Of a stretch of 64,000 nt of DNA, positions 1-64,000 are shown piece after piece. The position numbers and the translations under genes were made by a program. The notes under the pieces were generated by a model. It was not told the DNA's origin, made no database searches, and saw only the letters and a program-made list of their open reading frames with translations. Each line of letters opens with the position of its first letter. Within the stretch, counting starts at the first letter, position 1. Where the stretch lies: NCBI RefSeq assembly GCF_003325355.1, contig NZ_CP030850.1, positions 5,201,501-5,265,500 of the forward strand. The letters are read 5' to 3'. This DNA comes from Runella rosea (GTDB lineage Bacteria; Bacteroidota; Bacteroidia; Cytophagales; Spirosomataceae).

Positions 1-2
1 GA

Positions 3-944
3 AAATCGTTGCAGGTATCGGAGGCACATCAGTTGGGTGACTTCCTGATGTCTGATGAACTGTGTGAAACTTTTCGGGGGATGGCAGTCAGCATTTTGCG
101 GGTGCGTTATGAAACAAATGACGAATACCAAGGCTTGCACAATGCCGTCATGAGTACGTATGCTCCGGGTTTTCAGCGGCACGTCAAAACGAAGTTTCCG
201 ATTGTTCAATTGGCGGAGCCTTTCGATGGTGTAGAGCATTCTTATATGATTACGCCTTTGCTAGCGTATTTTTTTCAAGAACGAAATTACAATGCCGTCA
301 CGGCCATCGGACGCTCTTCTGGGCCGAAGTATACTTTCAATTCCCACGATCTATATCTTTATTTGGGCAGTTGGCTGCTGGCCGATAATCATGAGTTGTT
401 GGAAATGAATCCGACGTTTGGGTGGGTGCTTGACCAAAAAGCATTATCTCCCCCGTTGGACAAGTGGGTGGAGCGCCGCCGGACCACCATCAAGCGTCCG
501 TTTTTGGCCACCCTCGAAAAAGTCTTAAATCCTTGCGGAGCCCGTATTTTAGTGACGTCGGTATTTCATATTACGTATCAGATGAAGATGGCGGAGTTGG
601 CCCTGATGGCAGGATTTGATGGGGTAATGGTGCTGAAACGTGGGCTAGAAGGCAGCCTTGCGCCTGCTACTTCCAAAGCAAGCGGGTTGCTGTGTGCGGT
701 ACGTAATTCAAACGGTCACTTATTTTTTACTCGTTTGGAGCATGATTTTCCCGCGTTTGAACAATTCCGCACAGAAACCGACGACGAAATAGCATCGCCT
801 ACGGCCGAAATAAATGCTGCTTTGATTCGAAAATACTTGCACAACGGGCGTACTGATTACGCCGATTTTGATAACCGGGTAAACTTCGCCAAAGCCCTGT
901 ATATGCGTGGCTTAGATTGGATTGAAAGCCAGATTGGGTATTGA
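3..944 (+). CDS. Anthranilate phosphoribosyltransferase-like protein (TrpD2/YbiB type), 5' end cut by window edge
   Basis: The visible part aligns in order with the TrpD2/YbiB branch of the glycosyltransferase-3 (TrpD) family: a helical N-terminal part, TPLLAYFF, then SPPLDKWVERR, TSVFHITYQMKMAELA and MVLKRGLEGSLAP, where YbiB has TPLLAILL, PPLEKQ, SSVSHPEY and MHGTEGEV. Family members are about 320-330 residues, so roughly 20 N-terminal residues probably lie left of the window. The frame is open to the edge, and the TTG at 9 is unlikely to be the true start. TrpD2 proteins keep the TrpD fold, but YbiB-type members bind nucleic acid rather than making tryptophan, and no trp genes are seen nearby. 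The biological role is therefore uncertain; the family call is fairly firm. Confidence 0.75.
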   Translation, partial: KSLQVSEAHQLGDFLMSDELCETFRGMAVSILRVRYETNDEYQGLHNAVMSTYAPGFQRHVKTKFPIVQLAEPFDGVEHSYMITPLLAYFFQERNYNAVTAIGRSSGPKYTFNSHDLYLYLGSWLLADNHELLEMNPTFGWVLDQKALSPPLDKWVERRRTTIKRPFLATLEKVLNPCGARILVTSVFHITYQMKMAELALMAGFDGVMVLKRGLEGSLAPATSKASGLLCAVRNSNGHLFFTRLEHDFPAFEQFRTETDDEIASPTAEINAALIRKYLHNGRTDYADFDNRVNFAKALYMRGLDWIESQIGY

Positions 945-948
945 TGGG

Positions 949-990
949 GTAGACATTGGACAATTGATTAGCTCAGCGTCCAATGTCTAC
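949..990. terminator. Bidirectional terminator between convergent genes
   Basis: A perfect 13-bp inverted repeat (GTAGACATTGGAC, 16-base loop, GTCCAATGTCTAC) sits between the stop of the TrpD2-like gene and the stop of mnmA. On the plus strand it is followed by a T-rich run (TATTTATTTTC). The position between convergent genes fits a shared terminator. Confidence 0.7.
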
Positions 991-1013
991 TATTTATTTT
1001 CTTCTTTTTCAAT

Positions 1014-2117
1014 TTACTGCCGAAAGCTCTTGCTGATCCAGCCGCCGCCTACCACGTCGTCGCCTTCGTAGAAAACGGCCGCTTGCCCAGGAGCAATGGC
1101 GCTGACCGGGTCATGAAACAATACCTGAATGCGGTCGTCGCTTTCCTGTATAATTGTGGCGGGGGTCCCTTCGTGCTTGTACCGGACTTTGGTCACGGTC
1201 TCTAGCGGCCCTTCGATACGGGCGTATTTTTGAAGATTAAGTTTTGAGACGTACATGCCGTCGCGTTCGAGGTCTTTGTCAATGCCCAAAACCACTTCAT
1301 TGGTATCCTTGCGGATTTCGGTCACAAATACGGGATAGCCCAGCGCAATGCCCAAGCCTTTGCGTTGGCCGATGGTATAAAAAGGATATCCTTCGTGTTT
1401 GCCCACGACCGTGCCGTCTTGCATCACATAATTGCCGCCCATTACTTGGCTTTCAAGCTCAGGCATACGACGTTTAAGAAACCCCCGGTAATCGTTATCG
1501 GGCACGAAACAGATTTCGTAGCTTTCTGATTTATTGACCAAATCCATGAACCCGCGCTCTTTGGCCATCTCCCTAATTTCGGTTTTGCGCAAGTGTCCGA
1601 GCGGAAGTTTGGTCCGCGACAGGCTTTCCTGCGACACACCCCACAATACATAACTTTGGTCTTTCCACGTATCCACTCCTTTAGACACAATGAACCGGTC
1701 GTTTTCTTGACGCATATTGGCGTAGTGACCCGTGGCAATAAATTCACAATCGAGGCGGTCGGCGCGGCGCAATAGTGCGTCCCATTTGATGTGGGTATTG
1801 CACAAAACGCAAGGGTTAGGTGTGCGGCCTTCGAGGTACTCTCCCGTAAAATGGTCGATGACGTAATCGCCAAATTCCGTCCTGATGTCTAATATGTAAT
1901 GAGGGAAGCCCAGTTCGACGGCCACGGTACGGGCGTCGTTGATGGAATCAAGGGAGCAGCAGCCTGTTTCTTTTTTTGAGCCGCCACTGCCGGCATAATC
2001 CCAGGTTTTCATGGTCATTCCGATGACCTCGTAGCCTTGTTCGTGGAGTAATACTGATGCCAGTGAACTGTCGATGCCGCCGCTCATGGCGACCAAAATG
2101 CGTCCGTGTTTGCTCAT
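1014..2117 (-). CDS. mnmA: tRNA-specific 2-thiouridylase MnmA
   Basis: MnmA uses ATP and sulfur from a relay to thiolate U34 in the wobble position of Lys, Glu and Gln tRNAs. The 367-residue protein has the PP-loop SGGIDSS at residues 12-18. The two catalytic cysteines are C106 in NPCVLCNTHIKW and C203 in YEICFVPDNDY. The family strings TGHYA and FYTIGQRKGLG and a C-terminal beta domain are also present. Length and motif order are normal. The ATG at 2117 starts directly at the PP-loop domain (MSKHGRILVAMSGG). It is monocistronic, with a terminator downstream shared with the convergent gene. Confidence 0.96.
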   Translation of the reverse strand: MSKHGRILVAMSGGIDSSLASVLLHEQGYEVIGMTMKTWDYAGSGGSKKETGCCSLDSINDARTVAVELGFPHYILDIRTEFGDYVIDHFTGEYLEGRTPNPCVLCNTHIKWDALLRRADRLDCEFIATGHYANMRQENDRFIVSKGVDTWKDQSYVLWGVSQESLSRTKLPLGHLRKTEIREMAKERGFMDLVNKSESYEICFVPDNDYRGFLKRRMPELESQVMGGNYVMQDGTVVGKHEGYPFYTIGQRKGLGIALGYPVFVTEIRKDTNEVVLGIDKDLERDGMYVSKLNLQKYARIEGPLETVTKVRYKHEGTPATIIQESDDRIQVLFHDPVSAIAPGQAAVFYEGDDVVGGGWISKSFRQ

Positions 2118-2129
2118 AATTGTATCTGA

Positions 2130-2147
2130 CCGAGGTTCAAAGCCTCG
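2130..2147. repeat. Small hairpin repeat CCGAGGTTCAAAGCCTCG
   Basis: CGAGG, a 7-base loop and CCTCG form a small hairpin just upstream of the mnmA start, inside its probable leader. The 12-mer CCGAGGTTCAAA recurs in inverse orientation at 37114-37125, inside a larger hairpin after ilvC, which suggests a dispersed repeat family. Confidence 0.5.
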
Positions 2148-2277
2148 CGATGATTGGTTTGATATGTATTTGTTTTACTTGTTGTTTTAGCCTGTTTTAT
2201 CTGGCCAATTTTGCACTAACAAATTTTTGGGTAAATCCATTCAGCCAATAGCCCATAATTTCAGAGGCTATCATTCA

Positions 2278-2988
2278 TCAAAGATCCTCAATGCTCTCTC
2301 GATAGCCCCGACCAATGGGAATAGATACGCCGTTTACTTCCACGATGTCAGCGGTATAAGACTCTATTTTGGAGACCGAAATAATAAAGGACCGGTGAAT
2401 GCGCTTAAAGTCGTTGGTGGGTAACAAAGCCTCCATCTCGTGCGTGCTCATTTTAGAGAGGTACTCATTTTTGGTCGTAACGATGCGGATGTATTCTCGC
2501 TGACTTTCGATGTAAATAATTTCTGAGAATAAAATTTTTACCTTCTTCTTCTGAACATTCAAAAATAGGTAGTCTTTTGTTTCGTGGGTTTCGTGGGTTT
2601 CGTGGGTTTCGTGGGAAGGACGGATGTACTTTGGCGGCATTTTGATCTTATTGACCGCTACCAAAAAACGCTCAAAATCAATGGGTTTTAACAGATAATC
2701 GGCGACGTTCAGGTTAAAGCCTTCGACGGCATATTGATGATACGCGGTGGTGATGATGACGGCCGGCGGATGCGTGAGTGTTTTTAAAAAGGCCATTCCT
2801 TTTAGCTTTGGTAAATGAATATCCAAAAACAGCAGGTCAACGGCGTGTTCCCGAAGGTAATCAGTGGCCAGAATCGCATCCTTAAACGTGCCTTTTAACT
2901 CCAGAAAGGGTACCTGCGAAACATAATCCGCCAGCACTTTTACGGCCAGTGGCTCGTCTTCGATGATAATGCATTTGAGTTTAGACAT
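2278..2988 (-). CDS. LytTR-family response regulator
   Basis: This is a 236-residue two-domain cytoplasmic regulator. The receiver domain spans about residues 1-118, with acidic residues at E10-E12, phosphoacceptor D56 in LLFLDIHLP and K101 in DYLLKP. The LytTR DNA-binding domain (about 138-236) contains IIYIESQREYIRI and FKRIHRSFIISVSKI. The two domains are joined by a repetitive ETH linker (residues about 126-137). The gene overlaps the 3' end of the upstream kinase gene by 8 bp, so both are translated from one transcript. Family members bind paired direct repeats upstream of target promoters. The target is unknown; the divergently placed haloperoxidase-like gene is the nearest candidate (inference). 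Confidence 0.92.
   Translation of the reverse strand: MSKLKCIIIEDEPLAVKVLADYVSQVPFLELKGTFKDAILATDYLREHAVDLLFLDIHLPKLKGMAFLKTLTHPPAVIITTAYHQYAVEGFNLNVADYLLKPIDFERFLVAVNKIKMPPKYIRPSHETHETHETHETKDYLFLNVQKKKVKILFSEIIYIESQREYIRIVTTKNEYLSKMSTHEMEALLPTNDFKRIHRSFIISVSKIESYTADIVEVNGVSIPIGRGYRESIEDL
2580..2615. repeat. Four tandem 9-bp repeats (TTTCGTGGG) coding an ETH linker
   Basis: Four units of TTTCGTGGG run without a mismatch through the inter-domain linker of the LytTR regulator. On the coding strand they encode the PSHETHETHETHETKDY region. Because the unit is a multiple of three, gain or loss of units would change linker length without a frameshift. Confidence 0.9.
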
Positions 2989-4024
2989 GGCTTTTAAGAT
3001 TGATTTTTAAGGTAGCGGTAAACGCTGATTCGTTCTGTTGAATGGATAGGGTGTAGTCAGTATAGAGCAGTTGCAATTGTCGCCGCAGATTGGAAAGACC
3101 GATATTTTCTTTTACACGCGGCCGGTCCGAAAAGGTTTCCGTGGAATTTTTGACCACAAATGATAACTGTCGCTGATTGACCGATAGATGAATATCGATA
3201 AAAGGATGCTCTCGGGTCTCGGAAACACCGTGTTTAAAGGCATTTTCCACCAGCGGTATCAGAAGCAGTGGGGGCAAAGCCTGTTTCATATCTTCGACAT
3301 CATGGTTGAAATTGACCTGCAATGAATCATCATACCGCAGCTTTTCGAGGGCAATGTAATCATTCATTATTTTCAATTCCTGGTCAATGGCAATGTATGC
3401 TCCCCCGGCCTCATAGAGCATAAAACGCAGCAGTTGCGACAGCCGTAAAATTGATTCCGGTGCCAAGTCGGATTTATCCCGGGCCAAAGAATAAATATTG
3501 TTGAGGGTATTGAACAAAAAATGCGGATTGGTTTGGGATTTGAGGTAGTTCAGCTCGGCTTCCTGTTTTTCGATTCGCAATTGTTGGGCCGCCTGTTTTA
3601 ATTTCCGGTAATCATAGATATGCCTTACGATGCCAAAAAAGAAGACGGAAAATAGGCTGAAGGGAACATGTGCTGCCACTCCTTCCCGAGGGGAAGAATA
3701 GGTTTTTAAGGAAAAATAAACGTGTAATCCAATGCCGATATACCGCCAGAAATAGAAGCCAAAAGAGTATAGAAGAAGATGGCCCCCCAACAGGAACGGT
3801 GCGATAAAAATGCGCTTCCATGAACGCCGTAAATAGGGAAGAGTGTACTCAAAAAACAGAAAGTTTAAAACCACCAAATAACTGACCAGCCAAAGGTTGT
3901 TCACGATCCTTTTGAGAAACGTTTCGGGATTGCTCACTAAATCACCAAATAATAAGAGCAACAAATACCCAACGCCAATCTGAAGGTATAATTTGAATCG
4001 TTCGCGGTCTACGGGTCTGTTCAT
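2981..4024 (-). CDS. LytS/YehU-type sensor histidine kinase
   Basis: A 347-residue membrane kinase. The N-terminal half (about residues 10-135) has four hydrophobic segments, then a short coiled coil (about 140-162). The HisKA_7TM-less 'His_kinase' box follows: LKSQTNPHFLFNTLNNIYSL, with H168 as the phosphate acceptor. The ATP-binding N-box is LLLIPLVENAFKHGV and the G-box is ENIGLSNLRRQL. This is the usual partner of LytTR regulators, and the regulator gene follows with an 8-bp overlap. No extracellular sensor domain is visible beyond the membrane segments, so the signal is probably sensed in or at the membrane. Confidence 0.92.
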   Translation of the reverse strand: MNRPVDRERFKLYLQIGVGYLLLLLFGDLVSNPETFLKRIVNNLWLVSYLVVLNFLFFEYTLPYLRRSWKRIFIAPFLLGGHLLLYSFGFYFWRYIGIGLHVYFSLKTYSSPREGVAAHVPFSLFSVFFFGIVRHIYDYRKLKQAAQQLRIEKQEAELNYLKSQTNPHFLFNTLNNIYSLARDKSDLAPESILRLSQLLRFMLYEAGGAYIAIDQELKIMNDYIALEKLRYDDSLQVNFNHDVEDMKQALPPLLLIPLVENAFKHGVSETREHPFIDIHLSVNQRQLSFVVKNSTETFSDRPRVKENIGLSNLRRQLQLLYTDYTLSIQQNESAFTATLKINLKSHV

Positions 4025-4281
4025 GCTGCTATTTTAGGAAATAAATTTCGACAATTCAGTTCCATTTCATTTTGCAGACGACCGAATGAGCATTTTGGTC
4101 AATAAACGACCCAAAAACGTCAATCAAAAAAATCAAAAGCGGTATTCTTCACTGCGTCTCGGCATATTTATGCAATCATTGTTCTTAATACGTTGTGTGT
4201 TGACCGTGAGAGGCCGTTGATTGACACGGCCTTTCAGCCTATTTATTCATGAGGTATTCTTGCAAAAAAAACACGCAGTCT

Positions 4282-5628
4282 ATGAAAAAAAGTGTAGCAA
4301 TTTTGGCAGCCGTTTGGGTAACGGCTGTGTCACTACAGGCGCAGGTAGAACCGGCCGCAAGCCATTGGAAAACATGGTTCATTCCCTCCGGCAAAGCCTA
4401 TCGTTTACCGCCACCTCCCGCGTACAAGGGCGAAGTTACGCAGGTGCTTGCCCGCCAACAATCCCTGAGTGCTGTTGGTAGGCAGCAGATCATGTATTGG
4501 AATGCTGGGGCACCCGGGTATCGTTGGCAACAACTGATGGGGGAATTATGGATGAACGGTTCGAGCCGTGAAGGGGCACTGGCAAATATGCTGCTCGGCG
4601 TAGCTACGTATGATGCCACGATTGCGGCATGGGATACCAAGTATGCCTATGACCGTCCGCGTCCGTACGTGGTTGATAAGCGAATAAAGGTGTATGCCCC
4701 AAAAACCGACAGCCCGTCGTATCCCTGTGAGCATTCGGTGGCGGCCGGTGTGGCAGTAACGCTCATTGCTCATTTTTATCCTTCATTGGCCGATTCGGTG
4801 CATCGCATGGCGCAGCAGCTCATGGCCTCACGGGTTGCGGCAGGGGTGGCTTTTCCGAGCGATACGCAGGCGGGTTTTGAACTTGGTAAACGGGTTGCCG
4901 AAAAAGAACTGCAACATACCAAAGGCTTTGTTCCTAAAAAAGAGTGGGATGGAAAAAGGCCCGAAGGTACGAACTACTGGCAGGGAAAGCCTTCGTTTCC
5001 GTTGGCGGGCCTGAACAAAACCGTTGCGCTGGACAGCAGCAGTCAGTTCCGTCCTGGGCCGCCGCCTGATTTTGCCAAGGAGATGGAAGAAATTAAAAAC
5101 TTCAAGCCTACGTTTCGTTCCACGGCCAATGCCTTTTTTTATGCCGACAATAATTTTTGGGATGATGTGCTGCACAAAAAGATATTTGAGTACAACCTGC
5201 ACCTGAATCCGCCGCGAGCGGCCCGATTGTATGCCATTGCCGCTATCGGAATGTACGATGGATTTTCTGCCTGTTGGGACGCTAAGTATACGTATTGGGG
5301 TACGCGTCCCGATCAATATGATACCTCCTATCGACCAGTGTTGTTTTTTACCCCGCCCTTCCCGGGGTATCCTTCTGGACATGCCATGTTGGGTAGCATC
5401 ATGGCAGAGCTGTATTCTTATTTCTTTCCTTCCGAAAAAACGTATTTTCAGAAAAAAGCCAAAGAAGGAGCCGAATCCCGCTTTCAGGGAGGTATCCACT
5501 TCCGAACCGACAATGAAGTAGGATTAGAGATGGGAAAAAAGGTGGCCGCTTTTATTGTTGAAAAAATAAAGACAGATGGCGCTGATGATGAGTTGTCATT
5601 GCCGAAACAAAAAAAAGGTGGATTATAA
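4282..5628 (+). CDS. Secreted vanadium-dependent haloperoxidase / PAP2-type acid phosphatase family protein
   Basis: From the ATG at 4282 the product begins MKKSVAILAAVWVTAVSLQAQ, a standard signal peptide. An ATG 33 bp upstream would place eleven unlikely residues before it. The all-helical protein (448 residues) carries the PAP2/haloperoxidase oxyanion site: a K-x-RP-like element (TYWGTRPDQY), GYPSGHAMLG at about residue 362, and SRFQGGIHFRTD at about 400. An earlier half has a weaker echo (YDRPRPY, SYPCEHSVAAG), as in two-domain bacterial haloperoxidases. The enzyme would act in the periplasm, either oxidising halides with vanadate or hydrolysing phosphate esters; sequence alone does not decide. 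It is transcribed away from the LytS/LytTR pair. Confidence 0.85.
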   Translation: MKKSVAILAAVWVTAVSLQAQVEPAASHWKTWFIPSGKAYRLPPPPAYKGEVTQVLARQQSLSAVGRQQIMYWNAGAPGYRWQQLMGELWMNGSSREGALANMLLGVATYDATIAAWDTKYAYDRPRPYVVDKRIKVYAPKTDSPSYPCEHSVAAGVAVTLIAHFYPSLADSVHRMAQQLMASRVAAGVAFPSDTQAGFELGKRVAEKELQHTKGFVPKKEWDGKRPEGTNYWQGKPSFPLAGLNKTVALDSSSQFRPGPPPDFAKEMEEIKNFKPTFRSTANAFFYADNNFWDDVLHKKIFEYNLHLNPPRAARLYAIAAIGMYDGFSACWDAKYTYWGTRPDQYDTSYRPVLFFTPPFPGYPSGHAMLGSIMAELYSYFFPSEKTYFQKKAKEGAESRFQGGIHFRTDNEVGLEMGKKVAAFIVEKIKTDGADDELSLPKQKKGGL

Positions 5629-5646
5629 TGCTGCTGACCAGAGTCA

Positions 5647-5718
5647 CTGTCATTGCTGAACAATGACAGATACAGATTGAAAATTTTACAACGTTCCCCT
5701 TATATTGGGGAGCGTTGT
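5647..5718 (+). terminator. Tandem hairpins downstream of the haloperoxidase-like gene
   Basis: Two inverted repeats lie in series. The first is CTGTCATTG, 5-base loop, CAATGACAG (5647-5669). The second is a 12-bp stem with one G-U pair at 5688-5718 (ACAACGTTCCCC, 7-base loop, GGGGAGCGTTGT). The second is followed by a T-rich stretch only after about 30 bases. They plausibly end transcription of the upstream gene, but neither has a textbook U-tract. Confidence 0.5.
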
Positions 5719-6448
5719 GGCGTAATTGGAGAGGTCGTTCTTTTTCTTATTTGAGGTTTCAGATAAAATGTTCCTACGTCCCGAACGATATTTCGTGCGT
5801 TTCATCCCTTATTTAAGATGATTTAACACTTTTTTATTCTTTGATGCAACGTTTGATTATACATTTGCATCATTAAATTGTATTTGTCGCAAAGCAAAGT
5901 TTACCCTTGATTTAAAAGAATGCTGATTGTCCGAAATTGTTGAATAGTGTGTTCGAAATCGGACAGTTGTTTAAAAAACAAAAAACAGTAAATATTTGAT
6001 TATCAGTTATTTATTGATTTTATTTTGTCTGGCACAGCATTTGAAATAAATACATTGAAGATTATTTGTAACCTTTTGTATCAACGCAAGTATTCACTAA
6101 CAGCCATCTTAAAAACATTTTCTTACAGTCATGAAAACAATTTTTTGTTCTACGCACTTCCAGCACAAACCAAGTTCATAAGGTAGTTTGCCATTCATCC
6201 AGTTTATGCGCCTCTTATGTACTTTGTATTGCATAGTACCAGATAAAACAAGCAACTTTGTATCATCATTCAGGAAAAGAAATACCAACAGCCATTAAAA
6301 ACAGTTCTCGTTTACCGTCAGTAATTAACAGCCATTAAAAGTAATCAGTAGTTCAATACCAGTACCTTACAGCATTAGAAAACAAATTAATTACAACAGC
6401 CAATTTAAAACAAAACGGTGCGGCGATCCGCAACACAGCCAAAACATC
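5719..6448 (+). promoter_or_regulatory. Long non-coding region upstream of the small secreted protein genes
   Basis: About 730 bases with no convincing gene. The left half is AT-rich and holds an exact Bacteroidota -7 element, TACATTTG at 5860-5867; the nearest upstream TTTG is only 16 bases away, so the promoter call is weak. A second candidate is CAACTTTG at 6253-6260 with ATTG 21 bases upstream. The right half holds five copies of ACAGCCA and a 16-codon mini-ORF at 6131. It probably contains the promoter and a long leader for the three paralogous genes that follow. Confidence 0.45.
6131..6181 (+). other. 16-codon mini-ORF, MKTIFCSTHFQHKPSS
   Basis: An ATG with an ACAGCCA motif 25 bases upstream opens a 16-codon frame. 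Its first bases, ATGAAAACAATTTT, resemble the starts of the paralogous genes at 6449 and 7327 (ATGAAAACGCTCAT, ATGAAAACAATCAT). It may be a leader peptide or the leftover start of an eroded fourth copy. There is no evidence that it is translated. Confidence 0.3.
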
Positions 6449-6838
6449 ATGAAAACGCTCATCACCTCGCTCGCCTGCGCTTTAGCGCTTACTTCATCCG
6501 TTGCTTTTGCATCAGATCCAACCGAAGACAAAAAAGCCAAGCCTTTGCAAATAGGCGTATTTACGACCAAAGAAGCCAAAATTCAGTTGGCAGTTCGCAA
6601 AAGTGCTGGTCAGAATGCCGTCATTACCTTGCGTGACGCTAAGAAAAATGTGTTGCACGAAGAAGTTATGACCAAGAAGTCAGAAAAATTTGACGGTCGT
6701 TTTGATGTAAGCAATCTCAAAGACGGAGACTACACTTTGGAGATTGTTTCAGGTAACGAAAAGATTGAGAAGCAAGTAAGCATCAAGTCTTCTAAAGAAG
6801 AAGTTTCTCTTCAGCGTAGTGTCCAATTAAACAAATAA
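6449..6838 (+). CDS. Small secreted beta-sandwich-like protein, paralogue 1
   Basis: I do not recognise a named family. The 129-residue product begins with a signal peptide (MKTLITSLACALALTSSVAFA) and has a mature part of about 108 residues. Alternating hydrophobic residues suggest beta strands (IQLAVRK, AVITLRD, YTLEIVSG). The pattern DVSNLKDGDYTLEIVSGNEKI resembles the fold of Bacteroidota C-terminal secretion domains (DGxYxLEI), but it forms the whole protein. It is followed by two closely related genes in tandem with 31- and 49-base gaps, which indicates local duplication. This copy is the most diverged: it lacks the TQRxxTV ending and has SLQRSVQLNK instead. Export to periplasm or surface is likely; function is unknown. 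Confidence 0.8.
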   Translation: MKTLITSLACALALTSSVAFASDPTEDKKAKPLQIGVFTTKEAKIQLAVRKSAGQNAVITLRDAKKNVLHEEVMTKKSEKFDGRFDVSNLKDGDYTLEIVSGNEKIEKQVSIKSSKEEVSLQRSVQLNK

Positions 6839-6869
6839 TTACTTACATCACAGCCATTTAATCAAGACC

Positions 6870-7277
6870 ATGAAATCGTTCGCCATATTGCTCGTAAGTG
6901 CATTGTCATTTGCCTCAACCGCCGTTGTTGCCAATCCTGGAAACACCCCAGCCGTTGGAAACAAAAAAACGGAAAACCGTACTGCCATCACTTTTGAAAC
7001 GAGTGCATACATCACCAAAGACGCGGCTATTCGGTTGGCGGTTAAGAAAAATGCCCCCGAAAGAGTATACATTACACTTCGTGATGCTGGTAACACTGTT
7101 CTTTACAGCGAGACCATTAACAAGAATGAAATGTCATATGCGGCCAAAATCAACGTAAATGACTTGACCGATGGCGCGTACAAACTGGAGATTTCGACGG
7201 GCAAAGACCGCGTAGTAAAACGCCTAAACCTGTCGTCTTCTAAAATGGAGACCCAGCGCTCCATCACCGTAAATTAA
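6870..7277 (+). CDS. Small secreted beta-sandwich-like protein, paralogue 2
   Basis: A 135-residue protein with signal peptide MKSFAILLVSALSFASTAVVA. The mature part closely matches the next gene: FETSAYITKDAAIRLAVKKN, VYITLRDAG, SYAAKINVNDL, DGAYKLEISTGKDRVVKRLN and the ending METQRSITVN. The start ATG lies 14 bases after an ACAGCCA motif. It is the middle gene of a three-copy tandem array on one probable transcript, and a LytS/LytTR pair follows. No catalytic motif is visible; a structural or binding role is possible, but nothing in the sequence proves it. Confidence 0.82.
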   Translation: MKSFAILLVSALSFASTAVVANPGNTPAVGNKKTENRTAITFETSAYITKDAAIRLAVKKNAPERVYITLRDAGNTVLYSETINKNEMSYAAKINVNDLTDGAYKLEISTGKDRVVKRLNLSSSKMETQRSITVN

Positions 7278-7326
7278 TTCCCTTTTTTATATCAATTACA
7301 ACAGCCAATTTTTAAAAACAAAAATC

Positions 7327-7719
7327 ATGAAAACAATCATCAAATCACTCGTTTGCGCTTTGGCGCTTGGTACTACGGTCGCTTTTGCTCACCCAACCGA
7401 TGAAAAATCGAAAGACAATCGCCCCGTACCCGCTTTTGAGTCAAGTACTTATGTTTCAGCCGATGCCAATCTTCGCGTTGCCATTAAGAAAAACACCACT
7501 GACCGAGTATACATCACCTTACGCAATACCGACGGAGTGGTGCTCTTTACCGAAACCATCGGCAAAAAAGAATCAGCGTATGCCGCCAAAATCAATGTGA
7601 AAGACTTGAACGATGGCGTGTATCAGTTGGAAATTTCTTCGGGCAAAGACCGCGTTGTAAAAAAACTGAACCTGACTTCTCAGAAAGTTGAAACCCAGCG
7701 CGTAGTGACGGTTTTGTAA
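7327..7719 (+). CDS. Small secreted beta-sandwich-like protein, paralogue 3
   Basis: A 130-residue protein with signal peptide MKTIIKSLVCALALGTTVAFA. It shares long stretches with paralogue 2: FESSTYVSADANLRVAIKKN, VYITLRNTDG, SAYAAKINVKDLNDGVY and LEISSGKDRVVKKLN. Its signal peptide is nearer to paralogue 1, so exchange between copies may have occurred (inference). The ATG lies 19 bases after an ACAGCCA motif. A strong terminator 33 bases after the stop ends the array. Function is unknown. Confidence 0.82.
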   Translation: MKTIIKSLVCALALGTTVAFAHPTDEKSKDNRPVPAFESSTYVSADANLRVAIKKNTTDRVYITLRNTDGVVLFTETIGKKESAYAAKINVKDLNDGVYQLEISSGKDRVVKKLNLTSQKVETQRVVTVL

Positions 7720-7752
7720 ATTTCAGCACCCAACAATCATATCTTGCGAGAG

Positions 7753-7779
7753 GGCGATGCGTTTGCATCGCCTTTTTTA
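7753..7779 (+). terminator. Rho-independent terminator of the three-gene array
   Basis: A perfect 8-bp GC-rich stem (GGCGATGC, loop GTTT, GCATCGCC) is followed immediately by TTTTTTA. It lies 33 bases after the third paralogue's stop. Confidence 0.92.
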
Positions 7780-7928
7780 TTGGTCTCACGCTGGCCATCC
7801 GTCGTTTCATCAGAATTTGATTTACAGAATGTACTGAATGGGCTTCTTTTGTGATGAAGTTAAAGGGCTAGAAATGATTAAAAGTTTTGTATGATGCTTA
7901 ATCGGCCAACTTTTAATGCTTACTGACC

Positions 7929-8987
7929 ATGAATAAAAAGATAAATCGTTTACTTTCGCTTCAAATGAATTTTTTCTCAAGTGAGTCTTCCATGAAAATC
8001 CAAGTAAACCGGGTTGAAGTAGTTACGTGGTCGGTCAGCGCCTTGCTTATCCTGTTTCTGAATACCAATCTAAAAACGGGAGAAATTCGCTGGGAATGGG
8101 TGATTGCCATTACGGTTTCTTCTTTCCTGATTGGGTCGGTGCAGAGTTATTTGATGCCGTTGCTTATCCGACAGGCAGCCGATTGGACCGTCCAGAAGAC
8201 CATTGGAGTTTATGCGTTGTGTGTGGTGGTGGCGGCGCTAGTTGTGGGAAGCAGCATGATGTTTTTGATGCAGACACTTAAAGGCGAGCATTATCCCTTA
8301 AGGGCGTACCTATCGAGCGGGATGATTTATATTCTGATGACGTTTGCTTTTACTTCGGTTTACATGATTCGGGCGTTAGTAGATCGTTGGCGAAGCTCTT
8401 TGTTGAAAGAACAACAACTCAATCAGGCGTTGTTGAAGGCCGAATACGACACGCTCAAAAGTCAGGTAAACCCACATTTTCTGTTTAATTCCCTGAATAT
8501 TTTGAGCGCTCTGATTCCAGAAGATCCCGAAAATGCCGTCAATTTGGTCGAAAGGCTTTCCAAAGTTTTTCGGTACAATCTCCAGAACAACGACCGTGTG
8601 ACGGTAGATTTGGGAACGGAACTTAAAATTGTGGAAGCTTATCTTTTCATTCATAAAATGCGTTTTGGGGATAATTTATCTTACCGCATTGACGTCTCGA
8701 AAGACGAATGGCCCCGGCAAATCGTGACCCAAGGGCTACTGACATTGGTCGAAAATGCCGTAAAGCACAATGAATGTTCTTCCGAGAAACCCCTCAAGGT
8801 GGAAGTATACGCCGTGCAAGATGGCGTGATGGTGCGGAACAATTTCCAACCCAAAAATAAGCAGTTTCTGGATTCGACGGGCATCGGGCTCAAAAACTTG
8901 AAAAGCCGCTATGCCTTGCTTACTTCCCAAAAAGTGCAAGTAATCGAAGACGACCAAATCTTTGAAGTTAAAATCCCCTTTGTTTGA
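7929..8987 (+). CDS. LytS/YehU-type sensor histidine kinase
   Basis: A 352-residue kinase with four predicted membrane segments between residues about 32 and 150, then a short coiled coil. The histidine box is LKSQVNPHFLFNSLNILSAL (H183), with the N-box LLTLVENAVKHNE and the glycine-rich box GIGLKNLKSRYALL. It pairs with the LytTR regulator 46 bases downstream. The start at 7929 is the first ATG of the frame; a later ATG at 7992 is possible and would remove a 21-residue polar tail. It sits directly after the secreted-protein array, but a terminator separates them. Confidence 0.92.
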   Translation: MNKKINRLLSLQMNFFSSESSMKIQVNRVEVVTWSVSALLILFLNTNLKTGEIRWEWVIAITVSSFLIGSVQSYLMPLLIRQAADWTVQKTIGVYALCVVVAALVVGSSMMFLMQTLKGEHYPLRAYLSSGMIYILMTFAFTSVYMIRALVDRWRSSLLKEQQLNQALLKAEYDTLKSQVNPHFLFNSLNILSALIPEDPENAVNLVERLSKVFRYNLQNNDRVTVDLGTELKIVEAYLFIHKMRFGDNLSYRIDVSKDEWPRQIVTQGLLTLVENAVKHNECSSEKPLKVEVYAVQDGVMVRNNFQPKNKQFLDSTGIGLKNLKSRYALLTSQKVQVIEDDQIFEVKIPFV

Positions 8988-9033
8988 CAAAGTACTGTGA
9001 ATCAAATTTATAAAACGAACTTATTTTTACGGA

Positions 9034-9789
9034 ATGAAAATATTAATTCTTGAAGACGAGCCGTTGGCGGCCAAACGCATCGAATCATTGGTGAAATCAC
9101 TGGAGCCGACGGCCGAAATTCTGGGCAAGTTGGAAAGCGTACGGAGTGCGGTAAAGTGGTTGAACGAACACCCGCAACCCGACGTGATTTTGATGGATAT
9201 TCAACTGGCTGATGGCCTTTCATTTGAGATTTTTCAACAGGCCGACGTCTCAGCACCAATTATTTTTACCACTGCCTACGACGAGTACGCCATTCGGGCG
9301 TTTAAGGTAAACAGCGTTGATTATTTGCTCAAACCCGTGGAAAAAGACGAACTGGAAGCAGCACTTGAAAAGCTAAAAGCTCAAAAAGGGGCCGCTTCTC
9401 AAACCCAAATCGGAAAAGCATTGGATGCTTTACTAAGCCAAAAAACGGATTGGAAAACCCGGTTTTTGCTAAAAGCAGGCGCGCGCTTTGACATCGTAGA
9501 AACCGGTGACGTGGCCTACCTGTACGCCGAAGATAAGGTCGTATTTTTGGTGACGAAAGAACAAAAAAAGTACTATATTGACGAGACACTTGATGAGCTG
9601 GAACAAAAACTGAATCCTGCGTTTTTTTTTCGAATCAACCGCAAATACTTAGCTCAATTGCCGTCCATCGAGCGAATCGAACCGCATTTCAACGGACGGC
9701 TGAAAATCAAACTACGCCACCGAGAGGATGACGATATTTACGTGAGCCGTGAAAAAGCTGAAGTATTTAAAAAGTGGCTAGATATGTAA
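9034..9789 (+). CDS. LytTR-family response regulator
   Basis: A 251-residue regulator. The receiver domain has E7-D8-E9, phosphoacceptor D55 in VILMDIQLAD, and K100 in VDYLLKP. A linker (about 115-140) leads to the LytTR DNA-binding domain with VAYLYAEDKVVFLV and FFRINRKYLAQL. It forms an operon with the upstream kinase. Unlike the regulator at 2278 it has an ordinary linker. Its stop lies 3 bp from the stop of the convergent arginyltransferase-like gene, with no terminator between them, so the transcripts may overlap. Confidence 0.92.
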   Translation: MKILILEDEPLAAKRIESLVKSLEPTAEILGKLESVRSAVKWLNEHPQPDVILMDIQLADGLSFEIFQQADVSAPIIFTTAYDEYAIRAFKVNSVDYLLKPVEKDELEAALEKLKAQKGAASQTQIGKALDALLSQKTDWKTRFLLKAGARFDIVETGDVAYLYAEDKVVFLVTKEQKKYYIDETLDELEQKLNPAFFFRINRKYLAQLPSIERIEPHFNGRLKIKLRHREDDDIYVSREKAEVFKKWLDM

Positions 9790-9792
9790 ACC

Positions 9793-10875
9793 TTAATTCA
9801 TCAAACGTGTTTTGGCCCACCAACTCACTTCCTGATGCGGGAAAGTGGTATCCCACACAAACCGACTCATATCGGCGGCGCTGGAGGTTTTATGCGATAT
9901 TTCAACCACGCGCATCACGTCAATGTGGTGCAGCGAAGGGTCGAAATCGGGGGCCAAAGTCATTTGTATGTCTCTGAAAGGTACGTAAATTTCCAACTTA
10001 GCACAGATGTACTGGTCTTTCTCAACATCATAAGCCACGGCCCGGCCATCGGGCAGAAGTAGCATCAGCGGGCAATGAAAAAGCTGCTCGTAAAGGGAGT
10101 TGAAATAGTGCCACCCAAAAAAAAGATACACTTTTCGTTGAAAACCAAGGCCTACGCTTTGAAGGGACTGCTCAAGTGCGAAGGTTCGGTTTTTGATGTG
10201 GTCGGCCCAGTTGGGTTGTTTGTGCGGGTCAACGTGGCGTAACCAACGCTTGGTGTTCCAATCATAAATTTCCGCTTTTCCGAGCCGAAGTTTATAATCA
10301 TAAATCGAAGGGCGTTCGTGAACGTATCCCGGATAGTACCATTGGCGGTCGGTTGCTTTGGAATATTCTATTTCGAGCAACATGGTATATATTCCTAGAC
10401 TATATGATGAATATCCTGGGTCAAAAAGCCCCAATAAACTCATCAGACTGTTCTCACCTTGGTCAAAATAACTGATGGCTACAAGCCGGTCGTCGTCGTA
10501 AACGGCCACTTCATAGGTCTCAAAACGAGGCGTTAAAACCAGAAACTCTTCCAAAGAATTGCTCAAAAAACTTCTAAAGCGGCGTTGGTGCTGGTGAAAA
10601 AGTTCTTCTTTTTCACGGGTAATGGTCGCTTTGCGAATTTCGTGCCGAAAAAGCTTTTCATTTTTGTTCAACAATTTACGTAAACGCTTAGAATGCTCGT
10701 GTTCTGACAGTTTGATGCGGATATTTATGGGCGCGCAAATGTCGTTGTCGAAGCATGTCACCTTAGCTCTGAACAGCATATTTACCGTCCGAAACCAGCC
10801 TGACGCCAAGTAACGGTCGAGTCGTTTAGGAGAAAGTTGATGGGGTAAATAATACTGGAGTATAGGGTCGTTCAT
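9793..10875 (-). CDS. Arginyl-tRNA--protein transferase-like protein (ATE/Bpt family)
   Basis: The family transfers an amino acid from aminoacyl-tRNA to N-terminal acidic (or oxidised) residues, marking proteins for degradation through the N-degron route. The 360-residue protein shows the ATE order: YYLPHQLSP near the start, GWFRTVN, a C-x5-C pair (CFDNDICAPINIRI), an Arg/Lys-rich helix, then YEVAVYDDDRLVAISYFD and SLGIYTMLLEIEYSKATDRQWYYPGYV. The C-terminal GNAT-like fold with LGIYTMLLEI and YYPGYV is the clearest marker. The usual N-terminal CxYL is changed to YYLP, so the iron-sulfur or metal-binding cysteines of the family are partly missing. Assignment to the superfamily is fairly firm, donor specificity is not. 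Confidence 0.75.
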   Translation of the reverse strand: MNDPILQYYLPHQLSPKRLDRYLASGWFRTVNMLFRAKVTCFDNDICAPINIRIKLSEHEHSKRLRKLLNKNEKLFRHEIRKATITREKEELFHQHQRRFRSFLSNSLEEFLVLTPRFETYEVAVYDDDRLVAISYFDQGENSLMSLLGLFDPGYSSYSLGIYTMLLEIEYSKATDRQWYYPGYVHERPSIYDYKLRLGKAEIYDWNTKRWLRHVDPHKQPNWADHIKNRTFALEQSLQSVGLGFQRKVYLFFGWHYFNSLYEQLFHCPLMLLLPDGRAVAYDVEKDQYICAKLEIYVPFRDIQMTLAPDFDPSLHHIDVMRVVEISHKTSSAADMSRFVWDTTFPHQEVSWWAKTRLMN

Positions 10876-10905
10876 GCACTAAAATAAATGAAATTTGAGA
10901 AAAGA

Positions 10906-10943
10906 AAAAAGGCGGTAGAAAAAATTATTTCTACCGCCTTTTT
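10906..10943. terminator. Bidirectional terminator downstream of fbaA
   Basis: A perfect 16-bp stem with a 6-base loop (AAAAAGGCGGTAGAAA on the left arm) has a T-run on either strand. It sits after the fbaA stop on the minus strand and ahead of the arginyltransferase-like gene. Confidence 0.9.
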
Positions 10944-10965
10944 AGTGCAAAAATCACGCCATTAA

Positions 10966-12045
10966 TTATACCAATCTATTGATACAATTTAGGTCTTCAA
11001 AGGCTACCATGAGGCGTTGAGACATGCTCTCTTCACCTTTACGAAGCCATACGCGTGGGTCGTAATATTTCTTATTTGGAGAGTCTGGTCCTTCAGGGTT
11101 TCCGAGTTGTGTTTGCAGGTATCCTTCTTTGTCTTTGTAATATTTCAGGATTCCTTCCCACGTTGACCACTGCATATCGGTGTCGATATTCATCTTGATG
11201 GCACCGTATTGGATGGCCTCACGAATCTCTTCACGCGTACTGCCCGAACCTCCGTGGAATACGAAGTTGACGGGAAGCGCACCCGTGTTGTATTTTTGCT
11301 GAATATAATCCTGTGAGTTTTTCAGGATGATGGGTTGTAATTTTACGTTACCGGGTTTGTATACGCCGTGTACGTTTCCGAAAGCTGCCGCGATGGTGAA
11401 ACGACTAGAGATTTTGCTTAATTCTTCGTACGCGTGTGCTACTTCAGCAGGTTGTGTGTATAATTTAGAGCTGTCTACGTCTGAGTTATCAACGCCGTCT
11501 TCTTCGCCGCCTGTTACGCCCAATTCGATTTCGAGGGTCATGCCTATTTTGGCCATGCGCTCAAAATATTTGGCGCAAATCTCAATATTTTCTTCAAGAG
11601 GCTCTTCCGACAAGTCCAGCATGTGTGAGCTGTACAAAGGCTTACCGTGTTGGTCAAAATACTTTTCGCCCGCATCGAGCAAACCGTCAATCCAAGGCAA
11701 TAGTTTTTTAGCGCAGTGGTCAGTGTGCAGAATCACTGGAATGCCATACAGCTCAGCCATTTGGTGGACGTGCATCGCGCCTGAGATAGAACCTGCAATA
11801 GCGGCCTGTTGATTAGCGTTTGAAAGGCTCTTGCCAGCGTAGAAAATACCGCCTCCGTTGGAGAACTGAACGATGACAGGGGAGTTGGCTTTCTTGGCAG
11901 TTTCCAATACGGCATTGATGGAGTTGGTACCTACGACATTGACGGCGGGAAGTGCATAGTCGTTTTCGTTGGCGTGACGGAAGATTTCACTGACACCTTC
12001 GCCGGTTACTACTCCTGATTTAAAGCGGGTTATGATTTCGCTCAT
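10966..12045 (-). CDS. fbaA: Class II (type A) fructose-bisphosphate aldolase
   Basis: The enzyme cleaves fructose 1,6-bisphosphate to dihydroxyacetone phosphate and glyceraldehyde 3-phosphate in glycolysis, using zinc. The 359-residue length equals that of the E. coli FbaA type. Zinc and catalytic motifs are present: ILHTDHCAKK (D109, H110), ELGVTGGEEDG, GNVHGVYKPGNVKL, NFVFHGGSGST and KMNIDTDMQW. The last three hold the metal-binding histidines and phosphate-binding loop. The ATG at 12045 gives the standard N-terminus. It is monocistronic, with a promoter element about 40 bases upstream and a strong terminator downstream. Confidence 0.97.
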   Translation of the reverse strand: MSEIITRFKSGVVTGEGVSEIFRHANENDYALPAVNVVGTNSINAVLETAKKANSPVIVQFSNGGGIFYAGKSLSNANQQAAIAGSISGAMHVHQMAELYGIPVILHTDHCAKKLLPWIDGLLDAGEKYFDQHGKPLYSSHMLDLSEEPLEENIEICAKYFERMAKIGMTLEIELGVTGGEEDGVDNSDVDSSKLYTQPAEVAHAYEELSKISSRFTIAAAFGNVHGVYKPGNVKLQPIILKNSQDYIQQKYNTGALPVNFVFHGGSGSTREEIREAIQYGAIKMNIDTDMQWSTWEGILKYYKDKEGYLQTQLGNPEGPDSPNKKYYDPRVWLRKGEESMSQRLMVAFEDLNCINRLV

Positions 12046-12083
12046 GGTAAAATTGTCTTTTTTGGGAAAAAATTTTAGTTAAA

Positions 12084-12091
12084 CAAAGATA
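12084..12091 (-). promoter_or_regulatory. Bacteroidota -7 promoter element for fbaA
   Basis: On the minus strand the sequence is TATCTTTG, an exact TAnnTTTG match, 38 bases before the fbaA ATG. No clear TTTG lies at the usual 19-21 base spacing, so only the -7 part is well supported. Confidence 0.5.
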
Positions 12092-12156
12092 TGTTTCAAC
12101 TTAGGTGGGTTGAGTTTGCAAAGTAGCAAAATTTTGAGGAATTTTTTACATATCCA

Positions 12157-13731
12157 TTACATTGAGGTTGAGGTCCGTCTTCGATAAATCAAGACGCTGT
12201 CTATGGTTTGAACCAGTTGGTAATGTTGTGAAATATACGCTTTTAACGTTGGAAAACGATAGTGGCGGTAGGTAGTGTCGCACTGTGATGATAAATGTTG
12301 AACGGCAATATCAACAAATAAAGCAGGGCGATTGTCTTCCATGTCTTTGATGACCTGTTGTAGCCGATACGGCTGGTGCGGGCCTGGTAGATAGGCATTG
12401 AAGGTGTGTGCCGTTCTGATTCCCTGTGGCATACCCGTACTTAAAAAGAAGCGGTCGGCCCATCCCCAAAGTACTAACTTATCCCCTTTTTGTTGGTGTT
12501 TTTGCAGGGCTTCTGTAATAGAGGACTCGGGCTGCCGGTGATAAATATGCTGGTATGAGAGTAAATTGGCAATGCTCTGAAGGGTGGCAAATAAAAGCAA
12601 CCAACGTAATCCAGAGGTAGGATTAGTGGAAATAAACTCGACGACCACAAAGGTCAGAAACAGCAACGGTACTATCAGGAAAAGGAGATAGTGCATAAAC
12701 ATATTGCCCGATTGCAGTACTGCATAAATGGCGGCCAATAAATACAAAAAGCCGAAAGATATCAGTCGGAAAGGAGTATTTGCTTGTTTTCGAGAAAACA
12801 TAATTAAACTCATCAACCCGCCGACAATTAAGGTAAATTGTCCCAAAAAATAGAGAGCGACGTGTTTGCTATAAAATATAAAATGAAGCCCTCGGCCCAG
12901 ATTGAAACGCTCACTGAGTGGGACTTTTGAAAACGTGGTAGTGTACGAATAAAAGAAAAGATTCCAGAAATAATCCTGCCAAAATGAATTAATGTCGTGA
13001 TGAAGAAAATAGAATATGTTGACTAAAAGCGTCGGAAAAATTCCGCCAGCGGTCAATAAAGCCACGTACCGCCATTGTTTTTGGTAAATGAAGAGGCCCA
13101 ACGCAAAACCTGCCGTGACCAGCCCCAAAGGAATGGCCTGAAATTTAGCAAAAGGTAATAGCCCAAGACTGAATCCGAGCAGGCAAGTTTCCCACGCATT
13201 GAGGTGTCCTGTCTTTTCTAACTTACAGTAGAGCCACAGACCCAACGTCAATAAAAAAATGCAGAAGTGCTCGGAGTTGTAAGAGACAAAGCCAGGATTC
13301 CACGTGGTGCCGAAGTAGAGAGCTAACGGCAAAATATACCATACCGCCTTACTGGGCTTGATATACACTGAAAATGCTTTGAATAAAAAGAAGAGACTGC
13401 CCGCCCAGAACAACACACCGATGAGTTTGGCCATCAGGTACCCTTGTTTTATCCCTAACAAACCAGCGACAACCAAGGGTAGTACGGTTAAAGGACGGCT
13501 GTCGCTGTAGTTGAACAGCGTCCACCATTTTTCTGACGACTGCAAAACCGTGAGCGCCGAGGCAATCCAGGTACTTTCGTCTTCGTCGTATTCGCCTTCG
13601 CTTACAATAAGCCATCTTCCAATAATCAAACAGGCAATCAGACAAAAAACAATCCAATTTGTTTGGTAAGGTTTGGCAATCAAGTTCATAACAGTTGGGA
13701 GATTTGGCTGCTTCAAAGAGGTAAAATGCAT
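12157..13731 (-). CDS. GT39-like integral membrane glycosyltransferase
   Basis: A 524-residue protein with about ten to twelve hydrophobic segments and a soluble C-terminal part. The first outside loop carries EYDEDESTWIASAL, the acidic motif typical of ArnT/PMT-like (GT-C) glycosyltransferases, which use polyprenyl-phosphate sugars at the outer face of the inner membrane. WNPGFVSYNSEHF and a long C-terminal domain with ALFVDIAVQHL follow. The acceptor cannot be told from sequence. The first ATG (13731) adds 14 polar residues; the ATG at 13689 (MNLIAKPYQTNW) is an equally good start. It stands alone, with a hairpin separating it from the upstream M20 gene. Confidence 0.7.
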   Translation of the reverse strand: MHFTSLKQPNLPTVMNLIAKPYQTNWIVFCLIACLIIGRWLIVSEGEYDEDESTWIASALTVLQSSEKWWTLFNYSDSRPLTVLPLVVAGLLGIKQGYLMAKLIGVLFWAGSLFFLFKAFSVYIKPSKAVWYILPLALYFGTTWNPGFVSYNSEHFCIFLLTLGLWLYCKLEKTGHLNAWETCLLGFSLGLLPFAKFQAIPLGLVTAGFALGLFIYQKQWRYVALLTAGGIFPTLLVNIFYFLHHDINSFWQDYFWNLFFYSYTTTFSKVPLSERFNLGRGLHFIFYSKHVALYFLGQFTLIVGGLMSLIMFSRKQANTPFRLISFGFLYLLAAIYAVLQSGNMFMHYLLFLIVPLLFLTFVVVEFISTNPTSGLRWLLLFATLQSIANLLSYQHIYHRQPESSITEALQKHQQKGDKLVLWGWADRFFLSTGMPQGIRTAHTFNAYLPGPHQPYRLQQVIKDMEDNRPALFVDIAVQHLSSQCDTTYRHYRFPTLKAYISQHYQLVQTIDSVLIYRRRTSTSM

Positions 13732-13756
13732 TGAGTTTAAACTAAAAACAGGAATG

Positions 13757-13797
13757 AGGATTGACAGAATAAAATTTCTAGCTATTCTGTCAATCCT
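13757..13797. terminator. Perfect 15-bp inverted repeat between the M20 and GT39-like genes
   Basis: AGGATTGACAGAATA, an 11-base spacer and its exact complement form a stable hairpin downstream of the M20 gene. There is no T-run on the minus strand, so it could be a factor-assisted terminator, an RNA-stabilising 3' end or a repeat element. Confidence 0.5.
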
Positions 13798-13864
13798 AAC
13801 TTTTAAGAAAAAATAAACGGCAAATATTTAAAGCCCGCTCAGGGATAAGTATTGCCGAAGAACC

Positions 13865-15229
13865 TTATTTTTTCAACTCGGTATAGTATTTAAAAAACAA
13901 AGGAATGGTTTCGATGCCTTTGTAGAAGTTAAAAAGTCCGTAGCTTTCGTTGGGAGAATGGAGGGCGTCGATGTCGAGCCCGAAGCCCATCAGGATTGAT
14001 TTTACACCTAATTCCTGTTCAAACAACGCTACGATGGGAATACTGCCACCGCCGCGTGTAGGTACGGGTTGCTTCCCGCCCCATGCTTCTTTCATCGCCA
14101 ATTCGGCTGCCTTGTATTCTACCGAATCAACGGGTGTGACGTAGGGAAGCCCGCCGTGGTGAGGTTTTACCACTACTTTGACCGAAGGCGGTGCAATTGA
14201 TAAGAAATGCTTGGTAAAAATATCAAGGATTTCGTCGTTGTTTTGGTCGGGTACTAGACGCATACTGATTTTTGCGTAGGCTTTTGAGGGCAATACCGTT
14301 TTGGCGCCTTCGCCAGTGTAGCCACCCCAGATTCCGTTTACATCGAGGGTAGGACGAATACCCGTGCGCTCAATGGTGGTGTAGCCCGTTTCGCCCTCAA
14401 GTTCGTCGATGGCTAAGTCGCGCTTGTATTCGTCAAGGTCAAACGGAGCTTCGTTCATCAGGCTGCGCTCTTCGGCGCTGAGTTCCTGTACTTTATCATA
14501 AAACCCTGGAATGGTGATGTGATTGTTTTCGTCTTTCATGGACGCAATCATTTCACATAGTACGTTGATGGGGTTGGCCACCGCACCGCCGTACACACCA
14601 GAGTGTAAATCGCGGTTGGCACCTGTCACTTCTACCTCCAGATACGTAAGTCCGCGCAAGCCTACCTCAATTGAGGGCACGTCGTTGGCAATGATGCTGG
14701 TGTCTGAAATCAGAATGACGTCTGCTTTGAGTTTTTCTTTGTTTTCACGCACAAAAGTTCCTAGATGGTCGGAGCCGACTTCTTCTTCACCCTCAATCAT
14801 GATTTTGACGTTGCAGGTAAGCGAGCCAGTAGCCACCATAGTTTCGAGGGCCTTGATGTGCATATAAAATTGCCCTTTGTCGTCGCAGGAGCCGCGCGCA
14901 TAAATACGCTCATTTCTGATGGTAGGCTCAAAGGGTGGCGTTTCCCACAGTTCGTAAGGATCAGCGGGTTGTACGTCGTAGTGGCCGTAGATTAATACGG
15001 TGGGCAGGGCTGGGTCAATGATTTTCTCGCCGTAGACCACTGGATGGCCCGGAGTTTCGTGAATTTCGGCCAAGTCGGCACCAGCTTTCAGGATGGATTC
15101 TTTCACGGCCTCCGCGCAACGGCGCATATCGCCCTTGAATTTAGGGTCAGCACTGACGGATGGAATACGCAGCAAGTCAAACAACTCACTCAGAAATCTA
15201 TCTTTGTTTTGTTCGATGTATGTTTTCAT
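13865..15229 (-). CDS. M20 family dipeptidase-like metallopeptidase
   Basis: A 454-residue cytoplasmic zinc peptidase of the CNDP/carboxypeptidase-G2-like M20 branch. Motifs occur in order: IYGHYDVQPADP (first metal His and Asp), GSCDDKGQFYMH (bridging Asp), MIEGEEEVGSDHL (catalytic and metal Glu), ISDTSI and the lid domain GLRGLTYLEVEVTGANRDLHSG. TRGGGSIPIV and LHSPNES near the end complete the active site. Lack of a signal peptide indicates an intracellular role in peptide turnover. Such proteins are usually described as dipeptidases; the exact substrate is not evident. Confidence 0.9.
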   Translation of the reverse strand: MKTYIEQNKDRFLSELFDLLRIPSVSADPKFKGDMRRCAEAVKESILKAGADLAEIHETPGHPVVYGEKIIDPALPTVLIYGHYDVQPADPYELWETPPFEPTIRNERIYARGSCDDKGQFYMHIKALETMVATGSLTCNVKIMIEGEEEVGSDHLGTFVRENKEKLKADVILISDTSIIANDVPSIEVGLRGLTYLEVEVTGANRDLHSGVYGGAVANPINVLCEMIASMKDENNHITIPGFYDKVQELSAEERSLMNEAPFDLDEYKRDLAIDELEGETGYTTIERTGIRPTLDVNGIWGGYTGEGAKTVLPSKAYAKISMRLVPDQNNDEILDIFTKHFLSIAPPSVKVVVKPHHGGLPYVTPVDSVEYKAAELAMKEAWGGKQPVPTRGGGSIPIVALFEQELGVKSILMGFGLDIDALHSPNESYGLFNFYKGIETIPLFFKYYTELKK

Positions 15230-15338
15230 TTGGTTTGAATAGATAAAAAGACCGTTCTTCTTTAGTTGAATCCGTTTGCCCCAAAGTTAGCGGGGTAAAC
15301 GGATTTAAACGAGTTATTTTAAGCAAAAAATAACCAAC

Positions 15339-16286
15339 ATGGAAGAATACACTCGCCTCAACAAAGAACTTCAACACCTACAAACTCAAATTGCCGAAAA
15401 GCAGTGGGTTGAAGCACGTTTGATTGACATTGAGGCGAAAAAGGCTAATCAAAAGGCGAACTTGGTTCATTTACAAGAACAACTAGCGAAAGAACGCGCC
15501 GATGTAACGGCGCTGGAAGGCCTTTCGTTGGTGGGTTTGTTTTATTCGATACTAGGAAATAAAGACCAACAGTTGGAGAAAGAACGTCGAGAGGCACTAA
15601 TGGCGCAGTTGAAATATGACGAAGCGCAGCAATCGTTGACGCTCAGTGAAAGGGAGGCTGAAGGACTACAAGTCCGAATGCAAAGAATCCATGAAGCCGA
15701 AGAAATGTTGGAAGCTAAATTGGAAATCAAACTTTCCCTTTTGTTGCTTGAGCCCACCCCAGCCGCTCAGGCATTAAAACAACGGCATACGCAGTGGCAA
15801 GCGTTGAAAAAACAAAAATTGGAAATCTCGGAGGCATTTGAAGCAGGAAAATTGTACCGAGAGATTTTGGAATTATTGACTAGACAACTCAAAAGCACCC
15901 AAAATTGGGGTACGTGGGATGTGTTGGGAGGCGGGATGTTGAGCAGCTATGTTAAACAGCAGCGTTTGGGTGACGTCCGCAAAACCCTAAGCTCACTGCG
16001 TCATTATGAATTGAATTTTCGCCGTGAATTGGCCGATATAAAGCAATCGCTTGATTTGGACGTGGAGCTGACGGGCGTTGAAGGGTTTTTGGATGTGTTT
16101 TTTGATAATCTGATTACCGACTGGATTGTACAACAGCGGATAAATCGCTCTTTGGCGGGCGCTCAGAAGGCATTTAGCCAAGTTGGGGAGGTTTTGGATA
16201 GGTTGGGGATTCGGTGCCAACAGGTTGATAGTCAGATAGCAATTGAAGAAGATGAACTCAGAAAAAAGATAGTGGAGGCCACGTAG
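15339..16286 (+). CDS. Coiled-coil protein of unknown function
   Basis: I do not recognise a function. The 315-residue product is strongly helical and charged, with coiled coils at about residues 1-60 and 80-130 and shorter heptads later. A central stretch contains GLSLVGLFYSILGNKDQQLEKERR and NWGTWDVLGGGMLSSYVKQQ, the latter glycine-rich and conserved-looking. There is no signal peptide or clear membrane segment. It stands alone, divergent from the M20 gene. The stop codon TAG is supplied by the first bases of a perfect palindrome, so the C-terminus may have been truncated by insertion of that element. Confidence 0.75.
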   Translation: MEEYTRLNKELQHLQTQIAEKQWVEARLIDIEAKKANQKANLVHLQEQLAKERADVTALEGLSLVGLFYSILGNKDQQLEKERREALMAQLKYDEAQQSLTLSEREAEGLQVRMQRIHEAEEMLEAKLEIKLSLLLLEPTPAAQALKQRHTQWQALKKQKLEISEAFEAGKLYREILELLTRQLKSTQNWGTWDVLGGGMLSSYVKQQRLGDVRKTLSSLRHYELNFRRELADIKQSLDLDVELTGVEGFLDVFFDNLITDWIVQQRINRSLAGAQKAFSQVGEVLDRLGIRCQQVDSQIAIEEDELRKKIVEAT

Positions 16287-16311
16287 AGACGCAATATATT
16301 GCGTCTCTACG
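16282..16311. repeat. 30-bp perfect palindrome, REP/MITE-like
   Basis: The sequence reads CGTAGAGACGCAATA followed at once by its exact reverse complement, with no loop. GTAGAGACG-type palindromes are familiar as dispersed repeats in Bacteroidota and cyanobacterial genomes (general knowledge, not checked). It lies between convergent genes and could also act as a terminator. The stop codon of the upstream gene is at 16284-16286, inside the left arm. Confidence 0.85.
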
Positions 16312-16319
16312 CATTAGTT

Positions 16320-17033
16320 TTATGGACATTCAAATGAAAACTCGTACACGTGCTTGGCAAACTCAGACCAGCGGAGTTTTTCGCCGATTTTCTTTACCAG
16401 CGCAGGGCAGCTTGCGTACATTACCTTGATTTCGTCCTCGTATTCTTTCTTTTTGAGTTTTTTGGCAGGTAAGTCACCCGCCTGCACATAATACGATTTA
16501 TCGTCGCCGCCGGCCATGGTCATACCACCAAAACCCACGCGCATGGTTTCGGCCGCAAAAGGGTCATGAAATACCTTTATTTTGCTGTTGAATCCAGGAT
16601 TTAATAACTGCATCAGTAGCATTTCTTGGTCTTTTTTTAGCACAACTTTAGCTTTCTCGAAATACGCGTAGCCTTTCTTAATGATTTCACTGTCAATGTA
16701 TTGTGCATCCCATTTTTTTACTTTTGTGCCCACATCCATATTGGTCGAGAGTTTCGAAAGTCCACTGGGCATTAGGTACATGGACTTGATTTGGTCGGGT
16801 TTGAGCGTGATTTTTTTGCCAGTGGCGTCTTTAATAACCACTTCTTCGATAAGCCCTTTTCGACGGTCTAAGTCTTCGAGGGTACCCTCTAGTTTGGTCC
16901 CGTTTTCGAGGGTGATGTAGGATGTTTCTTTGCCCGAAAACCGGTCATAAGCAGGAATAAAGTCTTGTGAAAAAGCTGTGCAGGTTAGCAGAAGGCAGCC
17001 CGCTAAGGTGAGCAGATACGTAGTTTTTTGCAT
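16320..17033 (-). CDS. Secreted protein of unknown function
   Basis: The ATG at 17033 gives MQKTTYLLTLAGCLLLTCTAFSQ, a good signal peptide; a longer frame adds 29 residues with no membrane logic. The 237-residue product has an N-terminal beta-rich part (TSYITLENGTKLEGTLEDLDRRKG) that looks like the small barrel pattern of proteins annotated as RNA/lipid-type sensors. Lys-rich helices follow, and a Cys pair occurs near the end (ASCP, FECP). No catalytic motif is visible. It resembles conserved secreted proteins of Cytophagales without assigned function. It is convergent with the coiled-coil gene across the palindrome. Confidence 0.7.
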   Translation of the reverse strand: MQKTTYLLTLAGCLLLTCTAFSQDFIPAYDRFSGKETSYITLENGTKLEGTLEDLDRRKGLIEEVVIKDATGKKITLKPDQIKSMYLMPSGLSKLSTNMDVGTKVKKWDAQYIDSEIIKKGYAYFEKAKVVLKKDQEMLLMQLLNPGFNSKIKVFHDPFAAETMRVGFGGMTMAGGDDKSYYVQAGDLPAKKLKKKEYEDEIKVMYASCPALVKKIGEKLRWSEFAKHVYEFSFECP

Positions 17034-17132
17034 AAAGGTTGGTTTTTTTGTAGAGGAGACAAATGTAATAAAAACCCCTTTCTGCCGTGCGATAATTGAT
17101 TTATCGGAAGCTGTGGCCAAATGGCGTGTATG

Positions 17133-17831
17133 TTATTGGTAATGAAGCATTTTTTTGTACGTTGCGGCAATGCGGGCAGGTTCGGCCCCCAACCGAAACA
17201 AGGTCATGGCCACTAGATTGGCGACTTGTACGCGGGCCCAACTGTTGGTGTCGTATTTACGGGCCGATACACAGACCTCTTTGGGGATGATTTTAAACGC
17301 GCTTCGGTTTTTTCTCCACAATCGGCGTAGTAAATCGTATTCTTCCATGATGACGTAATATTCATCAAAACCGTAGAGGTCATCAAACAACGGGCGGGTG
17401 ATAAACAGGGTTTGGTCGCCGCCACGCGCCGTAAGAATGTTCAAACGCGTTAAATAATTGTTGAGTTTGAGCAGTGTTTTGTCTGAATCAAATCGGAAAC
17501 GATAGCAGCCCGATTGATAGCCTTCGCGTATGGCGCTTTGAATATCGTTGATAAAACCACGTGGTGGACGTGCATCGGCGTGAATAAAATACAAAATTTG
17601 GCCCGTGGCAAAACTAGCTCCGTAGTTCATTTGAGCAGCGCGGCCTTTTTTGGGTGAAATCACGACTTTTGCGCCTGCTTTTCGGGCCATCTCGGTGGTT
17701 TTGTCCTCGCTACCACCGTCGACTACGATTATATTGGCTAATGCTTCCCCGCCCTCTTCTTGGAGGTATTTTACCAGTTTGGTAATGTTTTTTTCTTCGT
17801 TAAAGGTTGGTATAATGACTGATATACGCAT
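17133..17831 (-). CDS. GT2-family glycosyltransferase, TIGR04283 type
   Basis: A 232-residue GT-A fold enzyme. It starts MRISVIIPTFNEEKNI, has the nucleotide-sugar loop IIVVDGGSEDKT, the basic KKGRAAQMNYG, and the metal-binding motif LYFIHADARPP. GGDQTLFITRPLF follows, with EEYDLLRRL in the acceptor part. HADxRPP and GGDQ are hallmarks of the family described as rSAM/selenodomain-associated transferase 2, though no partner radical-SAM gene is seen here. The enzyme is cytoplasmic or membrane-peripheral; donor and acceptor are unknown. Confidence 0.85.
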   Translation of the reverse strand: MRISVIIPTFNEEKNITKLVKYLQEEGGEALANIIVVDGGSEDKTTEMARKAGAKVVISPKKGRAAQMNYGASFATGQILYFIHADARPPRGFINDIQSAIREGYQSGCYRFRFDSDKTLLKLNNYLTRLNILTARGGDQTLFITRPLFDDLYGFDEYYVIMEEYDLLRRLWRKNRSAFKIIPKEVCVSARKYDTNSWARVQVANLVAMTLFRLGAEPARIAATYKKMLHYQ

Positions 17832-17928
17832 AAAATCTTAGCACTTACATTGATTATTATGAATGGGTTTATCCTTATTCAACCATTTGATTTTTGGTTG
17901 CTTTACAAGTTTTGTTGATTATACTTTT

Positions 17929-19020
17929 TCAAAAAGCTTCGCCGATGGTGAAATAAAAATTACCGCCGTCTTGGCCAATGGCGTAGTCAAACCGAATGTT
18001 GAGGTGGTCGCGGCGATTGGCCGTAAAACGTATTCCCGTACCGTAGGCAAACTTAGGGTCATGCCACCGAACAATGTCCTTTTGGTTGCCAAGTACCGCC
18101 GTTGACCCAAATACTACGCCACCGACGCGTTTGAAAATACCAAAACGTACTTCCCCCTGAGCTAGCAAAACGTTATCGTCGCGGAGGCGCCCCTGATAGT
18201 ACCCGCGCATTCGTTTGCCGCCACCGAGTTCAGACAGCATATTAAAAGGAGCGTTGCCCCACGTAAAACTACTGAACAGATTTCCTGCCAAAACCACTTT
18301 TTTGAACAAGGTTTGGTAACCTGAAAAATCTGCCGACAAACGATTAAAAAAGACATTGGCTCCCCAAAACGGGGCATTATTGAAATAGGCAATGTCGGCT
18401 GTAATGCCTTTTGACGGAAAAAAAACAATGTCCCGTGTGTCGTAAAACAGACCTAATCCTGCTCCCGAAGTGATGCTGCGCGGAGTGCCTGGGACGCGCT
18501 CACTGGCAAATTCGCCGTTGGGAACGGTTTGGGTAATGCGGTAATCTTCGTATTGATACCGAACGCCTGCGTACAAATGAGGGTAGATTTTTTTGAAAAA
18601 ATTAAGCCGAACGCGCGGAAAATCAACCCCAAAAAGCTCCTTCGGCACGGGCTGATTGCCAATACCAAAGTAATAATAGTTGTACTTATAAAATCCAAGC
18701 TCGCCGTTGAAATAATACTGGGCATTTTTGAGAAACAACTGGAACGGTAAATAGTAAAGAGATTGTTTCTCTTGGGTAAACACAATGCCCAAACTCATTT
18801 GCGATGGACGGGCTTGGAGAGAGTCGTTTTTGAAACGAAACGTAGCGGTCAACGCCGCACCATAAGCCCAACGCGTTTCGGGCGAATAATACACCGCTGG
18901 AAAAGGCAAAATACTCAACCGTTTTTGCTGAGAGAAAGCCGTCTGCGTAAGCATACACCCCAAAAAGAGGATTTGCAACGACGTAAACAGGATTCTTGAC
19001 TGGAATTTTTGACGTATCAA
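17929..19020 (-). CDS. Outer membrane beta-barrel, BamA/surface-antigen (D15)-like
   Basis: The C-terminal two thirds read as amphipathic beta strands ending in NIRFDYAIGQDGGNFYFTIGEAF, with aromatic strand ends typical of Omp85-like barrels. LGLFYDTRDIVFFPSKGITADI and GGGKRMRGYYQGRLRDDNVLLAQGE match the bacterial surface antigen domain, including the RGY/R signature near the lid strand. No POTRA repeats are present, so it resembles the short D15-like barrels of unknown role. The first frame ATG (19143) would overlap pabB. The TTG at 19020 begins IRQKFQSRILFTSLQILFLGC, a plausible signal peptide cleaved after AFS, and is preferred. Start certainty is low. Confidence 0.75.
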   Translation of the reverse strand: MIRQKFQSRILFTSLQILFLGCMLTQTAFSQQKRLSILPFPAVYYSPETRWAYGAALTATFRFKNDSLQARPSQMSLGIVFTQEKQSLYYLPFQLFLKNAQYYFNGELGFYKYNYYYFGIGNQPVPKELFGVDFPRVRLNFFKKIYPHLYAGVRYQYEDYRITQTVPNGEFASERVPGTPRSITSGAGLGLFYDTRDIVFFPSKGITADIAYFNNAPFWGANVFFNRLSADFSGYQTLFKKVVLAGNLFSSFTWGNAPFNMLSELGGGKRMRGYYQGRLRDDNVLLAQGEVRFGIFKRVGGVVFGSTAVLGNQKDIVRWHDPKFAYGTGIRFTANRRDHLNIRFDYAIGQDGGNFYFTIGEAF

Positions 19021-19082
19021 AACGGTTAAAATTTCTTTATAAACATGAACAAGCTGACGAAAGTTATGAATTTTGTGGCGAA

Positions 19083-20090
19083 ATGATACCAATCCTCCCC
19101 CCACCAGAAGCCATCCACCAAATGAACGAATACGGGCGTGCACGCATCCCGTTTTTGTTTATCATTGATTTTTTAGCCCAACAACCCGTCGTTTTACGCT
19201 TGGATGAAGTAAATGCCGATGAGTTGCGGTACGAATTTAACGGCCTGACCAACACCCAAAGGAAAGGGGAACCCGCTCAACCCCGCGCTCAATTCCACAA
19301 AAGTACACTCTCATTTGAGCAGTATTCCCCTAAATTTGATTTTGTCCTTCACCAGATAAAACGAGGAAACTCGTTTTTGGTGAATCTGTCGGTATGTACG
19401 GAAATAACGACTGACTTGGATTTAATGACAATTTTTAACCAGACAAAAGCCAAATATCGCCTGTGGTGGCGAGATAAATTTGTCTGTTTTTCACCCGAAA
19501 TTTTTGTGCAAGTTCGCGGCAATCGTGTTGCGTCTTTTCCGATGAAAGGCACTATTGATGCTGATTTGCCTTTGGCGCAGGAACGGATATTGGCGGATGT
19601 GAAAGAAGCCGCCGAGCACGCTACAATTGTGGATTTGATTCGAAATGACCTGAGCATGGTGGCCGAAAAAGTATGGGTAGAGCGCTATCGGTTTATCGAT
19701 AAAATTGAAACCAACCAAAAAACATTGTTGCAGGTGAGCTCCGAAATTGCGGGAACGATGCCCGATAATTGGCGCGAAACCTTGGGCGATTGGTTGTTTA
19801 AATTGTTGCCGGCGGGCTCTATCAGCGGCGCACCCAAACCCCGTACGCTTGAAATAATTCAGGAAGCAGAAGGCTATGAACGAGGCTATTATACGGGAGT
19901 GGCGGGCATTTTTGACGGCGAAAACCTAGACAGTGGTGTGCTGATTCGATTTATTGAAAAAATAAATGACCGAATGGTGTTTAAAAGCGGTGGCGGTCTT
20001 ACCGCCCGCAGCGAAGCGCAGTCGGAATACCGCGAAGTGATTGACAAAGTTTATTTACCCCTCCTCCATGAATTTACCCCTATGTATTGA
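19083..20090 (+). CDS. pabB: Aminodeoxychorismate synthase component I
   Basis: PabB makes 4-amino-4-deoxychorismate from chorismate and ammonia for folate synthesis. The protein is the short Bacteroidota form, about 335 residues from the ATG at 19083 (MIPILPPPEAIHQMNEYGR). Chorismate-binding motifs are in place: FPMKGTIDADLP, VDLIRNDLSMVAE, SISGAPKPRTLEIIQEAEG, RGYYTGVAGIFDG and GGGLTARSEAQSEYRE. The family PIKGT lysine is present as K in FPMKGT. The gene overlaps pabC by 23 bp. The partner glutamine amidotransferase (PabA/TrpG) is not encoded here and must be elsewhere. Confidence 0.92.
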   Translation: MIPILPPPEAIHQMNEYGRARIPFLFIIDFLAQQPVVLRLDEVNADELRYEFNGLTNTQRKGEPAQPRAQFHKSTLSFEQYSPKFDFVLHQIKRGNSFLVNLSVCTEITTDLDLMTIFNQTKAKYRLWWRDKFVCFSPEIFVQVRGNRVASFPMKGTIDADLPLAQERILADVKEAAEHATIVDLIRNDLSMVAEKVWVERYRFIDKIETNQKTLLQVSSEIAGTMPDNWRETLGDWLFKLLPAGSISGAPKPRTLEIIQEAEGYERGYYTGVAGIFDGENLDSGVLIRFIEKINDRMVFKSGGGLTARSEAQSEYREVIDKVYLPLLHEFTPMY

Positions 20091-20673
20091 AACAATTCGC
20101 CTGGCCGACGGACAATTGTCAAACCTTCTGTATCACAACGAAAGGCTCAATCGTACGCGTTGGGCTTGTTTTGCTGCAACAAAAGAGTGGGATTTGAATG
20201 AGTTGATTGATATTCCGCAAGAGGTAACCCAAGGGCTTTATAAATGCCGGGTAACGTATGGACGTAAAATTGAAAAAATCGAATTTGAGGTTTATCAGCC
20301 CCGCGTGATTAAGAGTCTGCTTTTGGTGGTTGATGATGCGATTGAATATGGGTTTAAATTTCTTGATAGGGCGGCTCTTCAACGAAATTTTGACAAGCGC
20401 GGGGGTGCCGATGAGGTATTGATAGTTAAGGAAGGATTAATCACCGATACCTCTTATGCCAACGTAGTGTTTTGGGATGGTACTCAATGGACAACCCCCG
20501 ATAGGCCATTGTTGAAAGGAACAAAAAGGGCACAACTGCTACGAGAAGGAGTGGTTATTGAACAAAAAATTAGGGTGGAGGATTTGGCCACATTTACCCA
20601 CGTTCGGTTGATTAATGCCATGTTGGATTTTGAATCTACTCCCATGATTGCGGTTAGTCAAATCAGTTTTTGA
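20068..20673 (+). CDS. pabC: Class IV aminotransferase, probable aminodeoxychorismate lyase
   Basis: A PLP enzyme that would release pyruvate from aminodeoxychorismate to give p-aminobenzoate. The 201-residue product starts at the ATG inside the end of pabB (MNLPLCIETIRLADG), a 23-bp overlap that suggests coupled translation. The PLP lysine is the K in YGFKFLDRAAL, matching LKHLNR of E. coli PabC. GGADEVLIVKEGLITDTSYANVVFW carries the conserved ET/DT-S-N cofactor loop. It is shorter than E. coli PabC (269), as is usual in this phylum. Context with pabB makes the function likely. Confidence 0.85.
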   Translation: MNLPLCIETIRLADGQLSNLLYHNERLNRTRWACFAATKEWDLNELIDIPQEVTQGLYKCRVTYGRKIEKIEFEVYQPRVIKSLLLVVDDAIEYGFKFLDRAALQRNFDKRGGADEVLIVKEGLITDTSYANVVFWDGTQWTTPDRPLLKGTKRAQLLREGVVIEQKIRVEDLATFTHVRLINAMLDFESTPMIAVSQISF

Positions 20674-20694
20674 GTAACTTCTATCAGTAATAAG

Positions 20695-20749
20695 CAACAG
20701 CAAAGCGAGACTGGTACGTGGTTGAGATGCAAGTCGCGCTTTGCTGTTG
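20695..20749. terminator. Bidirectional terminator between pabC and the surface-protein gene
   Basis: A perfect 13-bp stem (CAACAGCAAAGCG and its complement) with a 29-base loop that can pair further (GACT with AGTC). It sits between convergent stops at 20673 and 20752. Confidence 0.75.
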
Positions 20750-20751
20750 GT

Positions 20752-23700
20752 TTATTTAGTAAGAGGTAGGGATGCTTTTATTTTTTTCAAAATGACTGGA
20801 ATGCACGGTCTGGCGGGACATTCACAATATTCTCTAACGACAATCGGGCAGCAGTTGTTGGTTGGACATTGTCCCGAATCTACTTCAACAGTGTAGTTTC
20901 CTGGTTCATGTACTGACAAAGTTTGGGCAGTTGCTCCTATGATTTCGACCCCATCTTTAAACCATTGATAAGAAGTAAAACCGCCTGGTGCGTTTATAAT
21001 CAAAGTGTCTTGGCGGGAGGTACAAATGGGGATTGGTACACTTAAATAGGCAATGGCATAATCATCTTCGGTCTTATCGTAGTTGTTGGGCTCAGAATCC
21101 AAATCGACTCCTATGGCCTTGATCACTTCCGCCTGATTGCTCACAAAACCTCCCTGGAAGCCGTCGATTTTATTGATTTTGGCCGTGATGGTCAAGGTGT
21201 CAGATTCGCCGGGCTGTATAGAAAACGGCCCCCAGATGTGCGTTGAGGGATCGTAGGTCCCTTTGTTGGTAGTAAAATTGATGAAGGTTAAGTTATTCAC
21301 CAATGTGTCGGCTATCATTACACTATCGGCAATGGCCGTTGAGGTCGTAGCAACATTGCGAACTACTATTTCAAAAATAACTTCGTCGCCTACTTCATGT
21401 ATGCAATTTCCGATAACCCGTTTGGTGATTTCCAAATCAATTTTTTTCTCCATCATGTCATTGATTGTCAGTCCTATATCAAATGTGAAGTTGTTTTGGG
21501 AGTTGTCGCCCGTGATTACTTTTACAATGGCTTGGGTCGAATCAGTGTTAAACTCAGCATCAGAATCACGAAGGAAGTTTTGCGTATCACCCGTTACCTG
21601 TAGTGGAGAAATCGTTAAGGTATCAATGAGTTTGACGGTTTGCGCCTGCAGCCTGCCATTGGCAGGGATGGTGCCCAGCACCGACGTTGGAATTTCCTGA
21701 TTCAGGTCAATCCGGATTTCGTAGGTGTGGTTTCGTTTCAATCTTCCGGCTACGTTTGTGTCATTAAAATAGTAATGTCCACCGTTGGCTGTGGTATCGC
21801 GGGCTACTTCAGTCCCACCATTTTGCATGTCGTGGAGGGTGATTACGATATTGTCCAGGAGGGCTTCGTTGGGAGTTTGTATGCCATCTTTGTTGACATC
21901 AAGCCACACAGTATTACCGATTTCTAGCGGAGCTGGGTCACATATTCTCGCTAAATCACCTACTCCCCCCGACTTGCCCAATGAGCCTGGGTTGAGTGAA
22001 TATACAGAAAAACTCCGATTTCGTGTGCCAGTTTTGGTGTCGTAAGCAACAAAACCAGTTGATAAGTACAGGCCGTGTATGGGGTCCATGGCCGAAACCA
22101 ATACTTCTGGTATGCCCGCTATTTTAAGCATTGCTCCGTTGGTAATTTCGCGGTGCCCTACTTCGTTAGCGCCATTGAGCCAGTAATCTTCACAGAAAAA
22201 CTCCCCCCCACCGGGACCTGAGTTTGTATTGATGCCGCAGCCCTGCAAGTTGCCAGATTTGCCGTTGTTTTCTAGGGTATATGTACTGTCGGCGTTGTAT
22301 TGGGCTCTTACTATATCGCCGCTCATAAATCCATAATAGTTCAAGGTGTCATCAACGGCAATACCGGGTTGGTCTTGTCCAGTTTGCAAGCCAAGGCGGT
22401 CCATAAACGCGATGATCAATGAGCCGTCATCATCAAATTCTATATCGGATAGAATGGCCTGCGGATAGATGGCAAATGCGGCAACTGGGTCAGGACTCCC
22501 CGCTGGATAATTGCATTGTTTTGGGAAAACATTAGTCCAAGGTTGCCATCCATTGGTAGCATCGCATCCTGGTGTAGCATCAATGGCTCCGCGTGGGTAA
22601 TCCAGTCCAAATTCAAAGATGTTGTTGAAAGTGGTGGTTTTTTGGTCAAACTCATAGATAGCCGCTTTCAAATCGCTTTTCTTTTGTGATGTCTCGGCCG
22701 TACATACGACGCCAACGTAGAGTTTGCCACGGTAATATTTAAGCGCCCAGGGCACAAATTCATTGTTTGAGCAGCCAGGATGTGGTATTTGAAAAGATTT
22801 GGTTTGTGCTTCTGCCATGTTGGCGGGAGCTTTCAGCGGTTTCTGAACCGAAAAACTGTAAAGTTTTCTGTCGTATAGATTTATTAAAAATAAGGTGTCC
22901 TGATAAACCGATAGTTGTGAACCGCCAATTCCTACCTTAGCCGCGGTATGAAACGCGAGTGAGTCGCGACTTTTGGCCAATTTGTCGGCAGGAAGTACAT
23001 TAAGTCCTGTTACAGGGTCAATGTGTGGGTCTGGACCAGTATCAATTCCGATGGTTTTGACATCAATAAAATTGGAGACAACTCGGTTATTGAGATCTAC
23101 GGAGTAGAAACCTCCCGTACCCAGTGGGCCGAGGCCTACGTGGCGCCGGGTAATGGCTCCGATGATTAGCGTGTTGGAAGAACGCTGATAGGAAGCAATC
23201 CAAGTAGACCCGATTTCACTTGCATTGGCCAGTTTTTCCATAGGGGAGCCCGACGGAGTCCCTCCTTCACCTTCAGCATTGTAATCAAACAAAACAAGCG
23301 CAGGGTCATCGCCAGCGCTGCCATTTTTGAGGGGGTCGCCCATGGAGTAGCAGGCTGTGATGATTTGAGCATTAATGTCTACGTTGCAGAACTCGTCATC
23401 ATTGAAAATACCTAGGTTTACATTAGTTGCGGGCGCCTGCACAAATTGGACTTCTGTGCCATTGTGAGGGCCTGATGAACTAACAGAAAATGTTTCGGGC
23501 AGATTGAAAAACTCTACTCGAACAGCCGAACCACTGGGCACCTGTTGGGCCGTAAAAGCATAATAACCAGCCTTATCGGTTTGAGTGATAAGGGGATGGG
23601 CATTGCCATTCACAAAGATACGTACCCCAATGGCAGTAACTCCTGCTTCGGTAGGGGATACGGATGTTTGAATGCCATTTGCGTCAAAATCGTAGAAGAC

Positions 23701-23817
23701 TGTTCCGCTCACTTGAGCGCGGCAACCCACACTATAAGACATAATTAATAGGTTAATGGCAAAGAGAGTTAGTAAAGTGCGGGATGTATAACAAACCCAT
23801 GGCGACAATAGACTCAT
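20752..23817 (-). CDS. Large secreted surface protein with SdrD-B and DUF11-like domains
   Basis: A 1021-residue exported protein. The hydrophobic N-terminus (LLTLFAINLLIMSYSVGCRAQ) acts as signal peptide. Residues about 35-125 form an SdrD B-like repeat (VSGTVFYDFDANGIQ, AGYYAFTAQQVPSG). A long beta-rich domain (about 130-620) resembles propeller-like repeats with many Asp. A second SdrD B-like domain follows (IGNTVWLDVNKDGIQTPNE). After that come a DUF11-like domain (DLEITKRVIGNCIHEVGDEVIFEI), an Ig-like segment with a Cys-rich tail (SYQWFKDGVEIIGATAQTL) and CECPARPC. The calcium-binding type repeats suggest a rigid surface stalk. No standard type IX C-terminal domain is seen, so the anchoring mode is unknown. 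Probably monocistronic. Confidence 0.85.
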   Translation of the reverse strand: MSLLSPWVCYTSRTLLTLFAINLLIMSYSVGCRAQVSGTVFYDFDANGIQTSVSPTEAGVTAIGVRIFVNGNAHPLITQTDKAGYYAFTAQQVPSGSAVRVEFFNLPETFSVSSSGPHNGTEVQFVQAPATNVNLGIFNDDEFCNVDINAQIITACYSMGDPLKNGSAGDDPALVLFDYNAEGEGGTPSGSPMEKLANASEIGSTWIASYQRSSNTLIIGAITRRHVGLGPLGTGGFYSVDLNNRVVSNFIDVKTIGIDTGPDPHIDPVTGLNVLPADKLAKSRDSLAFHTAAKVGIGGSQLSVYQDTLFLINLYDRKLYSFSVQKPLKAPANMAEAQTKSFQIPHPGCSNNEFVPWALKYYRGKLYVGVVCTAETSQKKSDLKAAIYEFDQKTTTFNNIFEFGLDYPRGAIDATPGCDATNGWQPWTNVFPKQCNYPAGSPDPVAAFAIYPQAILSDIEFDDDGSLIIAFMDRLGLQTGQDQPGIAVDDTLNYYGFMSGDIVRAQYNADSTYTLENNGKSGNLQGCGINTNSGPGGGEFFCEDYWLNGANEVGHREITNGAMLKIAGIPEVLVSAMDPIHGLYLSTGFVAYDTKTGTRNRSFSVYSLNPGSLGKSGGVGDLARICDPAPLEIGNTVWLDVNKDGIQTPNEALLDNIVITLHDMQNGGTEVARDTTANGGHYYFNDTNVAGRLKRNHTYEIRIDLNQEIPTSVLGTIPANGRLQAQTVKLIDTLTISPLQVTGDTQNFLRDSDAEFNTDSTQAIVKVITGDNSQNNFTFDIGLTINDMMEKKIDLEITKRVIGNCIHEVGDEVIFEIVVRNVATTSTAIADSVMIADTLVNNLTFINFTTNKGTYDPSTHIWGPFSIQPGESDTLTITAKINKIDGFQGGFVSNQAEVIKAIGVDLDSEPNNYDKTEDDYAIAYLSVPIPICTSRQDTLIINAPGGFTSYQWFKDGVEIIGATAQTLSVHEPGNYTVEVDSGQCPTNNCCPIVVREYCECPARPCIPVILKKIKASLPLTK

Positions 23818-24550
23818 GATGAAATTAGATGTTATATGATTCGGCGAAACCTAATAGGTATATTATTTAATAGAAGTAAAGTTCAGATATACAGGTGGTT
23901 GTGTGATTTTATTGGCTTTGAAAAAATAATAAATCAGCTTCAAAATGGCGCATTTGAGTATTGCTTTGTCATTTAGGGCTAAAAAATATATTTTCATTTT
24001 CTTAGTTTTAATCGCTAAAAAGGTAAAATTTTTATATTTTATTCGACATATTAATATAGTTCCAAATACCCTGCCATTGTATTTGGATTGACTTGAGAAT
24101 AGGTAAGATACTGAGGGTGAAAAAGTAGAAAGTAGCTGTAAATGAGGCAAAAGTGAGAAGAAGAAGCTTTTTGGGGAGCAATTGAAGTAGTTTTGTTTTT
24201 TTTTAGTATGGAATAGAGTTTTATAAGCTTTCGCAAAGTCAGATGTAGGAGCGCGACTTCAACAAATATGATGCCAAGGCTTTTGTTTTAGTTGATTTAC
24301 AGGGCTGTTGTTGTATTTGTAAATTATTGAAAAAGAGGGTGTTTGTTCTGTAAGGTATATATTTGCGTTGTTTGTTGCGATTAGTTCTTACTTTCTGGGA
24401 TAAAGGTGTTTTTAGAAAAACAGATCGAAAATCATTCGAAAAAGTAGGCTTCGATTGGGTACTTAAAAAGAAAGAGGCTATCCAGAAAGGTAGCAGAAAT
24501 TGGGTAGGCGAATGAATCGTCTACCTTGCGTGGTATCATATGCGATTGGT
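23818..24550. other. AT-rich intergenic tract with no supported gene
   Basis: This 730-base tract is visibly richer in A and T than its neighbours. Short open frames exist on the minus strand, but their products are low-complexity (Ile, Lys, Phe, Tyr) and lack recognisable motifs. It must contain the promoter of the 1021-residue surface protein at its left end. GAGGCTATCCAGAAAGG at 24474-24490 looks like the end of an insertion sequence, but I could not find its inverted partner. Confidence 0.5.
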
Positions 24551-25009
24551 TTAACGAAGGGCTTTTAGAATTCGGAGGCGCTTTGATTTGGGAAGCACTT
24601 GAGCATGTTTACTTAAGATAGATTGCAGTAAACGTTTGACTAGGGAGAGGTACTTACTAGCTTTGGGTTGGTCAATGGTAAAAAAAGCTGCCAGTTGCTC
24701 TTGGAGAATATCACCTTTTAAATAAATAAGGCCAAAAAGAAGGGCGTCTCGGTTGTCGGTAAAGATATTGTTTCGGCGCAGTGAAGTTTGACGTAGTCGA
24801 GGGGCTCCTTCTAGGGTAAACTGAGAAAAATAATTCTTCCATTCGTTCTCAAAAAAAGAATGAAGGGTTTCAAATTCCTGCTTTTTCAAGCCCGTTAACT
24901 GACGAAGCGCAACGTCATCGTTTTGTAAATTCAGATAACGTTGAATGGTAATTATAATCATATTTTTGTTGAGTATAGCACGTCCTATAAAAGACGTATT
25001 ATTTGACAT
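24551..25009 (-). pseudogene. Truncated transposase, N-terminal helix-turn-helix part only
   Basis: The 152-residue frame matches the N-terminus of DDE transposases of the IS5-like group with an HTH_Tnp_4 domain: QLTGLKKQEFETLHSFFE, then LFGLIYLKGDILQEQLAAFF and IDQPKASKYLSLVKRLL. The usual second half with the DDE catalytic core should follow, but the frame stops after RILKALR. No catalytic remnant is readable in any of the three frames just beyond. The element is therefore inactive, and its right and left ends are unclear. The start is uncertain; an ATG at residue 17 (MIIITIQRYL) fits the family better. Confidence 0.7.
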
Positions 25010-25026
25010 AGTGGATTATGTCAAAT
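25001..25026. repeat. 10-bp inverted repeat ATTTGACATA / TATGTCAAAT
   Basis: Two perfect 10-base arms with a 6-base spacer lie between the transposase remnant and priA, covering the putative start codon of the remnant. It could be an operator or part of the old insertion sequence. Confidence 0.55.
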
Positions 25027-25095
25027 ATCCTGCCATGCTTAAAAATATCTAACGAAAGCGTTATCTTGCGCTTTCAACTTTGGCTTTAAAATAGA

Positions 25096-27612
25096 GTGCT
25101 AACTGTAGAAAATGACGATTTTGGTTTAGAAGAAGTTACGCTGTTTGCGGATTTAATCTTACCAGTTCCGGTGAGACAATTGTTTACGTATCGTGTTCCG
25201 AGAGTTTTTAACGCTGCCATCAAAAATGGTGCCAGAGTGGTCGTTCCTTTTGGTAAAAACCGTGTCGTAACGGGTGTTGTAGCCCATATTCATACCACTC
25301 CGCCGTCGCGTTATCAAGCCAAATACATCGGTGAACTATTGGATGACGAGCCCTTGGTAACTCCTTACCAAATCGCCCTTTTTAACTGGATTGCCGATTA
25401 TTATTTATGCAGTGTGGGAGAGGTGCTCAACGTAGCCCTTCCGTCTGGCCTGAAGATTACGAGCCAATCCAAAATTCAGTACAATCCCGATTTTGAGTAT
25501 TTTGACCTGCTTACCGAAGAAGAGGCCGGCCTTTTGGAAGAAATAAAAAAATACCAATCTCTCACGTATGAAGAAGTAGGAAAGCGGGTAGGAGACCAGA
25601 ACATCAATCACGTCATAAAATCGTTGATTGGCAAGCGGGCCGTTATTCTGTACGAAGAAGTACGGGAAAAATACAAGCCTAAAATTCAGAAAAAAGTTAA
25701 ACTGACGGGTCGGTACGAAACCCGCGAAAACCTGATGGAGTTGATTGGCCAACTCGACAAAACGCCTAAACAACAGGAAGTTGTCATGCGTTATATGAGT
25801 CAGGTGCCGATCCAAAATGATCCATATGCCAATCGTACGGGCTTGGAAAAGAGTTTTTTTACCCAAAATGAAGAAATCTCTGATTCGGCATTGAGTACGC
25901 TGATAAAGAAAGGCGTTTTTGAAGAGTTTGAAGTGACCGTGTCGCGATTTGCAGAAGTAAAACCTGATTTTACGGCTGGCATTAATATTAAACTAACGAC
26001 GGCTCAACAACGCGCGTTTGACGAGATTATTAATCTATTTCAGGAAAAAGATACGGTGCTGCTCCACGGAGTGACGGGGAGCGGTAAAACCGAAGTGTAC
26101 ATTCACCTCGCCCAGCAGGTACTGGAAAGTGGCTCACAGGTGCTGTTTTTATTGCCCGAAATCGCCCTTACGACCCAGATTGTGGTGCGCTTGAAAAAAG
26201 TTTTCGGAGATAAACTTGGCATTTACCACTCCAAATTTTCCGACAATGAGCGGGTAGAAGTCTGGAAAGGAGTCGTCTCGGGGCAGTTCCAGTTGGTTGT
26301 GGGCGTCCGTTCGGCTATTTTTCTACCTTTTGATGCTCTCGGGTTAATCATCGTTGACGAAGAGCACGAAAGTTCCTACAAACAATACGACCCTGCGCCT
26401 CGCTATCATGCCCGCGACGTGTCGATTGTGGCCGCGCAGCACCAGCAAGCCAAAGTGTTGTTGGGTTCAGCTACGCCCGCGTTGGAGTCGTATTATCAGG
26501 CGTTGAATGGCCGCTACGGTTTGGTAAAATTGACCGAGCGCTTCGGCAAGGCCAGTATGCCCGAATTTGTGCTGATTGATACCAAGCAGGAGCGTAAAAC
26601 AAAAAAAATGAAGTACGAATTTTCGTCGGTTTTGGTAGAGGAGCTGCGCGAAACATTGGCCCGAAACGAACAGAGCATTATTTTTCAAAACCGCAGAGGT
26701 TATTCGTCTTATTTACAGTGTGAAGAATGCGGGTGGATTGGTGAATGTGAAAATTGCGCCGTAAGTTTGACGTATCACCAAAAAGACGCCGAGCTTCGGT
26801 GCCATTATTGCGGTCATAAAGAAGAGGTACCGAAATTTTGCCCTGGTTGCGGTTCTACCAAAGTACGTACCGTTGGGTTTGGGACCGAAAAGCTGGAAGA
26901 TCAACTCAAAATTTTCTTTCCCACAGCCCGCGTAGCTCGGATGGATTTGGATACGACCCGCGCCAAAAATGCCTATAAAGAAATGATTGAGGACATTGAG
27001 CAGGGCAATGTAGACATTTTGGTGGGGACTCAAATGATAAGCAAAGGGCTTGACTTTGAGAATGTAAGTATGGTGGGCGTTTTTGATGCCGACCGCATGA
27101 TTCACTTTCCTGATTTACGCTCAACCGAAAGAGCGTTTCAGTTGATAACGCAGGTGAGCGGCCGGGCTGGACGCCGGGCAGACCGAAAAGGACGGGTATT
27201 AATTCAGACTGGAAACACAAATCAAAAGATTTTACAAAAAATTATTGCGAACGATTACGAAGGAATGTACGCCGAAGAAATTGTGGAGCGAGAGCAGTTC
27301 AAATATCCACCGTTTACGAGACTTATAAAATTGACTGTCAGACATTTGGAGCAGAGTGTGGCGCGTCAGGGAGCCGAAAAACTTACCCATCTTTTAATGG
27401 AAAAAATGGGGGAAGACCGAGTGCTGGGACCGCAACCACCGCTGGTCGAACGCATCCGAAATCGGTTTTTGTTTGACATTCTTATAAAACTCGAGCGCGA
27501 AAAAGTTAATTTTAAGGCCGCAAAGACTTTTATCCTCGAAAAAGTGACGGATATTCTGACCGATAAAACATTAAAAGGGGCTGATGTAACCATTGATGTA
27601 GATTGCCTCTAA
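25096..27612 (+). CDS. priA: Primosomal protein N' (replication restart helicase PriA)
   Basis: PriA binds stalled forks, unwinds DNA and loads the replicative helicase. The 838-residue protein has the N-terminal 3'-DNA-end-binding domain (PVPVRQLFTYRVP, VVVPFGKNRVVTGVV), Walker A GVTGSGKTEVY at about residue 326 and DEEHESSYKQ at about 420. Eight zinc cysteines lie at about 541-590 (CEECGWIGECENC, CHYCGHKEEVPKFCPGCG), followed by the helicase motifs GTQMISKGLDF and QVSGRAGRR. The frame opens with GTG at 25096 directly after a stop, and there is no early ATG, so GTG is the likely start. pyk follows after 30 bases, probably on the same transcript. Confidence 0.95.
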   Translation: MLTVENDDFGLEEVTLFADLILPVPVRQLFTYRVPRVFNAAIKNGARVVVPFGKNRVVTGVVAHIHTTPPSRYQAKYIGELLDDEPLVTPYQIALFNWIADYYLCSVGEVLNVALPSGLKITSQSKIQYNPDFEYFDLLTEEEAGLLEEIKKYQSLTYEEVGKRVGDQNINHVIKSLIGKRAVILYEEVREKYKPKIQKKVKLTGRYETRENLMELIGQLDKTPKQQEVVMRYMSQVPIQNDPYANRTGLEKSFFTQNEEISDSALSTLIKKGVFEEFEVTVSRFAEVKPDFTAGINIKLTTAQQRAFDEIINLFQEKDTVLLHGVTGSGKTEVYIHLAQQVLESGSQVLFLLPEIALTTQIVVRLKKVFGDKLGIYHSKFSDNERVEVWKGVVSGQFQLVVGVRSAIFLPFDALGLIIVDEEHESSYKQYDPAPRYHARDVSIVAAQHQQAKVLLGSATPALESYYQALNGRYGLVKLTERFGKASMPEFVLIDTKQERKTKKMKYEFSSVLVEELRETLARNEQSIIFQNRRGYSSYLQCEECGWIGECENCAVSLTYHQKDAELRCHYCGHKEEVPKFCPGCGSTKVRTVGFGTEKLEDQLKIFFPTARVARMDLDTTRAKNAYKEMIEDIEQGNVDILVGTQMISKGLDFENVSMVGVFDADRMIHFPDLRSTERAFQLITQVSGRAGRRADRKGRVLIQTGNTNQKILQKIIANDYEGMYAEEIVEREQFKYPPFTRLIKLTVRHLEQSVARQGAEKLTHLLMEKMGEDRVLGPQPPLVERIRNRFLFDILIKLEREKVNFKAAKTFILEKVTDILTDKTLKGADVTIDVDCL

Positions 27613-27642
27613 TAATACCCATCAAAAAAACCTAGCCAAAAG

Positions 27643-29100
27643 ATGATCAATAAAAAGACCAAGATTGTTGCCACCGTAGGCCCTGCTTCAGAAACATCTG
27701 AACTTCTGTATTCACTGGTACAGGCAGGGGTGAATGTATTCCGACTGAATTTCTCGCACGGCTCTCATGCCGATCACTTGGAACGTATTCAGAAAATCCG
27801 CCAAAATAATGCTACCTACGGTCTCAGCGTTGGAATTTTGCAGGATTTGCAGGGCCCTAAAATTCGCATCGGCAATGTCGAAAGCAAAGACGGTGTGAAA
27901 ATTGTAGCAGGCCAAAAATTAGTGTTTACCAATGATGATATTATTGGTACTTCTGAGCGCGTAAGTACACCTTATAAAGGAATGTACCAAGACGTAAAAA
28001 TGGGCGAGCGCATCCTGATGGACGATGGCAAGCTGGAAGTAAAAGTAGTAGGCATCGAAGGAACCGATGTGGTAACGGAGGTAGTCTATGACGGTATCTT
28101 GAAGTCTAAAAAAGGAGTAAACCTTCCGAATACCAAAGTGTCGATGCCGTCGGTAACGGAAAAAGACTACGAAGACCTCGAATTTGGTTTGGAAAATGAT
28201 GTAGACTGGATAGCGCTGTCATTTGTTCGCTATGCGTCTGATATTCAGGAGGTAAAAGATTATATCAAAGCAAAAGGCAAGAGTATTCGGGTGGTGGCTA
28301 AAATTGAAAAGCCAGAAGCCATCGAAAACATTGATGCCATCATTGAAGCCACCGATGCCATTATGGTGGCTCGTGGAGATTTGGGCGTAGAATTGCCCGC
28401 CGAGGAGGTTCCCATGATTCAGAAAATGATTGTGGAGAAATGTAACCGCGCGGCTAAGCCCGTTATTGTGGCTACGCAGATGCTCGAAAGCATGATTGAT
28501 GCCCCACGACCTACGCGGGCAGAAATCAATGATATTGCCAATTCAGTGCTGGACGGTGCCGATGCAGTTATGCTCAGCGCAGAAACTGCCTCTGGCAAAT
28601 ACCCCATTGAGGCCGTTACGAGCATGGCACAGACGATTCGTCAGGTAGAACAAACGGAAGCGAAGAAAAAAGCGGATGATACCGAAATTTATTTCAAATA
28701 CCATGCTGCTGTTAATGATAATCCTGGCCCTAATGTGCTGAATGACAACGTAGTAATGAGCGCTTGTCGCTTGGCGCGTGATACCCACGCAAAGGCGATT
28801 ATCGGGGTGACGCGTTCTGGTTATACGGGTGTTCGTTTGTCGCATCACCGCCCAGAAGCTGATTTGTATGTCTTTACGCCCAGCCGCTCGCTCATGTGTG
28901 CGCTTTCGTTGTACTGGGGAGTGAAGTCGGTGTATTATGACCGTGAAGACCTTACGACTGATGATTTGATTGACGATATCAAAAGGGTTCTTGTTGAAAA
29001 AGAAGCATTGCATACGGGAGATATTTTCGTAAACACGCTAAGTATGCCCGTCAGCAAGCACCGCAAAACCAACGCGGTTAAATTGAGTATTGTAGACTGA
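27643..29100 (+). CDS. pyk: Pyruvate kinase
   Basis: Pyruvate kinase makes pyruvate and ATP from phosphoenolpyruvate and ADP, the last step of glycolysis. The 485-residue protein starts INKKTKIVATVGPAS with NVFRLNFSHG, has DLQGPKIRIG, the Mg/K+ and catalytic stretch VVAKIEKPEAIENIDAII, MVARGDLGVE, and the signature ATQMLESMI, AEINDIANSVLDGADAVMLSAETASGKYP. The C-terminal regulatory domain is complete. It lies 30 bases after priA and is followed by a strong terminator. Pairing with the class II aldolase at 10966 is only by shared pathway, not by operon. Confidence 0.97.
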   Translation: MINKKTKIVATVGPASETSELLYSLVQAGVNVFRLNFSHGSHADHLERIQKIRQNNATYGLSVGILQDLQGPKIRIGNVESKDGVKIVAGQKLVFTNDDIIGTSERVSTPYKGMYQDVKMGERILMDDGKLEVKVVGIEGTDVVTEVVYDGILKSKKGVNLPNTKVSMPSVTEKDYEDLEFGLENDVDWIALSFVRYASDIQEVKDYIKAKGKSIRVVAKIEKPEAIENIDAIIEATDAIMVARGDLGVELPAEEVPMIQKMIVEKCNRAAKPVIVATQMLESMIDAPRPTRAEINDIANSVLDGADAVMLSAETASGKYPIEAVTSMAQTIRQVEQTEAKKKADDTEIYFKYHAAVNDNPGPNVLNDNVVMSACRLARDTHAKAIIGVTRSGYTGVRLSHHRPEADLYVFTPSRSLMCALSLYWGVKSVYYDREDLTTDDLIDDIKRVLVEKEALHTGDIFVNTLSMPVSKHRKTNAVKLSIVD

Positions 29101-29128
29101 TCCGTTTTCGGTTTCGGTAGAGTTTTAA

Positions 29129-29160
29129 GCCCTTTCTCTCGCCGAGAAAGGGCTTATTTT
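29129..29160 (+). terminator. Rho-independent terminator after pyk
   Basis: GCCCTTTCTC, a 5-base loop, GAGAAAGGGC, then TTATTTT. It ends the priA-pyk transcript and sits only 6 bases from the stop of the convergent SemiSWEET gene. Confidence 0.92.
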
Positions 29161-29165
29161 ATGCA

Positions 29166-29429
29166 CTATATATTGGAAGAACGGGTGTATTTCCATTTAA
29201 AATAAAGAATAACAAACGAAAGAATCAGCGTGGTGGCGTTGGCGGCCACAACTGGAAAAGAATGCGCCATGATGCCATAACCGAGCCAAAGCGCTACACC
29301 AACGGTAAACAACAAAAACATGGCCAGTGAAACGTCTTTGGCAGATTTGGTACGGTAAATCTGTAAAACCTGGGGAATAAAGGCAAGCGTGGTTAACGCA
29401 CCCGCTGCATAGCCCATTATCTCTAACAT
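29166..29429 (-). CDS. SemiSWEET-family sugar transporter
   Basis: SemiSWEETs are three-helix proteins that dimerise to move sugars down a gradient across the inner membrane. The 87-residue product has exactly three hydrophobic helices and the family motif LAFIPQVLQIYRTKSAKDVSL, with the PQ kink in helix 1 and the basic RTKSAKDVS loop before helix 2. Helix 3 ends with YFKWKY. Size and motif match the MtN3/saliva-PQ-loop group. It is a single gene, convergent with pyk; the sugar carried is unknown. Confidence 0.9.
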   Translation of the reverse strand: MLEIMGYAAGALTTLAFIPQVLQIYRTKSAKDVSLAMFLLFTVGVALWLGYGIMAHSFPVVAANATTLILSFVILYFKWKYTRSSNI

Positions 29430-29665
29430 TGCTGTACGAATTTTAATGAATAATGCTTGTATAGTAGAAAAGTTATATAAAAAGTTTCATAACATCATGT
29501 ATTTGTTGGTATAATACAACAAGTGATTGTAAGGATACTAAAACGAGCTTAGATTTTTGTTAAAATCCCCCAAAGAAGAGAATCAAAATAATTGACAATT
29601 TTTTGTGCCTTCAGAAGCAGTAGAGGCCTTTTCGGGTTGGGATAATGCAAAAAAATCAACTTTTG

Positions 29666-29697
29666 TTTGGAAAATAAATATTGACCGGTTTTATTTG
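29666..29697 (+). promoter_or_regulatory. Promoter of the ilv operon
   Basis: TTTG at 29666-29669, 20 bases of spacer, then TTTATTTG at 29690-29697 fits the Bacteroidota pattern TTTG-N19-21-TAnnTTTG with one mismatch. Transcription would begin near 29704, about 48 bases before the leader ATG. A small inverted repeat, TACGC-aatta-GCGTA (29707-29721), lies at the predicted start and could be an operator. Confidence 0.55.
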
Positions 29698-29751
29698 TAA
29701 CGCAAATACGCAATTAGCGTAATTTCGCTATCAGAAAAAATTTGCTCTAAA

Positions 29752-29808
29752 ATGTTTACTAATATAATTGTGGTCGTGGTCGTCATTCTTTGCACCCAAA
29801 CGGTGTGA
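29752..29808 (+). CDS. ilv leader peptide MFTNIIVVVVVILCTQTV
   Basis: An 18-codon ORF lies directly upstream of an attenuator and ilvD. It contains a run of nine branched-chain codons (Ile-Ile-Val-Val-Val-Val-Val-Ile-Leu) and ends with another Val: three Ile, six Val and one Leu in all. Such a run is the mark of transcription attenuation leaders, where low charged tRNA stalls the ribosome. Its stop codon (29806-29808) lies in the left arm of the antiterminator, as expected when translation to the end favours the terminator. The peptide itself has no other expected function. Confidence 0.88.
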   Translation: MFTNIIVVVVVILCTQTV

Positions 29809-29869
29809 GTGGATTCCGATTGCTACCGTCGAAGCCTCACTCACACCGAAAAATGAGTGAGGCTTTTTT
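29801..29869 (+). promoter_or_regulatory. ilv transcription attenuator (antiterminator and terminator)
   Basis: Two mutually exclusive stems are visible. The terminator is an 11-bp stem, AGCCTCACTCA (29833-29843) with TGAGTGAGGCT (29854-29864), followed by a T-run to 29869. The antiterminator is a perfect 11-bp pairing of CGGTGTGAGTG (29801-29811) with CACTCACACCG (29838-29848), which uses the same bases as the terminator's left arm. A ribosome stalled on the Val/Ile run would leave 29801-29811 free and prevent termination. A ribosome at the leader stop would cover that arm and allow termination before ilvD. Confidence 0.88.
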
Positions 29870-29888
29870 GTAAAACCAACCTCCTATT

Positions 29889-31574
29889 ATGTCAGAACAA
29901 CTTAACAAATTCAGCCGCACTCTTACGCAAGAAGTAACAAATCCCGCCGCCAAAGCCATGCTCTATGGCGTAGGATTGACCAAAGAAGACATGCAAAAAG
30001 CCCAAATTGGCATTGCCAGTACGGGTTATGAAGGAAACACCTGCAACATGCACCTCAACGGATTGTCGGTGCATGTAAAAAAAGGAATTCAGGAAAATGG
30101 CATGGTCGGCCTTATTTTTCACACCATTGGTGTATCCGATGGCATGACTAACGGCAACGACGGGATGAGCTACTCGCTGCCAAGCCGTGACTTGATTGCC
30201 GATTCTATCGAAAACGTAGTGGGTGCCCAATGGTACGACGGAGTGATTGCGGTGGTAGGTTGTGACAAAAATATGCCAGGAGCCATGATGGCCATTGCCC
30301 GGTTGAACCGCCCAGCCATGTTGGTCTACGGCGGAACGATCCGGACGGGAGAATATAAAGGACAGAAACTCGACATTATTTCGGCGTTTGAAGCCTTGGG
30401 CAAGAAGTTTGCCGGAACGATTTCGGAAGAAGACTACGAAGGAGTTATTCAAAATGCCATTCCTGGTGCAGGAGCTTGCGGCGGAATGTACACGGCCAAT
30501 ACCATGGCTAGCTCAATGGAAGCAATGGGCTTAACGCTGCCCAATTCATCGACCTATCCGGCCACGCACGAAGGCAAAAAAGCGGAGTGTATCGCCATTG
30601 GAGCGGCCATGAAACAATTGCTGGAGAAAAACATTTGCCCGCGCGACATCATGACGCGCAAAGCCTTTGAAAACGCCATGACGGTGGTGATGGCGCTGGG
30701 CGGTTCGACCAACGCCGTGTTGCATTATCTGGCCATTGCCCGTGCCGCAGAAGTAGATTTTACGCTAAAAGATATTCAGGATATTTCGGACCGTACGCCA
30801 TTGATTGCCGACCTTAAACCGTCTGGTAAGTATTATATGGAAGATGTATTGGCCATTGGCGGAGTTCCAGCCATTATGAAATATTTATATCAGCAGGGTC
30901 TTTTGCACGGCGATTGCTTGACCGTAACGGGTAAAACCATTGCTGAGAATTTGGCCGAAGCACCTGATTTGAATTTCGATACCCAAAAAATCATTTTCCC
31001 GCTTTCGACACCCCTCAAACCCACGGGACACTTACAAATCATGTACGGAAACTTGGCAACGGAAGGTGCCGTGGCTAAGATTACTGGCAAAGAAGGTGAG
31101 CGTTTTGAAGGAACGGCCAAGGTATGTGAGCGCGAAGAAGAAGTCATAGAATACATTTCAAAAGGTGAAATCAAAGCGGGGCATGTCATCGTGATTCGCA
31201 ATGAAGGCCCCAAAGGCGGTCCGGGTATGCCCGAAATGCTTAAACCTACCTCGGCGGTGATGGGAGCGGGTCTGGGTGACAAAATCGCGATGATTACCGA
31301 TGGTCGTTTTTCGGGTGGTACGCATGGTTTTGTGGTGGGCCACATCACGCCAGAAGCCTACATGGGCGGAACCATTGGCCTGGTAAAAGACGGCGATAAA
31401 ATTACGATTGATGCCGTAAACAACGTATTGCAACTGCACGTCTCGGACGAAGAACTGGCCGAGCGTCGTAAGGAGTGGAAACAACCCGAGCCGCCGTTTA
31501 AAAAAGGGACGTTAGGCAAATACATCCGCAATGTGAAGTCGGCAAGCGAAGGCTGTGTAACGGATGAAGCGTAA
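29889..31574 (+). CDS. ilvD: Dihydroxy-acid dehydratase
   Basis: IlvD removes water from dihydroxy-acids to give the keto acids of valine and isoleucine, using an iron-sulfur cluster. The 561-residue protein shows cluster cysteines in [22 protein letters not shown] and [12 protein letters not shown]. The Mg-binding [13 protein letters not shown] and the C-terminal [17 protein letters not shown] and [20 protein letters not shown] are present. It is the first structural gene after the attenuator, 20 bases past the terminator T-run, and is followed 37 bases later by ilvB. Confidence 0.97.
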
Positions 31575-31611
31575 TTAATAAAGCAACAACAAATTAAAAA
31601 CCATATCCGTC

Positions 31612-33414
31612 ATGGACAACCAATTAACCATGATTGCACAACAGGAAATTGCGTCGGCAGAAGCTGTTTTGACGCAAGAAACAGTTCAGCCAATGACAAC
31701 AACAGACGTTATTGCCGAAGGTCCTCGGTTTTTGTCGGGAGCGCAGGCGCTCATGGAATCACTGATTGCCGAAGGGACGGAAGTGATTTTTGGCTACCCG
31801 GGCGGTGCCATCATGCCTACGTATGATGCCCTCTTTGATTATTCTGACCGCCTAGACCATATTTTGGTACGGCATGAGCAAGGTGCTGGACACGCGGCGC
31901 AGGGATACGCCCGTACCAGCGGAAAACCCGGCGTTTGTCTGGTGACTTCTGGCCCTGGCGGTACTAATTTAGTGACGCCCATCGCCGATGCAATTATCGA
32001 CTGTACGCCTTTGGTGTGCATCATTGGACAGGTAAAGTCAACTTTGCTAGGAACGGATGCTTTTCAGGAAACCGATATTATTGGGGTAACAACCCCCGTA
32101 TGTAAGTGGAACTATCAAATCACCCACCCAGACGAAGTGCCAGAAGTAATGGCTAAGGCGTTTTACATCGCCACTTCTGGAAAACCGGGTCCCGTAGTGA
32201 TTGACTTCACGCGGGATGCCCAAGTCGGGATGATGGATAAGCCCTATCAATACAAAAAAATAGAAGGTTTGACCAGCTATAAACCACGTATTGTGCCCAA
32301 AGATGAACACGTTCAGAAAGCGGCGGAATTAATCAATAATGCAAAAAAACCCTATATTTTATTTGGGCACGGCGTATTGATTTCGGGTGCGATGGAAGAG
32401 CTGAAGGCATTTGCCGAAAAAACCGATATTCCTTGCGCCAGTACTTTATTGGGATTGTCGGCGATGCCGATTGACCACCCCAATTATGTGGGTTGGTTAG
32501 GAATGCACGGCAATTATGGCCCCAATGTATTGACCGACCAAGCTGATGTCATTATTGCCATTGGAATGCGTTTTGACGACCGTGTTACGGGCGATGCCAC
32601 CAAATACATTCGTCAGGCTAGGGTGGTGCATATTGAGATAGATCCGTCAGAGATTGATAAAATCATCAAGGCAGAAGCGCCAGTGGTGGGAGATGCCAAG
32701 GAAGCTTTGCGGAAGCTACTTCCCTTGGTGAAGGCCAATAATCACTCTACATGGCGCAATGAATTCAAGAAATTTGACGTCATCGAAGAGCAGAAAGTAA
32801 CCCGCCGTGAGTTGAAGGAAGAAGGTGAAATCAAGATGGCGGAAGTGGTAAATATGCTTTCCCAAAAAACCAACGGAGAAGCCTGCATTGTTGCGGACGT
32901 AGGTCAGCACCAGATGATTGCGGCGCGATATTACCAATTTAAAAACCCACATTCATACATTGCTTCGGGCGGATTAGGAACCATGGGTTTTGCCATTCCA
33001 GCGGCGTTTGGGGCTAAAAAAGGTGCTCCAGACCGCGAAGTGGTAGCCTTTATCGGCGATGGTTGTTTTCAGATGACCATTCAAGAATTGGGAACCATTG
33101 CGCAGAGCGGATTAGCCGTAAAATTGATTATTCTCAACAATAATTATTTGGGAATGGTACGGCAGTGGCAACAGCTGTTTTTCGAAAAGCGCTATTCATT
33201 TGTGGAACTGAAAAACCCCGATTTTGTAACCATTGCCAAAGGCTTTGGTATTACGGGCCATACCTGCTCTGAGCGCGATAACCTGAGCGACTCACTAGAT
33301 GCCTTGCTCAAATCAGATAAACCGTATTTGTTGGAAGTAATCGTGGAGAAAGAAGAAAACGTATTTCCAATGGTCCCTGCTGGGGCTTCGGTTGTTGATA
33401 TTCGGTTGGACTAG
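31612..33414 (+). CDS. ilvB: Acetolactate synthase large (catalytic) subunit
   Basis: A TPP enzyme that joins pyruvate with pyruvate or 2-oxobutyrate, the first shared step of branched-chain synthesis. The 600-residue protein has an N-terminal extension of about 35 residues rich in Ala, Glu and Thr before GAQALMESLIAEGTEVIFGYPGG. The catalytic Glu is in LVRHEQGAGHAAQGYAR, the FAD-binding part is GMRFDDRVTGD, and the TPP/Mg motif is FIGDGCFQMTIQE with LNNNYLGMVRQWQQLFF. The extension could hold a later start (ATG codons at 31645 or 31690 in frame). It acts with the small subunit encoded next. Confidence 0.96.
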   Translation: MDNQLTMIAQQEIASAEAVLTQETVQPMTTTDVIAEGPRFLSGAQALMESLIAEGTEVIFGYPGGAIMPTYDALFDYSDRLDHILVRHEQGAGHAAQGYARTSGKPGVCLVTSGPGGTNLVTPIADAIIDCTPLVCIIGQVKSTLLGTDAFQETDIIGVTTPVCKWNYQITHPDEVPEVMAKAFYIATSGKPGPVVIDFTRDAQVGMMDKPYQYKKIEGLTSYKPRIVPKDEHVQKAAELINNAKKPYILFGHGVLISGAMEELKAFAEKTDIPCASTLLGLSAMPIDHPNYVGWLGMHGNYGPNVLTDQADVIIAIGMRFDDRVTGDATKYIRQARVVHIEIDPSEIDKIIKAEAPVVGDAKEALRKLLPLVKANNHSTWRNEFKKFDVIEEQKVTRRELKEEGEIKMAEVVNMLSQKTNGEACIVADVGQHQMIAARYYQFKNPHSYIASGGLGTMGFAIPAAFGAKKGAPDREVVAFIGDGCFQMTIQELGTIAQSGLAVKLIILNNNYLGMVRQWQQLFFEKRYSFVELKNPDFVTIAKGFGITGHTCSERDNLSDSLDALLKSDKPYLLEVIVEKEENVFPMVPAGASVVDIRLD

Positions 33415-33502
33415 GCCGACAAGACAGCAACGGTTTGGTACTTAAATAAATGCACAACTAAAAACTCCCCTTTGGAGCGAGCCGACGATTCGGTTGGGGC
33501 TT

Positions 33503-34039
33503 ATGACGACTTACACCATCTGTATATTTACCGAAAATACTTTCGGATTGTTAAATAAAATTACAATTCTTTTCACCCGCCGGCGGGTCAATATTGAAAG
33601 TTTGACGGTGTCGGAGACCGAACGAAAAGGAGTGTCGCGGTACACCATTACCATCAAGCATGACAAACGCGAAGAAGTTGAAAAACTGGTTCGTCAAATC
33701 CGCAAAGTGGTGGAAGTTTTGGCCGTGTTTGGTTACCTAGACGATGAGGTTGTGTACAACGAAATCGCGCTTTTCAAAATCGCGACTCCTATCGGTACCC
33801 GACCCATCGACATCGAAACCATCAACAAAGTGTACAAAGCTTGGGTGGTTTATTGGGGGCTCGACTACGTGGTCATTGAGAAGGCGGGCAATGAAACTGA
33901 AATCATGGATTTCTTCCGGTATATCAAGCCTTACGGAATCCTTGAGTTCGTAAAATCAGGCCGTGTGGCCGTGGGAAAAACCCCCCAGGGGTTGGTGGAG
34001 TACCTTCCGCAGGAGGTACATGGCGAGTATTATGCTTAA
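33503..34039 (+). CDS. ilvN: Acetolactate synthase small (regulatory) subunit
   Basis: The regulatory subunit binds valine and controls the large subunit. The N-terminal ACT domain is clear: TTYTICIFTENTFGLLNKITILFTRR with RVNIESLTVSETE, and the longer IlvH-like C-terminal domain follows. The ATG at 33503 (MTTYTICIF) is preferred over an upstream TTG at 33494. Length (178) fits the IlvH type. It is in the ilv transcript, 88 bases after ilvB. Feedback inhibition by valine is known for the family and inferred here. Confidence 0.93.
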   Translation: MTTYTICIFTENTFGLLNKITILFTRRRVNIESLTVSETERKGVSRYTITIKHDKREEVEKLVRQIRKVVEVLAVFGYLDDEVVYNEIALFKIATPIGTRPIDIETINKVYKAWVVYWGLDYVVIEKAGNETEIMDFFRYIKPYGILEFVKSGRVAVGKTPQGLVEYLPQEVHGEYYA

Positions 34040-34045
34040 AAAAAC

Positions 34046-34053
34046 TACCTTTG
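34046..34053 (+). promoter_or_regulatory. Possible internal promoter (TACCTTTG)
   Basis: An exact TAnnTTTG element lies 6 bases after the ilvN stop and 74 bases before the next start. No TTTG is found at the expected upstream distance. It could give the two inserted genes an independent transcript. Confidence 0.35.
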
Positions 34054-34127
34054 TCAAAGCGTTTGGCAATCCAATTGGGAGAGTCAGACTGGTATAAAAA
34101 CCGATAAATTTGACTGGATACGTTTGA

Positions 34128-35270
34128 ATGAGACAACCACAGCAATCACTTACAACACCTTTTGGGTGGCTGGAGAGTAAATTACAACCGTTCTTTGACA
34201 ATAAATTTTGGCAGATAAGGCTATTGTTTTTAGCCCTGATTATCTCAACTGGTACGCTGTTGACCTTTAATTTTATTTTGGTCGAGAAGGGCTTGCGAAG
34301 TTTGTATCTTGAAATGCGGCAACCGGGGTCTATGGGCGGGCTTTTTTGGGATGATATTATCAAGCAGGGCGCTGACCCGTTTACGCCCAAAGACTATGAA
34401 GCGGGGTCACACGAGGCAAATCAAACTTTTCGTCTGACCATACCGCTCATTGCGCAGGCGTTGCACCTCAATGTTGCTGGTTTATACGCCCTTCATGTGT
34501 TTATGGGGCTGGTGTTTTTGTGGTTTATGACGCGGGTAGTTTTTGAAATAGTGAAGGATAAAATCCTGACCTTCTATTTCATGACAGGGTTTACGGCAAT
34601 CTACGCAGGGGCCAATTTTTACATCAATTTCCTAGGCCATTGCGATGCTTTCCCCTTTTGTTTTATGGTGTTGGCATTTTATTTTCGAAATCCACTTTCG
34701 GTTTTGATTTTTACCCAACTGGCCTTTTGGTGTGATGAGCGCGCCATTATCAATTCTTCTTATTTAGGGTTATGGTACGTGTTGCCACTGATTAAGCAGG
34801 TAGTTGATAAACGACAATTCTCTCTCAAAGAGATTCCGCTGCCAGTGATTGCATTAGTTGTTAGTGCAGGGATTTATTTAGCGATACGTCAATGGCTTTC
34901 CACAACGTACGGCTTGAAAGTAGGGCATGATAATGACTTGTCGCAGCGGACTAGTTTGTGGAGTTTAAGTATTCTCGGCGACAAATTTACGCGTGGTTTA
35001 GAAGGCTTTTGGCTTATTGTTTTTGCGGGTATGGTGGTTTTGGCCATGCTGAAAGATTGGTGGACATTGGTACTGCTGGGCGGATGTATACTGATTACGG
35101 GGGTAATTGGAGTGATGGTTGCCGATGGTACTCGCTCCTTGTCTTTTGGTTTTTATATGTTCTTTTTCATGTTGACCATTTTACGGGAACATATTCCAAT
35201 CAATCAGTTGAAATATTTGCTGATTGTCAGTACACTCGTTTCTTTAATGTTACCGATGTCGTTTCCTTAA
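34128..35270 (+). CDS. Multi-pass membrane protein of unknown function
   Basis: I do not recognise a named family. The 380-residue protein has about eight to nine hydrophobic helices. Polar signatures in the loops are GGLFWDDIIKQGADPF, FLGHCDAFPF and AFWCDERAIINSSYLG. The acidic loop residues resemble GT-C type polyprenyl-sugar transferases or related EpsG-like proteins, but no defining motif is present, so I call it only a membrane protein. It sits between ilvN and a methyltransferase gene with a 6-base gap, in the middle of an otherwise pure amino acid operon. Its link to the pathway is doubtful. Confidence 0.7.
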   Translation: MRQPQQSLTTPFGWLESKLQPFFDNKFWQIRLLFLALIISTGTLLTFNFILVEKGLRSLYLEMRQPGSMGGLFWDDIIKQGADPFTPKDYEAGSHEANQTFRLTIPLIAQALHLNVAGLYALHVFMGLVFLWFMTRVVFEIVKDKILTFYFMTGFTAIYAGANFYINFLGHCDAFPFCFMVLAFYFRNPLSVLIFTQLAFWCDERAIINSSYLGLWYVLPLIKQVVDKRQFSLKEIPLPVIALVVSAGIYLAIRQWLSTTYGLKVGHDNDLSQRTSLWSLSILGDKFTRGLEGFWLIVFAGMVVLAMLKDWWTLVLLGGCILITGVIGVMVADGTRSLSFGFYMFFFMLTILREHIPINQLKYLLIVSTLVSLMLPMSFP

Positions 35271-35276
35271 AATCGC

Positions 35277-36029
35277 ATGAATCAGTCGTATTATAAACAA
35301 TATTATCAGATAGAGCGTGAGCATTGGTGGTTTATAGTGCGGAATCAGATTATTATCAATCATTTGAAGCAGACCTTACCAAACCAACGTCCGCTTAAAG
35401 TCCTGAATGTAGGCGTGGCTACTGGGCATTTGTCGGAGTTGCTTGAAGTATTTGGAAACGTAAAATCAGTCGAATACGATCCAGAATGTTATGCTTTTAC
35501 CAAAGCAAATGTATTGATTGATTTGATTCAAGGCTCAATTCTCGAATTACCTTTTGCCGATGATACCTACGATTTGGTCTGTGCATTCGACGTAATTGAA
35601 CACGTTGAAGAACATCAATTGGCGGTCGATGAAATGAAACGAGTGTGTAAGCCCCAAGGCTTGGTGTGTGTGACGGTTCCTTCATTTATGTTTTTATGGA
35701 ATCGCCACGATGAAGTTAACCACCATGTACGTCGCTACACGATGCCGGTACTCGAAGGGTTATTTAAGAAAAGCGGAAGCATTGTGTTCAGCAGTTATTT
35801 TAATTTTTGGCTGTTTTTTCCAATTGCTTTTTTTCGATTACTGTCAAAATTGCTGCCCTTGCATCGGCAAAAGATAGAAGATGCAGGTTCAGATTTTACC
35901 GTAATGAACGGCCCGTTTTTTCAAAATATATTTGGCCGTATTTTTAAAACTGAAGACAGGTTGATTCAAAAAAAAATAAAACTGTTTGTGGGCGTGTCGG
36001 CCCTGCTTACGTGGCAAAAGACAAAATAA
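35277..36029 (+). CDS. Class I SAM-dependent methyltransferase
   Basis: A 250-residue Rossmann-fold methyltransferase of the Methyltransf_11 type. The glycine-rich SAM loop is VLNVGVATGHLSELL, the acidic residue ending strand 2 is in VKSVEYDPECY, and motif IV is YDLVCAFDVIEHVEEHQLAVDEM, followed by RVCKPQGLVCVTVPSF. A hydrophobic segment in the last third (FNFWLFFPIAFFRLLSKLL) suggests membrane association and a lipid- or polyprenol-linked substrate. It is paired with the membrane protein upstream, 6 bases apart. The substrate is unknown. Context suggests envelope glycan chemistry rather than branched-chain synthesis (inference). Confidence 0.85.
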   Translation: MNQSYYKQYYQIEREHWWFIVRNQIIINHLKQTLPNQRPLKVLNVGVATGHLSELLEVFGNVKSVEYDPECYAFTKANVLIDLIQGSILELPFADDTYDLVCAFDVIEHVEEHQLAVDEMKRVCKPQGLVCVTVPSFMFLWNRHDEVNHHVRRYTMPVLEGLFKKSGSIVFSSYFNFWLFFPIAFFRLLSKLLPLHRQKIEDAGSDFTVMNGPFFQNIFGRIFKTEDRLIQKKIKLFVGVSALLTWQKTK

Positions 36030-36066
36030 GATTCAATAACAATTAATAAATAAACAAAACAATTCA

Positions 36067-37110
36067 ATGGCACAAATCAATTTCGGCGGGAGCGTAGAAG
36101 AAGTAGTAACCCGCGAAGAATTTCCTCTTGAAAAAGCACGTGAAGTATTGGCAAATGAAACAATCGCCGTTATTGGTTACGGTGTTCAGGGCCCTGGTCA
36201 GAGCTTAAATATGCGCGATAACGGTTTCAACGTAATTGTTGGACAACGTAAAGGAAAAACCTACGATAAAGCAGTAGCAGACGGATGGGTTCCTGGTGAA
36301 ACTCTTTTCGAAATCGAAGAAGCCCTCGAAAAAGGAACCATCATTTGTTTCTTATTGTCGGATGCTGCCCAAATTGAATTGTGGCCAACCGTAAAGAAAG
36401 CGCTTGTTCCTGGCAAGTCTCTGTATTTCTCACACGGTTTTGGTGTAACTTATAAAGAACAAACAGGTATCGTTCCACCAGCTGATGTGGATGTGTTTTT
36501 GGTAGCTCCTAAAGGCTCAGGAACGTCACTTCGTCGTTTGTTTGTAGAAGGAAAAGGTCTTAACTCTTCTTTTGCCGTATATCAGGATGCTTCAGGTAAC
36601 GCCCGTACAAAATGTATCGCGATGGGTATCGGTGTAGGTTCAGGCTATTTGTTTGAAACTGATTTCTACCGCGAAGTTACGTCTGACCTTACTGGTGAGC
36701 GTGGAACGTTGATGGGTGCTATCCAAGGAATTTTTGCCGCTCAATACGAAGTATTGCGCGAAAACGGTCACTCGCCATCAGAAGCATTCAACGAAACCGT
36801 AGAAGAATTAACGCAATCATTGATGCCGCTCGTGGCTGAAAACGGTATGGATTGGATGTATGCCAACTGCTCAACCACTGCACAACGCGGTGCCCTTGAC
36901 TGGTGGAAACCTTTCAAAGAAGCCACTAAGCCTGTATTCCAGAAACTGTACGATTCAGTAAAATCAGGTGAGCAGGCCAATATCTCCATCACACGCAACT
37001 CGCAGCCTGACTACCGTGAGAAACTCGAAGTAGAATTGGCTGAGCTTCGTGATTCAGAAATGTGGATTGCAGGAGCAGCTGTACGTAGCTTGCGTCCGGA
37101 ACGTAACTGA
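36067..37110 (+). CDS. ilvC: Ketol-acid reductoisomerase (short form)
   Basis: IlvC isomerises and reduces acetolactate or acetohydroxybutyrate with NAD(P)H and Mg. The 347-residue class I enzyme has the Rossmann motif VIGYGVQGPGQSLNMRDNG, with VGQRKG after strand 2 as cofactor-specificity loop. It also shows LLSDAAQ, SHGFGVTYKEQ, VFLVAPKGSGTSLRRLF, DLTGERGTLMG, and the metal-binding Asp/Glu region up to VEELTQSLMPLVAENGMDWMYANCS. The gene lies 37 bases after the methyltransferase gene. Downstream are two hairpins before ilvA. Confidence 0.96.
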   Translation: MAQINFGGSVEEVVTREEFPLEKAREVLANETIAVIGYGVQGPGQSLNMRDNGFNVIVGQRKGKTYDKAVADGWVPGETLFEIEEALEKGTIICFLLSDAAQIELWPTVKKALVPGKSLYFSHGFGVTYKEQTGIVPPADVDVFLVAPKGSGTSLRRLFVEGKGLNSSFAVYQDASGNARTKCIAMGIGVGSGYLFETDFYREVTSDLTGERGTLMGAIQGIFAAQYEVLRENGHSPSEAFNETVEELTQSLMPLVAENGMDWMYANCSTTAQRGALDWWKPFKEATKPVFQKLYDSVKSGEQANISITRNSQPDYREKLEVELAELRDSEMWIAGAAVRSLRPERN

Positions 37111-37113
37111 TAC

Positions 37114-37192
37114 TTTGAACCTCGGCAAGGGCTGCGCGCCTCGGGCTGCGCGCCCCGGGCTGGGTGCCGCCGTTCAAAACCTTGCCGAGGTT
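37114..37192. repeat. Long hairpin with three GC-rich internal repeats after ilvC
   Basis: AACCTCGGCAAGG (37118-37130) pairs perfectly over 13 bases with 37180-37192. The 49-base loop consists mainly of three imperfect copies of GGGCTGCGCGCC (starting about 37129, 37143 and 37157), far richer in G and C than the region. A second, overlapping inverted pair is TTTGAAC (37114-37120) with GTTCAAA (37172-37178). The left end, TTTGAACCTCGG, is the reverse complement of a segment at 2130-2141. It looks like an inserted repeat element serving as the ilvC 3' hairpin. Confidence 0.75.
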
Positions 37193-37219
37193 ATTTATTA
37201 TCTTCATTTGAAAATATAG

Positions 37220-37255
37220 AAAATCCCCCGGGTTGTGTAAATTCGGGGGATTTTT
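37220..37255 (+). terminator. Rho-independent terminator immediately upstream of ilvA
   Basis: AAAATCCCCCG, a 13-base loop and CGGGGGATTTT, then TTTG, form an 11-bp stem with a short T-run. The stem ends 26 bases before the ilvA ATG, too close for a separate Bacteroidota promoter and leader to fit between. ilvA expression may therefore depend on readthrough or on a promoter upstream of this stem. Confidence 0.8.
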
Positions 37256-37280
37256 GCAATTACACTAATCATTATTTCTT

Positions 37281-38564
37281 ATGAGTCTCGCCTCCGAAAA
37301 ACACAAGCCTAAAGCTGCGGATTTGCCCACATTTGACAATATTTTGCAGGCCGCTGAGCGAATTCGAAAAGTGGTAAAGCACACCGATTTGGAGCTAAAC
37401 CTCAATTTTTCGGAACGTTATGAAGCCAATATTTACTTCAAACGGGAAGATTTGCAGGTGGTGCGCTCTTACAAGATTCGGGGTGCGTACAACAAAATGG
37501 CGAGCTTGTCGGCCGAGGCGCTTGAAAAAGGGGTGGTGTGTGCTTCCGCGGGAAACCACGCCCAGGGTGTAGCCTATGCCTGTAACAAAATGCAGGTTCG
37601 CGGCCGAATCTTCATGCCCAGTACCACGCCCGCCCAAAAGGTAAAACAGGTCAAACTTTTCGGAAAAGACCAAATTGAAGTGGTACTGCACGGCGATACG
37701 TACGACGATGCCTACCATGCTGCCAAGCACTTTTGTGAAAGCAATGAGGCAACCTTCATTCATCCCTTCGACGACGTGCAGGTGATGGAAGGGCAGGGGA
37801 CCGTCGGGTTGGAAATCTTCCGGGATGCTGATTTTAAAATTGATTATTTACTGTTTGCCATCGGTGGCGGTGGCCTGGCCTCGGGCGTAACGACGGTGTT
37901 TAAACAATTGAGCCCCGCCACAAAACTCATTGGGGTAGAGCCGCTTGGCTCTCCGACCATGTACACGGCCATCAAGGAAAATCACGTAGTAACGCTCGAA
38001 AACATTGATAAATTTGTAGATGGAGCGGCCGTAAAACGTGCTGGTGAGCATACGTTTGAAGTGTGTCGCAAGAATCTGGATTCTATTTTGTTGGTTCCCG
38101 AAGGAAAAGTATGCTCTACTATCTTGCAATTGTATAACGAAGAAGCTATCGTGGTTGAGCCAGCGGGCGCGCTTACGGTAGCAGCACTCGACCAAATCAA
38201 GGATGAAATCAAGGGCAAAGATGTAGTATTGCTGATTGGCGGTGGCAACAACGACATTACCCGTACCGAAGAAATAAAAGAGCGCAGTTTGCTTTACGAA
38301 GGACTCAAGCATTACTTTATCATTCGGTTTCCGCAACGTTCGGGTGCATTCAAGGAATTTTTGAACCATGTTCTTGGACCTAACGACGACATTGCGCACT
38401 TTGAATACTCTAAAAAAACTGCTCGTGAGCGCGGCCCTGCCTTGGTAGGTATCGAATTGCGCCACAAAGAAGATTTTGAACCGCTTCTGGCCCGAATGCA
38501 GGAGCACAACATGCAATTTGAATACATCAATAATAAGCCCGATTTATTTGAGTTTTTGATATGA
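37281..38564 (+). CDS. ilvA: Threonine ammonia-lyase (threonine dehydratase, biosynthetic)
   Basis: IlvA deaminates threonine to 2-oxobutyrate, the entry to isoleucine. The 427-residue protein has the PLP lysine in REDLQVVRSYKIRGAYNKM, ASAGNHAQGVAYAC, the phosphate-binding glycine loop AIGGGGLASGV and the GGGNND motif. One C-terminal ACT-like regulatory domain starts at about residue 345 (HYFIIRFPQRSGAFKEFLNHVLG). The single domain fits the shorter TIGR02079 type rather than the two-domain E. coli form. The stop overlaps the start of the next small gene (ATGA). Confidence 0.95.
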   Translation: MSLASEKHKPKAADLPTFDNILQAAERIRKVVKHTDLELNLNFSERYEANIYFKREDLQVVRSYKIRGAYNKMASLSAEALEKGVVCASAGNHAQGVAYACNKMQVRGRIFMPSTTPAQKVKQVKLFGKDQIEVVLHGDTYDDAYHAAKHFCESNEATFIHPFDDVQVMEGQGTVGLEIFRDADFKIDYLLFAIGGGGLASGVTTVFKQLSPATKLIGVEPLGSPTMYTAIKENHVVTLENIDKFVDGAAVKRAGEHTFEVCRKNLDSILLVPEGKVCSTILQLYNEEAIVVEPAGALTVAALDQIKDEIKGKDVVLLIGGGNNDITRTEEIKERSLLYEGLKHYFIIRFPQRSGAFKEFLNHVLGPNDDIAHFEYSKKTARERGPALVGIELRHKEDFEPLLARMQEHNMQFEYINNKPDLFEFLI

Positions 38565-38779
38565 ATTTTGATTTTAGAAAATACCACGTCAGGGCCATCA
38601 ACGCCCAAAGCGAAGCCGAGAAAGCGGCGATCAACCAAGAGTTGAAAGACCTGTACGATGCCCTTTCAGAGGATGAAAAGAAAGTGTTCAATGAAGAATT
38701 ACAGAAATTTCTGATGTCGCAATACAAAGCAATCGGCGATGATTATCAGGCCCTGAAAAAAGGCGGGGCGTTTAATTAA
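38561..38779 (+). CDS. Small helical protein coupled to ilvA
   Basis: A 72-residue soluble protein, strongly charged and helical (AEKAAINQELKDLYDALSEDEKKVFNEELQKFL). Its ATG overlaps the ilvA stop as ATGA, which indicates translational coupling. I do not recognise the family. The coupling makes a role linked to ilvA, or simple cotranslation of a housekeeping peptide, possible. There is no signal peptide, cysteine cluster or membrane segment. Confidence 0.7.
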   Translation: MNFDFRKYHVRAINAQSEAEKAAINQELKDLYDALSEDEKKVFNEELQKFLMSQYKAIGDDYQALKKGGAFN

Positions 38780-38888
38780 TAAATGGTTGCCGACGTAAGA
38801 GGTCGGATGTATGATAAAAAGATCATTCTTATTTCTTACTTCCTGCCTCTTGTTTACATCCTCTTAAGTAACGATTAACTTTCCCCCA

Positions 38889-39731
38889 ATGCTTCGCGTC
38901 CCTTCCTCTATCAGTGCCCAACAGTTTCAGTCCCTGAAAATTCAGGACATGACCTTTGTGGCCTATCGGAGTGATGTATACCCAGAGCGTAATGAGATTT
39001 TCTTTGAAGAGCATGCCGTGGTGGTGGTGTTGGAAGGAGAGAAAAAATTTATTTCACCCAATCAGGATTTGCATGTTCACAAAGGGCAGATTTTGTTTTT
39101 CCAACGAGGCTGCTATTCCATGAATGAATCTATTGGGAGCGATTACCGAAGTCTGGTTTTTTTCTTTCATGAAAAATTGCTCAAAGAATTTGTCAACCAA
39201 AATCAGACACTGTTTGTGCAGGCAGATTCAGACCCTACGCAGCCTATTTTGGTGCTTCAGTCCTCACCGACCTTCGAGAAGTTCATTGATTCACTTCTCC
39301 CTTATTTTAATTCTCAAACGCCGTATTTAAACCAATTTTTGCGGCTTAAATTTCAGGAGTTGCTGCTTCACCTGATTGAGATAGACACGTCCGGACAACT
39401 CAAATCCATTCTGTTTAATATTTACAAAGGCCAAAAGACAGAGTTAGAATACCTCTTAAACAACTACTACTTAAAACCCCTGACAATAAGTGAATTGGCG
39501 CACTTATCAGGACGTAGTTTGTCGGCTTTCAAACGTGACTTTGAAGAACAATTTCACACTTCTCCTGCCAACTGGATCAAACAAAAACGCTTGGAACAAG
39601 CGGCTTTCCTTCTCAAAAATGCCAACAAAAACGTCTCGGAAGTAAGCATGGAAATTGGGTACGAAAGCGTCTCCCATTTTATCAAGGCATACAAAGAAAA
39701 ATACGGTTTTACGCCAAAAAAACACGATTGA
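38889..39731 (+). CDS. AraC-family transcriptional regulator
   Basis: A 280-residue protein with an N-terminal cupin-like sensing domain (VVVVLEGEKKFISPNQDLHVHKGQILFFQRGCY). The C-terminal double helix-turn-helix covers about residues 180-278: YLLNNYYLKPLTISELAHLSGRS, SAFKRDFEEQFHTSPANWIKQKRLEQAAFLL, and VSEVSMEIGYESVSHFIKAYKEKYGFTPKK, the classic AraC signature. It sits between the ilv and leu halves of the locus, in the same direction. Control of leu genes is possible but not shown. The sensed ligand is unknown. Confidence 0.93.
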   Translation: MLRVPSSISAQQFQSLKIQDMTFVAYRSDVYPERNEIFFEEHAVVVVLEGEKKFISPNQDLHVHKGQILFFQRGCYSMNESIGSDYRSLVFFFHEKLLKEFVNQNQTLFVQADSDPTQPILVLQSSPTFEKFIDSLLPYFNSQTPYLNQFLRLKFQELLLHLIEIDTSGQLKSILFNIYKGQKTELEYLLNNYYLKPLTISELAHLSGRSLSAFKRDFEEQFHTSPANWIKQKRLEQAAFLLKNANKNVSEVSMEIGYESVSHFIKAYKEKYGFTPKKHD

Positions 39732-39833
39732 ACCAAAATCGCTATTGTTTGGGCGTAGGGCGTTATGCCGGATTGCAGATATTCGTGCAATTTTGTATCG
39801 TAAAATCTCCACGAGCATTAATCTCAAATTGAT

Positions 39834-41237
39834 ATGTCAAACCAACCAAGTACCCTCTTCGACAAAGTGTGGGATGCCCACGTTGTCCGCAAGATTGAAG
39901 ACGGACCCGATGTGTTCTTCATTGACCGTCACTTTATTCACGAAGTAACCAGCCCGGTGGCCTTCTTGGGCCTTGAAAGTCGCGGAATTGGTGTGCTTTT
40001 TCCTGAGCGCACCTTTGCCACTGCCGACCACAACACACCAACCATCAATCAACATTTGCCGGTAGAAGACCCGCTTTCGGCCAATCAGTTGAAAGCCCTC
40101 GAAACCAACACCGCGAAGTACGGTATTTCGCACTGGGGGTTGGGCCACGCCAAAAACGGAATTGTGCACGTAGTTGGGCCTGAAAACGGTATCACCCTTC
40201 CAGGTATGACCATCGTTTGCGGTGATTCTCACACGTCTACCCACGGCGCTTTTGGAGCGATTGCCTTCGGTATCGGTACTTCAGAAGTCGAAATGGTATT
40301 GGCGTCGCAGTGTATTATGCAGCCAAAACCCAAGAAAATGCGCATTACCATCAATGGTAAATTGGGTAAAGGCGTATTGCCAAAAGATGCGGTTCTGTAC
40401 ATTATTTCGCAGATTTCGGCCAGTGGTGCTACGGGTTATTTCGTAGAATATGCCGGCGAAGTGTTTGAAAATATGAGCATGGAAGGCCGCATGACGGTTT
40501 GTAACATGTCGATCGAAATGGGCGCGCGCGGTGGTATGATCGCTCCAGATGAAACCGCATTTGCGTACCTCAAAGGTCGTGAACAAGCTCCTAAAGGCGA
40601 AGCCTGGGACAAAGCGTTGGCCTACTGGAAAACCCTCAAAACCGACGAAGGCGCCACCTTTGATTTAGAATATACCTACGACGCGGCCAACATCGAACCC
40701 CAAATTACGTACGGAACCAATCCGGGCTTGGGAACGGGTATCTCTCAACATATTCCTAAAGCCGAAGACGTATTGGACGGCGGTGCATCGTATGCGAAAT
40801 CTTTGGCCTACATGGGCTTTGCAGAAGATGATACCATCATTGGCAAACCGATTGACTACGTGTTTTTGGGAAGCTGTACCAACGGCCGCATCGAAGATTT
40901 CCGGGCGTTTGCGTCTATCGTGAAAGGCCGTAAGAAAGCCGATAATGTAACGGCGTGGCTGGTGCCGGGCTCGCACATTGTAGAAGCCCAAATCAAAGAA
41001 GAAGGTATTTTAGATATTTTGACCGAAGCAGGTTTCTTACTGCGTCAACCGGGATGTTCGGCTTGTTTGGCGATGAACGATGATAAGATTCCAGCAGGCA
41101 AATACGCCGTCAGTACCTCAAACCGCAACTTTGAAGGCCGCCAAGGCCCGGGAGCACGTACGCTGTTGGCCAGCCCTTACGTAGCTGCGGCTGCCGCCGT
41201 CACCGGAAAAGTAACTGATCCACGGGAGTTTTTGTAA
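39834..41237 (+). CDS. leuC: 3-isopropylmalate dehydratase large subunit
   Basis: LeuC with LeuD isomerises 2-isopropylmalate (or citramalate) through a [4Fe-4S] cluster. The 467-residue protein carries the three cluster cysteines in [15 protein letters not shown] and [42 protein letters not shown] and [19 protein letters not shown] are also present. The ATG at 39834 gives the usual [18 protein letters not shown] start. It is the first gene of the leu half; leuD follows after 14 bases. Confidence 0.97.
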
Positions 41238-41251
41238 ACAATAACATAATC

Positions 41252-41848
41252 ATGGCATACGATCAATTCACCATATTAAAAAGTTCGGCGGTACCTCTTC
41301 CTTTGGAGAACGTGGATACCGACCAAATCATCCCCGCCCGTTTTTTGAAAGCCACCAAGCGGGAAGGCTTCGGCGATAATCTTTTTCGCGATTGGCGCTA
41401 TAATCCTGACAATTCACCCAAAGCCGATTTTGTACTCAACAACCCAATTTACTCCGGCAAAATCCTTGTTGGCGGTCGTAACTTCGGAAGCGGTTCGAGC
41501 CGTGAGCACGCCGCTTGGGCCATCTACGATTACGGTTTCCGTTGCGTCATTTCGAGTTTTTTCGCCGATATTTTCAAGAATAATTCCATCAACGTGGGGA
41601 TTTTGCCCGTAACGGTATCTCCTGAATTTTTGGATAAGATCTTTTTGGCAATTGAAAAAGACCCAAAAACCGAATTGGAAGTAAGCTTGCCTGAACAAAC
41701 GGTGACTATCCTGGCAACGGGTGAAAAAGAGTCTTTCGATATCAACGGTTACAAAAAACACAATCTGTTAAACGGCTTCGATGATATCGATTATCTGCGG
41801 GCCATGAAAGAGGAAATCGGCGCTTTTGAGGCCGCCCTTCTTTTCTAA
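41252..41848 (+). CDS. leuD: 3-isopropylmalate dehydratase small subunit
   Basis: The swivelling small subunit of isopropylmalate isomerase, 198 residues. It shows VDTDQIIPARFLK near the start and the substrate-specificity and active-site loop GGRNFGSGSSREHAAWAIYDYGFRCVI, followed by FADIFKNNSINVGILPV. Length and motifs match the long (E. coli-like) LeuD. The next gene starts 2 bases after the stop, showing a tight operon. Confidence 0.96.
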   Translation: MAYDQFTILKSSAVPLPLENVDTDQIIPARFLKATKREGFGDNLFRDWRYNPDNSPKADFVLNNPIYSGKILVGGRNFGSGSSREHAAWAIYDYGFRCVISSFFADIFKNNSINVGILPVTVSPEFLDKIFLAIEKDPKTELEVSLPEQTVTILATGEKESFDINGYKKHNLLNGFDDIDYLRAMKEEIGAFEAALLF

Positions 41849-41850
41849 TT

Positions 41851-43368
41851 ATGAGATACATCGAAATAATGGATACGACACTCCGCGACGGTGAACAGAC
41901 CAGCGGAGTGTCTTTTTCGGCTTCTGAAAAGCTGGCGCTCGCGCAACTTCTTTTAACAGATGTCAAAGTAGACCGCATCGAAATTGCTTCGGCGCGGGTG
42001 TCAGAAGGCGAATTTAGGGCGGTAAAAAAAATCACCGATTGGGCCAAAGAAAACGGATTTTTGGACAAGGTAGAAGTACTGACTTTTGTAGACGGCGAAG
42101 CGTCCATCAATTGGATGCTTGAATCGGGTGCAACAGTCATGAATCTGTTGACCAAAGGCTCAATGAATCACTTGGTGCATCAACTCAAAAAAACGCCCGA
42201 AGCGCATTTTGAAGATATTCAAAAAGTGATTGCCTTGGCACAATCGAAAGGTATTTCTGCCAATGTGTATCTGGAAGATTGGAGCAATGGAATGCGTAAC
42301 TCCCCTGAGTATGTATTCCAATTTCTTGATTTTCTGGCCACTCAGCCCATTCGTCGAGTGCTTTTACCCGATACGTTGGGCGTGCTTACGCCAGCTGAAT
42401 CTTATTCGTTTGTGAAATCAATTGTGGAGCGTTATCCCAATCAACACTTTGATTTCCATGCTCATAACGACTATGACCTAAGCATTGCTAATGTCATGGA
42501 AGCGCTACGGGCGGGAGCCCATGGGCTGCATTTGACCGTCAATGGCATGGGCGAACGGGCTGGAAATGCGCCGTTGGCGAGTGCAATTGCGGTCTTGAAG
42601 GATTTCATGCCAGAAGTAACCACGGGAGTAGTGGAGGAATCGTTGTATTCCATCAGCAAAATCGTTGAAACCTTCTCTGGGCTTCGTATTCCAGCCAACA
42701 AACCGATTGTGGGAGATAATGTTTTTACCCAAACTGCTGGTATTCATGCCGATGGCGACAAGAAAAACAACCTGTATTTCAATGAGCTGATGCCAGAGCG
42801 TTTTGGACGCAAGCGTTCGTATGCGTTGGGCAAAACGTCGGGGAAAGCCAATATCGAAAATAACCTTCGGGAACTGGGTATCAAACTCGCTGATGAAGAC
42901 CTCAAAAAAGTAACGCAGCGAATTATTGAACTCGGTGATAGAAAGGAAGTTGTGACGCAGGACGACCTTCCGTACATCATTTCCGACGTGTTGGATACCA
43001 ACGCTATTGAGTACAAAATTGAAGTTCTCAATTATGTGTTGACCCACTCTAAAGACCTTAAACCATCGGCAACGCTCAAGGTGAAAATCGAAGATGAGGT
43101 GTTTGAAGAAAATGCGCAAGGTGATGGCCAGTACGATGCGTTTATGAATGCGTTGAAGAAAATATATGAGGTCAAAGGAAAAACGCTCCCACTGTTGACC
43201 GATTATGCCGTTCGCATTCCTACGGGAGGGCGCACCGACGCGCTTTGTGAAACCATCATCACCTGGAATTGGAATAATAAAGAGTTTAAAACCAGAGGTT
43301 TGGACTCTGACCAAACGGTATCGGCTATCAAAGCCACTCAAAAGATGCTGAACTTGATTTCTATATAG
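41851..43368 (+). CDS. 2-isopropylmalate synthase or citramalate synthase (LeuA/CimA family)
   Basis: A 505-residue DRE-TIM acyl-CoA lyase. The barrel has MDTTLRDGEQTSGVSF (catalytic Arg and metal Asp), the metal HxH in FDFHAHNDYDLSIANV and the glycine loop VNGMGERAGNAPLAS. A C-terminal LeuA-type allosteric domain follows (about residues 380-505). It is the only such gene between leuD and leuB, so context says leuA. However, the N-terminal string is closer to the short CimA-like group than to the standard LeuA DTTLRDGEQSPGASM. The enzyme may use 2-oxoisovalerate, pyruvate or both. I leave the symbol blank for that reason. Confidence 0.85.
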   Translation: MRYIEIMDTTLRDGEQTSGVSFSASEKLALAQLLLTDVKVDRIEIASARVSEGEFRAVKKITDWAKENGFLDKVEVLTFVDGEASINWMLESGATVMNLLTKGSMNHLVHQLKKTPEAHFEDIQKVIALAQSKGISANVYLEDWSNGMRNSPEYVFQFLDFLATQPIRRVLLPDTLGVLTPAESYSFVKSIVERYPNQHFDFHAHNDYDLSIANVMEALRAGAHGLHLTVNGMGERAGNAPLASAIAVLKDFMPEVTTGVVEESLYSISKIVETFSGLRIPANKPIVGDNVFTQTAGIHADGDKKNNLYFNELMPERFGRKRSYALGKTSGKANIENNLRELGIKLADEDLKKVTQRIIELGDRKEVVTQDDLPYIISDVLDTNAIEYKIEVLNYVLTHSKDLKPSATLKVKIEDEVFEENAQGDGQYDAFMNALKKIYEVKGKTLPLLTDYAVRIPTGGRTDALCETIITWNWNNKEFKTRGLDSDQTVSAIKATQKMLNLISI

Positions 43369-43384
43369 TCGTACAAAAATACAA

Positions 43385-44455
43385 ATGAAAAAACACATCC
43401 TAATCGTTCCCGGTGATGGTATCGGGCAAGAAGTTACTACCGTTGGTAAACAGGTCTTAGACCGCATTGCCGAAAAATTCGGCCACGAATTTACCTACGA
43501 CGAAGCCCTCATTGGCCACGTAGCCATCGAAGCCACTGGCGACCCGCTTCCTGAAGAAACCCTTACCAAAATGCGCGCATCCGACGCCATTTTGTTTGGA
43601 GCCGTAGGCCACCCCAAATACGACAACGACCCGTCGGCCAAGGTACGTCCTGAGCAAGGCTTGTTGAGAATGCGCAAAGAGCTTGGTTTGTACGCCAACC
43701 TGCGCCCTATCAAATTGTTTGACGAATTGTTGGAAGCCTCTAGTATCAAACCTGAAATCCTGAAAGGTTGTGATATTCTCTTCTTCCGTGAGTTGACTGG
43801 CGACGTATATTTCGGAAAGCGTGAACGCCTTGACGACGGAAATACCGCCTACGATACCATGATTTACAGCAAATACGAAGTGGAGCGCATTGCCCGCAAG
43901 GCGTTTGAAGCCGCTCGTACGCGCAGCAAAAAACTCATGTCGGTCGACAAAGCCAACGTATTGGAATCAAGCCGTTTGTGGCGTGAAGTTATTCAAAAAT
44001 TGGCGCCTGAATATCCGGATGTAGAAGTAGAACACCAATTCATTGATGCGGCGGCGATGTTACTCATCAAAGACCCACGCCGTTTTGACGTAGTAGTAAC
44101 AGGTAACCTGTTTGGCGACATTCTGACGGACGAGGCAAGCCAAATCGCTGGTTCGATGGGAATGTTGGCTTCTGCTTCGGTAGGCGACAGCACTGGTGTA
44201 TACGAGCCTATCCACGGTTCGGCGCACGACATCACGGGGAAAGGCGTTGCCAATCCGTTGGCGTCGGTTCTTTCAGCGGCGTTGTTGTTGGATATTTCAT
44301 TCGGTTTGAAAGCAGAATCTGAGGCTATCATTGCCGCCGTAGATGCCGTATTGAAAGCCGGTTTCCGCACGCGCGACATCGCCAACAGCGAAACTCCCGC
44401 CGACAAAATCTTAGGTACTGACGCCATGGGCGCAGAGTTGTTGAAGAATTTGTAA
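43385..44455 (+). CDS. leuB: 3-isopropylmalate dehydrogenase
   Basis: LeuB oxidises and decarboxylates 3-isopropylmalate with NAD to give leucine's keto acid. The 356-residue enzyme starts KKHILIVPGDGIGQEV. It has the substrate-binding ArgS in RPEQGLLRMRKELGLYANLRPIK, FFRELTGDVYFGKRER, the metal motif GNLFGDILTDEASQIAGSMGMLASAS and EPIHGSAHDITGKGVANPLASVLSAALLLD. It ends the leu half and is followed by a 14-bp terminator hairpin. Confidence 0.97.
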   Translation: MKKHILIVPGDGIGQEVTTVGKQVLDRIAEKFGHEFTYDEALIGHVAIEATGDPLPEETLTKMRASDAILFGAVGHPKYDNDPSAKVRPEQGLLRMRKELGLYANLRPIKLFDELLEASSIKPEILKGCDILFFRELTGDVYFGKRERLDDGNTAYDTMIYSKYEVERIARKAFEAARTRSKKLMSVDKANVLESSRLWREVIQKLAPEYPDVEVEHQFIDAAAMLLIKDPRRFDVVVTGNLFGDILTDEASQIAGSMGMLASASVGDSTGVYEPIHGSAHDITGKGVANPLASVLSAALLLDISFGLKAESEAIIAAVDAVLKAGFRTRDIANSETPADKILGTDAMGAELLKNL

Positions 44456-44477
44456 ATCAGTTAGGGTTACTTAATAT

Positions 44478-44510
44478 AATAGCGGCAAAATTTAATATTT
44501 TGCCGCTATT
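44478..44510 (+). terminator. Terminator after leuB
   Basis: A perfect 14-bp stem, AATAGCGGCAAAAT with a 5-base loop and its complement, ends in ATT then TGTAT. It lies 22 bases after the leuB stop and closes the branched-chain locus. Confidence 0.8.
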
Positions 44511-44629
44511 TGTATATGATCTGCTGATATTTTTTATGTTGGATAGGTGATGAGTTTGAAATCCAGATTGGAGAGATAAAGGGCTTTCTTAGCCAAAATC
44601 TTATCTTTGTCTTCTTGAAAATTACAACC

Positions 44630-44925
44630 ATGAATACGGCCCAAATCACGTACGAGCAATACAAGATGCTGCCCAAAAAATCATAGAAGAACTCAAGTCT
44701 CTGATTTTAAAGGAAGATTAGCCATCGGTTCTCATGCATGAAATCGAAGCAAGCTTGAAGGAAGTAAAATTTACGCAGGAAGGCAAACTGTCGAGCCGTA
44801 CCTTGGATGGTTTGAAAAAAAACTTAAAGATGCCCAATAAAGTAAAAATCACCTCCTTTTTGAAGCTCGTTACAAACGTCCGGTTAGCAAACTATGCCAT
44901 GTCGGTAAAAAGTCAACTCTACTAA
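44630..44925 (+). pseudogene. Eroded small ORF pair, possible antitoxin remnant
   Basis: An ATG at 44630 opens MNTAQITYEQYKMLPKKS and stops. In the frame used by the rest, AIQDAAQKIIEELKSLILKED is readable from 44656, then a TAG at 44719, then an ATG at 44734 opening a 63-residue frame (MHEIEASLKEVKFTQEGKLSS). Joined by a frameshift and through one stop, these read as one helical protein. I suspect a decayed antitoxin-like gene, but the family is not recognised. The last stop overlaps the start of the next gene as TAATG. The two parts could instead be real small genes. Confidence 0.35.
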
Positions 44926-45602
44926 TGAAAACTAATTTATTACTCTTTTGCGCAATATTCTTTCTTATTCATATTGCAATCTATGCGCAAAGAGCCGAAG
45001 TAAGCGTAGGAGTTCCTGTATTCAATAATGTTTATGTTCATTTTGAAAAACCTATTTCAAAATGGAAAAACGTAAGCTTTACAAGTTCCGCAGCTTATAA
45101 ATTTCACGCTGACAATGATATTCGTTTTGGAGAACTATTTTTTAGCTCTGTAATAAAAAGTAATTCTATCAGACGTACTAAGTTTGATGTTGGACTACGG
45201 GCATACTTAGTAAAGTTTGACAGACAAAAATGGTTAAATATGTATGTTGGAGCGTCATTTCTGGTTGGCAAAATGAGCAGAGAATTTAATGATTACAGAT
45301 TAAACATTCCCAAAGATTCACTTACACAAAAAGCTATTTATTTTGGCCCAGAGTTCACCTCAGGGGTTAAAATTGTCATTTTAAAGAAAATTACTATTAC
45401 CCCGGCGCTGGGATTAGCGTATCTTTTCAAATCCGTTAATTCAGAAAATATTTCTAAGAAAGAAGAACTATGGTATGCAAGGGATTGGTTTGACGGAGAA
45501 ATTTTAAATCGCAATAATACAGAGTCTCGGCGAACAAATGTTATCAATTTAGGCTTTGGTTGGACTCCCAACATCTATCTAAACATTGGCTATAAATTTT
45601 AG
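44925..45602 (+). CDS. Small outer-membrane barrel-like protein of unknown function
   Basis: The 225-residue product starts with signal peptide MKTNLLLFCAIFFLIHIAIYAQ. The mature part alternates polar and hydrophobic residues with many aromatic strand ends (WLNMYVGASFLVG, INLGFGWTPNIYLNIGYKF), typical of eight- to ten-stranded porin-like barrels. The C-terminus ends in F, as in many barrels. Codon use is more AT-rich than in the leu genes, suggesting separate acquisition (inference). No family was recognised. Confidence 0.65.
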   Translation: MKTNLLLFCAIFFLIHIAIYAQRAEVSVGVPVFNNVYVHFEKPISKWKNVSFTSSAAYKFHADNDIRFGELFFSSVIKSNSIRRTKFDVGLRAYLVKFDRQKWLNMYVGASFLVGKMSREFNDYRLNIPKDSLTQKAIYFGPEFTSGVKIVILKKITITPALGLAYLFKSVNSENISKKEELWYARDWFDGEILNRNNTESRRTNVINLGFGWTPNIYLNIGYKF

Positions 45603-45669
45603 AAACACTTTAATACTAAATCAAGAGTTCAAAATTAAAATGGTGGTTCCTTAAGGGTTTGTGACGCGG

Positions 45670-46047
45670 ATGATTCAACAACTAACAAAAATCGTATTAA
45701 AGCCCCATCTTGCCATCGTTTGGACGTTGGTGATTTTGGGGCTTTGTTCTTTACCGAGTGACGAGATGCCCAAAGATTTAGGTTGGGATAAATTACATCA
45801 TTTCGGCTCTTTTGGAATCTTGGGTGCACTTTGGTATTGGGCCAAGCCTCGGCCCATTTGGGTAATTGTCGGAGGGATAGCTTACGGCTTTTTTATTGAA
45901 GTATGGCAGCATGTATTGCCCATTGGCCGTACGTTTGACCTTTACGACGCCCTTGCCGATGCCCTTGGGGTAATCGTGGCCATTCCGATTGCCGAATGGT
46001 TTCAAAAGACATTTTTTTTATCTGGTGATTCGCGTCGCTCACTCTGA
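45670..46047 (+). CDS. VanZ-like membrane protein
   Basis: A 125-residue protein with about three hydrophobic helices and the VanZ signature: GWDKLHHFGSFGILGALWYWA, then GGIAYGFFIEVWQHVLPIGRTFDLYDALADALGVIVA. VanZ-like domains are common small membrane proteins; only a few confer teicoplanin resistance, and there is no glycopeptide-resistance gene here. The start may be the GTG at 45661 (three residues longer) or the ATG at 45670, which I prefer. The acetyltransferase follows 15 bases later. Confidence 0.82.
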   Translation: MIQQLTKIVLKPHLAIVWTLVILGLCSLPSDEMPKDLGWDKLHHFGSFGILGALWYWAKPRPIWVIVGGIAYGFFIEVWQHVLPIGRTFDLYDALADALGVIVAIPIAEWFQKTFFLSGDSRRSL

Positions 46048-46062
46048 AACTTATCTACAATA

Positions 46063-46560
46063 ATGCCTTTTTTAGAAACTCAACGTCTTTATCTTCGCCT
46101 TTTTCAAGAAAGTGATGCCCATGATTTGTTCCGCATCGAGAGCAATCCCGAAGTGATGGCATTCATTCGAAAGCCCGTTACGGAACTTTCTCAAAGTTTG
46201 GGGAGAATCCGACAAGAAGCCATTTATGCCGCCGCCAACGAAGGACTGGGGCTTTTTGCGTGTTTTGAAAAAGCGACCGATACGTATATTGGGCTCGTCA
46301 AAATCAAACACATTGAAGATACCGATGATATTGAAGTAGGCTACGCTTTTTTGCCCGAGGCATGGGGCAAAGGCTACGCCACTGAAATTACCCAAAAGGC
46401 CATTGAGTACCTACAACAAAACTTTAAAGGGAGAAAAATCGTGGCTTTTGTACAGGATGAAAATACCTCTTCCAAACACGTTTTGGAGAAAGTAGGAATG
46501 AACAAAGTGGATGCAGGATATGAAGGCCGAGCAGATGCGGTGGTGTTTGAGTTAGGGTAA
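46063..46560 (+). CDS. GNAT-family N-acetyltransferase (RimJ/RimL-like)
   Basis: A 165-residue acetyltransferase. It starts PFLETQRLYLRLFQESDAHDLFRIESNPEVM, as in RimJ/RimL-type ribosomal-protein acetylases. The acetyl-CoA binding motif A is EVGYAFLPEAWGKGYATEITQKAIEY, and motif B is FVQDENTSSKHVLEKVGM. It probably shares a transcript with the VanZ-like gene. The substrate is unknown. Confidence 0.88.
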   Translation: MPFLETQRLYLRLFQESDAHDLFRIESNPEVMAFIRKPVTELSQSLGRIRQEAIYAAANEGLGLFACFEKATDTYIGLVKIKHIEDTDDIEVGYAFLPEAWGKGYATEITQKAIEYLQQNFKGRKIVAFVQDENTSSKHVLEKVGMNKVDAGYEGRADAVVFELG

Positions 46561-46571
46561 CTTTTCTCTTG

Positions 46572-46985
46572 TTAATTAACCACTTGGAGCCCTTCATATT
46601 CTGGGAAATAGCGGTCGGTTGAAAGGATAGGGAGGTTTTCGATAAGTGCCTGTGAGATAATCAATAAGTCGAATGGGTCGACGTGTAATTTGGAGGGACT
46701 CACATACACTTTGGGAACTTCGGGAATATTCAAATAATGAAGTACTTTAGGTTTTAACAAGCGAATGTTTAATCGCTGTCTGTCTTTCTCAATCGTAGAA
46801 ATTTTAATGTGAGAAAAATCAGATTTTTCCAACCTGACTTTGATTGCAATTTCGTACAAACTTGATTCAGAAAGCCAAAATATACTTTCAGAATTTGATA
46901 TTACTTCTCTCTGAACTTGGCTAAGTCTGTCAAAATTTTCTTCTATAAGAATAATGAAGACATTTGTGTTCAGCAAATAATTCAT
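46572..46985 (-). CDS. PIN-domain toxin, VapC-like
   Basis: A 137-residue PIN-fold protein of the VapC type, whose members cut tRNA or rRNA. Motifs are YLLNTNVFIILIEE at the N-terminus, SLYEIAIKVRLEKSDF in the middle, DPFDLLIISQAL and ILSTDRYF near the end. In active PIN domains the first motif is LDTN/LDTH; here the Asp is Asn (N8), which may weaken metal binding. The ATG at 46985 overlaps the stop of the upstream small gene as TAATG, the usual antitoxin-toxin arrangement. A TTG at 46991 is less likely. Confidence 0.85.
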   Translation of the reverse strand: MNYLLNTNVFIILIEENFDRLSQVQREVISNSESIFWLSESSLYEIAIKVRLEKSDFSHIKISTIEKDRQRLNIRLLKPKVLHYLNIPEVPKVYVSPSKLHVDPFDLLIISQALIENLPILSTDRYFPEYEGLQVVN

Positions 46986-47170
46986 TAACAATCAGGTAGT
47001 TCGTGAGGCTCTAAAATTTTTGAAAGCCCTTTGTATTTCCCTTTTGGAATGACTTCTTTCACCAACTCTATCAAACTTTTCTTAGGAGGTTTGGGATTCT
47101 GTTTTTTAAACTTATCGGGATTTGCAGGCGTTTTCATCGGTGCATTGTTATCATTATACAAATAACGCAT
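46985..47170 (-). CDS. Putative antitoxin of the VapC-like toxin
   Basis: The 61-residue product is basic and Pro/Lys-rich (PANPDKFKKQNPKPPKKSL), with a short amphipathic helix (IELVKEVIPKGKYKGLSKIL). No known DNA-binding fold is recognised, so the call rests on position: it overlaps the toxin start by 1 bp as TAATG. The ATG at residue 12 (MKTPANPDK) is an alternative start. The C-terminal half could be the toxin-binding part (inference). Confidence 0.5.
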   Translation of the reverse strand: MRYLYNDNNAPMKTPANPDKFKKQNPKPPKKSLIELVKEVIPKGKYKGLSKILEPHELPDC

Positions 47171-47211
47171 TAAAGATTGAAAACGTTTGGCGATTTTGCA
47201 AGTCAGTTCGT

Positions 47212-47982
47212 CTACATTTCCCCCTCCACACCTAGTCCAAACAATGCAAAATCATACTTCACGGGGTCATTAGGGTCCAATTGCTTTAGGTTTTCGGTGA
47301 GTTGCAGCGCCGTAAGCCAATCGGTAGTTGGGCGCTGAATGAGGCCGAGTTTGCGCGCTACGCGGTCTACGTGTACATCGCAGGGACAAATGAGTTGGGA
47401 GGGTTTGATGGTCGTCCAAAGGCCAAAATCTACGCCTTTATCATCTTGCCGGACCATCCACCGCAAAAACATATTCAGGCGTTTGCACGACGATTTACGG
47501 ATGGGCGTGGCAATGTGTTTGCGGGTGCGCTCGGGGAAATCTTCTAAACTAAAAAATAGCTCATGGAATGCCGCCAAGCCCTTTTCTACGTGCGAAGCAT
47601 CAGGGGTCAAGGCCTGCGAAAAGGCACTTTCCAACGAATCGTGCCGTTGATAATATTCCTTAAAAAAATGAAGAAAGTACAGCGTATCCGTCGCGTTGAA
47701 GGTGCGGTGTTTAAATTGAAGAAAGCGCTTTAAATCGGAATCTTGATGGTTTTTGATGAAGTCATACGGCGCACCATCCATCAGCTGAATCAGCTCATTG
47801 CACTTGTTGATGATGGTTTTGCGCTGTCCCCAAGCCAAGACCGCTGCCCAAAAACCCATAATTTCAATGTCTTGTCGGCGCGAAAATTGGTGTGGAATGC
47901 TGACGGGGTCGTTGGGAATAAAATCAGGACGGTTGTATTGAGCTACTTTTTGTTCCAATAACTCAGCAACATAATCGGTCAT
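47212..47982 (-). CDS. TIGR02757 (DUF2400) family protein
   Basis: A 256-residue soluble protein. PNDPVSIPHQFSRRQDIEIMGFWAAVLAWGQRKTIINK, RRLNMFLRWMVR-like SCKRLNMFLRWMVRQDDKGVDFGLW and PCDVHVDRVARKLGL match the conserved Bacteroidota/Chlorobi family. The last segment resembles the helix-hairpin-helix region of base-excision glycosylases, which suggests a DNA-related role, but no activity is established. The start overlaps the stop of the 62-residue membrane gene as TAATG. Confidence 0.85.
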   Translation of the reverse strand: MTDYVAELLEQKVAQYNRPDFIPNDPVSIPHQFSRRQDIEIMGFWAAVLAWGQRKTIINKCNELIQLMDGAPYDFIKNHQDSDLKRFLQFKHRTFNATDTLYFLHFFKEYYQRHDSLESAFSQALTPDASHVEKGLAAFHELFFSLEDFPERTRKHIATPIRKSSCKRLNMFLRWMVRQDDKGVDFGLWTTIKPSQLICPCDVHVDRVARKLGLIQRPTTDWLTALQLTENLKQLDPNDPVKYDFALFGLGVEGEM

Positions 47983-48170
47983 TAGGCGCGTTTACCTCCG
48001 TTTAAGAGCCAAACCAATCCCTGCGAAATCCCTGAAAACAATCGCACTATCCCCGTAAATACCAAGGCAAAAAGCGAGATAATGGGATAAAAAATCGTAA
48101 ATGCCACACTCCAAAGGCGGTAGCCGAGGGTGGTTTTGAGTTGTTCGCGTTCTTGGCGGCGTGAAAGCAT
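47982..48170 (-). CDS. Small membrane protein of unknown function
   Basis: A 62-residue product with a charged N-terminus (MLSRRQEREQLKTTLGYRLW) and one or two hydrophobic helices (SVAFTIFYPIISLFALVFTGIVRLF). It overlaps the TIGR02757 gene by 1 bp (TAATG), so the two are cotranslated. I do not recognise a family. It faces away from the pore-like gene at 48274. Confidence 0.55.
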   Translation of the reverse strand: MLSRRQEREQLKTTLGYRLWSVAFTIFYPIISLFALVFTGIVRLFSGISQGLVWLLNGGKRA

Positions 48171-48273
48171 ACTATAAATAAGTTGGTACTAATTTAACGA
48201 CAAAGTTCGGGCTTTGGTTCGGGAAATAAAAATGCTATTTTAGGTTTTCAATTCTTGATAACCAACTACTTCC

Positions 48274-48627
48274 ATGTTTGAGCATCATACCCAAAAAGTT
48301 TTACCCCGGCCCAAGTTTCAGCGCCGCGTATTGAAGTATTCATTCGTGGCAATGGGGATGATTGGTGTTTCGTGGGTAATCGGGGCCATTGGCTATCATT
48401 ATTTGACTGACCCGCACCTGTGTTGGGTCGATTCTTTTTACAATGCCGCCATGATTTTGGGGGGCATGGGGCCAGTAGATCCGCTCAAGTGCAAGACCGC
48501 CAAAATTTTCGCTTCGTTTTATGCGTTATTTAGTGGCATTACTTTTTTATCAGCTACTTCAGTCTTATTTGCTCCTTTCATCCACCGCTTTTTACACATT
48601 TTACACGTAGATAATGCTGACCGCTGA
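48274..48627 (+). CDS. Two-TM membrane protein with a pore-loop-like segment
   Basis: A 117-residue protein with two long hydrophobic helices (about residues 24-46 and 82-104). Between them is a short hydrophobic re-entrant-like stretch (DSFYNAAMILGGMGPVDPL). The layout TM-loop-TM recalls the ion-channel-2 fold, but the filter sequence TVGYGD is absent and is replaced by ILGGMGPV. I call it pore-like only. Its last 14 bases overlap the start of the helicase gene, suggesting coupled expression and joint action. Confidence 0.65.
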   Translation: MFEHHTQKVLPRPKFQRRVLKYSFVAMGMIGVSWVIGAIGYHYLTDPHLCWVDSFYNAAMILGGMGPVDPLKCKTAKIFASFYALFSGITFLSATSVLFAPFIHRFLHILHVDNADR

Positions 48628-51600
48628 CGTTCTTAAAGTATACCTCCGTCGACTTACCAATCTTAGTACGCGCAACCGTTCGCTGTTATTAAATACGCTC
48701 CCTACCGAACAGTTTTTGGATTGGAAGGAACTGGATTTCGTAGATGGGCGCGCAGCATTTGAGGTACTCAAAGACGTCATTTCTCAAAAAAAGACGATAA
48801 AACTCTGTCAGCGTTTGGACAGTCGTTCCGAGAAAGTCAATGAAATCAGCAAGCGACTGACCAAACTGGCCCGCACCGAGCGGTTTATCGAAGAAGAGCG
48901 TGGCTCGGAAGATTTGTACGTGGCGTATCCGTTTGTGCGTGGCAAACTCATGGATGGTACGGTGATTCATGCACCGTTGGCGTTTTTCCCAGTTACGTTA
49001 CAACAACAACTTTCTGAAAGTGCAGAAGGCGCTGTTTGGAAGCTTCATCGTCGTGGAGAGCCGGCGGCGCTCAATCGCAGTTTTTTGTTGGCCTACGGGC
49101 ACTTCAATCAAGTTAAAATCTCGGAGGAATTACTCGAAAAAAGCCTCGACGAATTGAGCAGAGACCCGTTGGTGTTTCGGACCGAATTGTACGAATTGCT
49201 TAAAAACAGCGCGTTGGAAATCAACTTTAACCAAGACCTTTTTCAGGATACTCTTCAATACTTTGACGGACAATCCAAACCCGACCTTGAGTTGCTCGAG
49301 CGAAATGGCGAACTTAAACTCTATCCAGAAGCTGTTTTGGGTATTTTTCCCCAAACGGGCAGTTATTTAGGCCCTGACTATGAGGCGTTGATTAGCGAAG
49401 GGGCAGATGAGTTGGCAGAAAGTGAGCCTTTTTTCTTTCCCATTATCACTCCCACTCCTAATTCAATCAAAGAGGAGCATACGTTTACGGCTTTTCCGCA
49501 GGATGGTACGCAAGAAGCGGCGCTTCGGCGGATTAAGCAAGGGGAGTCGTTGGTGGTGCAAGGGCCGCCCGGTACTGGAAAATCGCAATTGATTTCTAAC
49601 CTGATGGCCGATTTTGCCGCGCGTGGTAAGCGGGTTTTGTTGGTATGCCAAAAAAGGGTCGCCCTTGATGTCGTGCATCAGCGGTTGGCGCAGGTGGGCA
49701 TGTCGCCTTTTCTGGCGTTGGTGCATGATTTCAAAAACGACCGTGCGGCGTTGTATGGGCAGCTAACCGCCCAAATTGAGAATGTTGAAGCGTACCAACA
49801 GCAAAATTACAGCTTGGACTCAATTGTGCTCGAACGGCAGTTTTTACAAACAAGTCGGAACATTGAACAGGCAGGAAAGGAGTTGGGAGAATTCAAAACA
49901 GCCCTTTTTAATTCATTGGATTGTGGACTTTCACCCAAAGAGTTATACTTGACGAGCGACCCAACGGCACCGCAGATTGTGATGCCGCATTTTAAATCGT
50001 TTCAGTTTGATGATAAATTAGAGGTGTTTTTGCAAAAATTGCGTCGATATGCGTCGTATCGGAAAGCATTGGGTGCGACTCATCCTTGGCATAACCGCGT
50101 AGATTTTTCTCAAATATCATTTCAGGAAACTCCTAAGATTGATGCGACCATTGATGAGGTAATCAGCTGGAATGAAAACCTGCAAACTCAAACCAAAGGG
50201 TGTTTGGGAGAAGCAATAACCATCGACAAAGCCCTGCGCATTGCGCACCAGAAAAACGCACTTCTGCAATGCGCTCAGTGGTTGGAAGAAGAAAATGTTT
50301 GGCCGCTATTGAAAAAATGGGAATCTGGCTTTTTTACGAAAGAAATAAAAAAATGGATTAAAAATGCGACGGAAGAAATTTTCAGATTGTCCTCTGAAAA
50401 ACGGCTCGGAGCGGAAATAGATTCTAGTGGATTGGCTTCTTTTGCGGTCCGTTTACAAAACATTATTACGGCCCGTGGTTCATTGCTCAAATGGGCTTTT
50501 TACGGCGATAAACCCTATTTTCGGTCACTTGCCGCGTCTTACGGCCTGAGTTTGGATTTGGGAGATTTATACAAACTCAATGATTATTTGACTAACCGAG
50601 TTCGTGGGGAGCAACTCCTAAAAGAGGTAGGAGAGAAGCTGGAAGTGTCAATTTTGACCGAACAGTTTGAGCGGTCGGTGTCTAATTATAAGGCATTTAT
50701 GATTTCCTATGGCACTGCGCAGGAGGTGTTCCAACAGCTTGGGAAAAACTTTGAATTTTTAAGAAAATCAGTAAATGAAGCAAGGTCGTTTCAGGAGGTA
50801 AAGAAGAAAATCGAGGCGTTGGTTGCGCTTTGTGAGCAAACCGCTCAGAAGTACCAAGCGTGGGGAAAATACCTGACCAAAGACCAGATAAATCTTTTGC
50901 TTGAAAGCTCAACTTTCCAAGACGAACTCAAGCAAACGCTGCACCGTGATTTTGATTTATTGACGGAAGCCGACCTCCTGAAAAGTAATTTTTCGCCTAT
51001 TGAAGCGGAAGTTTGTCTAGCGTTGGAAACGCAATTGGCACTCCAAAAGGAAGATTTTATAAGACTGTTCCAGAATTCACTGCGTTTGGCTTGGTTGGCA
51101 CATTTGGAGGAGCTTTATCCGATTTTGCGCGCGGTTTCTTCCTTAAAAATCAGTCAATTAGAGCAAGAGTTGCAGGAGGGTATTCTTCAAAAACAATCGT
51201 TGAGTCGGGAAATTTTGTTGATGCAACTGCGTGAACAAACGGGCAAAAATGTAGAGTTTAATCGGTTACAAAACCGCGTTACCTACCGTGAATTGCATCA
51301 TCAGGTGACCAAAAAACGAAAGATTTGGCCCGTGCGCAAGCTCATGGAACAACACGCCGAAGAGGTATTTCGATTGGTTCCCTGTTGGTTAGCTTCTCCC
51401 GAGACGGTATCGGCGGTGTTTCCGCTGACCAAAGGCCTATTTGATTTAGTGATTTTTGACGAGGCTTCGCAATGCTATTCCGAATACGGCATTCCGTCCA
51501 TCTACCGCGCCAAACAAACGGTGGTTGTGGGAGATAGTAAGCAGCTGACTCCTTATGATTTATACCGCGTCAGATACGAAGGGGATAATGAGGAAGAACG

Positions 51601-52615
51601 AGCGGCATTGGAAGTGGAATCACTCCTCGATTTGTCGAAACAGTTCTTGCCCGAAACAATGTTACAAGGGCACTACAGGAGCCGTTCGTTGGATTTGATC
51701 GATTTTTCGAACCAATATTTTTATAAAAATAAACTACAGCTATTGCCTCATTTTGAGGATATTAATCAGCAAGAGCCTGCTATTCAGTTTATTAAAGTAG
51801 CAGGAATTTGGGAAAACAATCGAAACCTTGCGGAAGCCGAAAAAGTGGTAGAATTATTGAATGATTTACAGCGTACGCACCCAAATCATTCCATCGGAGT
51901 CGTTACGTTTAATCTTCCGCAACAACAATTGATTGAAAATCTTCTTCTCAGGCCTCAAGATGACAATGGCGCTGAGACCCACTTTTTACGGCTCGTAGCT
52001 CATTCTCTTTTTGTCAAAAATATCGAAAATGTACAAGGAGATGAGCGGGATATTATCATCTTTTCGGTAGGATATGCACCCGATGCCCGTGGTAAATTAC
52101 GGGCGCAATTTGGCAGTTTAAACGCCCTCGGTGGTGAAAACCGCCTCAATGTGGCCATTACCCGCGCCCGCGAAAAAGTCTTTGTCGTTACTGGTATTTT
52201 GCCCGACGAATTGAGAGTGGAAGACAGCCTGCACGAAGGTCCAAGGTTGCTCAAAGCCTATTTACAATACGCCTTGGATGTATCGGAAGGGCGGTATTCG
52301 CCTCAGCCGTTTGGTTCAGATAAGCATCGTTCAGAATGGTTATTAAAAGACCAGTTGATGAAAAGTGAAAAATGGCAAACAAAAACGCAGACAGAAACAG
52401 AACCTGTGCCTTCGACGCTGCATTTAACCCTCCCTTTTGCCGACCTGACTGTCAAAAAAGACGACCGCTACGAAGGACTCATTCTAACAGACGATGAGCT
52501 GTATCAACAAGCGGTTTCGGCCAAAGAATCTCACGCGTATTTGCCTTTACAGCTGCGCGCCAAAGGCTGGAGTTTCGAGCGGAGATGGAGCCGGGAGTGG
52601 TGGAGAAAACGATAA
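48614..52615 (+). CDS. Large superfamily-1 helicase with C-terminal nuclease-like domain
   Basis: A 1333-residue Upf1-like SF1 helicase of the DUF4011-type group. Walker A is VVQGPPGTGKSQLISNL at about residue 317, Walker B is LVIFDEASQCYSEYGIPS at about 945, then VVVGDSKQLTP, QGDERDIIIFSVGYAPD at about 1140 and LNVAITRAREKVFVVTG at about 1180. A helical insertion of about 600 residues separates motifs I and II. The last 70 residues (LTDDELYQQAVSAKESHAY, GWSFERRWSREWW) look like a reduced Vsr/MTES_1575-like nuclease fold. The start overlaps the pore-like gene. Such proteins are often found in defence contexts; function here is inferred. Confidence 0.85.
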   Translation: MLTADVLKVYLRRLTNLSTRNRSLLLNTLPTEQFLDWKELDFVDGRAAFEVLKDVISQKKTIKLCQRLDSRSEKVNEISKRLTKLARTERFIEEERGSEDLYVAYPFVRGKLMDGTVIHAPLAFFPVTLQQQLSESAEGAVWKLHRRGEPAALNRSFLLAYGHFNQVKISEELLEKSLDELSRDPLVFRTELYELLKNSALEINFNQDLFQDTLQYFDGQSKPDLELLERNGELKLYPEAVLGIFPQTGSYLGPDYEALISEGADELAESEPFFFPIITPTPNSIKEEHTFTAFPQDGTQEAALRRIKQGESLVVQGPPGTGKSQLISNLMADFAARGKRVLLVCQKRVALDVVHQRLAQVGMSPFLALVHDFKNDRAALYGQLTAQIENVEAYQQQNYSLDSIVLERQFLQTSRNIEQAGKELGEFKTALFNSLDCGLSPKELYLTSDPTAPQIVMPHFKSFQFDDKLEVFLQKLRRYASYRKALGATHPWHNRVDFSQISFQETPKIDATIDEVISWNENLQTQTKGCLGEAITIDKALRIAHQKNALLQCAQWLEEENVWPLLKKWESGFFTKEIKKWIKNATEEIFRLSSEKRLGAEIDSSGLASFAVRLQNIITARGSLLKWAFYGDKPYFRSLAASYGLSLDLGDLYKLNDYLTNRVRGEQLLKEVGEKLEVSILTEQFERSVSNYKAFMISYGTAQEVFQQLGKNFEFLRKSVNEARSFQEVKKKIEALVALCEQTAQKYQAWGKYLTKDQINLLLESSTFQDELKQTLHRDFDLLTEADLLKSNFSPIEAEVCLALETQLALQKEDFIRLFQNSLRLAWLAHLEELYPILRAVSSLKISQLEQELQEGILQKQSLSREILLMQLREQTGKNVEFNRLQNRVTYRELHHQVTKKRKIWPVRKLMEQHAEEVFRLVPCWLASPETVSAVFPLTKGLFDLVIFDEASQCYSEYGIPSIYRAKQTVVVGDSKQLTPYDLYRVRYEGDNEEERAALEVESLLDLSKQFLPETMLQGHYRSRSLDLIDFSNQYFYKNKLQLLPHFEDINQQEPAIQFIKVAGIWENNRNLAEAEKVVELLNDLQRTHPNHSIGVVTFNLPQQQLIENLLLRPQDDNGAETHFLRLVAHSLFVKNIENVQGDERDIIIFSVGYAPDARGKLRAQFGSLNALGGENRLNVAITRAREKVFVVTGILPDELRVEDSLHEGPRLLKAYLQYALDVSEGRYSPQPFGSDKHRSEWLLKDQLMKSEKWQTKTQTETEPVPSTLHLTLPFADLTVKKDDRYEGLILTDDELYQQAVSAKESHAYLPLQLRAKGWSFERRWSREWWRKR

Positions 52616-52647
52616 ATTTTATTATTTTTGGGTAAAACCAGCCCAAT

Positions 52648-53226
52648 ATGATTCTCTCATTGCATTTTCCACCAAAACTACGCTTCTCTGATGAGGAGTT
52701 GGTGGCTTTTTGCCTTGCCAATCCAGATTTGAATGTTGAGCGCGACGAAAAAGGAGAAATACATCTAATGTCACCTGCCCACGGTCTTACAAGTGCTAAT
52801 AACAGTGAAATTCTTGCTGAAGTAACTATTTGGAATCGGAAAACAAAGTCAGGTAAAGTATTTGATTCAAGCGGTGGTTTTTTTCTGCCTGATACCTCTA
52901 TGCGCGCACCTGATGTAGCTTGGGTGAGTATAGAACGTTGGGCGGCATTGAGCAAACAAGAAAAGCACTCTTTTCCTTGTTTAGCCCCTGATTTTATTAT
53001 TGAATTGGAGTCAGATACGGATAGCCTCCCTAAATTAAAATCCAAAATGAAAAAATGGATAGCCAATGGGGTGCGCTTGGCGTGGTTGATTTCGATGTCT
53101 CAGCAAAAAACGTACATTTATTGGGCTGATGGTAAAGTAGATAAAGTCGCTTTTTCCAAAAAAATATCAGGGGCAGAGGTTTTATCAGGATTTGAAGTTG
53201 TCCTCTCTGATATTTTTGAAATTTGA
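52648..53226 (+). CDS. Uma2-family (DUF820) endonuclease-like protein
   Basis: A 192-residue protein with the Uma2 restriction-endonuclease-like core. Motifs are the N-terminal helix FSDEELVAFCLANPDLNVERDEKG, TSMRAPDVAWVSIERW (catalytic Asp), PDFIIELESDTDSLPKLKSKMKKWIANGVRLAWLI (catalytic Glu and following helix), and the end strand VLSGFEVVLSDIFEI. Uma2 proteins are abundant in Cytophagales and cyanobacteria; some are linked to mobile elements. It starts 33 bases after the helicase stop. Whether the two are functionally linked is unknown. Confidence 0.88.
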   Translation: MILSLHFPPKLRFSDEELVAFCLANPDLNVERDEKGEIHLMSPAHGLTSANNSEILAEVTIWNRKTKSGKVFDSSGGFFLPDTSMRAPDVAWVSIERWAALSKQEKHSFPCLAPDFIIELESDTDSLPKLKSKMKKWIANGVRLAWLISMSQQKTYIYWADGKVDKVAFSKKISGAEVLSGFEVVLSDIFEI

Positions 53227-53290
53227 CTTCCAACGTTTTATTCGGCCCTTGCGTCTTAGAGGAAATAAACTCAAACCTCTGACGCTTGCC

Positions 53291-54571
53291 ATGAAGAAAA
53301 CACTTTTACTCTCTCTTCTTTCGGTTGTTTTTCTCCAATGGTCGTGTACTGACCAATGCACCGAAACCCGCAAATACAAACGTTTTACGGCCGTAACGGT
53401 CTCCTTGGCGGAGATGCGCCAAAGTGTTCGTACCGAAACGGCTCGTGATTTAATCAGTCCTGGTAAGATTTATACCAAAGGGAATTACCTGCTGATTAAC
53501 GAACTCAAGGAAGGATTGCACGTGGTGGATAATTCAAATCCTTCGGCGCCCAAAATGATTTCCTTCATTAAAATCCCGGGCAATGGCGATATGGCCATTC
53601 GTGGCAATATTTTGTACGCCGATAGCTATGCAGATTTGGTAGCCTTTGATATTTCTAATCCGTTGGATGTCAGAGAAGTAGGTCGTGAGAAAGAGGTGTT
53701 TTTAAATGGGCAGTTTGACGGGGCGTGGTGGTCTTTGAATAAAAGTACGGGCGCCATCAATGACCAACGGGTTGACATTGTGACCGAAAGTGTGAAAGTC
53801 AATTGTGAAGATGGAAATAACGGTTTTTGGGGTGGTAGGGTGGTTTTTGACATGGCATTCCAAAATTCTGCTTCAAGCGGTAGCAGTGCCAATCCCGCCG
53901 CACAGGGGCAGGCAGGCTCAATGGCGCGGTTTGCATTGTATGATAAGTATTTATACACCGTTGGGCAGAATGACATGCAATTGTTTGACATCAGTGTACC
54001 CCAAAAACCAGCTTTCAGTTCCAAAATTAATTTAGGTTGGGGCATTGAAACAATTTTTCCGTACCGGGATAAATTGTTTATCGGCTCCACCACGGGAATG
54101 TTTATTTATGACAATAAAAATCCCGAAAAACCCGAACAACTTTCAGTATTTCAACATGCGATGTCGTGCGACCCCGTGGCCGTCACCGACAATCGGGCGT
54201 ACGTTACGCTACGTTCTGGCACCCAGTGTAACCGTGGCCTGAACCAGCTTGATGTGGTTGATATTACGGATTTGCGGGCTCCGCGTTTGCTCAAATCATA
54301 CCCGATGCAAAATCCACACGGGTTGGGTGTTGATTATCCCAATGTGTATGTTTGCGAAGGAATTCACGGGCTTAAAACGTTGAACGTAGCCAATGATTTT
54401 GACGTAAAACAGCTCCAACACCTGACTGGTATGGACGCCTACGACGTGATTCCGCTTTCCAACAAAACGCTGTTGATGATTGGTAAAGATGGCTTGTATC
54501 AGTTTGATATTTCCAATCCGTCGAACCTGCGCCAATTGAGTAAGATTCCCGTAAAACGCGTAGCGATTTAA
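53291..54571 (+). CDS. LVIVD-repeat lipoprotein
   Basis: From the ATG at 53291 (MKKTLLLSLLSVVFLQWSC) the protein has a lipoprotein signal with Cys in LQWSC, so it is likely membrane anchored. The mature part (about 405 residues) is built of LVIVD-like propeller repeats: GLHVVDNSNPSAPKMISF, YADLVAFDISNPLDVREV, MQLFDISVPQKPAF, MFIYDNKNPEKPEQL, LDVVDITDLRAPRLL and LYQFDISNPSNLRQL. These repeats are a feature of surface proteins in this phylum. An earlier frame start at 53192 overlaps the Uma2 gene and is not needed. The next gene is 23 bases downstream. Confidence 0.87.
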   Translation: MKKTLLLSLLSVVFLQWSCTDQCTETRKYKRFTAVTVSLAEMRQSVRTETARDLISPGKIYTKGNYLLINELKEGLHVVDNSNPSAPKMISFIKIPGNGDMAIRGNILYADSYADLVAFDISNPLDVREVGREKEVFLNGQFDGAWWSLNKSTGAINDQRVDIVTESVKVNCEDGNNGFWGGRVVFDMAFQNSASSGSSANPAAQGQAGSMARFALYDKYLYTVGQNDMQLFDISVPQKPAFSSKINLGWGIETIFPYRDKLFIGSTTGMFIYDNKNPEKPEQLSVFQHAMSCDPVAVTDNRAYVTLRSGTQCNRGLNQLDVVDITDLRAPRLLKSYPMQNPHGLGVDYPNVYVCEGIHGLKTLNVANDFDVKQLQHLTGMDAYDVIPLSNKTLLMIGKDGLYQFDISNPSNLRQLSKIPVKRVAI

Positions 54572-54594
54572 AACTCATCTTAACCCGTTTTGTC

Positions 54595-55209
54595 ATGCAG
54601 AAAGCATCTAATTTTTGTCTTTGGGCAATGCTGCTCATCACATATACAGCTGGCATTTCGAGTGGTCTATACGCTCAAAATGCTGTTTTCAAACCTCACT
54701 ATGTCAATATGACGGAAGTGGGAGGACTATTTGGACGTGTGGTGTATGATGTTCGGTGGAGTGCTCCGTTGGTGCAGGAAGTGCAAAACCGACTGAGCCT
54801 GACCATTCAAACTTTCAATGGCGTACAACTCAAACCCCGTTTGGCGGTTGGGGCCACCGTCGGGGTGGATTGGTACAAAACCGCGCTGCTCACGCCCATT
54901 GCCGCAGGAGTGCGCTACGATTTGGTCAGCACTCCCAAAAACGTCCATCTTTTTGGCACGCTAGATGCGGGCTATGGCTTCAACTGGCTTCAGGTAGATG
55001 GCACAGGCTATGACACCAAAGGCGGTATGATGCTCAATCCAGGTTTGGGACTCAAATTCGGCTTTAGATCAGGAAGTGCCATGCTGTTGTCGCTTACCTA
55101 CAAAAGGCAGGAAGCCAGAGTAACCAAACCGTTGGGTTGGCAAGAAGTAGAGAAATGGGAAGACCGGACCTATAACCGAATGGCGTTACGGCTGGGATTT
55201 ATGTTTTAG
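54595..55209 (+). CDS. Exported outer-membrane barrel-like protein
   Basis: A 204-residue product with a signal peptide (MQKASNFCLWAMLLITYTAGISSGLYAQ). The mature part shows regular amphipathic strands (RLAVGATVGVDWY, AGVRYDLVSTPKNVHLFGTLDAGYGFNWLQV) and ends MALRLGFMF with terminal Phe, fitting a small outer-membrane barrel. It is 23 bases after the LVIVD lipoprotein and probably cotranscribed. No named family is recognised. Confidence 0.72.
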   Translation: MQKASNFCLWAMLLITYTAGISSGLYAQNAVFKPHYVNMTEVGGLFGRVVYDVRWSAPLVQEVQNRLSLTIQTFNGVQLKPRLAVGATVGVDWYKTALLTPIAAGVRYDLVSTPKNVHLFGTLDAGYGFNWLQVDGTGYDTKGGMMLNPGLGLKFGFRSGSAMLLSLTYKRQEARVTKPLGWQEVEKWEDRTYNRMALRLGFMF

Positions 55210-55222
55210 AAATCATGCTTTT

Positions 55223-55861
55223 TTAATCCAAAATAATACTGCCGTTTGATTCCACAAACCTATCGGTTTCTTCGTCTGTTAAGCGATAGCAAAAAGAAGC
55301 ATTTATTGGTTGAAAGCCAAATACGATAACTGATAGGCAGTTATTGATTCCTATTTTGTAATAGGTTATTTTTTGGAAACGTGTTTTCTTTATCTCCATT
55401 GGCCTTTTATACTTGTTTTGCAATTGTTCGGCAATGCTCTTTGTGTCATTGGTTTGCCAATCTAAAAAACTAATCCCATAAATCCCTTTATTCAATAGCT
55501 CGTCTTTTCCCTTGTCATTGACAGTATATCTGTTATCATCGTAACCCCACCGATAATAGGCAACTATATTTCGAGATTCGGCTATTGCTGTATCAGCAAG
55601 CAAAGCTCCTCGTTTGAAGTTTAAATCGTACGAATACATGGCGTCTTTAACAGAAGTAGGAAAAGAAACGACGTGGCCTTTGTATTCTAAAGATGTATTT
55701 GGGCAGGATTCGTTTGAAGTGCAGTTTGTTGCTAAAAGGCATGTCAGAAGTGTAATATTGCCTTTTGTTAGGAGGTTTTTGAGAAGTAAAAGACGGTTTT
55801 TTTCTTTCGCGCAAACATTCAGTTTTACTATAAAGAAGAAGGTTGATAAAAAAAGCTTCAT
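55223..55861 (-). CDS. Hypothetical exported or lipid-anchored protein
   Basis: A 212-residue frame with a hydrophobic N-terminal region (MKLFLSTFFFIVKLNV, then NITLLTCLLATNCTSNES). The second part looks like a lipoprotein signal with Cys in LATNC, which suggests the true start may lie downstream of the first ATG. The remainder has beta-type strands and no recognised motif (SFLDWQTNDTKSIAEQLQNKYKRP). It is convergent with the barrel gene and stands alone. Function unknown; coding is likely from length and codon regularity. Confidence 0.55.
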   Translation of the reverse strand: MKLFLSTFFFIVKLNVCAKEKNRLLLLKNLLTKGNITLLTCLLATNCTSNESCPNTSLEYKGHVVSFPTSVKDAMYSYDLNFKRGALLADTAIAESRNIVAYYRWGYDDNRYTVNDKGKDELLNKGIYGISFLDWQTNDTKSIAEQLQNKYKRPMEIKKTRFQKITYYKIGINNCLSVIVFGFQPINASFCYRLTDEETDRFVESNGSIILD

Positions 55862-55985
55862 AGTCCATTCCGCTTAATTTTTACCCCAAGGCAACAAAAA
55901 AGGAACATTTTCATCTGAAGGAAAGCGATAACATAACCCAATAAAGTGAAGTAAAACAATGTCAAGACTGGGTCTATAATTAACC

Positions 55986-56732
55986 CTATTTTAACTCCAA
56001 CTGCTCGCAGGCTTTCTCTGCCGCTGATTGCTCCGCTTTTTTCTTGGAATAGCCGCTGCCTTGGGCAAAAACTTCACCGTTCAGTATTACTTGCGAGATA
56101 AATTCGCGGAAGTGACGGCTCCCTTTTTCTTCTACAATCATAAAACGAACTTCTTTTCCTTCGCGCTGCGCCCATTCGATGAGGCGGCTTTTGAAGTTGG
56201 CGTTGTTGTTGATAAGCGCGTCGAGGTCGTAGTGCGTGAGAAGCTCTTTGGTAATAAACTTACGGGTAAAACGGAAGCCTTTATCCAAATAAACGGCTCC
56301 CACGAGGGCTTCGAGGGCGTCGCCGTACATGGAAGAATTGGGAGGCATGCCTTTACGGTTGCCGTCAAATTCAATCAAACGGTCGAGGCCAATTTTACGG
56401 GCAATGCCGTTGAGGGTTTCACGGTTAACGATACGTGAGCGGATTTCGGTGAGGAAGCCTTCGTCTTTGTACGGGAATTTTTTGAAGAGGTATTCGGCAA
56501 TGACCATGCCCAATACCGAGTCGCCCAGAAACTCCAAACGTTCGTTCGATTCTCTAAAACCCTTGATATTGGTTTCCTTAGATGCTGAAGTATGGCGAAA
56601 AGCAAGCTGATAAACCTCCATATTCGAAGGTTTTTCGCCGATGATAAGTTCTACGGCCTTTCTAAATTTCTTTTCGGGGGACATGTTCCCCGGCTTAAAG
56701 AAATCAATGATGGGGTTTAATACCGTAGCCAA
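55986..56732 (-). CDS. rnc: Ribonuclease III
   Basis: RNase III cuts double-stranded RNA, notably rRNA precursors. The 248-residue protein has the signature NERLEFLGDSVLGMVIAEYLFKKFP and the second catalytic Glu region GDALEALVGAVYLDKGF. A double-stranded RNA-binding domain follows (about residues 178-245: NFKSRLIEWAQREGKEVRF, SGYSKKKAEQSAAEKACEQL). It follows fabF by 15 bases, the usual acpP-fabF-rnc order of many bacteria, on the minus strand. Confidence 0.96.
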   Translation of the reverse strand: MATVLNPIIDFFKPGNMSPEKKFRKAVELIIGEKPSNMEVYQLAFRHTSASKETNIKGFRESNERLEFLGDSVLGMVIAEYLFKKFPYKDEGFLTEIRSRIVNRETLNGIARKIGLDRLIEFDGNRKGMPPNSSMYGDALEALVGAVYLDKGFRFTRKFITKELLTHYDLDALINNNANFKSRLIEWAQREGKEVRFMIVEEKGSRHFREFISQVILNGEVFAQGSGYSKKKAEQSAAEKACEQLELK

Positions 56733-56747
56733 AAGCAGCCAAAAGGT

Positions 56748-57995
56748 TTACATTTTACGGAAAATAACACAGGTGTTGTGCCCACCAAAGCCAAAAGTAT
56801 TACTTAAGGCAATATTGACGGTGCGCGACTGGGGCTTGTTGAACGTCAGATTTAACCGAGGACTGAACTCTGGGTCGTCGGTAAAGTGATTAATCGTTGG
56901 CGGAATCAGTTGATGTTGAATCGCCAGAATACAGGCTACCGCTTCTACCGCTCCTGCACCGCCCAAAAGGTGTCCAATCATGGACTTTGTCGAACTGATG
57001 TTTAGTTTGTAAGCATGCTCACCAAACAGTCGTTCAATCGCTTTTATTTCCTGTGGATCCCCAATCGGAGTGGAGGTTCCGTGGGTATTGATGTAATCAA
57101 TGTCTTCGGGCGAGATTTCGGCATCTTCGAGCGCATTTTTCATGCACATGTAAGCGCCGATTCCGTCTGGATGAGGGGCCGTAATGTGATAAGCATCGGA
57201 AGACATTCCTCCGCCGATTACCTCGGCGTAGATTCTAGCACCGCGTGCCAGTGCATGTTCGTATTCTTCCAATATCAAGCCCGCACCACCTTCTCCGAGT
57301 ACAAATCCATCCCGGTCTTTGTCGTAAGGACGCGAAGCCGTTAAATAATCGTCATTGCGTTCAGAGAGTGCTTTCAGCGAGTTAAATCCTCCAACACCCG
57401 CTTGCGTAACGGCCGCTTCCGACCCACCCGTTAAGCAAAAATCAATTTTGCCCAATCGGATGTAATTGAATGCGTCAATCATTGCGTTGTTGGAAGAAGC
57501 ACAGGCCGACACCGTTACGTAGGTAGGCCCACGAAAGCCCATTCGCATCGAGAGAATTCCCGAGGCACTGTCGGCAATCATTTTAGGGATAAAGAAGGGG
57601 TTAAAACGAGGAGTTCCGTCGCCGCTACCGAACGAAAGGACTTCTTCTTCAAACGTTTTTAAACCACCAATACCTGAACCCCAAATGATGCCCGCACGGT
57701 CGAGATTTACTTTCTCTAGGTCGAGTCCGCTATCCCTAACGGCCTCTTCCCCTACCACCACAGCAAATTGTGTAAAAAGATCCATTTTACGCGCTTCCTG
57801 ACGCGGAATAAATTGAGCCATATCCAGACCTTTTACTTCGCACGCGAAGCGAGTCTTGAATTTGGTTGCATCAAATCGGGTAATCGGCCCTGCTCCGCTG
57901 GTGCCGCTAAACAACCCTTCTTTGTATTCCGACAGTGTGTTTCCGATGGGCGTCAAAGCACCCATGCCCGTCACTACCACTCGTTTTAGAATCAT
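56748..57995 (-). CDS. fabF: 3-oxoacyl-[acyl-carrier-protein] synthase II
   Basis: FabF condenses malonyl-ACP with acyl-ACP in fatty acid elongation. The 415-residue enzyme starts LKRVVVTGMGALTPIGNTL. The active-site Cys lies in TVSACASSNNAMIDA, and the two catalytic histidines in NTHGTSTPIGD and STKSMIGHLLGGAGA; the ending NTFGFGGHNTCVIF is typical. Its substrate carrier is encoded just upstream (acpP), 31 bases away, and rnc follows. Confidence 0.97.
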   Translation of the reverse strand: MILKRVVVTGMGALTPIGNTLSEYKEGLFSGTSGAGPITRFDATKFKTRFACEVKGLDMAQFIPRQEARKMDLFTQFAVVVGEEAVRDSGLDLEKVNLDRAGIIWGSGIGGLKTFEEEVLSFGSGDGTPRFNPFFIPKMIADSASGILSMRMGFRGPTYVTVSACASSNNAMIDAFNYIRLGKIDFCLTGGSEAAVTQAGVGGFNSLKALSERNDDYLTASRPYDKDRDGFVLGEGGAGLILEEYEHALARGARIYAEVIGGGMSSDAYHITAPHPDGIGAYMCMKNALEDAEISPEDIDYINTHGTSTPIGDPQEIKAIERLFGEHAYKLNISSTKSMIGHLLGGAGAVEAVACILAIQHQLIPPTINHFTDDPEFSPRLNLTFNKPQSRTVNIALSNTFGFGGHNTCVIFRKM

Positions 57996-58026
57996 AAAAT
58001 GGATCTATAAATTACAACAAATATGC

Positions 58027-58263
58027 TTACTTGACGTTTTCTTCGAGGTATTTGATGGCTTGACCTACCGTACCGATGTGTTCAGCCTGGTCATCAGGAA
58101 TTGAAACGTTGAATTCTTTTTCGAATTCCATGATCAATTCTACCGTATCGAGTGAATCAGCGCCGAGGTCATTAGTGAAGCTAGCTTCTTCGGTCACTTC
58201 TGACTCATCTACGCCTAGTTTATCAACGATAATTTTCTTTACTTTTTCTGCAATCTCTGACAT
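58027..58263 (-). CDS. acpP: Acyl carrier protein
   Basis: A 78-residue acidic carrier with the 4'-phosphopantetheine attachment serine in [41 protein letters not shown] and [21 protein letters not shown] are standard ACP helices. It is first in the acpP-fabF-rnc operon and has its own promoter within the 3' end of the upstream nadD gene. Confidence 0.98.
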
Positions 58264-58293
58264 TTTTGTGAGAAGTTTGGTTCAAAATCGCTG

Positions 58294-58325
58294 CAAAGTA
58301 ATGTATTTCAAAGGAGATTGTCAAA
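58294..58325 (-). promoter_or_regulatory. Promoter of acpP-fabF-rnc
   Basis: On the minus strand, TTTG (58322-58325), a 20-base spacer and TTACTTTG (58294-58301) fit TTTG-N19-21-TAnnTTTG with one mismatch. Transcription would start near 58288, about 25 bases before the acpP ATG. The -33 element overlaps the end of nadD. Confidence 0.65.
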
Positions 58326-58893
58326 TATAAAATTTCTTCCTTTTTATCATCTCTTCTACAACGTCGGGTACCATGTAGCGAATCGAACGATTATTTCTTA
58401 GACAATCACGGATATAAGTGGCCGATATATCCAAAAGCGGCGCAGGGATGAATTTAACGGCGGGGTGGTCGGCAAATTCATGAGCGGCCACATTGGGACG
58501 CGGGTACACGTATAATCCATAATATTGTAGAATCGCTTCGTAATTTTTCCAGTTTTTAAATTGCCCCAAATTATCCTCTCCAATAATGAGTTTGAAGGTG
58601 TGCTGCGGAAATTTTTCCTGCAATTTCGTCAGAGTATCAATGGTATAGCTAGGTTTGGGCATCGAAAACTCCACATCATTTACTTTCAGTTTACTATTGT
58701 CGGCAATGGCTTTTTCAACCATATCATAACGGTCAAATTCATGCAGTAGACTTTTGTTCTTTTTGAAAGGATTTTGGGGCGAAACAATAAACCATACCTG
58801 TTCAAGGTCAGTGGCGGTAGCCATGGTATTGGCAATGATGAGGTGGCCTATATGTATAGGGTTAAATGAGCCGAAGAATAGTCCTATTTTCAT
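58321..58893 (-). CDS. nadD: Nicotinate-nucleotide adenylyltransferase
   Basis: NadD adenylates nicotinate mononucleotide in NAD synthesis. The 190-residue protein has the nucleotidyltransferase motif LFFGSFNPIHIGHLIIAN, the FIVSPQNPFK loop, the KLIIGEDNLGQFKNW stretch and the ISATYIRDCL (ISxTxIR-like) motif near the end. Size is normal. It stands upstream of acpP, on the same strand but with a separate promoter for acpP. Confidence 0.95.
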   Translation of the reverse strand: MKIGLFFGSFNPIHIGHLIIANTMATATDLEQVWFIVSPQNPFKKNKSLLHEFDRYDMVEKAIADNSKLKVNDVEFSMPKPSYTIDTLTKLQEKFPQHTFKLIIGEDNLGQFKNWKNYEAILQYYGLYVYPRPNVAAHEFADHPAVKFIPAPLLDISATYIRDCLRNNRSIRYMVPDVVEEMIKRKKFYI

Positions 58894-58991
58894 GATTTAA
58901 CGTAAAAAGAAGGAATCAAAGAAATAATGCAGGTGATGGATATTTATTAGGTGAAAATCGGTAATCACTGCGTCATCCCCGTTCTATTTTA

Positions 58992-58999
58992 TATTTTTG
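58992..58999 (+). promoter_or_regulatory. -7 promoter element of the M20 amidohydrolase gene
   Basis: TATTTTTG is an exact TAnnTTTG match 28 bases before the ATG at 59028. No TTTG lies at the standard upstream spacing, so only the -7 element is supported. Confidence 0.5.
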
Positions 59000-59027
59000 T
59001 TCCGTCAAAAATACTTAATAAACGACA

Positions 59028-60215
59028 ATGTTAGAAAAAATCAAAGCCTTGTCCAAAAGCTACGCGGTAGATGCCGTGGCTAATCGGCGGCATTTACATA
59101 CGCATCCTGAGTTGTCTTTTCAGGAGTTTAATACGGCTCAATTTGTAGCCAACCGATTGAAAGAAATTGGCTTAACTCCGCAGGAGGGCGTAGCTAATAC
59201 AGGTGTTGTGGCGCTCATTGAAGGCCGAAATCCAGAGAGTAGGGTAGTGGCTTTGCGGGCTGATATGGATGCTTTACCCATTGTAGAAGCCAATGAGGTA
59301 CCCTATAAATCTCAAAACCCTGGGGTAATGCACGCCTGTGGGCACGATGTGCATACGTCTTCATTGCTGGGTACAGCGCGTATTTTGCACGAGTTGCGGG
59401 GTGATTTTGAAGGTTCGATTAAACTTATTTTTCAACCGGGCGAAGAAAAAATCCCCGGTGGGGCGTCCTTGATGATCAAGGAAGGAGTGCTTCAAAATCC
59501 ATCGCCCGCGAGTATTTTGGGGCAACACGTTGCGCCCAATATCCCCGTCGGCAAAATTGGTTTTCGGGAAGGAATGTACATGGCAAGTACCGATGAGCTG
59601 TACTTGACCGTAAAGGGAAAAGGAGGCCACGGAGCTATGCCCGATATGCTGATTGACCCCATTTTGATTGCATCGCACGTTATTGTGGGGTTACAGCAAA
59701 TCATCAGTCGTAACCGTAAGCCAGCCGCCCCATCGGTATTGTCGTTTGGAAAAGTCATTGCCAACGGTGCTACCAATGTGATTCCCAATGAAGTATATAT
59801 TGAAGGGACGTTCCGCTGTATGGATGAAGAATGGCGCGAAGAAGGTTGGAAACGCATCACAAAAATGGCGCAAGGAATTGCCGAAGCCATGGGTGGAAGC
59901 TGCGATGTGGAAATCAGAAAAGGCTATCCGTTTTTGAAAAATCATCCCGAATTAACACGTCGTTCCAAAGCCGCTGCGATTGATTATATGGGGGCCGAAA
60001 ATGTCATTGATTTGGATTTGTGGCTGGCGGGCGAAGATTTCGCGTTTTATTCACAGGTGACCGATGCCTGTTTTTATCGCCTCGGAACGCGCAACGAAGC
60101 CCGTGGAATTGTATCGGGAGTGCATACCCCTACGTTTGACATCGACGAAGCAGCCCTCGAAATTGGTCCTGGTTTGATGGCGTGGCTGGCGTTAGAAGAA
60201 TTGAAAATAAGTTAA
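59028..60215 (+). CDS. M20-family amidohydrolase (IAA-amino acid hydrolase-like)
   Basis: A 395-residue metal-dependent amidohydrolase of the M20D type. Motifs run in order: RRHLHTHPELSFQEFNTAQFV, ALRADMDALPIVEANEVPYKS, MHACGHDVHTSSLLGTARIL (metal ligands Cys/His/Asp), IFQPGEEKIPGGASLMIKEG (Glu), GKGGHGAMPDMLIDPI and the end HTPTFDIDEAALEIGPGLM. Members hydrolyse N-acyl or N-carbamoyl amino acids; the substrate is not predictable. The next gene starts 10 bases after the stop. Confidence 0.92.
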   Translation: MLEKIKALSKSYAVDAVANRRHLHTHPELSFQEFNTAQFVANRLKEIGLTPQEGVANTGVVALIEGRNPESRVVALRADMDALPIVEANEVPYKSQNPGVMHACGHDVHTSSLLGTARILHELRGDFEGSIKLIFQPGEEKIPGGASLMIKEGVLQNPSPASILGQHVAPNIPVGKIGFREGMYMASTDELYLTVKGKGGHGAMPDMLIDPILIASHVIVGLQQIISRNRKPAAPSVLSFGKVIANGATNVIPNEVYIEGTFRCMDEEWREEGWKRITKMAQGIAEAMGGSCDVEIRKGYPFLKNHPELTRRSKAAAIDYMGAENVIDLDLWLAGEDFAFYSQVTDACFYRLGTRNEARGIVSGVHTPTFDIDEAALEIGPGLMAWLALEELKIS

Positions 60216-60224
60216 GGGCACATC

Positions 60225-60686
60225 ATGAAAAAACGAATTCTTGCCCTGTTTTTCTTAGGACTTGGGAATCTGTACGCCCAAACTCAACCCGCCAAGCCAC
60301 CTACGCCGTTTGCGGTTTCAACGCATCCGTTTACGTTTGGAGGACGGCAAATGATTGTTGGACAGGCCATTGGAGGTTTAGAGAAAGAATATCGGCTGCT
60401 GGATGATGGGGGGATTTTTCGGCGGATGAATACTTCGAAAGAATTTGAAGCATTGGGGCAACAAAACCCGAAGAATATTGAAATAGCGTTTAAATCATTG
60501 CAGGATGTGAAATTTGATACCATGAACTTTCAGCATCCCGGCCGCACTTCTTATTTTATCATTTATAAAAAAGGGAAGAAAGAACATAAGGTGGTGTGGG
60601 GAGATTCCAAATATCCTGCGCCCCAAGGTGCATTACGTGTTTACAAAGCATTTATGGGCATGATACCCAAAGAAATGCAACTCTGA
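60225..60686 (+). CDS. Secreted protein of unknown function
   Basis: A 153-residue product with signal peptide MKKRILALFFLGLGNLYAQ. The mature part holds PFTFGGRQMIVGQAIGGLEKEYRLLDDGG and HKVVWGDSKYPAPQGALRVYKAFMGMI, with no catalytic motif. It starts 10 bases after the M20 amidohydrolase and ends 65 bases before the peptidase start, so all three may share a transcript. Family not recognised. Confidence 0.7.
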   Translation: MKKRILALFFLGLGNLYAQTQPAKPPTPFAVSTHPFTFGGRQMIVGQAIGGLEKEYRLLDDGGIFRRMNTSKEFEALGQQNPKNIEIAFKSLQDVKFDTMNFQHPGRTSYFIIYKKGKKEHKVVWGDSKYPAPQGALRVYKAFMGMIPKEMQL

Positions 60687-60750
60687 CCGCCGCTGATGAA
60701 CTCAATGTATGAAGATTTTTGACCTCTTTTTCTTGAAAAATAAAACGATA

Positions 60751-62532
60751 ATGCCCACTTTTCATCAACTCTTTACACTTATTTTTATCTCTTTTTGGGG
60801 AATAACTTCTGGGTTTTCCCAAAAACTGGCTTTTACAGTGGCGATGGAAGAGCCTGCTTCTCATCTTTTTCAAGTAGAACTAAAATGTGAAGGATTCAAA
60901 GGCGAAAAGATTGATTTTAAAATGCCCGTTTGGTCACCAGGGTATTATCAAAAAATGAATTATCCCAAGAATCTCCAAAATTTTAAAGTAATGGATGCCA
61001 AGGGAAAAAAAGTCAATTGGTCAAAAAAGAATAACAGTACTTGGGAGGTTGAAAACACAGGAAAAGAATTGAGAATAAGCTACTCAATTTTAGCTGATCG
61101 TAAGTTTGTAGCCAACAGCTATCTGGATGAAGAAAGAGGGTATATTGTGCCTACGAGTGTATTTCTGTATCCTGCCAATCAGCTGAATTTATCTAGTACA
61201 ATTACCCTCCAGCCGTTCTCAAAGTGGAACAAAATAGCAACGGGATTGGATGAAGTAAAGGGCAAACCAAATACCTTTTACGCCCCTGATTACGACGTTC
61301 TTTATGATAGTCCTATCCTGATGGGCAATCTGGACGAATTGCCAGTCTTTTACGTAAAGGGCATTCCTCACCGGTTTATCGGATACAAATTAGGAGAATT
61401 TGACCGAGTTCAATTTGTGAACGACCTAAAAAACATCATCGAAAAGGCCTCGGATATTATTGGAGAAATTCCCTATCAGCACTATACATTTTTGGGTATT
61501 GGCCCAGGGCAGGGCGGCATTGAACACGCCAATTCTACGGCCATTAGCTTTGATGGAGCGGCTTTGAACGCGCCAGAAGGGCGGATTCGGGTACTTAATT
61601 TTTTAGCGCATGAGTATTTTCACCATTATAACGTGAAAAGAATTCGTCCCGTCGAATTGGGTCCTTTTGATTACGACAACGGAAACCGTACCAAATTACT
61701 CTGGATTTCTGAAGGTCTTACGGTTTATTACGAATACCTGATTCTGAAAAGAGCGGGAATTACCGACGAACAACAATTGCTGCAATCGTTGAGAAATAAC
61801 ATGCGGGCTTTTGAAAACAAACCTGGCCGACTCTACCAGTCGCTTGCAGAGGCGAGTTATGAAACATGGTCAGACGGACCGTTTGGGCGCACCGACGACG
61901 AGGTTAATAAGACCATTTCTTACTACGATAAAGGGCCTGTTGTAGGAATGCTACTAGATTTTAAAATAAGGCACGAGACCCAAAATAAGAAATCGTTGGA
62001 TGATGTGATGAAAGTCTTATACCAACAGTTTTATCGTCAGAAAAAGCGAGGGTTTACGGATGATGAATTCAAGGCGGTTTGCGAAAAAATCGTTACAAAA
62101 CCCATTGATGATATTCTTGCGTATGTATCAACCGTTCAGGAAATAGACTATCAGAAGTACCTTAACTATGCTGGGTTGGAAGTAGACACAACGACACAAA
62201 TATTGCCAGGAGCCTGGACGGGAATATCCACCCGAATGAGAAATGATTCGGTAGGGGTAACAAACGTAGAGTGGCAATCGCCCGCTTGGAATGCGGGAAT
62301 TCGGAGGCAGGCGATTTTGCTCAATGCAGATTCCAAGCCAGCTCAGCAATTCAATGAAATCGTGAGTCAAAAGAAACCCTCCGAAACCCTTAGCGTTGTT
62401 TATCTTCAAAACAATGAAAAGAAAATAACCGTCATTCAATTAGCAACAAAAAGGGAGAAAAGCTTCCCGATTCGTCGAGTGTCTAACCCCACGACTTTGC
62501 AGAGTGAAATCTATAACGCTTGGGTAAAATAG
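60751..62532 (+). CDS. M61-family metallopeptidase (glycyl aminopeptidase-like)
   Basis: From the ATG at 60751 (MPTFHQLFTLIFISFWGITSGFSQ) the product is exported. The 593-residue protein has the zinc motif HEYFHHYNVKRIRP with the downstream Glu in LLWISEGLTVYYEYL, the M61 pattern. The N-terminal beta domain includes MPVWSPGYYQKMNYPKNLQ and GIGPGQGGIEHANSTAISF. A PDZ-like segment lies at the C-terminus (about residues 490-590: PGAWTGISTRMRNDSVGVT). A start at 60709 would add 14 non-signal residues. It probably acts in the periplasm on peptides. Confidence 0.9.
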   Translation: MPTFHQLFTLIFISFWGITSGFSQKLAFTVAMEEPASHLFQVELKCEGFKGEKIDFKMPVWSPGYYQKMNYPKNLQNFKVMDAKGKKVNWSKKNNSTWEVENTGKELRISYSILADRKFVANSYLDEERGYIVPTSVFLYPANQLNLSSTITLQPFSKWNKIATGLDEVKGKPNTFYAPDYDVLYDSPILMGNLDELPVFYVKGIPHRFIGYKLGEFDRVQFVNDLKNIIEKASDIIGEIPYQHYTFLGIGPGQGGIEHANSTAISFDGAALNAPEGRIRVLNFLAHEYFHHYNVKRIRPVELGPFDYDNGNRTKLLWISEGLTVYYEYLILKRAGITDEQQLLQSLRNNMRAFENKPGRLYQSLAEASYETWSDGPFGRTDDEVNKTISYYDKGPVVGMLLDFKIRHETQNKKSLDDVMKVLYQQFYRQKKRGFTDDEFKAVCEKIVTKPIDDILAYVSTVQEIDYQKYLNYAGLEVDTTTQILPGAWTGISTRMRNDSVGVTNVEWQSPAWNAGIRRQAILLNADSKPAQQFNEIVSQKKPSETLSVVYLQNNEKKITVIQLATKREKSFPIRRVSNPTTLQSEIYNAWVK

Positions 62533-62632
62533 CGATTGAATACTTTTATAAAGTGCTTATTGACAATGAATTATGTCCGTAAAACCAAAAATAGTTCTCA
62601 TTTACTAACACCCTGTTTAATTTAACTTACGT

Positions 62633-63406
62633 ATGCGTTTACTCAATAAAGTTGCCCTTGTTACGGGCGGAAGCAGCGGCATCGGTCGCGAAACAGCACT
62701 TTTATTTGCCCAAGAAGGAGCCGCCGTGGTGGTAGCTGATGTTAATGATACCGCTGGACAAGAAACGGCTCAATTAATTCTGGACCAAGGTGGCAAAGCC
62801 GCCTACGTACGGTGCGATGTTTCAAAGGCTTCAGATTGCGAAAACATGGTCGCTTTTGCCGAGCAAACTTTTGGCAAATTGAACATCGTGTTCAACAACG
62901 CTGGTATCATGCACAGCGATGACGATAATGCCGTGACGACCGAAGAATCGGTGTGGGATTTGACGATGAACATCAACGTGAAAGGGGTCTTTTTTGGCTG
63001 TAAATACGCTATTCCTGCCCTTAAACGTGCTGGTGGCGGTAGCATCATCAACACCGCATCTTTTGTGGCTTTGTTGGGAGCGGCTACTCCGCAGATTGCC
63101 TACACGGCAAGCAAAGGAGCCGTGTTGTCAATGAGCCGTGAGTTGGCGGTGATTCACGCCCGTGAAGGTATTCGGGTAAATGCACTTTGCCCTGGCCCGC
63201 TTCGTACTGAGTTGTTGATGAAATTTTTGAATACCGAAGAAAAGAAACAACGCCGCTTGGTGCACGTTCCGATGGGTCGTTTTGGCGAAGCCAAAGAAAT
63301 GGCCTATGCCGCGCTTTTCCTCGCTTCGGACGAATCATCCTACATCACAGGAACCGACTTTTTGGTGGATGGCGGTATTACGGCGGCTTACGTAACGCCT
63401 GAGTAG
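62633..63406 (+). CDS. SDR-family NAD(P)-dependent oxidoreductase
   Basis: A 257-residue classical short-chain dehydrogenase. The cofactor loop is LVTGGSSGIGRETAL, with Asp at the end of strand 2 (VVVADVND) favouring NAD. IVFNNAGIMH, the active-site Ser in IINTASFVALLG and Tyr-x3-Lys in AYTASKGAVLSMSREL follow, and SSYITGTDFLVDGGITA is the C-terminal mark. Substrate unknown. It is single, with a strong terminator downstream. Confidence 0.93.
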   Translation: MRLLNKVALVTGGSSGIGRETALLFAQEGAAVVVADVNDTAGQETAQLILDQGGKAAYVRCDVSKASDCENMVAFAEQTFGKLNIVFNNAGIMHSDDDNAVTTEESVWDLTMNINVKGVFFGCKYAIPALKRAGGGSIINTASFVALLGAATPQIAYTASKGAVLSMSRELAVIHAREGIRVNALCPGPLRTELLMKFLNTEEKKQRRLVHVPMGRFGEAKEMAYAALFLASDESSYITGTDFLVDGGITAAYVTPE

Positions 63407-63424
63407 TTTTAGCATTTTGGAAAT

Positions 63425-63466
63425 AAAAAAGGCAGCTATCACTCAAAACGATAGCTGCCTTTTTTT
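63425..63466. terminator. Terminator after the SDR gene
   Basis: AAAAAAGGCAGCTATC pairs perfectly over 16 bases with its complement across a 9-base loop, followed by T residues. It works on either strand, between convergent genes. Confidence 0.92.
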
Positions 63467-63472
63467 GTGCAA

Positions 63473-63510
63473 GGGCAGACGCAACTAGAGCCGCAACTAG
63501 AGGGCAGACG
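63473..63510. repeat. Short nested direct repeats
   Basis: GGGCAGACG occurs at 63473-63481 and 63502-63510, and GCAACTAGAG at 63481-63490 and 63493-63502. A related GCCTGCCCCTAC follows at 63516. They sit between the terminator and the end of the S41 protease gene and look like remains of a repeat element. Confidence 0.6.
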
Positions 63511-63523
63511 GCGAGGCCTGCCC

Positions 63524-64000
63524 CTACTTCGTGCCTTTCAAAATTTTGTCGTAGCGGGGCATATCTTTGAATAAATCCAAGGCGGCTTTTACTTCGGGGT
63601 CGGTGCGGAATACAAACTCACGCTCCCCTTTTTGAAGGTACACGTGCGAAACAATTTCGCGCTCCAATACCTGCTTAATGTCTTTTTTGAACATCGCTAA
63701 ATCGGTGTCTTTGCTGTGCGTAAGTTTGGTTTTCAGGGCTTTGAATTGCTCCTGCACCGCGTCAAAATATTTTTCTTTCTTGGCCGATGCTTCCAACTCG
63801 CTCAGGTCTTTTTCTACCTGCGTAGTATAATCGTATTCTTTATCCTTCAGCCAATTCACAAATCCCTGATAGTCGGTATCGCTTAATTCAAACTCCTTGG
63901 CGGGCTTGACGGTGGGATGGTCGGCGCGGTACTTGAGTGCGTAGTCAAAGAACAACCCTTTGCTGTTGAGGCTGTTAACGATAGATGTACGGCTGACCAA
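63524..64000 (-). CDS. C-terminal end of an S41-family (carboxy-terminal processing) protease, cut by window edge
   Basis: The visible 158 residues are the C-terminal helical part seen after the catalytic domain in Bacteroidota S41 peptidases: SKGLFFDYALKYRADHPTV, FVNWLKDKEYDYTTQVEKDLSELEASAKKEKYF and SHVYLQKGEREFVFRTDPEVKAALDLFKD. The catalytic Ser/Lys and PDZ domains would lie beyond the right edge. Assignment rests on these tail motifs and is good but not certain. Confidence 0.75.
   Translation of the reverse strand: MVSRTSIVNSLNSKGLFFDYALKYRADHPTVKPAKEFELSDTDYQGFVNWLKDKEYDYTTQVEKDLSELEASAKKEKYFDAVQEQFKALKTKLTHSKDTDLAMFKKDIKQVLEREIVSHVYLQKGEREFVFRTDPEVKAALDLFKDMPRYDKILKGTK

Follow-up and report, generated by a model that had tools for sequence, protein, structure and literature searches.

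A conserved candidate attenuator with a branched-chain leader peptide upstream of ilvD in Runella rosea

What decides whether RNA polymerase enters the branched-chain amino acid genes of Runella rosea? Directly upstream of ilvD lies a short open reading frame (ORF) packed with isoleucine, valine, and leucine codons, followed by two hairpins that compete for the same bases, an arrangement that raises the possibility of ribosome-mediated attenuation, a classic and well-known mechanism. In the window (the whole 64-kb stretch of DNA analyzed here, G000:C1:5201501-5265500 in the organism's own genome), this leader is followed by ilvD, ilvB, ilvN, two other genes (34128-36029), ilvC, and ilvA, with about 20 nt separating the attenuator from ilvD (Table 1). 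The sequence evidence makes it very probable that this single unit is a ribosome-mediated transcription attenuator, one that senses charged branched-chain tRNAs, mainly those for valine and isoleucine, and sets readthrough into ilvD, ilvB, ilvN, ilvC, and ilvA. By eye, the two genes between ilvN and ilvC encode a multi-pass membrane protein and a methyltransferase-like protein.

Table 1. Features of the ilvD leader region and the genes behind it (window coordinates)
Feature	Coordinates	Strand	Basis
Probable promoter: TTTG (29666-29669), -7 element TTTATTTG (29690-29697)	29666..29697	+	Sequence, by eye
Promoter-proximal palindromes: TACGCAATTAGCGTA (29707-29721) overlapping GCGTAATTTCGC (29717-29728)	29707..29728		Sequence
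Leader peptide ORF MFTNIIVVVVVILCTQTV, stop TGA 29806-29808	29752..29808	+	ATG at 29752, 18 sense codons, read directly
Regulatory codons 5-13, nine consecutive Ile/Val/Leu (I I V V V V V I L)	29764..29790	+	Sequence
Segment 1:2 hairpin, 29789-29796 x 29802-29809, -7.4 kcal/mol	29789..29809	+	Computed
Antiterminator 2:3, 29801-29812 x 29837-29848; 5' arm holds leader stop codon	29801..29848	+	Duplex calculation
Intrinsic terminator 3:4, 29831-29843 x 29854-29866, T-run 29864-29869	29831..29869	+	Terminator calculation
ilvD, dihydroxy-acid dehydratase; first gene after leader	29889..31574	+	NCBIfam TIGR00110, 713 bits versus cut-off 618
ilvB, acetolactate synthase large subunit	31612..33414	+	TIGR00118 over cut-off
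ilvN, acetolactate synthase small subunit	33494..34039	+	TIGR00119 over cut-off
ilvC, ketol-acid reductoisomerase	36067..37110	+	TIGR00465 over cut-off
ilvA, threonine ammonia-lyase	37281..38564	+	NF006390 and TIGR02079 over cut-off

Leader, hairpins, and promoter upstream of ilvD

The first-pass annotation had proposed an 18-codon leader with nine consecutive Ile/Val/Leu codons (five of them Val) upstream of an ilvD-first operon, and two 11-bp stems with shared bases, the leader stop codon falling inside the antiterminator arm. All of these features are present as described: the leader is read directly in the sequence, the stop lies within arm 2, ilvD is the first gene by its protein family match, and calculation lengthens the two stems to 12 pairs for the antiterminator and 13 for the terminator. 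In the window sequence these structures share arm 3 and are mutually exclusive. The region as a whole (29740-29880) folds at -43.6 kcal/mol (z -4.50), a value equaled by none of 200 shuffles, and the antiterminator duplex reaches -22.1 kcal/mol, compared with a mean of -9.2 and no equally good case in 1,000 shuffles of the 5' arm region. When both strands of the window were scanned for short ORFs rich in one amino-acid class and followed by a terminator, six rows were returned, one of which was another frame over the same ilvD-leader terminator. Only in the ilvD leader ORF were nine of nine residues of its own class.

A Bacteroidota-type promoter had also been proposed. Its elements can be placed plausibly by eye, with one mismatch in TTTATTTG to the -7 consensus TAnnTTTG as quoted in PMC9723704, and promoter-like arrangements also precede the leaders of relatives (e.g., TATATTTG in genera g2 and g36). 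Between promoter and leader a palindrome, GCGWAWWTTCGC, occurs both at ilvD (29707-29728) and at leuA (G000:C1:5427241-5427254). Similar palindromes lie within about 85 nt of 36 of 56 ilvD leaders in the family and at 20 of 43 leuA leaders, the latter counted with a slightly different pattern, and GCGWAWWTTCGCWA is found three times in the genome: at ilvD, at leuA, and inside a coding frame. From its sequence and position, this palindrome is a candidate operator for a branched-chain regulator, or a candidate 5' hairpin.

Conservation in the family and modeled ribosome positions

A search for IlvD matched 199 of 200 family genomes, some only distantly (Runella G124 being such a case). From these, 110 ilvD upstream regions were taken, 30 returned by the search and 80 chosen among the matches listed, a sample in which genus g13 is largely absent and g5, g32, and others are covered in part. 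A leader followed by a terminator was present in 57 of the 110 regions, compared with 3 of 550 dinucleotide shuffles, and 56 leaders from 13 genera were kept after one false call was removed. Leaders were called from a threshold of six branched-chain residues per nine, which missed the ilvD-proximal leader at one Runella locus (L013); this one was added at five. At L033 the downstream terminator was used, the first-called one overlapping the ORF. The rejected leader (L077) encodes a peptide like those of ORFs upstream in leaderless loci and was taken as antisense of a neighboring gene. All 12 Runella ilvD copies examined carry a leader. The scan found none in 54 of the 110 regions, including all 18 g5 copies and all 7 g17 copies examined, and a covariance model later found leaders that the scan had missed (e.g., G097 and G011). 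Peptides differ across genera (MFTNIIVVVVVILCTQTV, MNQISVNIIVVLILLSI, MSPNKVIIVPIILLLNK, and MKSTIIVPVLLIVTR) and the residue class is kept.

Both pairings are conserved with compensatory changes. In a plain MAFFT alignment of the 56 leaders, which are related rather than independent sequences so that shared ancestry remains in the controls, 94.4% of terminator cells were paired, compared with at most 61.1% when the partner was slid by 1 to 3 columns, and 9 of 12 pairs showed changes on both sides. Corresponding values for the antiterminator were 80.4%, at most 50.0%, and 9 of 13 pairs. For either structure, the observed covariation score was reached in none of 500 column shuffles. The antiterminator's count of further pair types was equaled in 155 of the 500 column shuffles, and the alignment shows frequent breaks in its outer pairs. 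Since the two hairpins share arm 3, changes in arms 2, 3, and 4 are coupled. Energetics agree with the alignment: the antiterminator duplex had a median of -19.1 kcal/mol across the 56 leaders, versus -8.8 when shuffled, and in 53 of 56 at most 5% of shuffles were as good (among the three that failed is Runella L008, at 0.16). In all 56 leaders arm 2 lies at the stop codon or immediately beyond it, partly by construction, as the arm search began 14 nt before the stop.

These conserved features bear on whether the terminator could be constitutive, merely lowering ilv expression by partial termination with no sensing at all. Folding of the complete leader RNA does end stably in the terminator, which speaks for this reading, but it leaves unexplained both the conserved leader coding and a conserved competing antiterminator that covaries with the terminator, and we regard this explanation as highly improbable.

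To model the attenuator, all nucleotides up to 9 nt past the A-site codon were masked and the transcript was folded up to arm 4. In the window, the probability of the antiterminator, P(2:3), was 0.98 to 0.99 with the A site at codons 1 to 13, 0.81 at codon 14, 0.51 at codon 15, 0.09 at codon 16, and 0 at codons 17 to 19 (stop included). A stall at any regulatory codon thus frees the antiterminator, and finishing the leader removes it. Across the 56 leaders, median P(2:3) was 0.81 untranslated, 0.93 with a stalled ribosome, and 0.00 with the ribosome at the stop. A strict definition of a switch (P(2:3) above 0.5 when stalled and below 0.2 at the stop) selected 37 of 56 leaders, and those outside it were 8 of 11 leaders in genus g28, 5 of 6 in g36, 4 of 8 in g32, and one each in g33 and g16.

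Two aspects of the model constrain the mechanism. Once arm 4 has been made, the terminator dominates at equilibrium although the ribosome is stalled, with a probability of 0.96 in the window and 0.7 or more in 52 of the 56 leaders; switching must therefore rely on kinetics. In untranslated window RNA before arm 4 is made, pairing 2:3 (-21.2) outcompetes the 1:2 hairpin, with P(2:3) of 0.94, and termination without leader translation is therefore not predicted unless 1:2 forms first. Untranslated P(2:3) fell below 0.2 in only 16 of 56 leaders. In this model, basal termination without leader translation is uncertain.

We infer the following course, from start site through leader translation, pausing, and termination to a response to branched-chain starvation. 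Transcription probably starts shortly before 29710, and a ribosome would initiate on the 18-codon leader. With Val, Ile, and Leu tRNAs charged, the ribosome would proceed to the stop codon and cover arm 2 (29801-29812), leaving arm 3 free for the terminator (29831-29866) to form, and RNA polymerase would stop before ilvD. Under shortage of a branched-chain tRNA, the ribosome would wait on codons 5 to 13, and arm 2, left uncovered, would pair with arm 3 ahead of the synthesis of arm 4, so that transcription would continue into ilvD. The attenuation reading in the first-pass annotation was to be checked by conservation in close relatives and by folding with and without a leader ribosome. The leader and both pairings do persist in 13 genera, which leaves it unrefuted on that count, and the modeled block switches the window pairing at the predicted codons; together with the pathway-tracking residues described below, these results support it.

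Leader codons and the genes that follow

Branched-chain residues account for 549 of 923 residues in the 56 ilvD leaders, versus a fraction of 0.24 in 11 window genes. The 12 Runella leaders also favor codons that those 11 genes use rarely: GTC makes up 0.45 of 66 Val codons (versus 0.11), ATA 0.34 of 35 Ile codons (versus 0.08), and CTC 0.54 of 13 Leu codons (versus 0.11). Part of the branched-chain bias may be a pairing constraint. A Shine-Dalgarno-like site was found at none of the 56 family ilvD leaders.

A covariance model (R1) trained on the 56 ilvD leaders alone found matches in 103 of 200 family genomes (E values up to 0.01). Sixty further matches, chosen among the matches listed, comprised 43 before leuA, 6 before ilvD, 2 before an EamA-type transporter gene, and 9 before none of these. 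The leuA leaders are leucine rich, for example MKPIAQNLILLLLTTS and LKQTAFAISLLLLLSFTV (read from TTG). Of the 43, 42 have ten or more residues; in these, Leu accounted for 194 and Ile plus Val for 102 of 688 residues; in the 56 ilvD leaders, the corresponding counts were 162 and 387 of 923. This difference is large (Fisher P = 6.3e-24, with residues that are not independent), peptides having been read from the first position of the model, which is not always a start codon. Leader amino acids thus track the regulated pathway.

One of the leuA leaders lies in the R. rosea genome itself (G000:C1:5427120-5427234), before the gene for a 384-amino-acid 2-isopropylmalate synthase. It has only three leucines, and its antiterminator was equaled by 34 of 1,000 shuffles. 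A third R1 match in this genome (2611839-2611963), one of the nine that precede none of the ilvD, leuA, and EamA genes, lacks a leader, has no gene of at least 80 codons within 1 kb, and was treated as chance. A different frame in the window, of 512 amino acids, contains a LeuA dimerization domain (42952-43359); distinct from the 384-amino-acid leuA of the second attenuator, it is perhaps a citramalate synthase. In two genera, leucine-rich leaders stand directly before EamA/DMT-type transporter genes (L236 and L238), which suggests, from sequence, that these transporters are linked to leucine or branched-chain supply.

Leaders for other amino acids occur in the same genome. A Trp-Trp-Trp leader with a terminator precedes a trpE-type gene (L197, reverse strand 2921-2986); this combination was seen in 10 of 13 Runella genomes, and the antiterminator of the R. 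rosea trp leader was equaled by 11 of 1,000 shuffles. Upstream of hisG, a leader ORF holds five His codons (L196, reverse strand 3058-3147); its DNA was matched in 12 of 13 Runella genomes and the His run was read in 9, with no convincing terminator in these genomes. At the homoserine dehydrogenase gene of R. rosea, the upstream DNA yielded no Thr/Ile-rich leader with a terminator.

This correspondence between residue and pathway weighs on two further explanations. In the first, an RNA-binding protein or a small ligand would choose between terminator and antiterminator, and the short ORF would be incidental. The RNA does fold well without a ribosome, and the promoter-proximal palindrome hints at more regulators, yet an incidental ORF does not account for a branched-chain content that shifts to leucine before leuA, nor for the trp and his leaders of the same genome. 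Rfam includes leader families for Leu, His, Trp, Thr, and Phe. At gathering score, no Rfam family, the T-box included, was matched anywhere in the window, and no leader family of Rfam 15 was matched in the window or in nine loci with related leaders; at E values up to 5, only three unrelated low-scoring families appeared in 29550-29950. A protein or ligand switch is accordingly given very little credence.

In the second, the leader would encode a functional small hydrophobic peptide, acting in the membrane or in trans, with the terminator ending the peptide's own transcript. Runs of Ile, Val, and Leu do resemble a short membrane segment, and a trans-acting leader peptide has been described (PMC7298713). 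Against this, peptides from different genera share little except residue class, the leaders of leuA, trpE, and hisG carry the matching amino acids, and arm 2 keeps its place at the stop codon, with the qualification about the arm search given above. We consider a functional peptide highly improbable, the least likely of the alternatives, and an attenuator read by the leading ribosome remains the preferred explanation.

Serial units and leaders elsewhere in the Bacteroidota

Leaders of this kind extend beyond the family. Among the best 80 named ilvD loci, 9 of them from the family, 44 had at least one ATG-started leader with a terminator within 2.9 kb upstream; the opposite strand gave 3 of 80 and shuffling 3 of 400. 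With a 500-bp limit, 23 of the 71 loci outside the family had both elements and 10 also passed the antiterminator test, while none of 355 shuffles passed all three tests. Seven of the 23 are Flavobacterium loci, none of which passed the antiterminator shuffle test (best P values, 0.06 to 0.30). R1 matched 31 of 395 phylum genomes at E values up to 0.001, R. rosea and one congener included, and the genes following the non-spurious matches resemble ilvD, ilvE, ilvN, and leuA (ilvE and ilvN from reading translations). Seven loci of family f24 (L306 to L308 and L312 to L315) look spurious in this search. As the Runella-trained model reaches only a minor fraction of the phylum, it is the leader-plus-terminator scan that carries the broader claim.

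Several of these loci carry two complete units in series. Among the 80 named loci, 7 had such pairs with gaps of 14 to 26 nt (Myroides, two Chryseobacterium, Lutibacter, a Cyclobacteriaceae metagenome-assembled genome [MAG], an Ignavibacteriae MAG, and Tenacibaculum), compared with none of 80 on the opposite strand and none of 400 shuffles. Serial units were likewise present at 12 of 30 loci from the phylum search, with gaps of 5 to 28 nt, and at none of 30 on the opposite strand; the two sets overlap, the leader pair of L300 being the same as that of L179. First and last units were alike in composition (Ile shares, 0.43 and 0.41), so both seemingly sense the same signal.

Stacked Ile-rich attenuators were noted at L289 (G454), L293 to L302, and L309, and L289 may comprise three, if a TTG start is accepted for the first. 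Four Runella loci (L010, L011, L012, and L013) have a second, weaker leader-terminator unit farther upstream, some 240 nt from the ilvD leader, for example MIIRTKNSVILVSIITPSTV. A conserved promoter lies between the two units in these four species, which may therefore not be serial. In R. rosea, the covariance model found no full-length second unit upstream.

Enterobacterial ilv attenuators such as that of ilvGMEDA combine an Ile/Val/Leu-rich leader peptide with mutually exclusive antiterminator and terminator hairpins. Compared by description, the R. rosea leader likewise places a branched-chain leader and exclusive hairpins before biosynthetic genes; unlike the enterobacterial leaders, it belongs to another phylum, its promoter looks Bacteroidota-type, and its first gene is ilvD. 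A 2010 comparative paper by Lopatovskaya and others may already contain Bacteroidetes predictions. Outside the Proteobacteria, alternative hairpins also precede the ilvBNC operon of the actinobacterium Corynebacterium glutamicum, which differs, by its description, in its first gene (PMC11857589). In 2010, leader-peptide systems had, to the knowledge of the authors of PMC2965389, been shown only in Proteobacteria and Actinobacteria, to which that report added one in Firmicutes.

The first-pass annotation had regarded the mechanism as known from other phyla, which holds; leader-peptide attenuation had, however, already been hinted at within the Bacteroidota. A 2021 transcriptome map of Flavobacterium psychrophilum, of the same phylum as Runella, reported "strong clues" of this same kind of attenuation before amino-acid operons, in a section that names no leader and no ilv operon (PMC9723704), and short ORFs reminiscent of leader peptides are mentioned for Bacteroides thetaiotaomicron (PMC7366714). 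The Bacteroid-trp motif RF01692 is a candidate RNA of Bacteroidetes (PMC2864571); it gave no gathering-score match to the window or to the Runella trp leader locus. For stacked units, the nearest parallel is Salmonella mgtCBR (PMC3641672), in which two leader ORFs and attenuators share one leader RNA. The mgtCBR units sense ATP and proline, whereas those of the stacked relatives are both Ile rich and the R. rosea attenuator is single. In the open-access literature, outside which most subscription papers lie, we found no branched-chain attenuator family described in the Bacteroidota and no account of serial attenuators that share one signal. The stacking seen in relatives is the more novel part; the mechanism in the window is itself of a known kind.

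We lean, with some reserve, toward the broader view that the Bacteroidota contain an extensive undescribed set of leader-peptide attenuators, partly sharing an RNA chassis with gene-dependent codons, in which several lineages stack two Ile-rich units at gaps of 5 to 28 nt. If so, same-signal gates in series would multiply termination when amino acids are plentiful and sharpen the response, and the leading ribosome and RNA polymerase would be kept in step despite leaders that have no Shine-Dalgarno-like site. The R. rosea leader provides a concrete, conserved candidate switch for branched-chain synthesis in this phylum, and gene-matched leaders allow amino-acid signals to be read from sequence, as with the leucine-rich leaders before EamA-type transporters. 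These leaders open a test of whether transcription and translation stay in step in Bacteroidota, and of what is gained by stacking same-signal attenuators in series.
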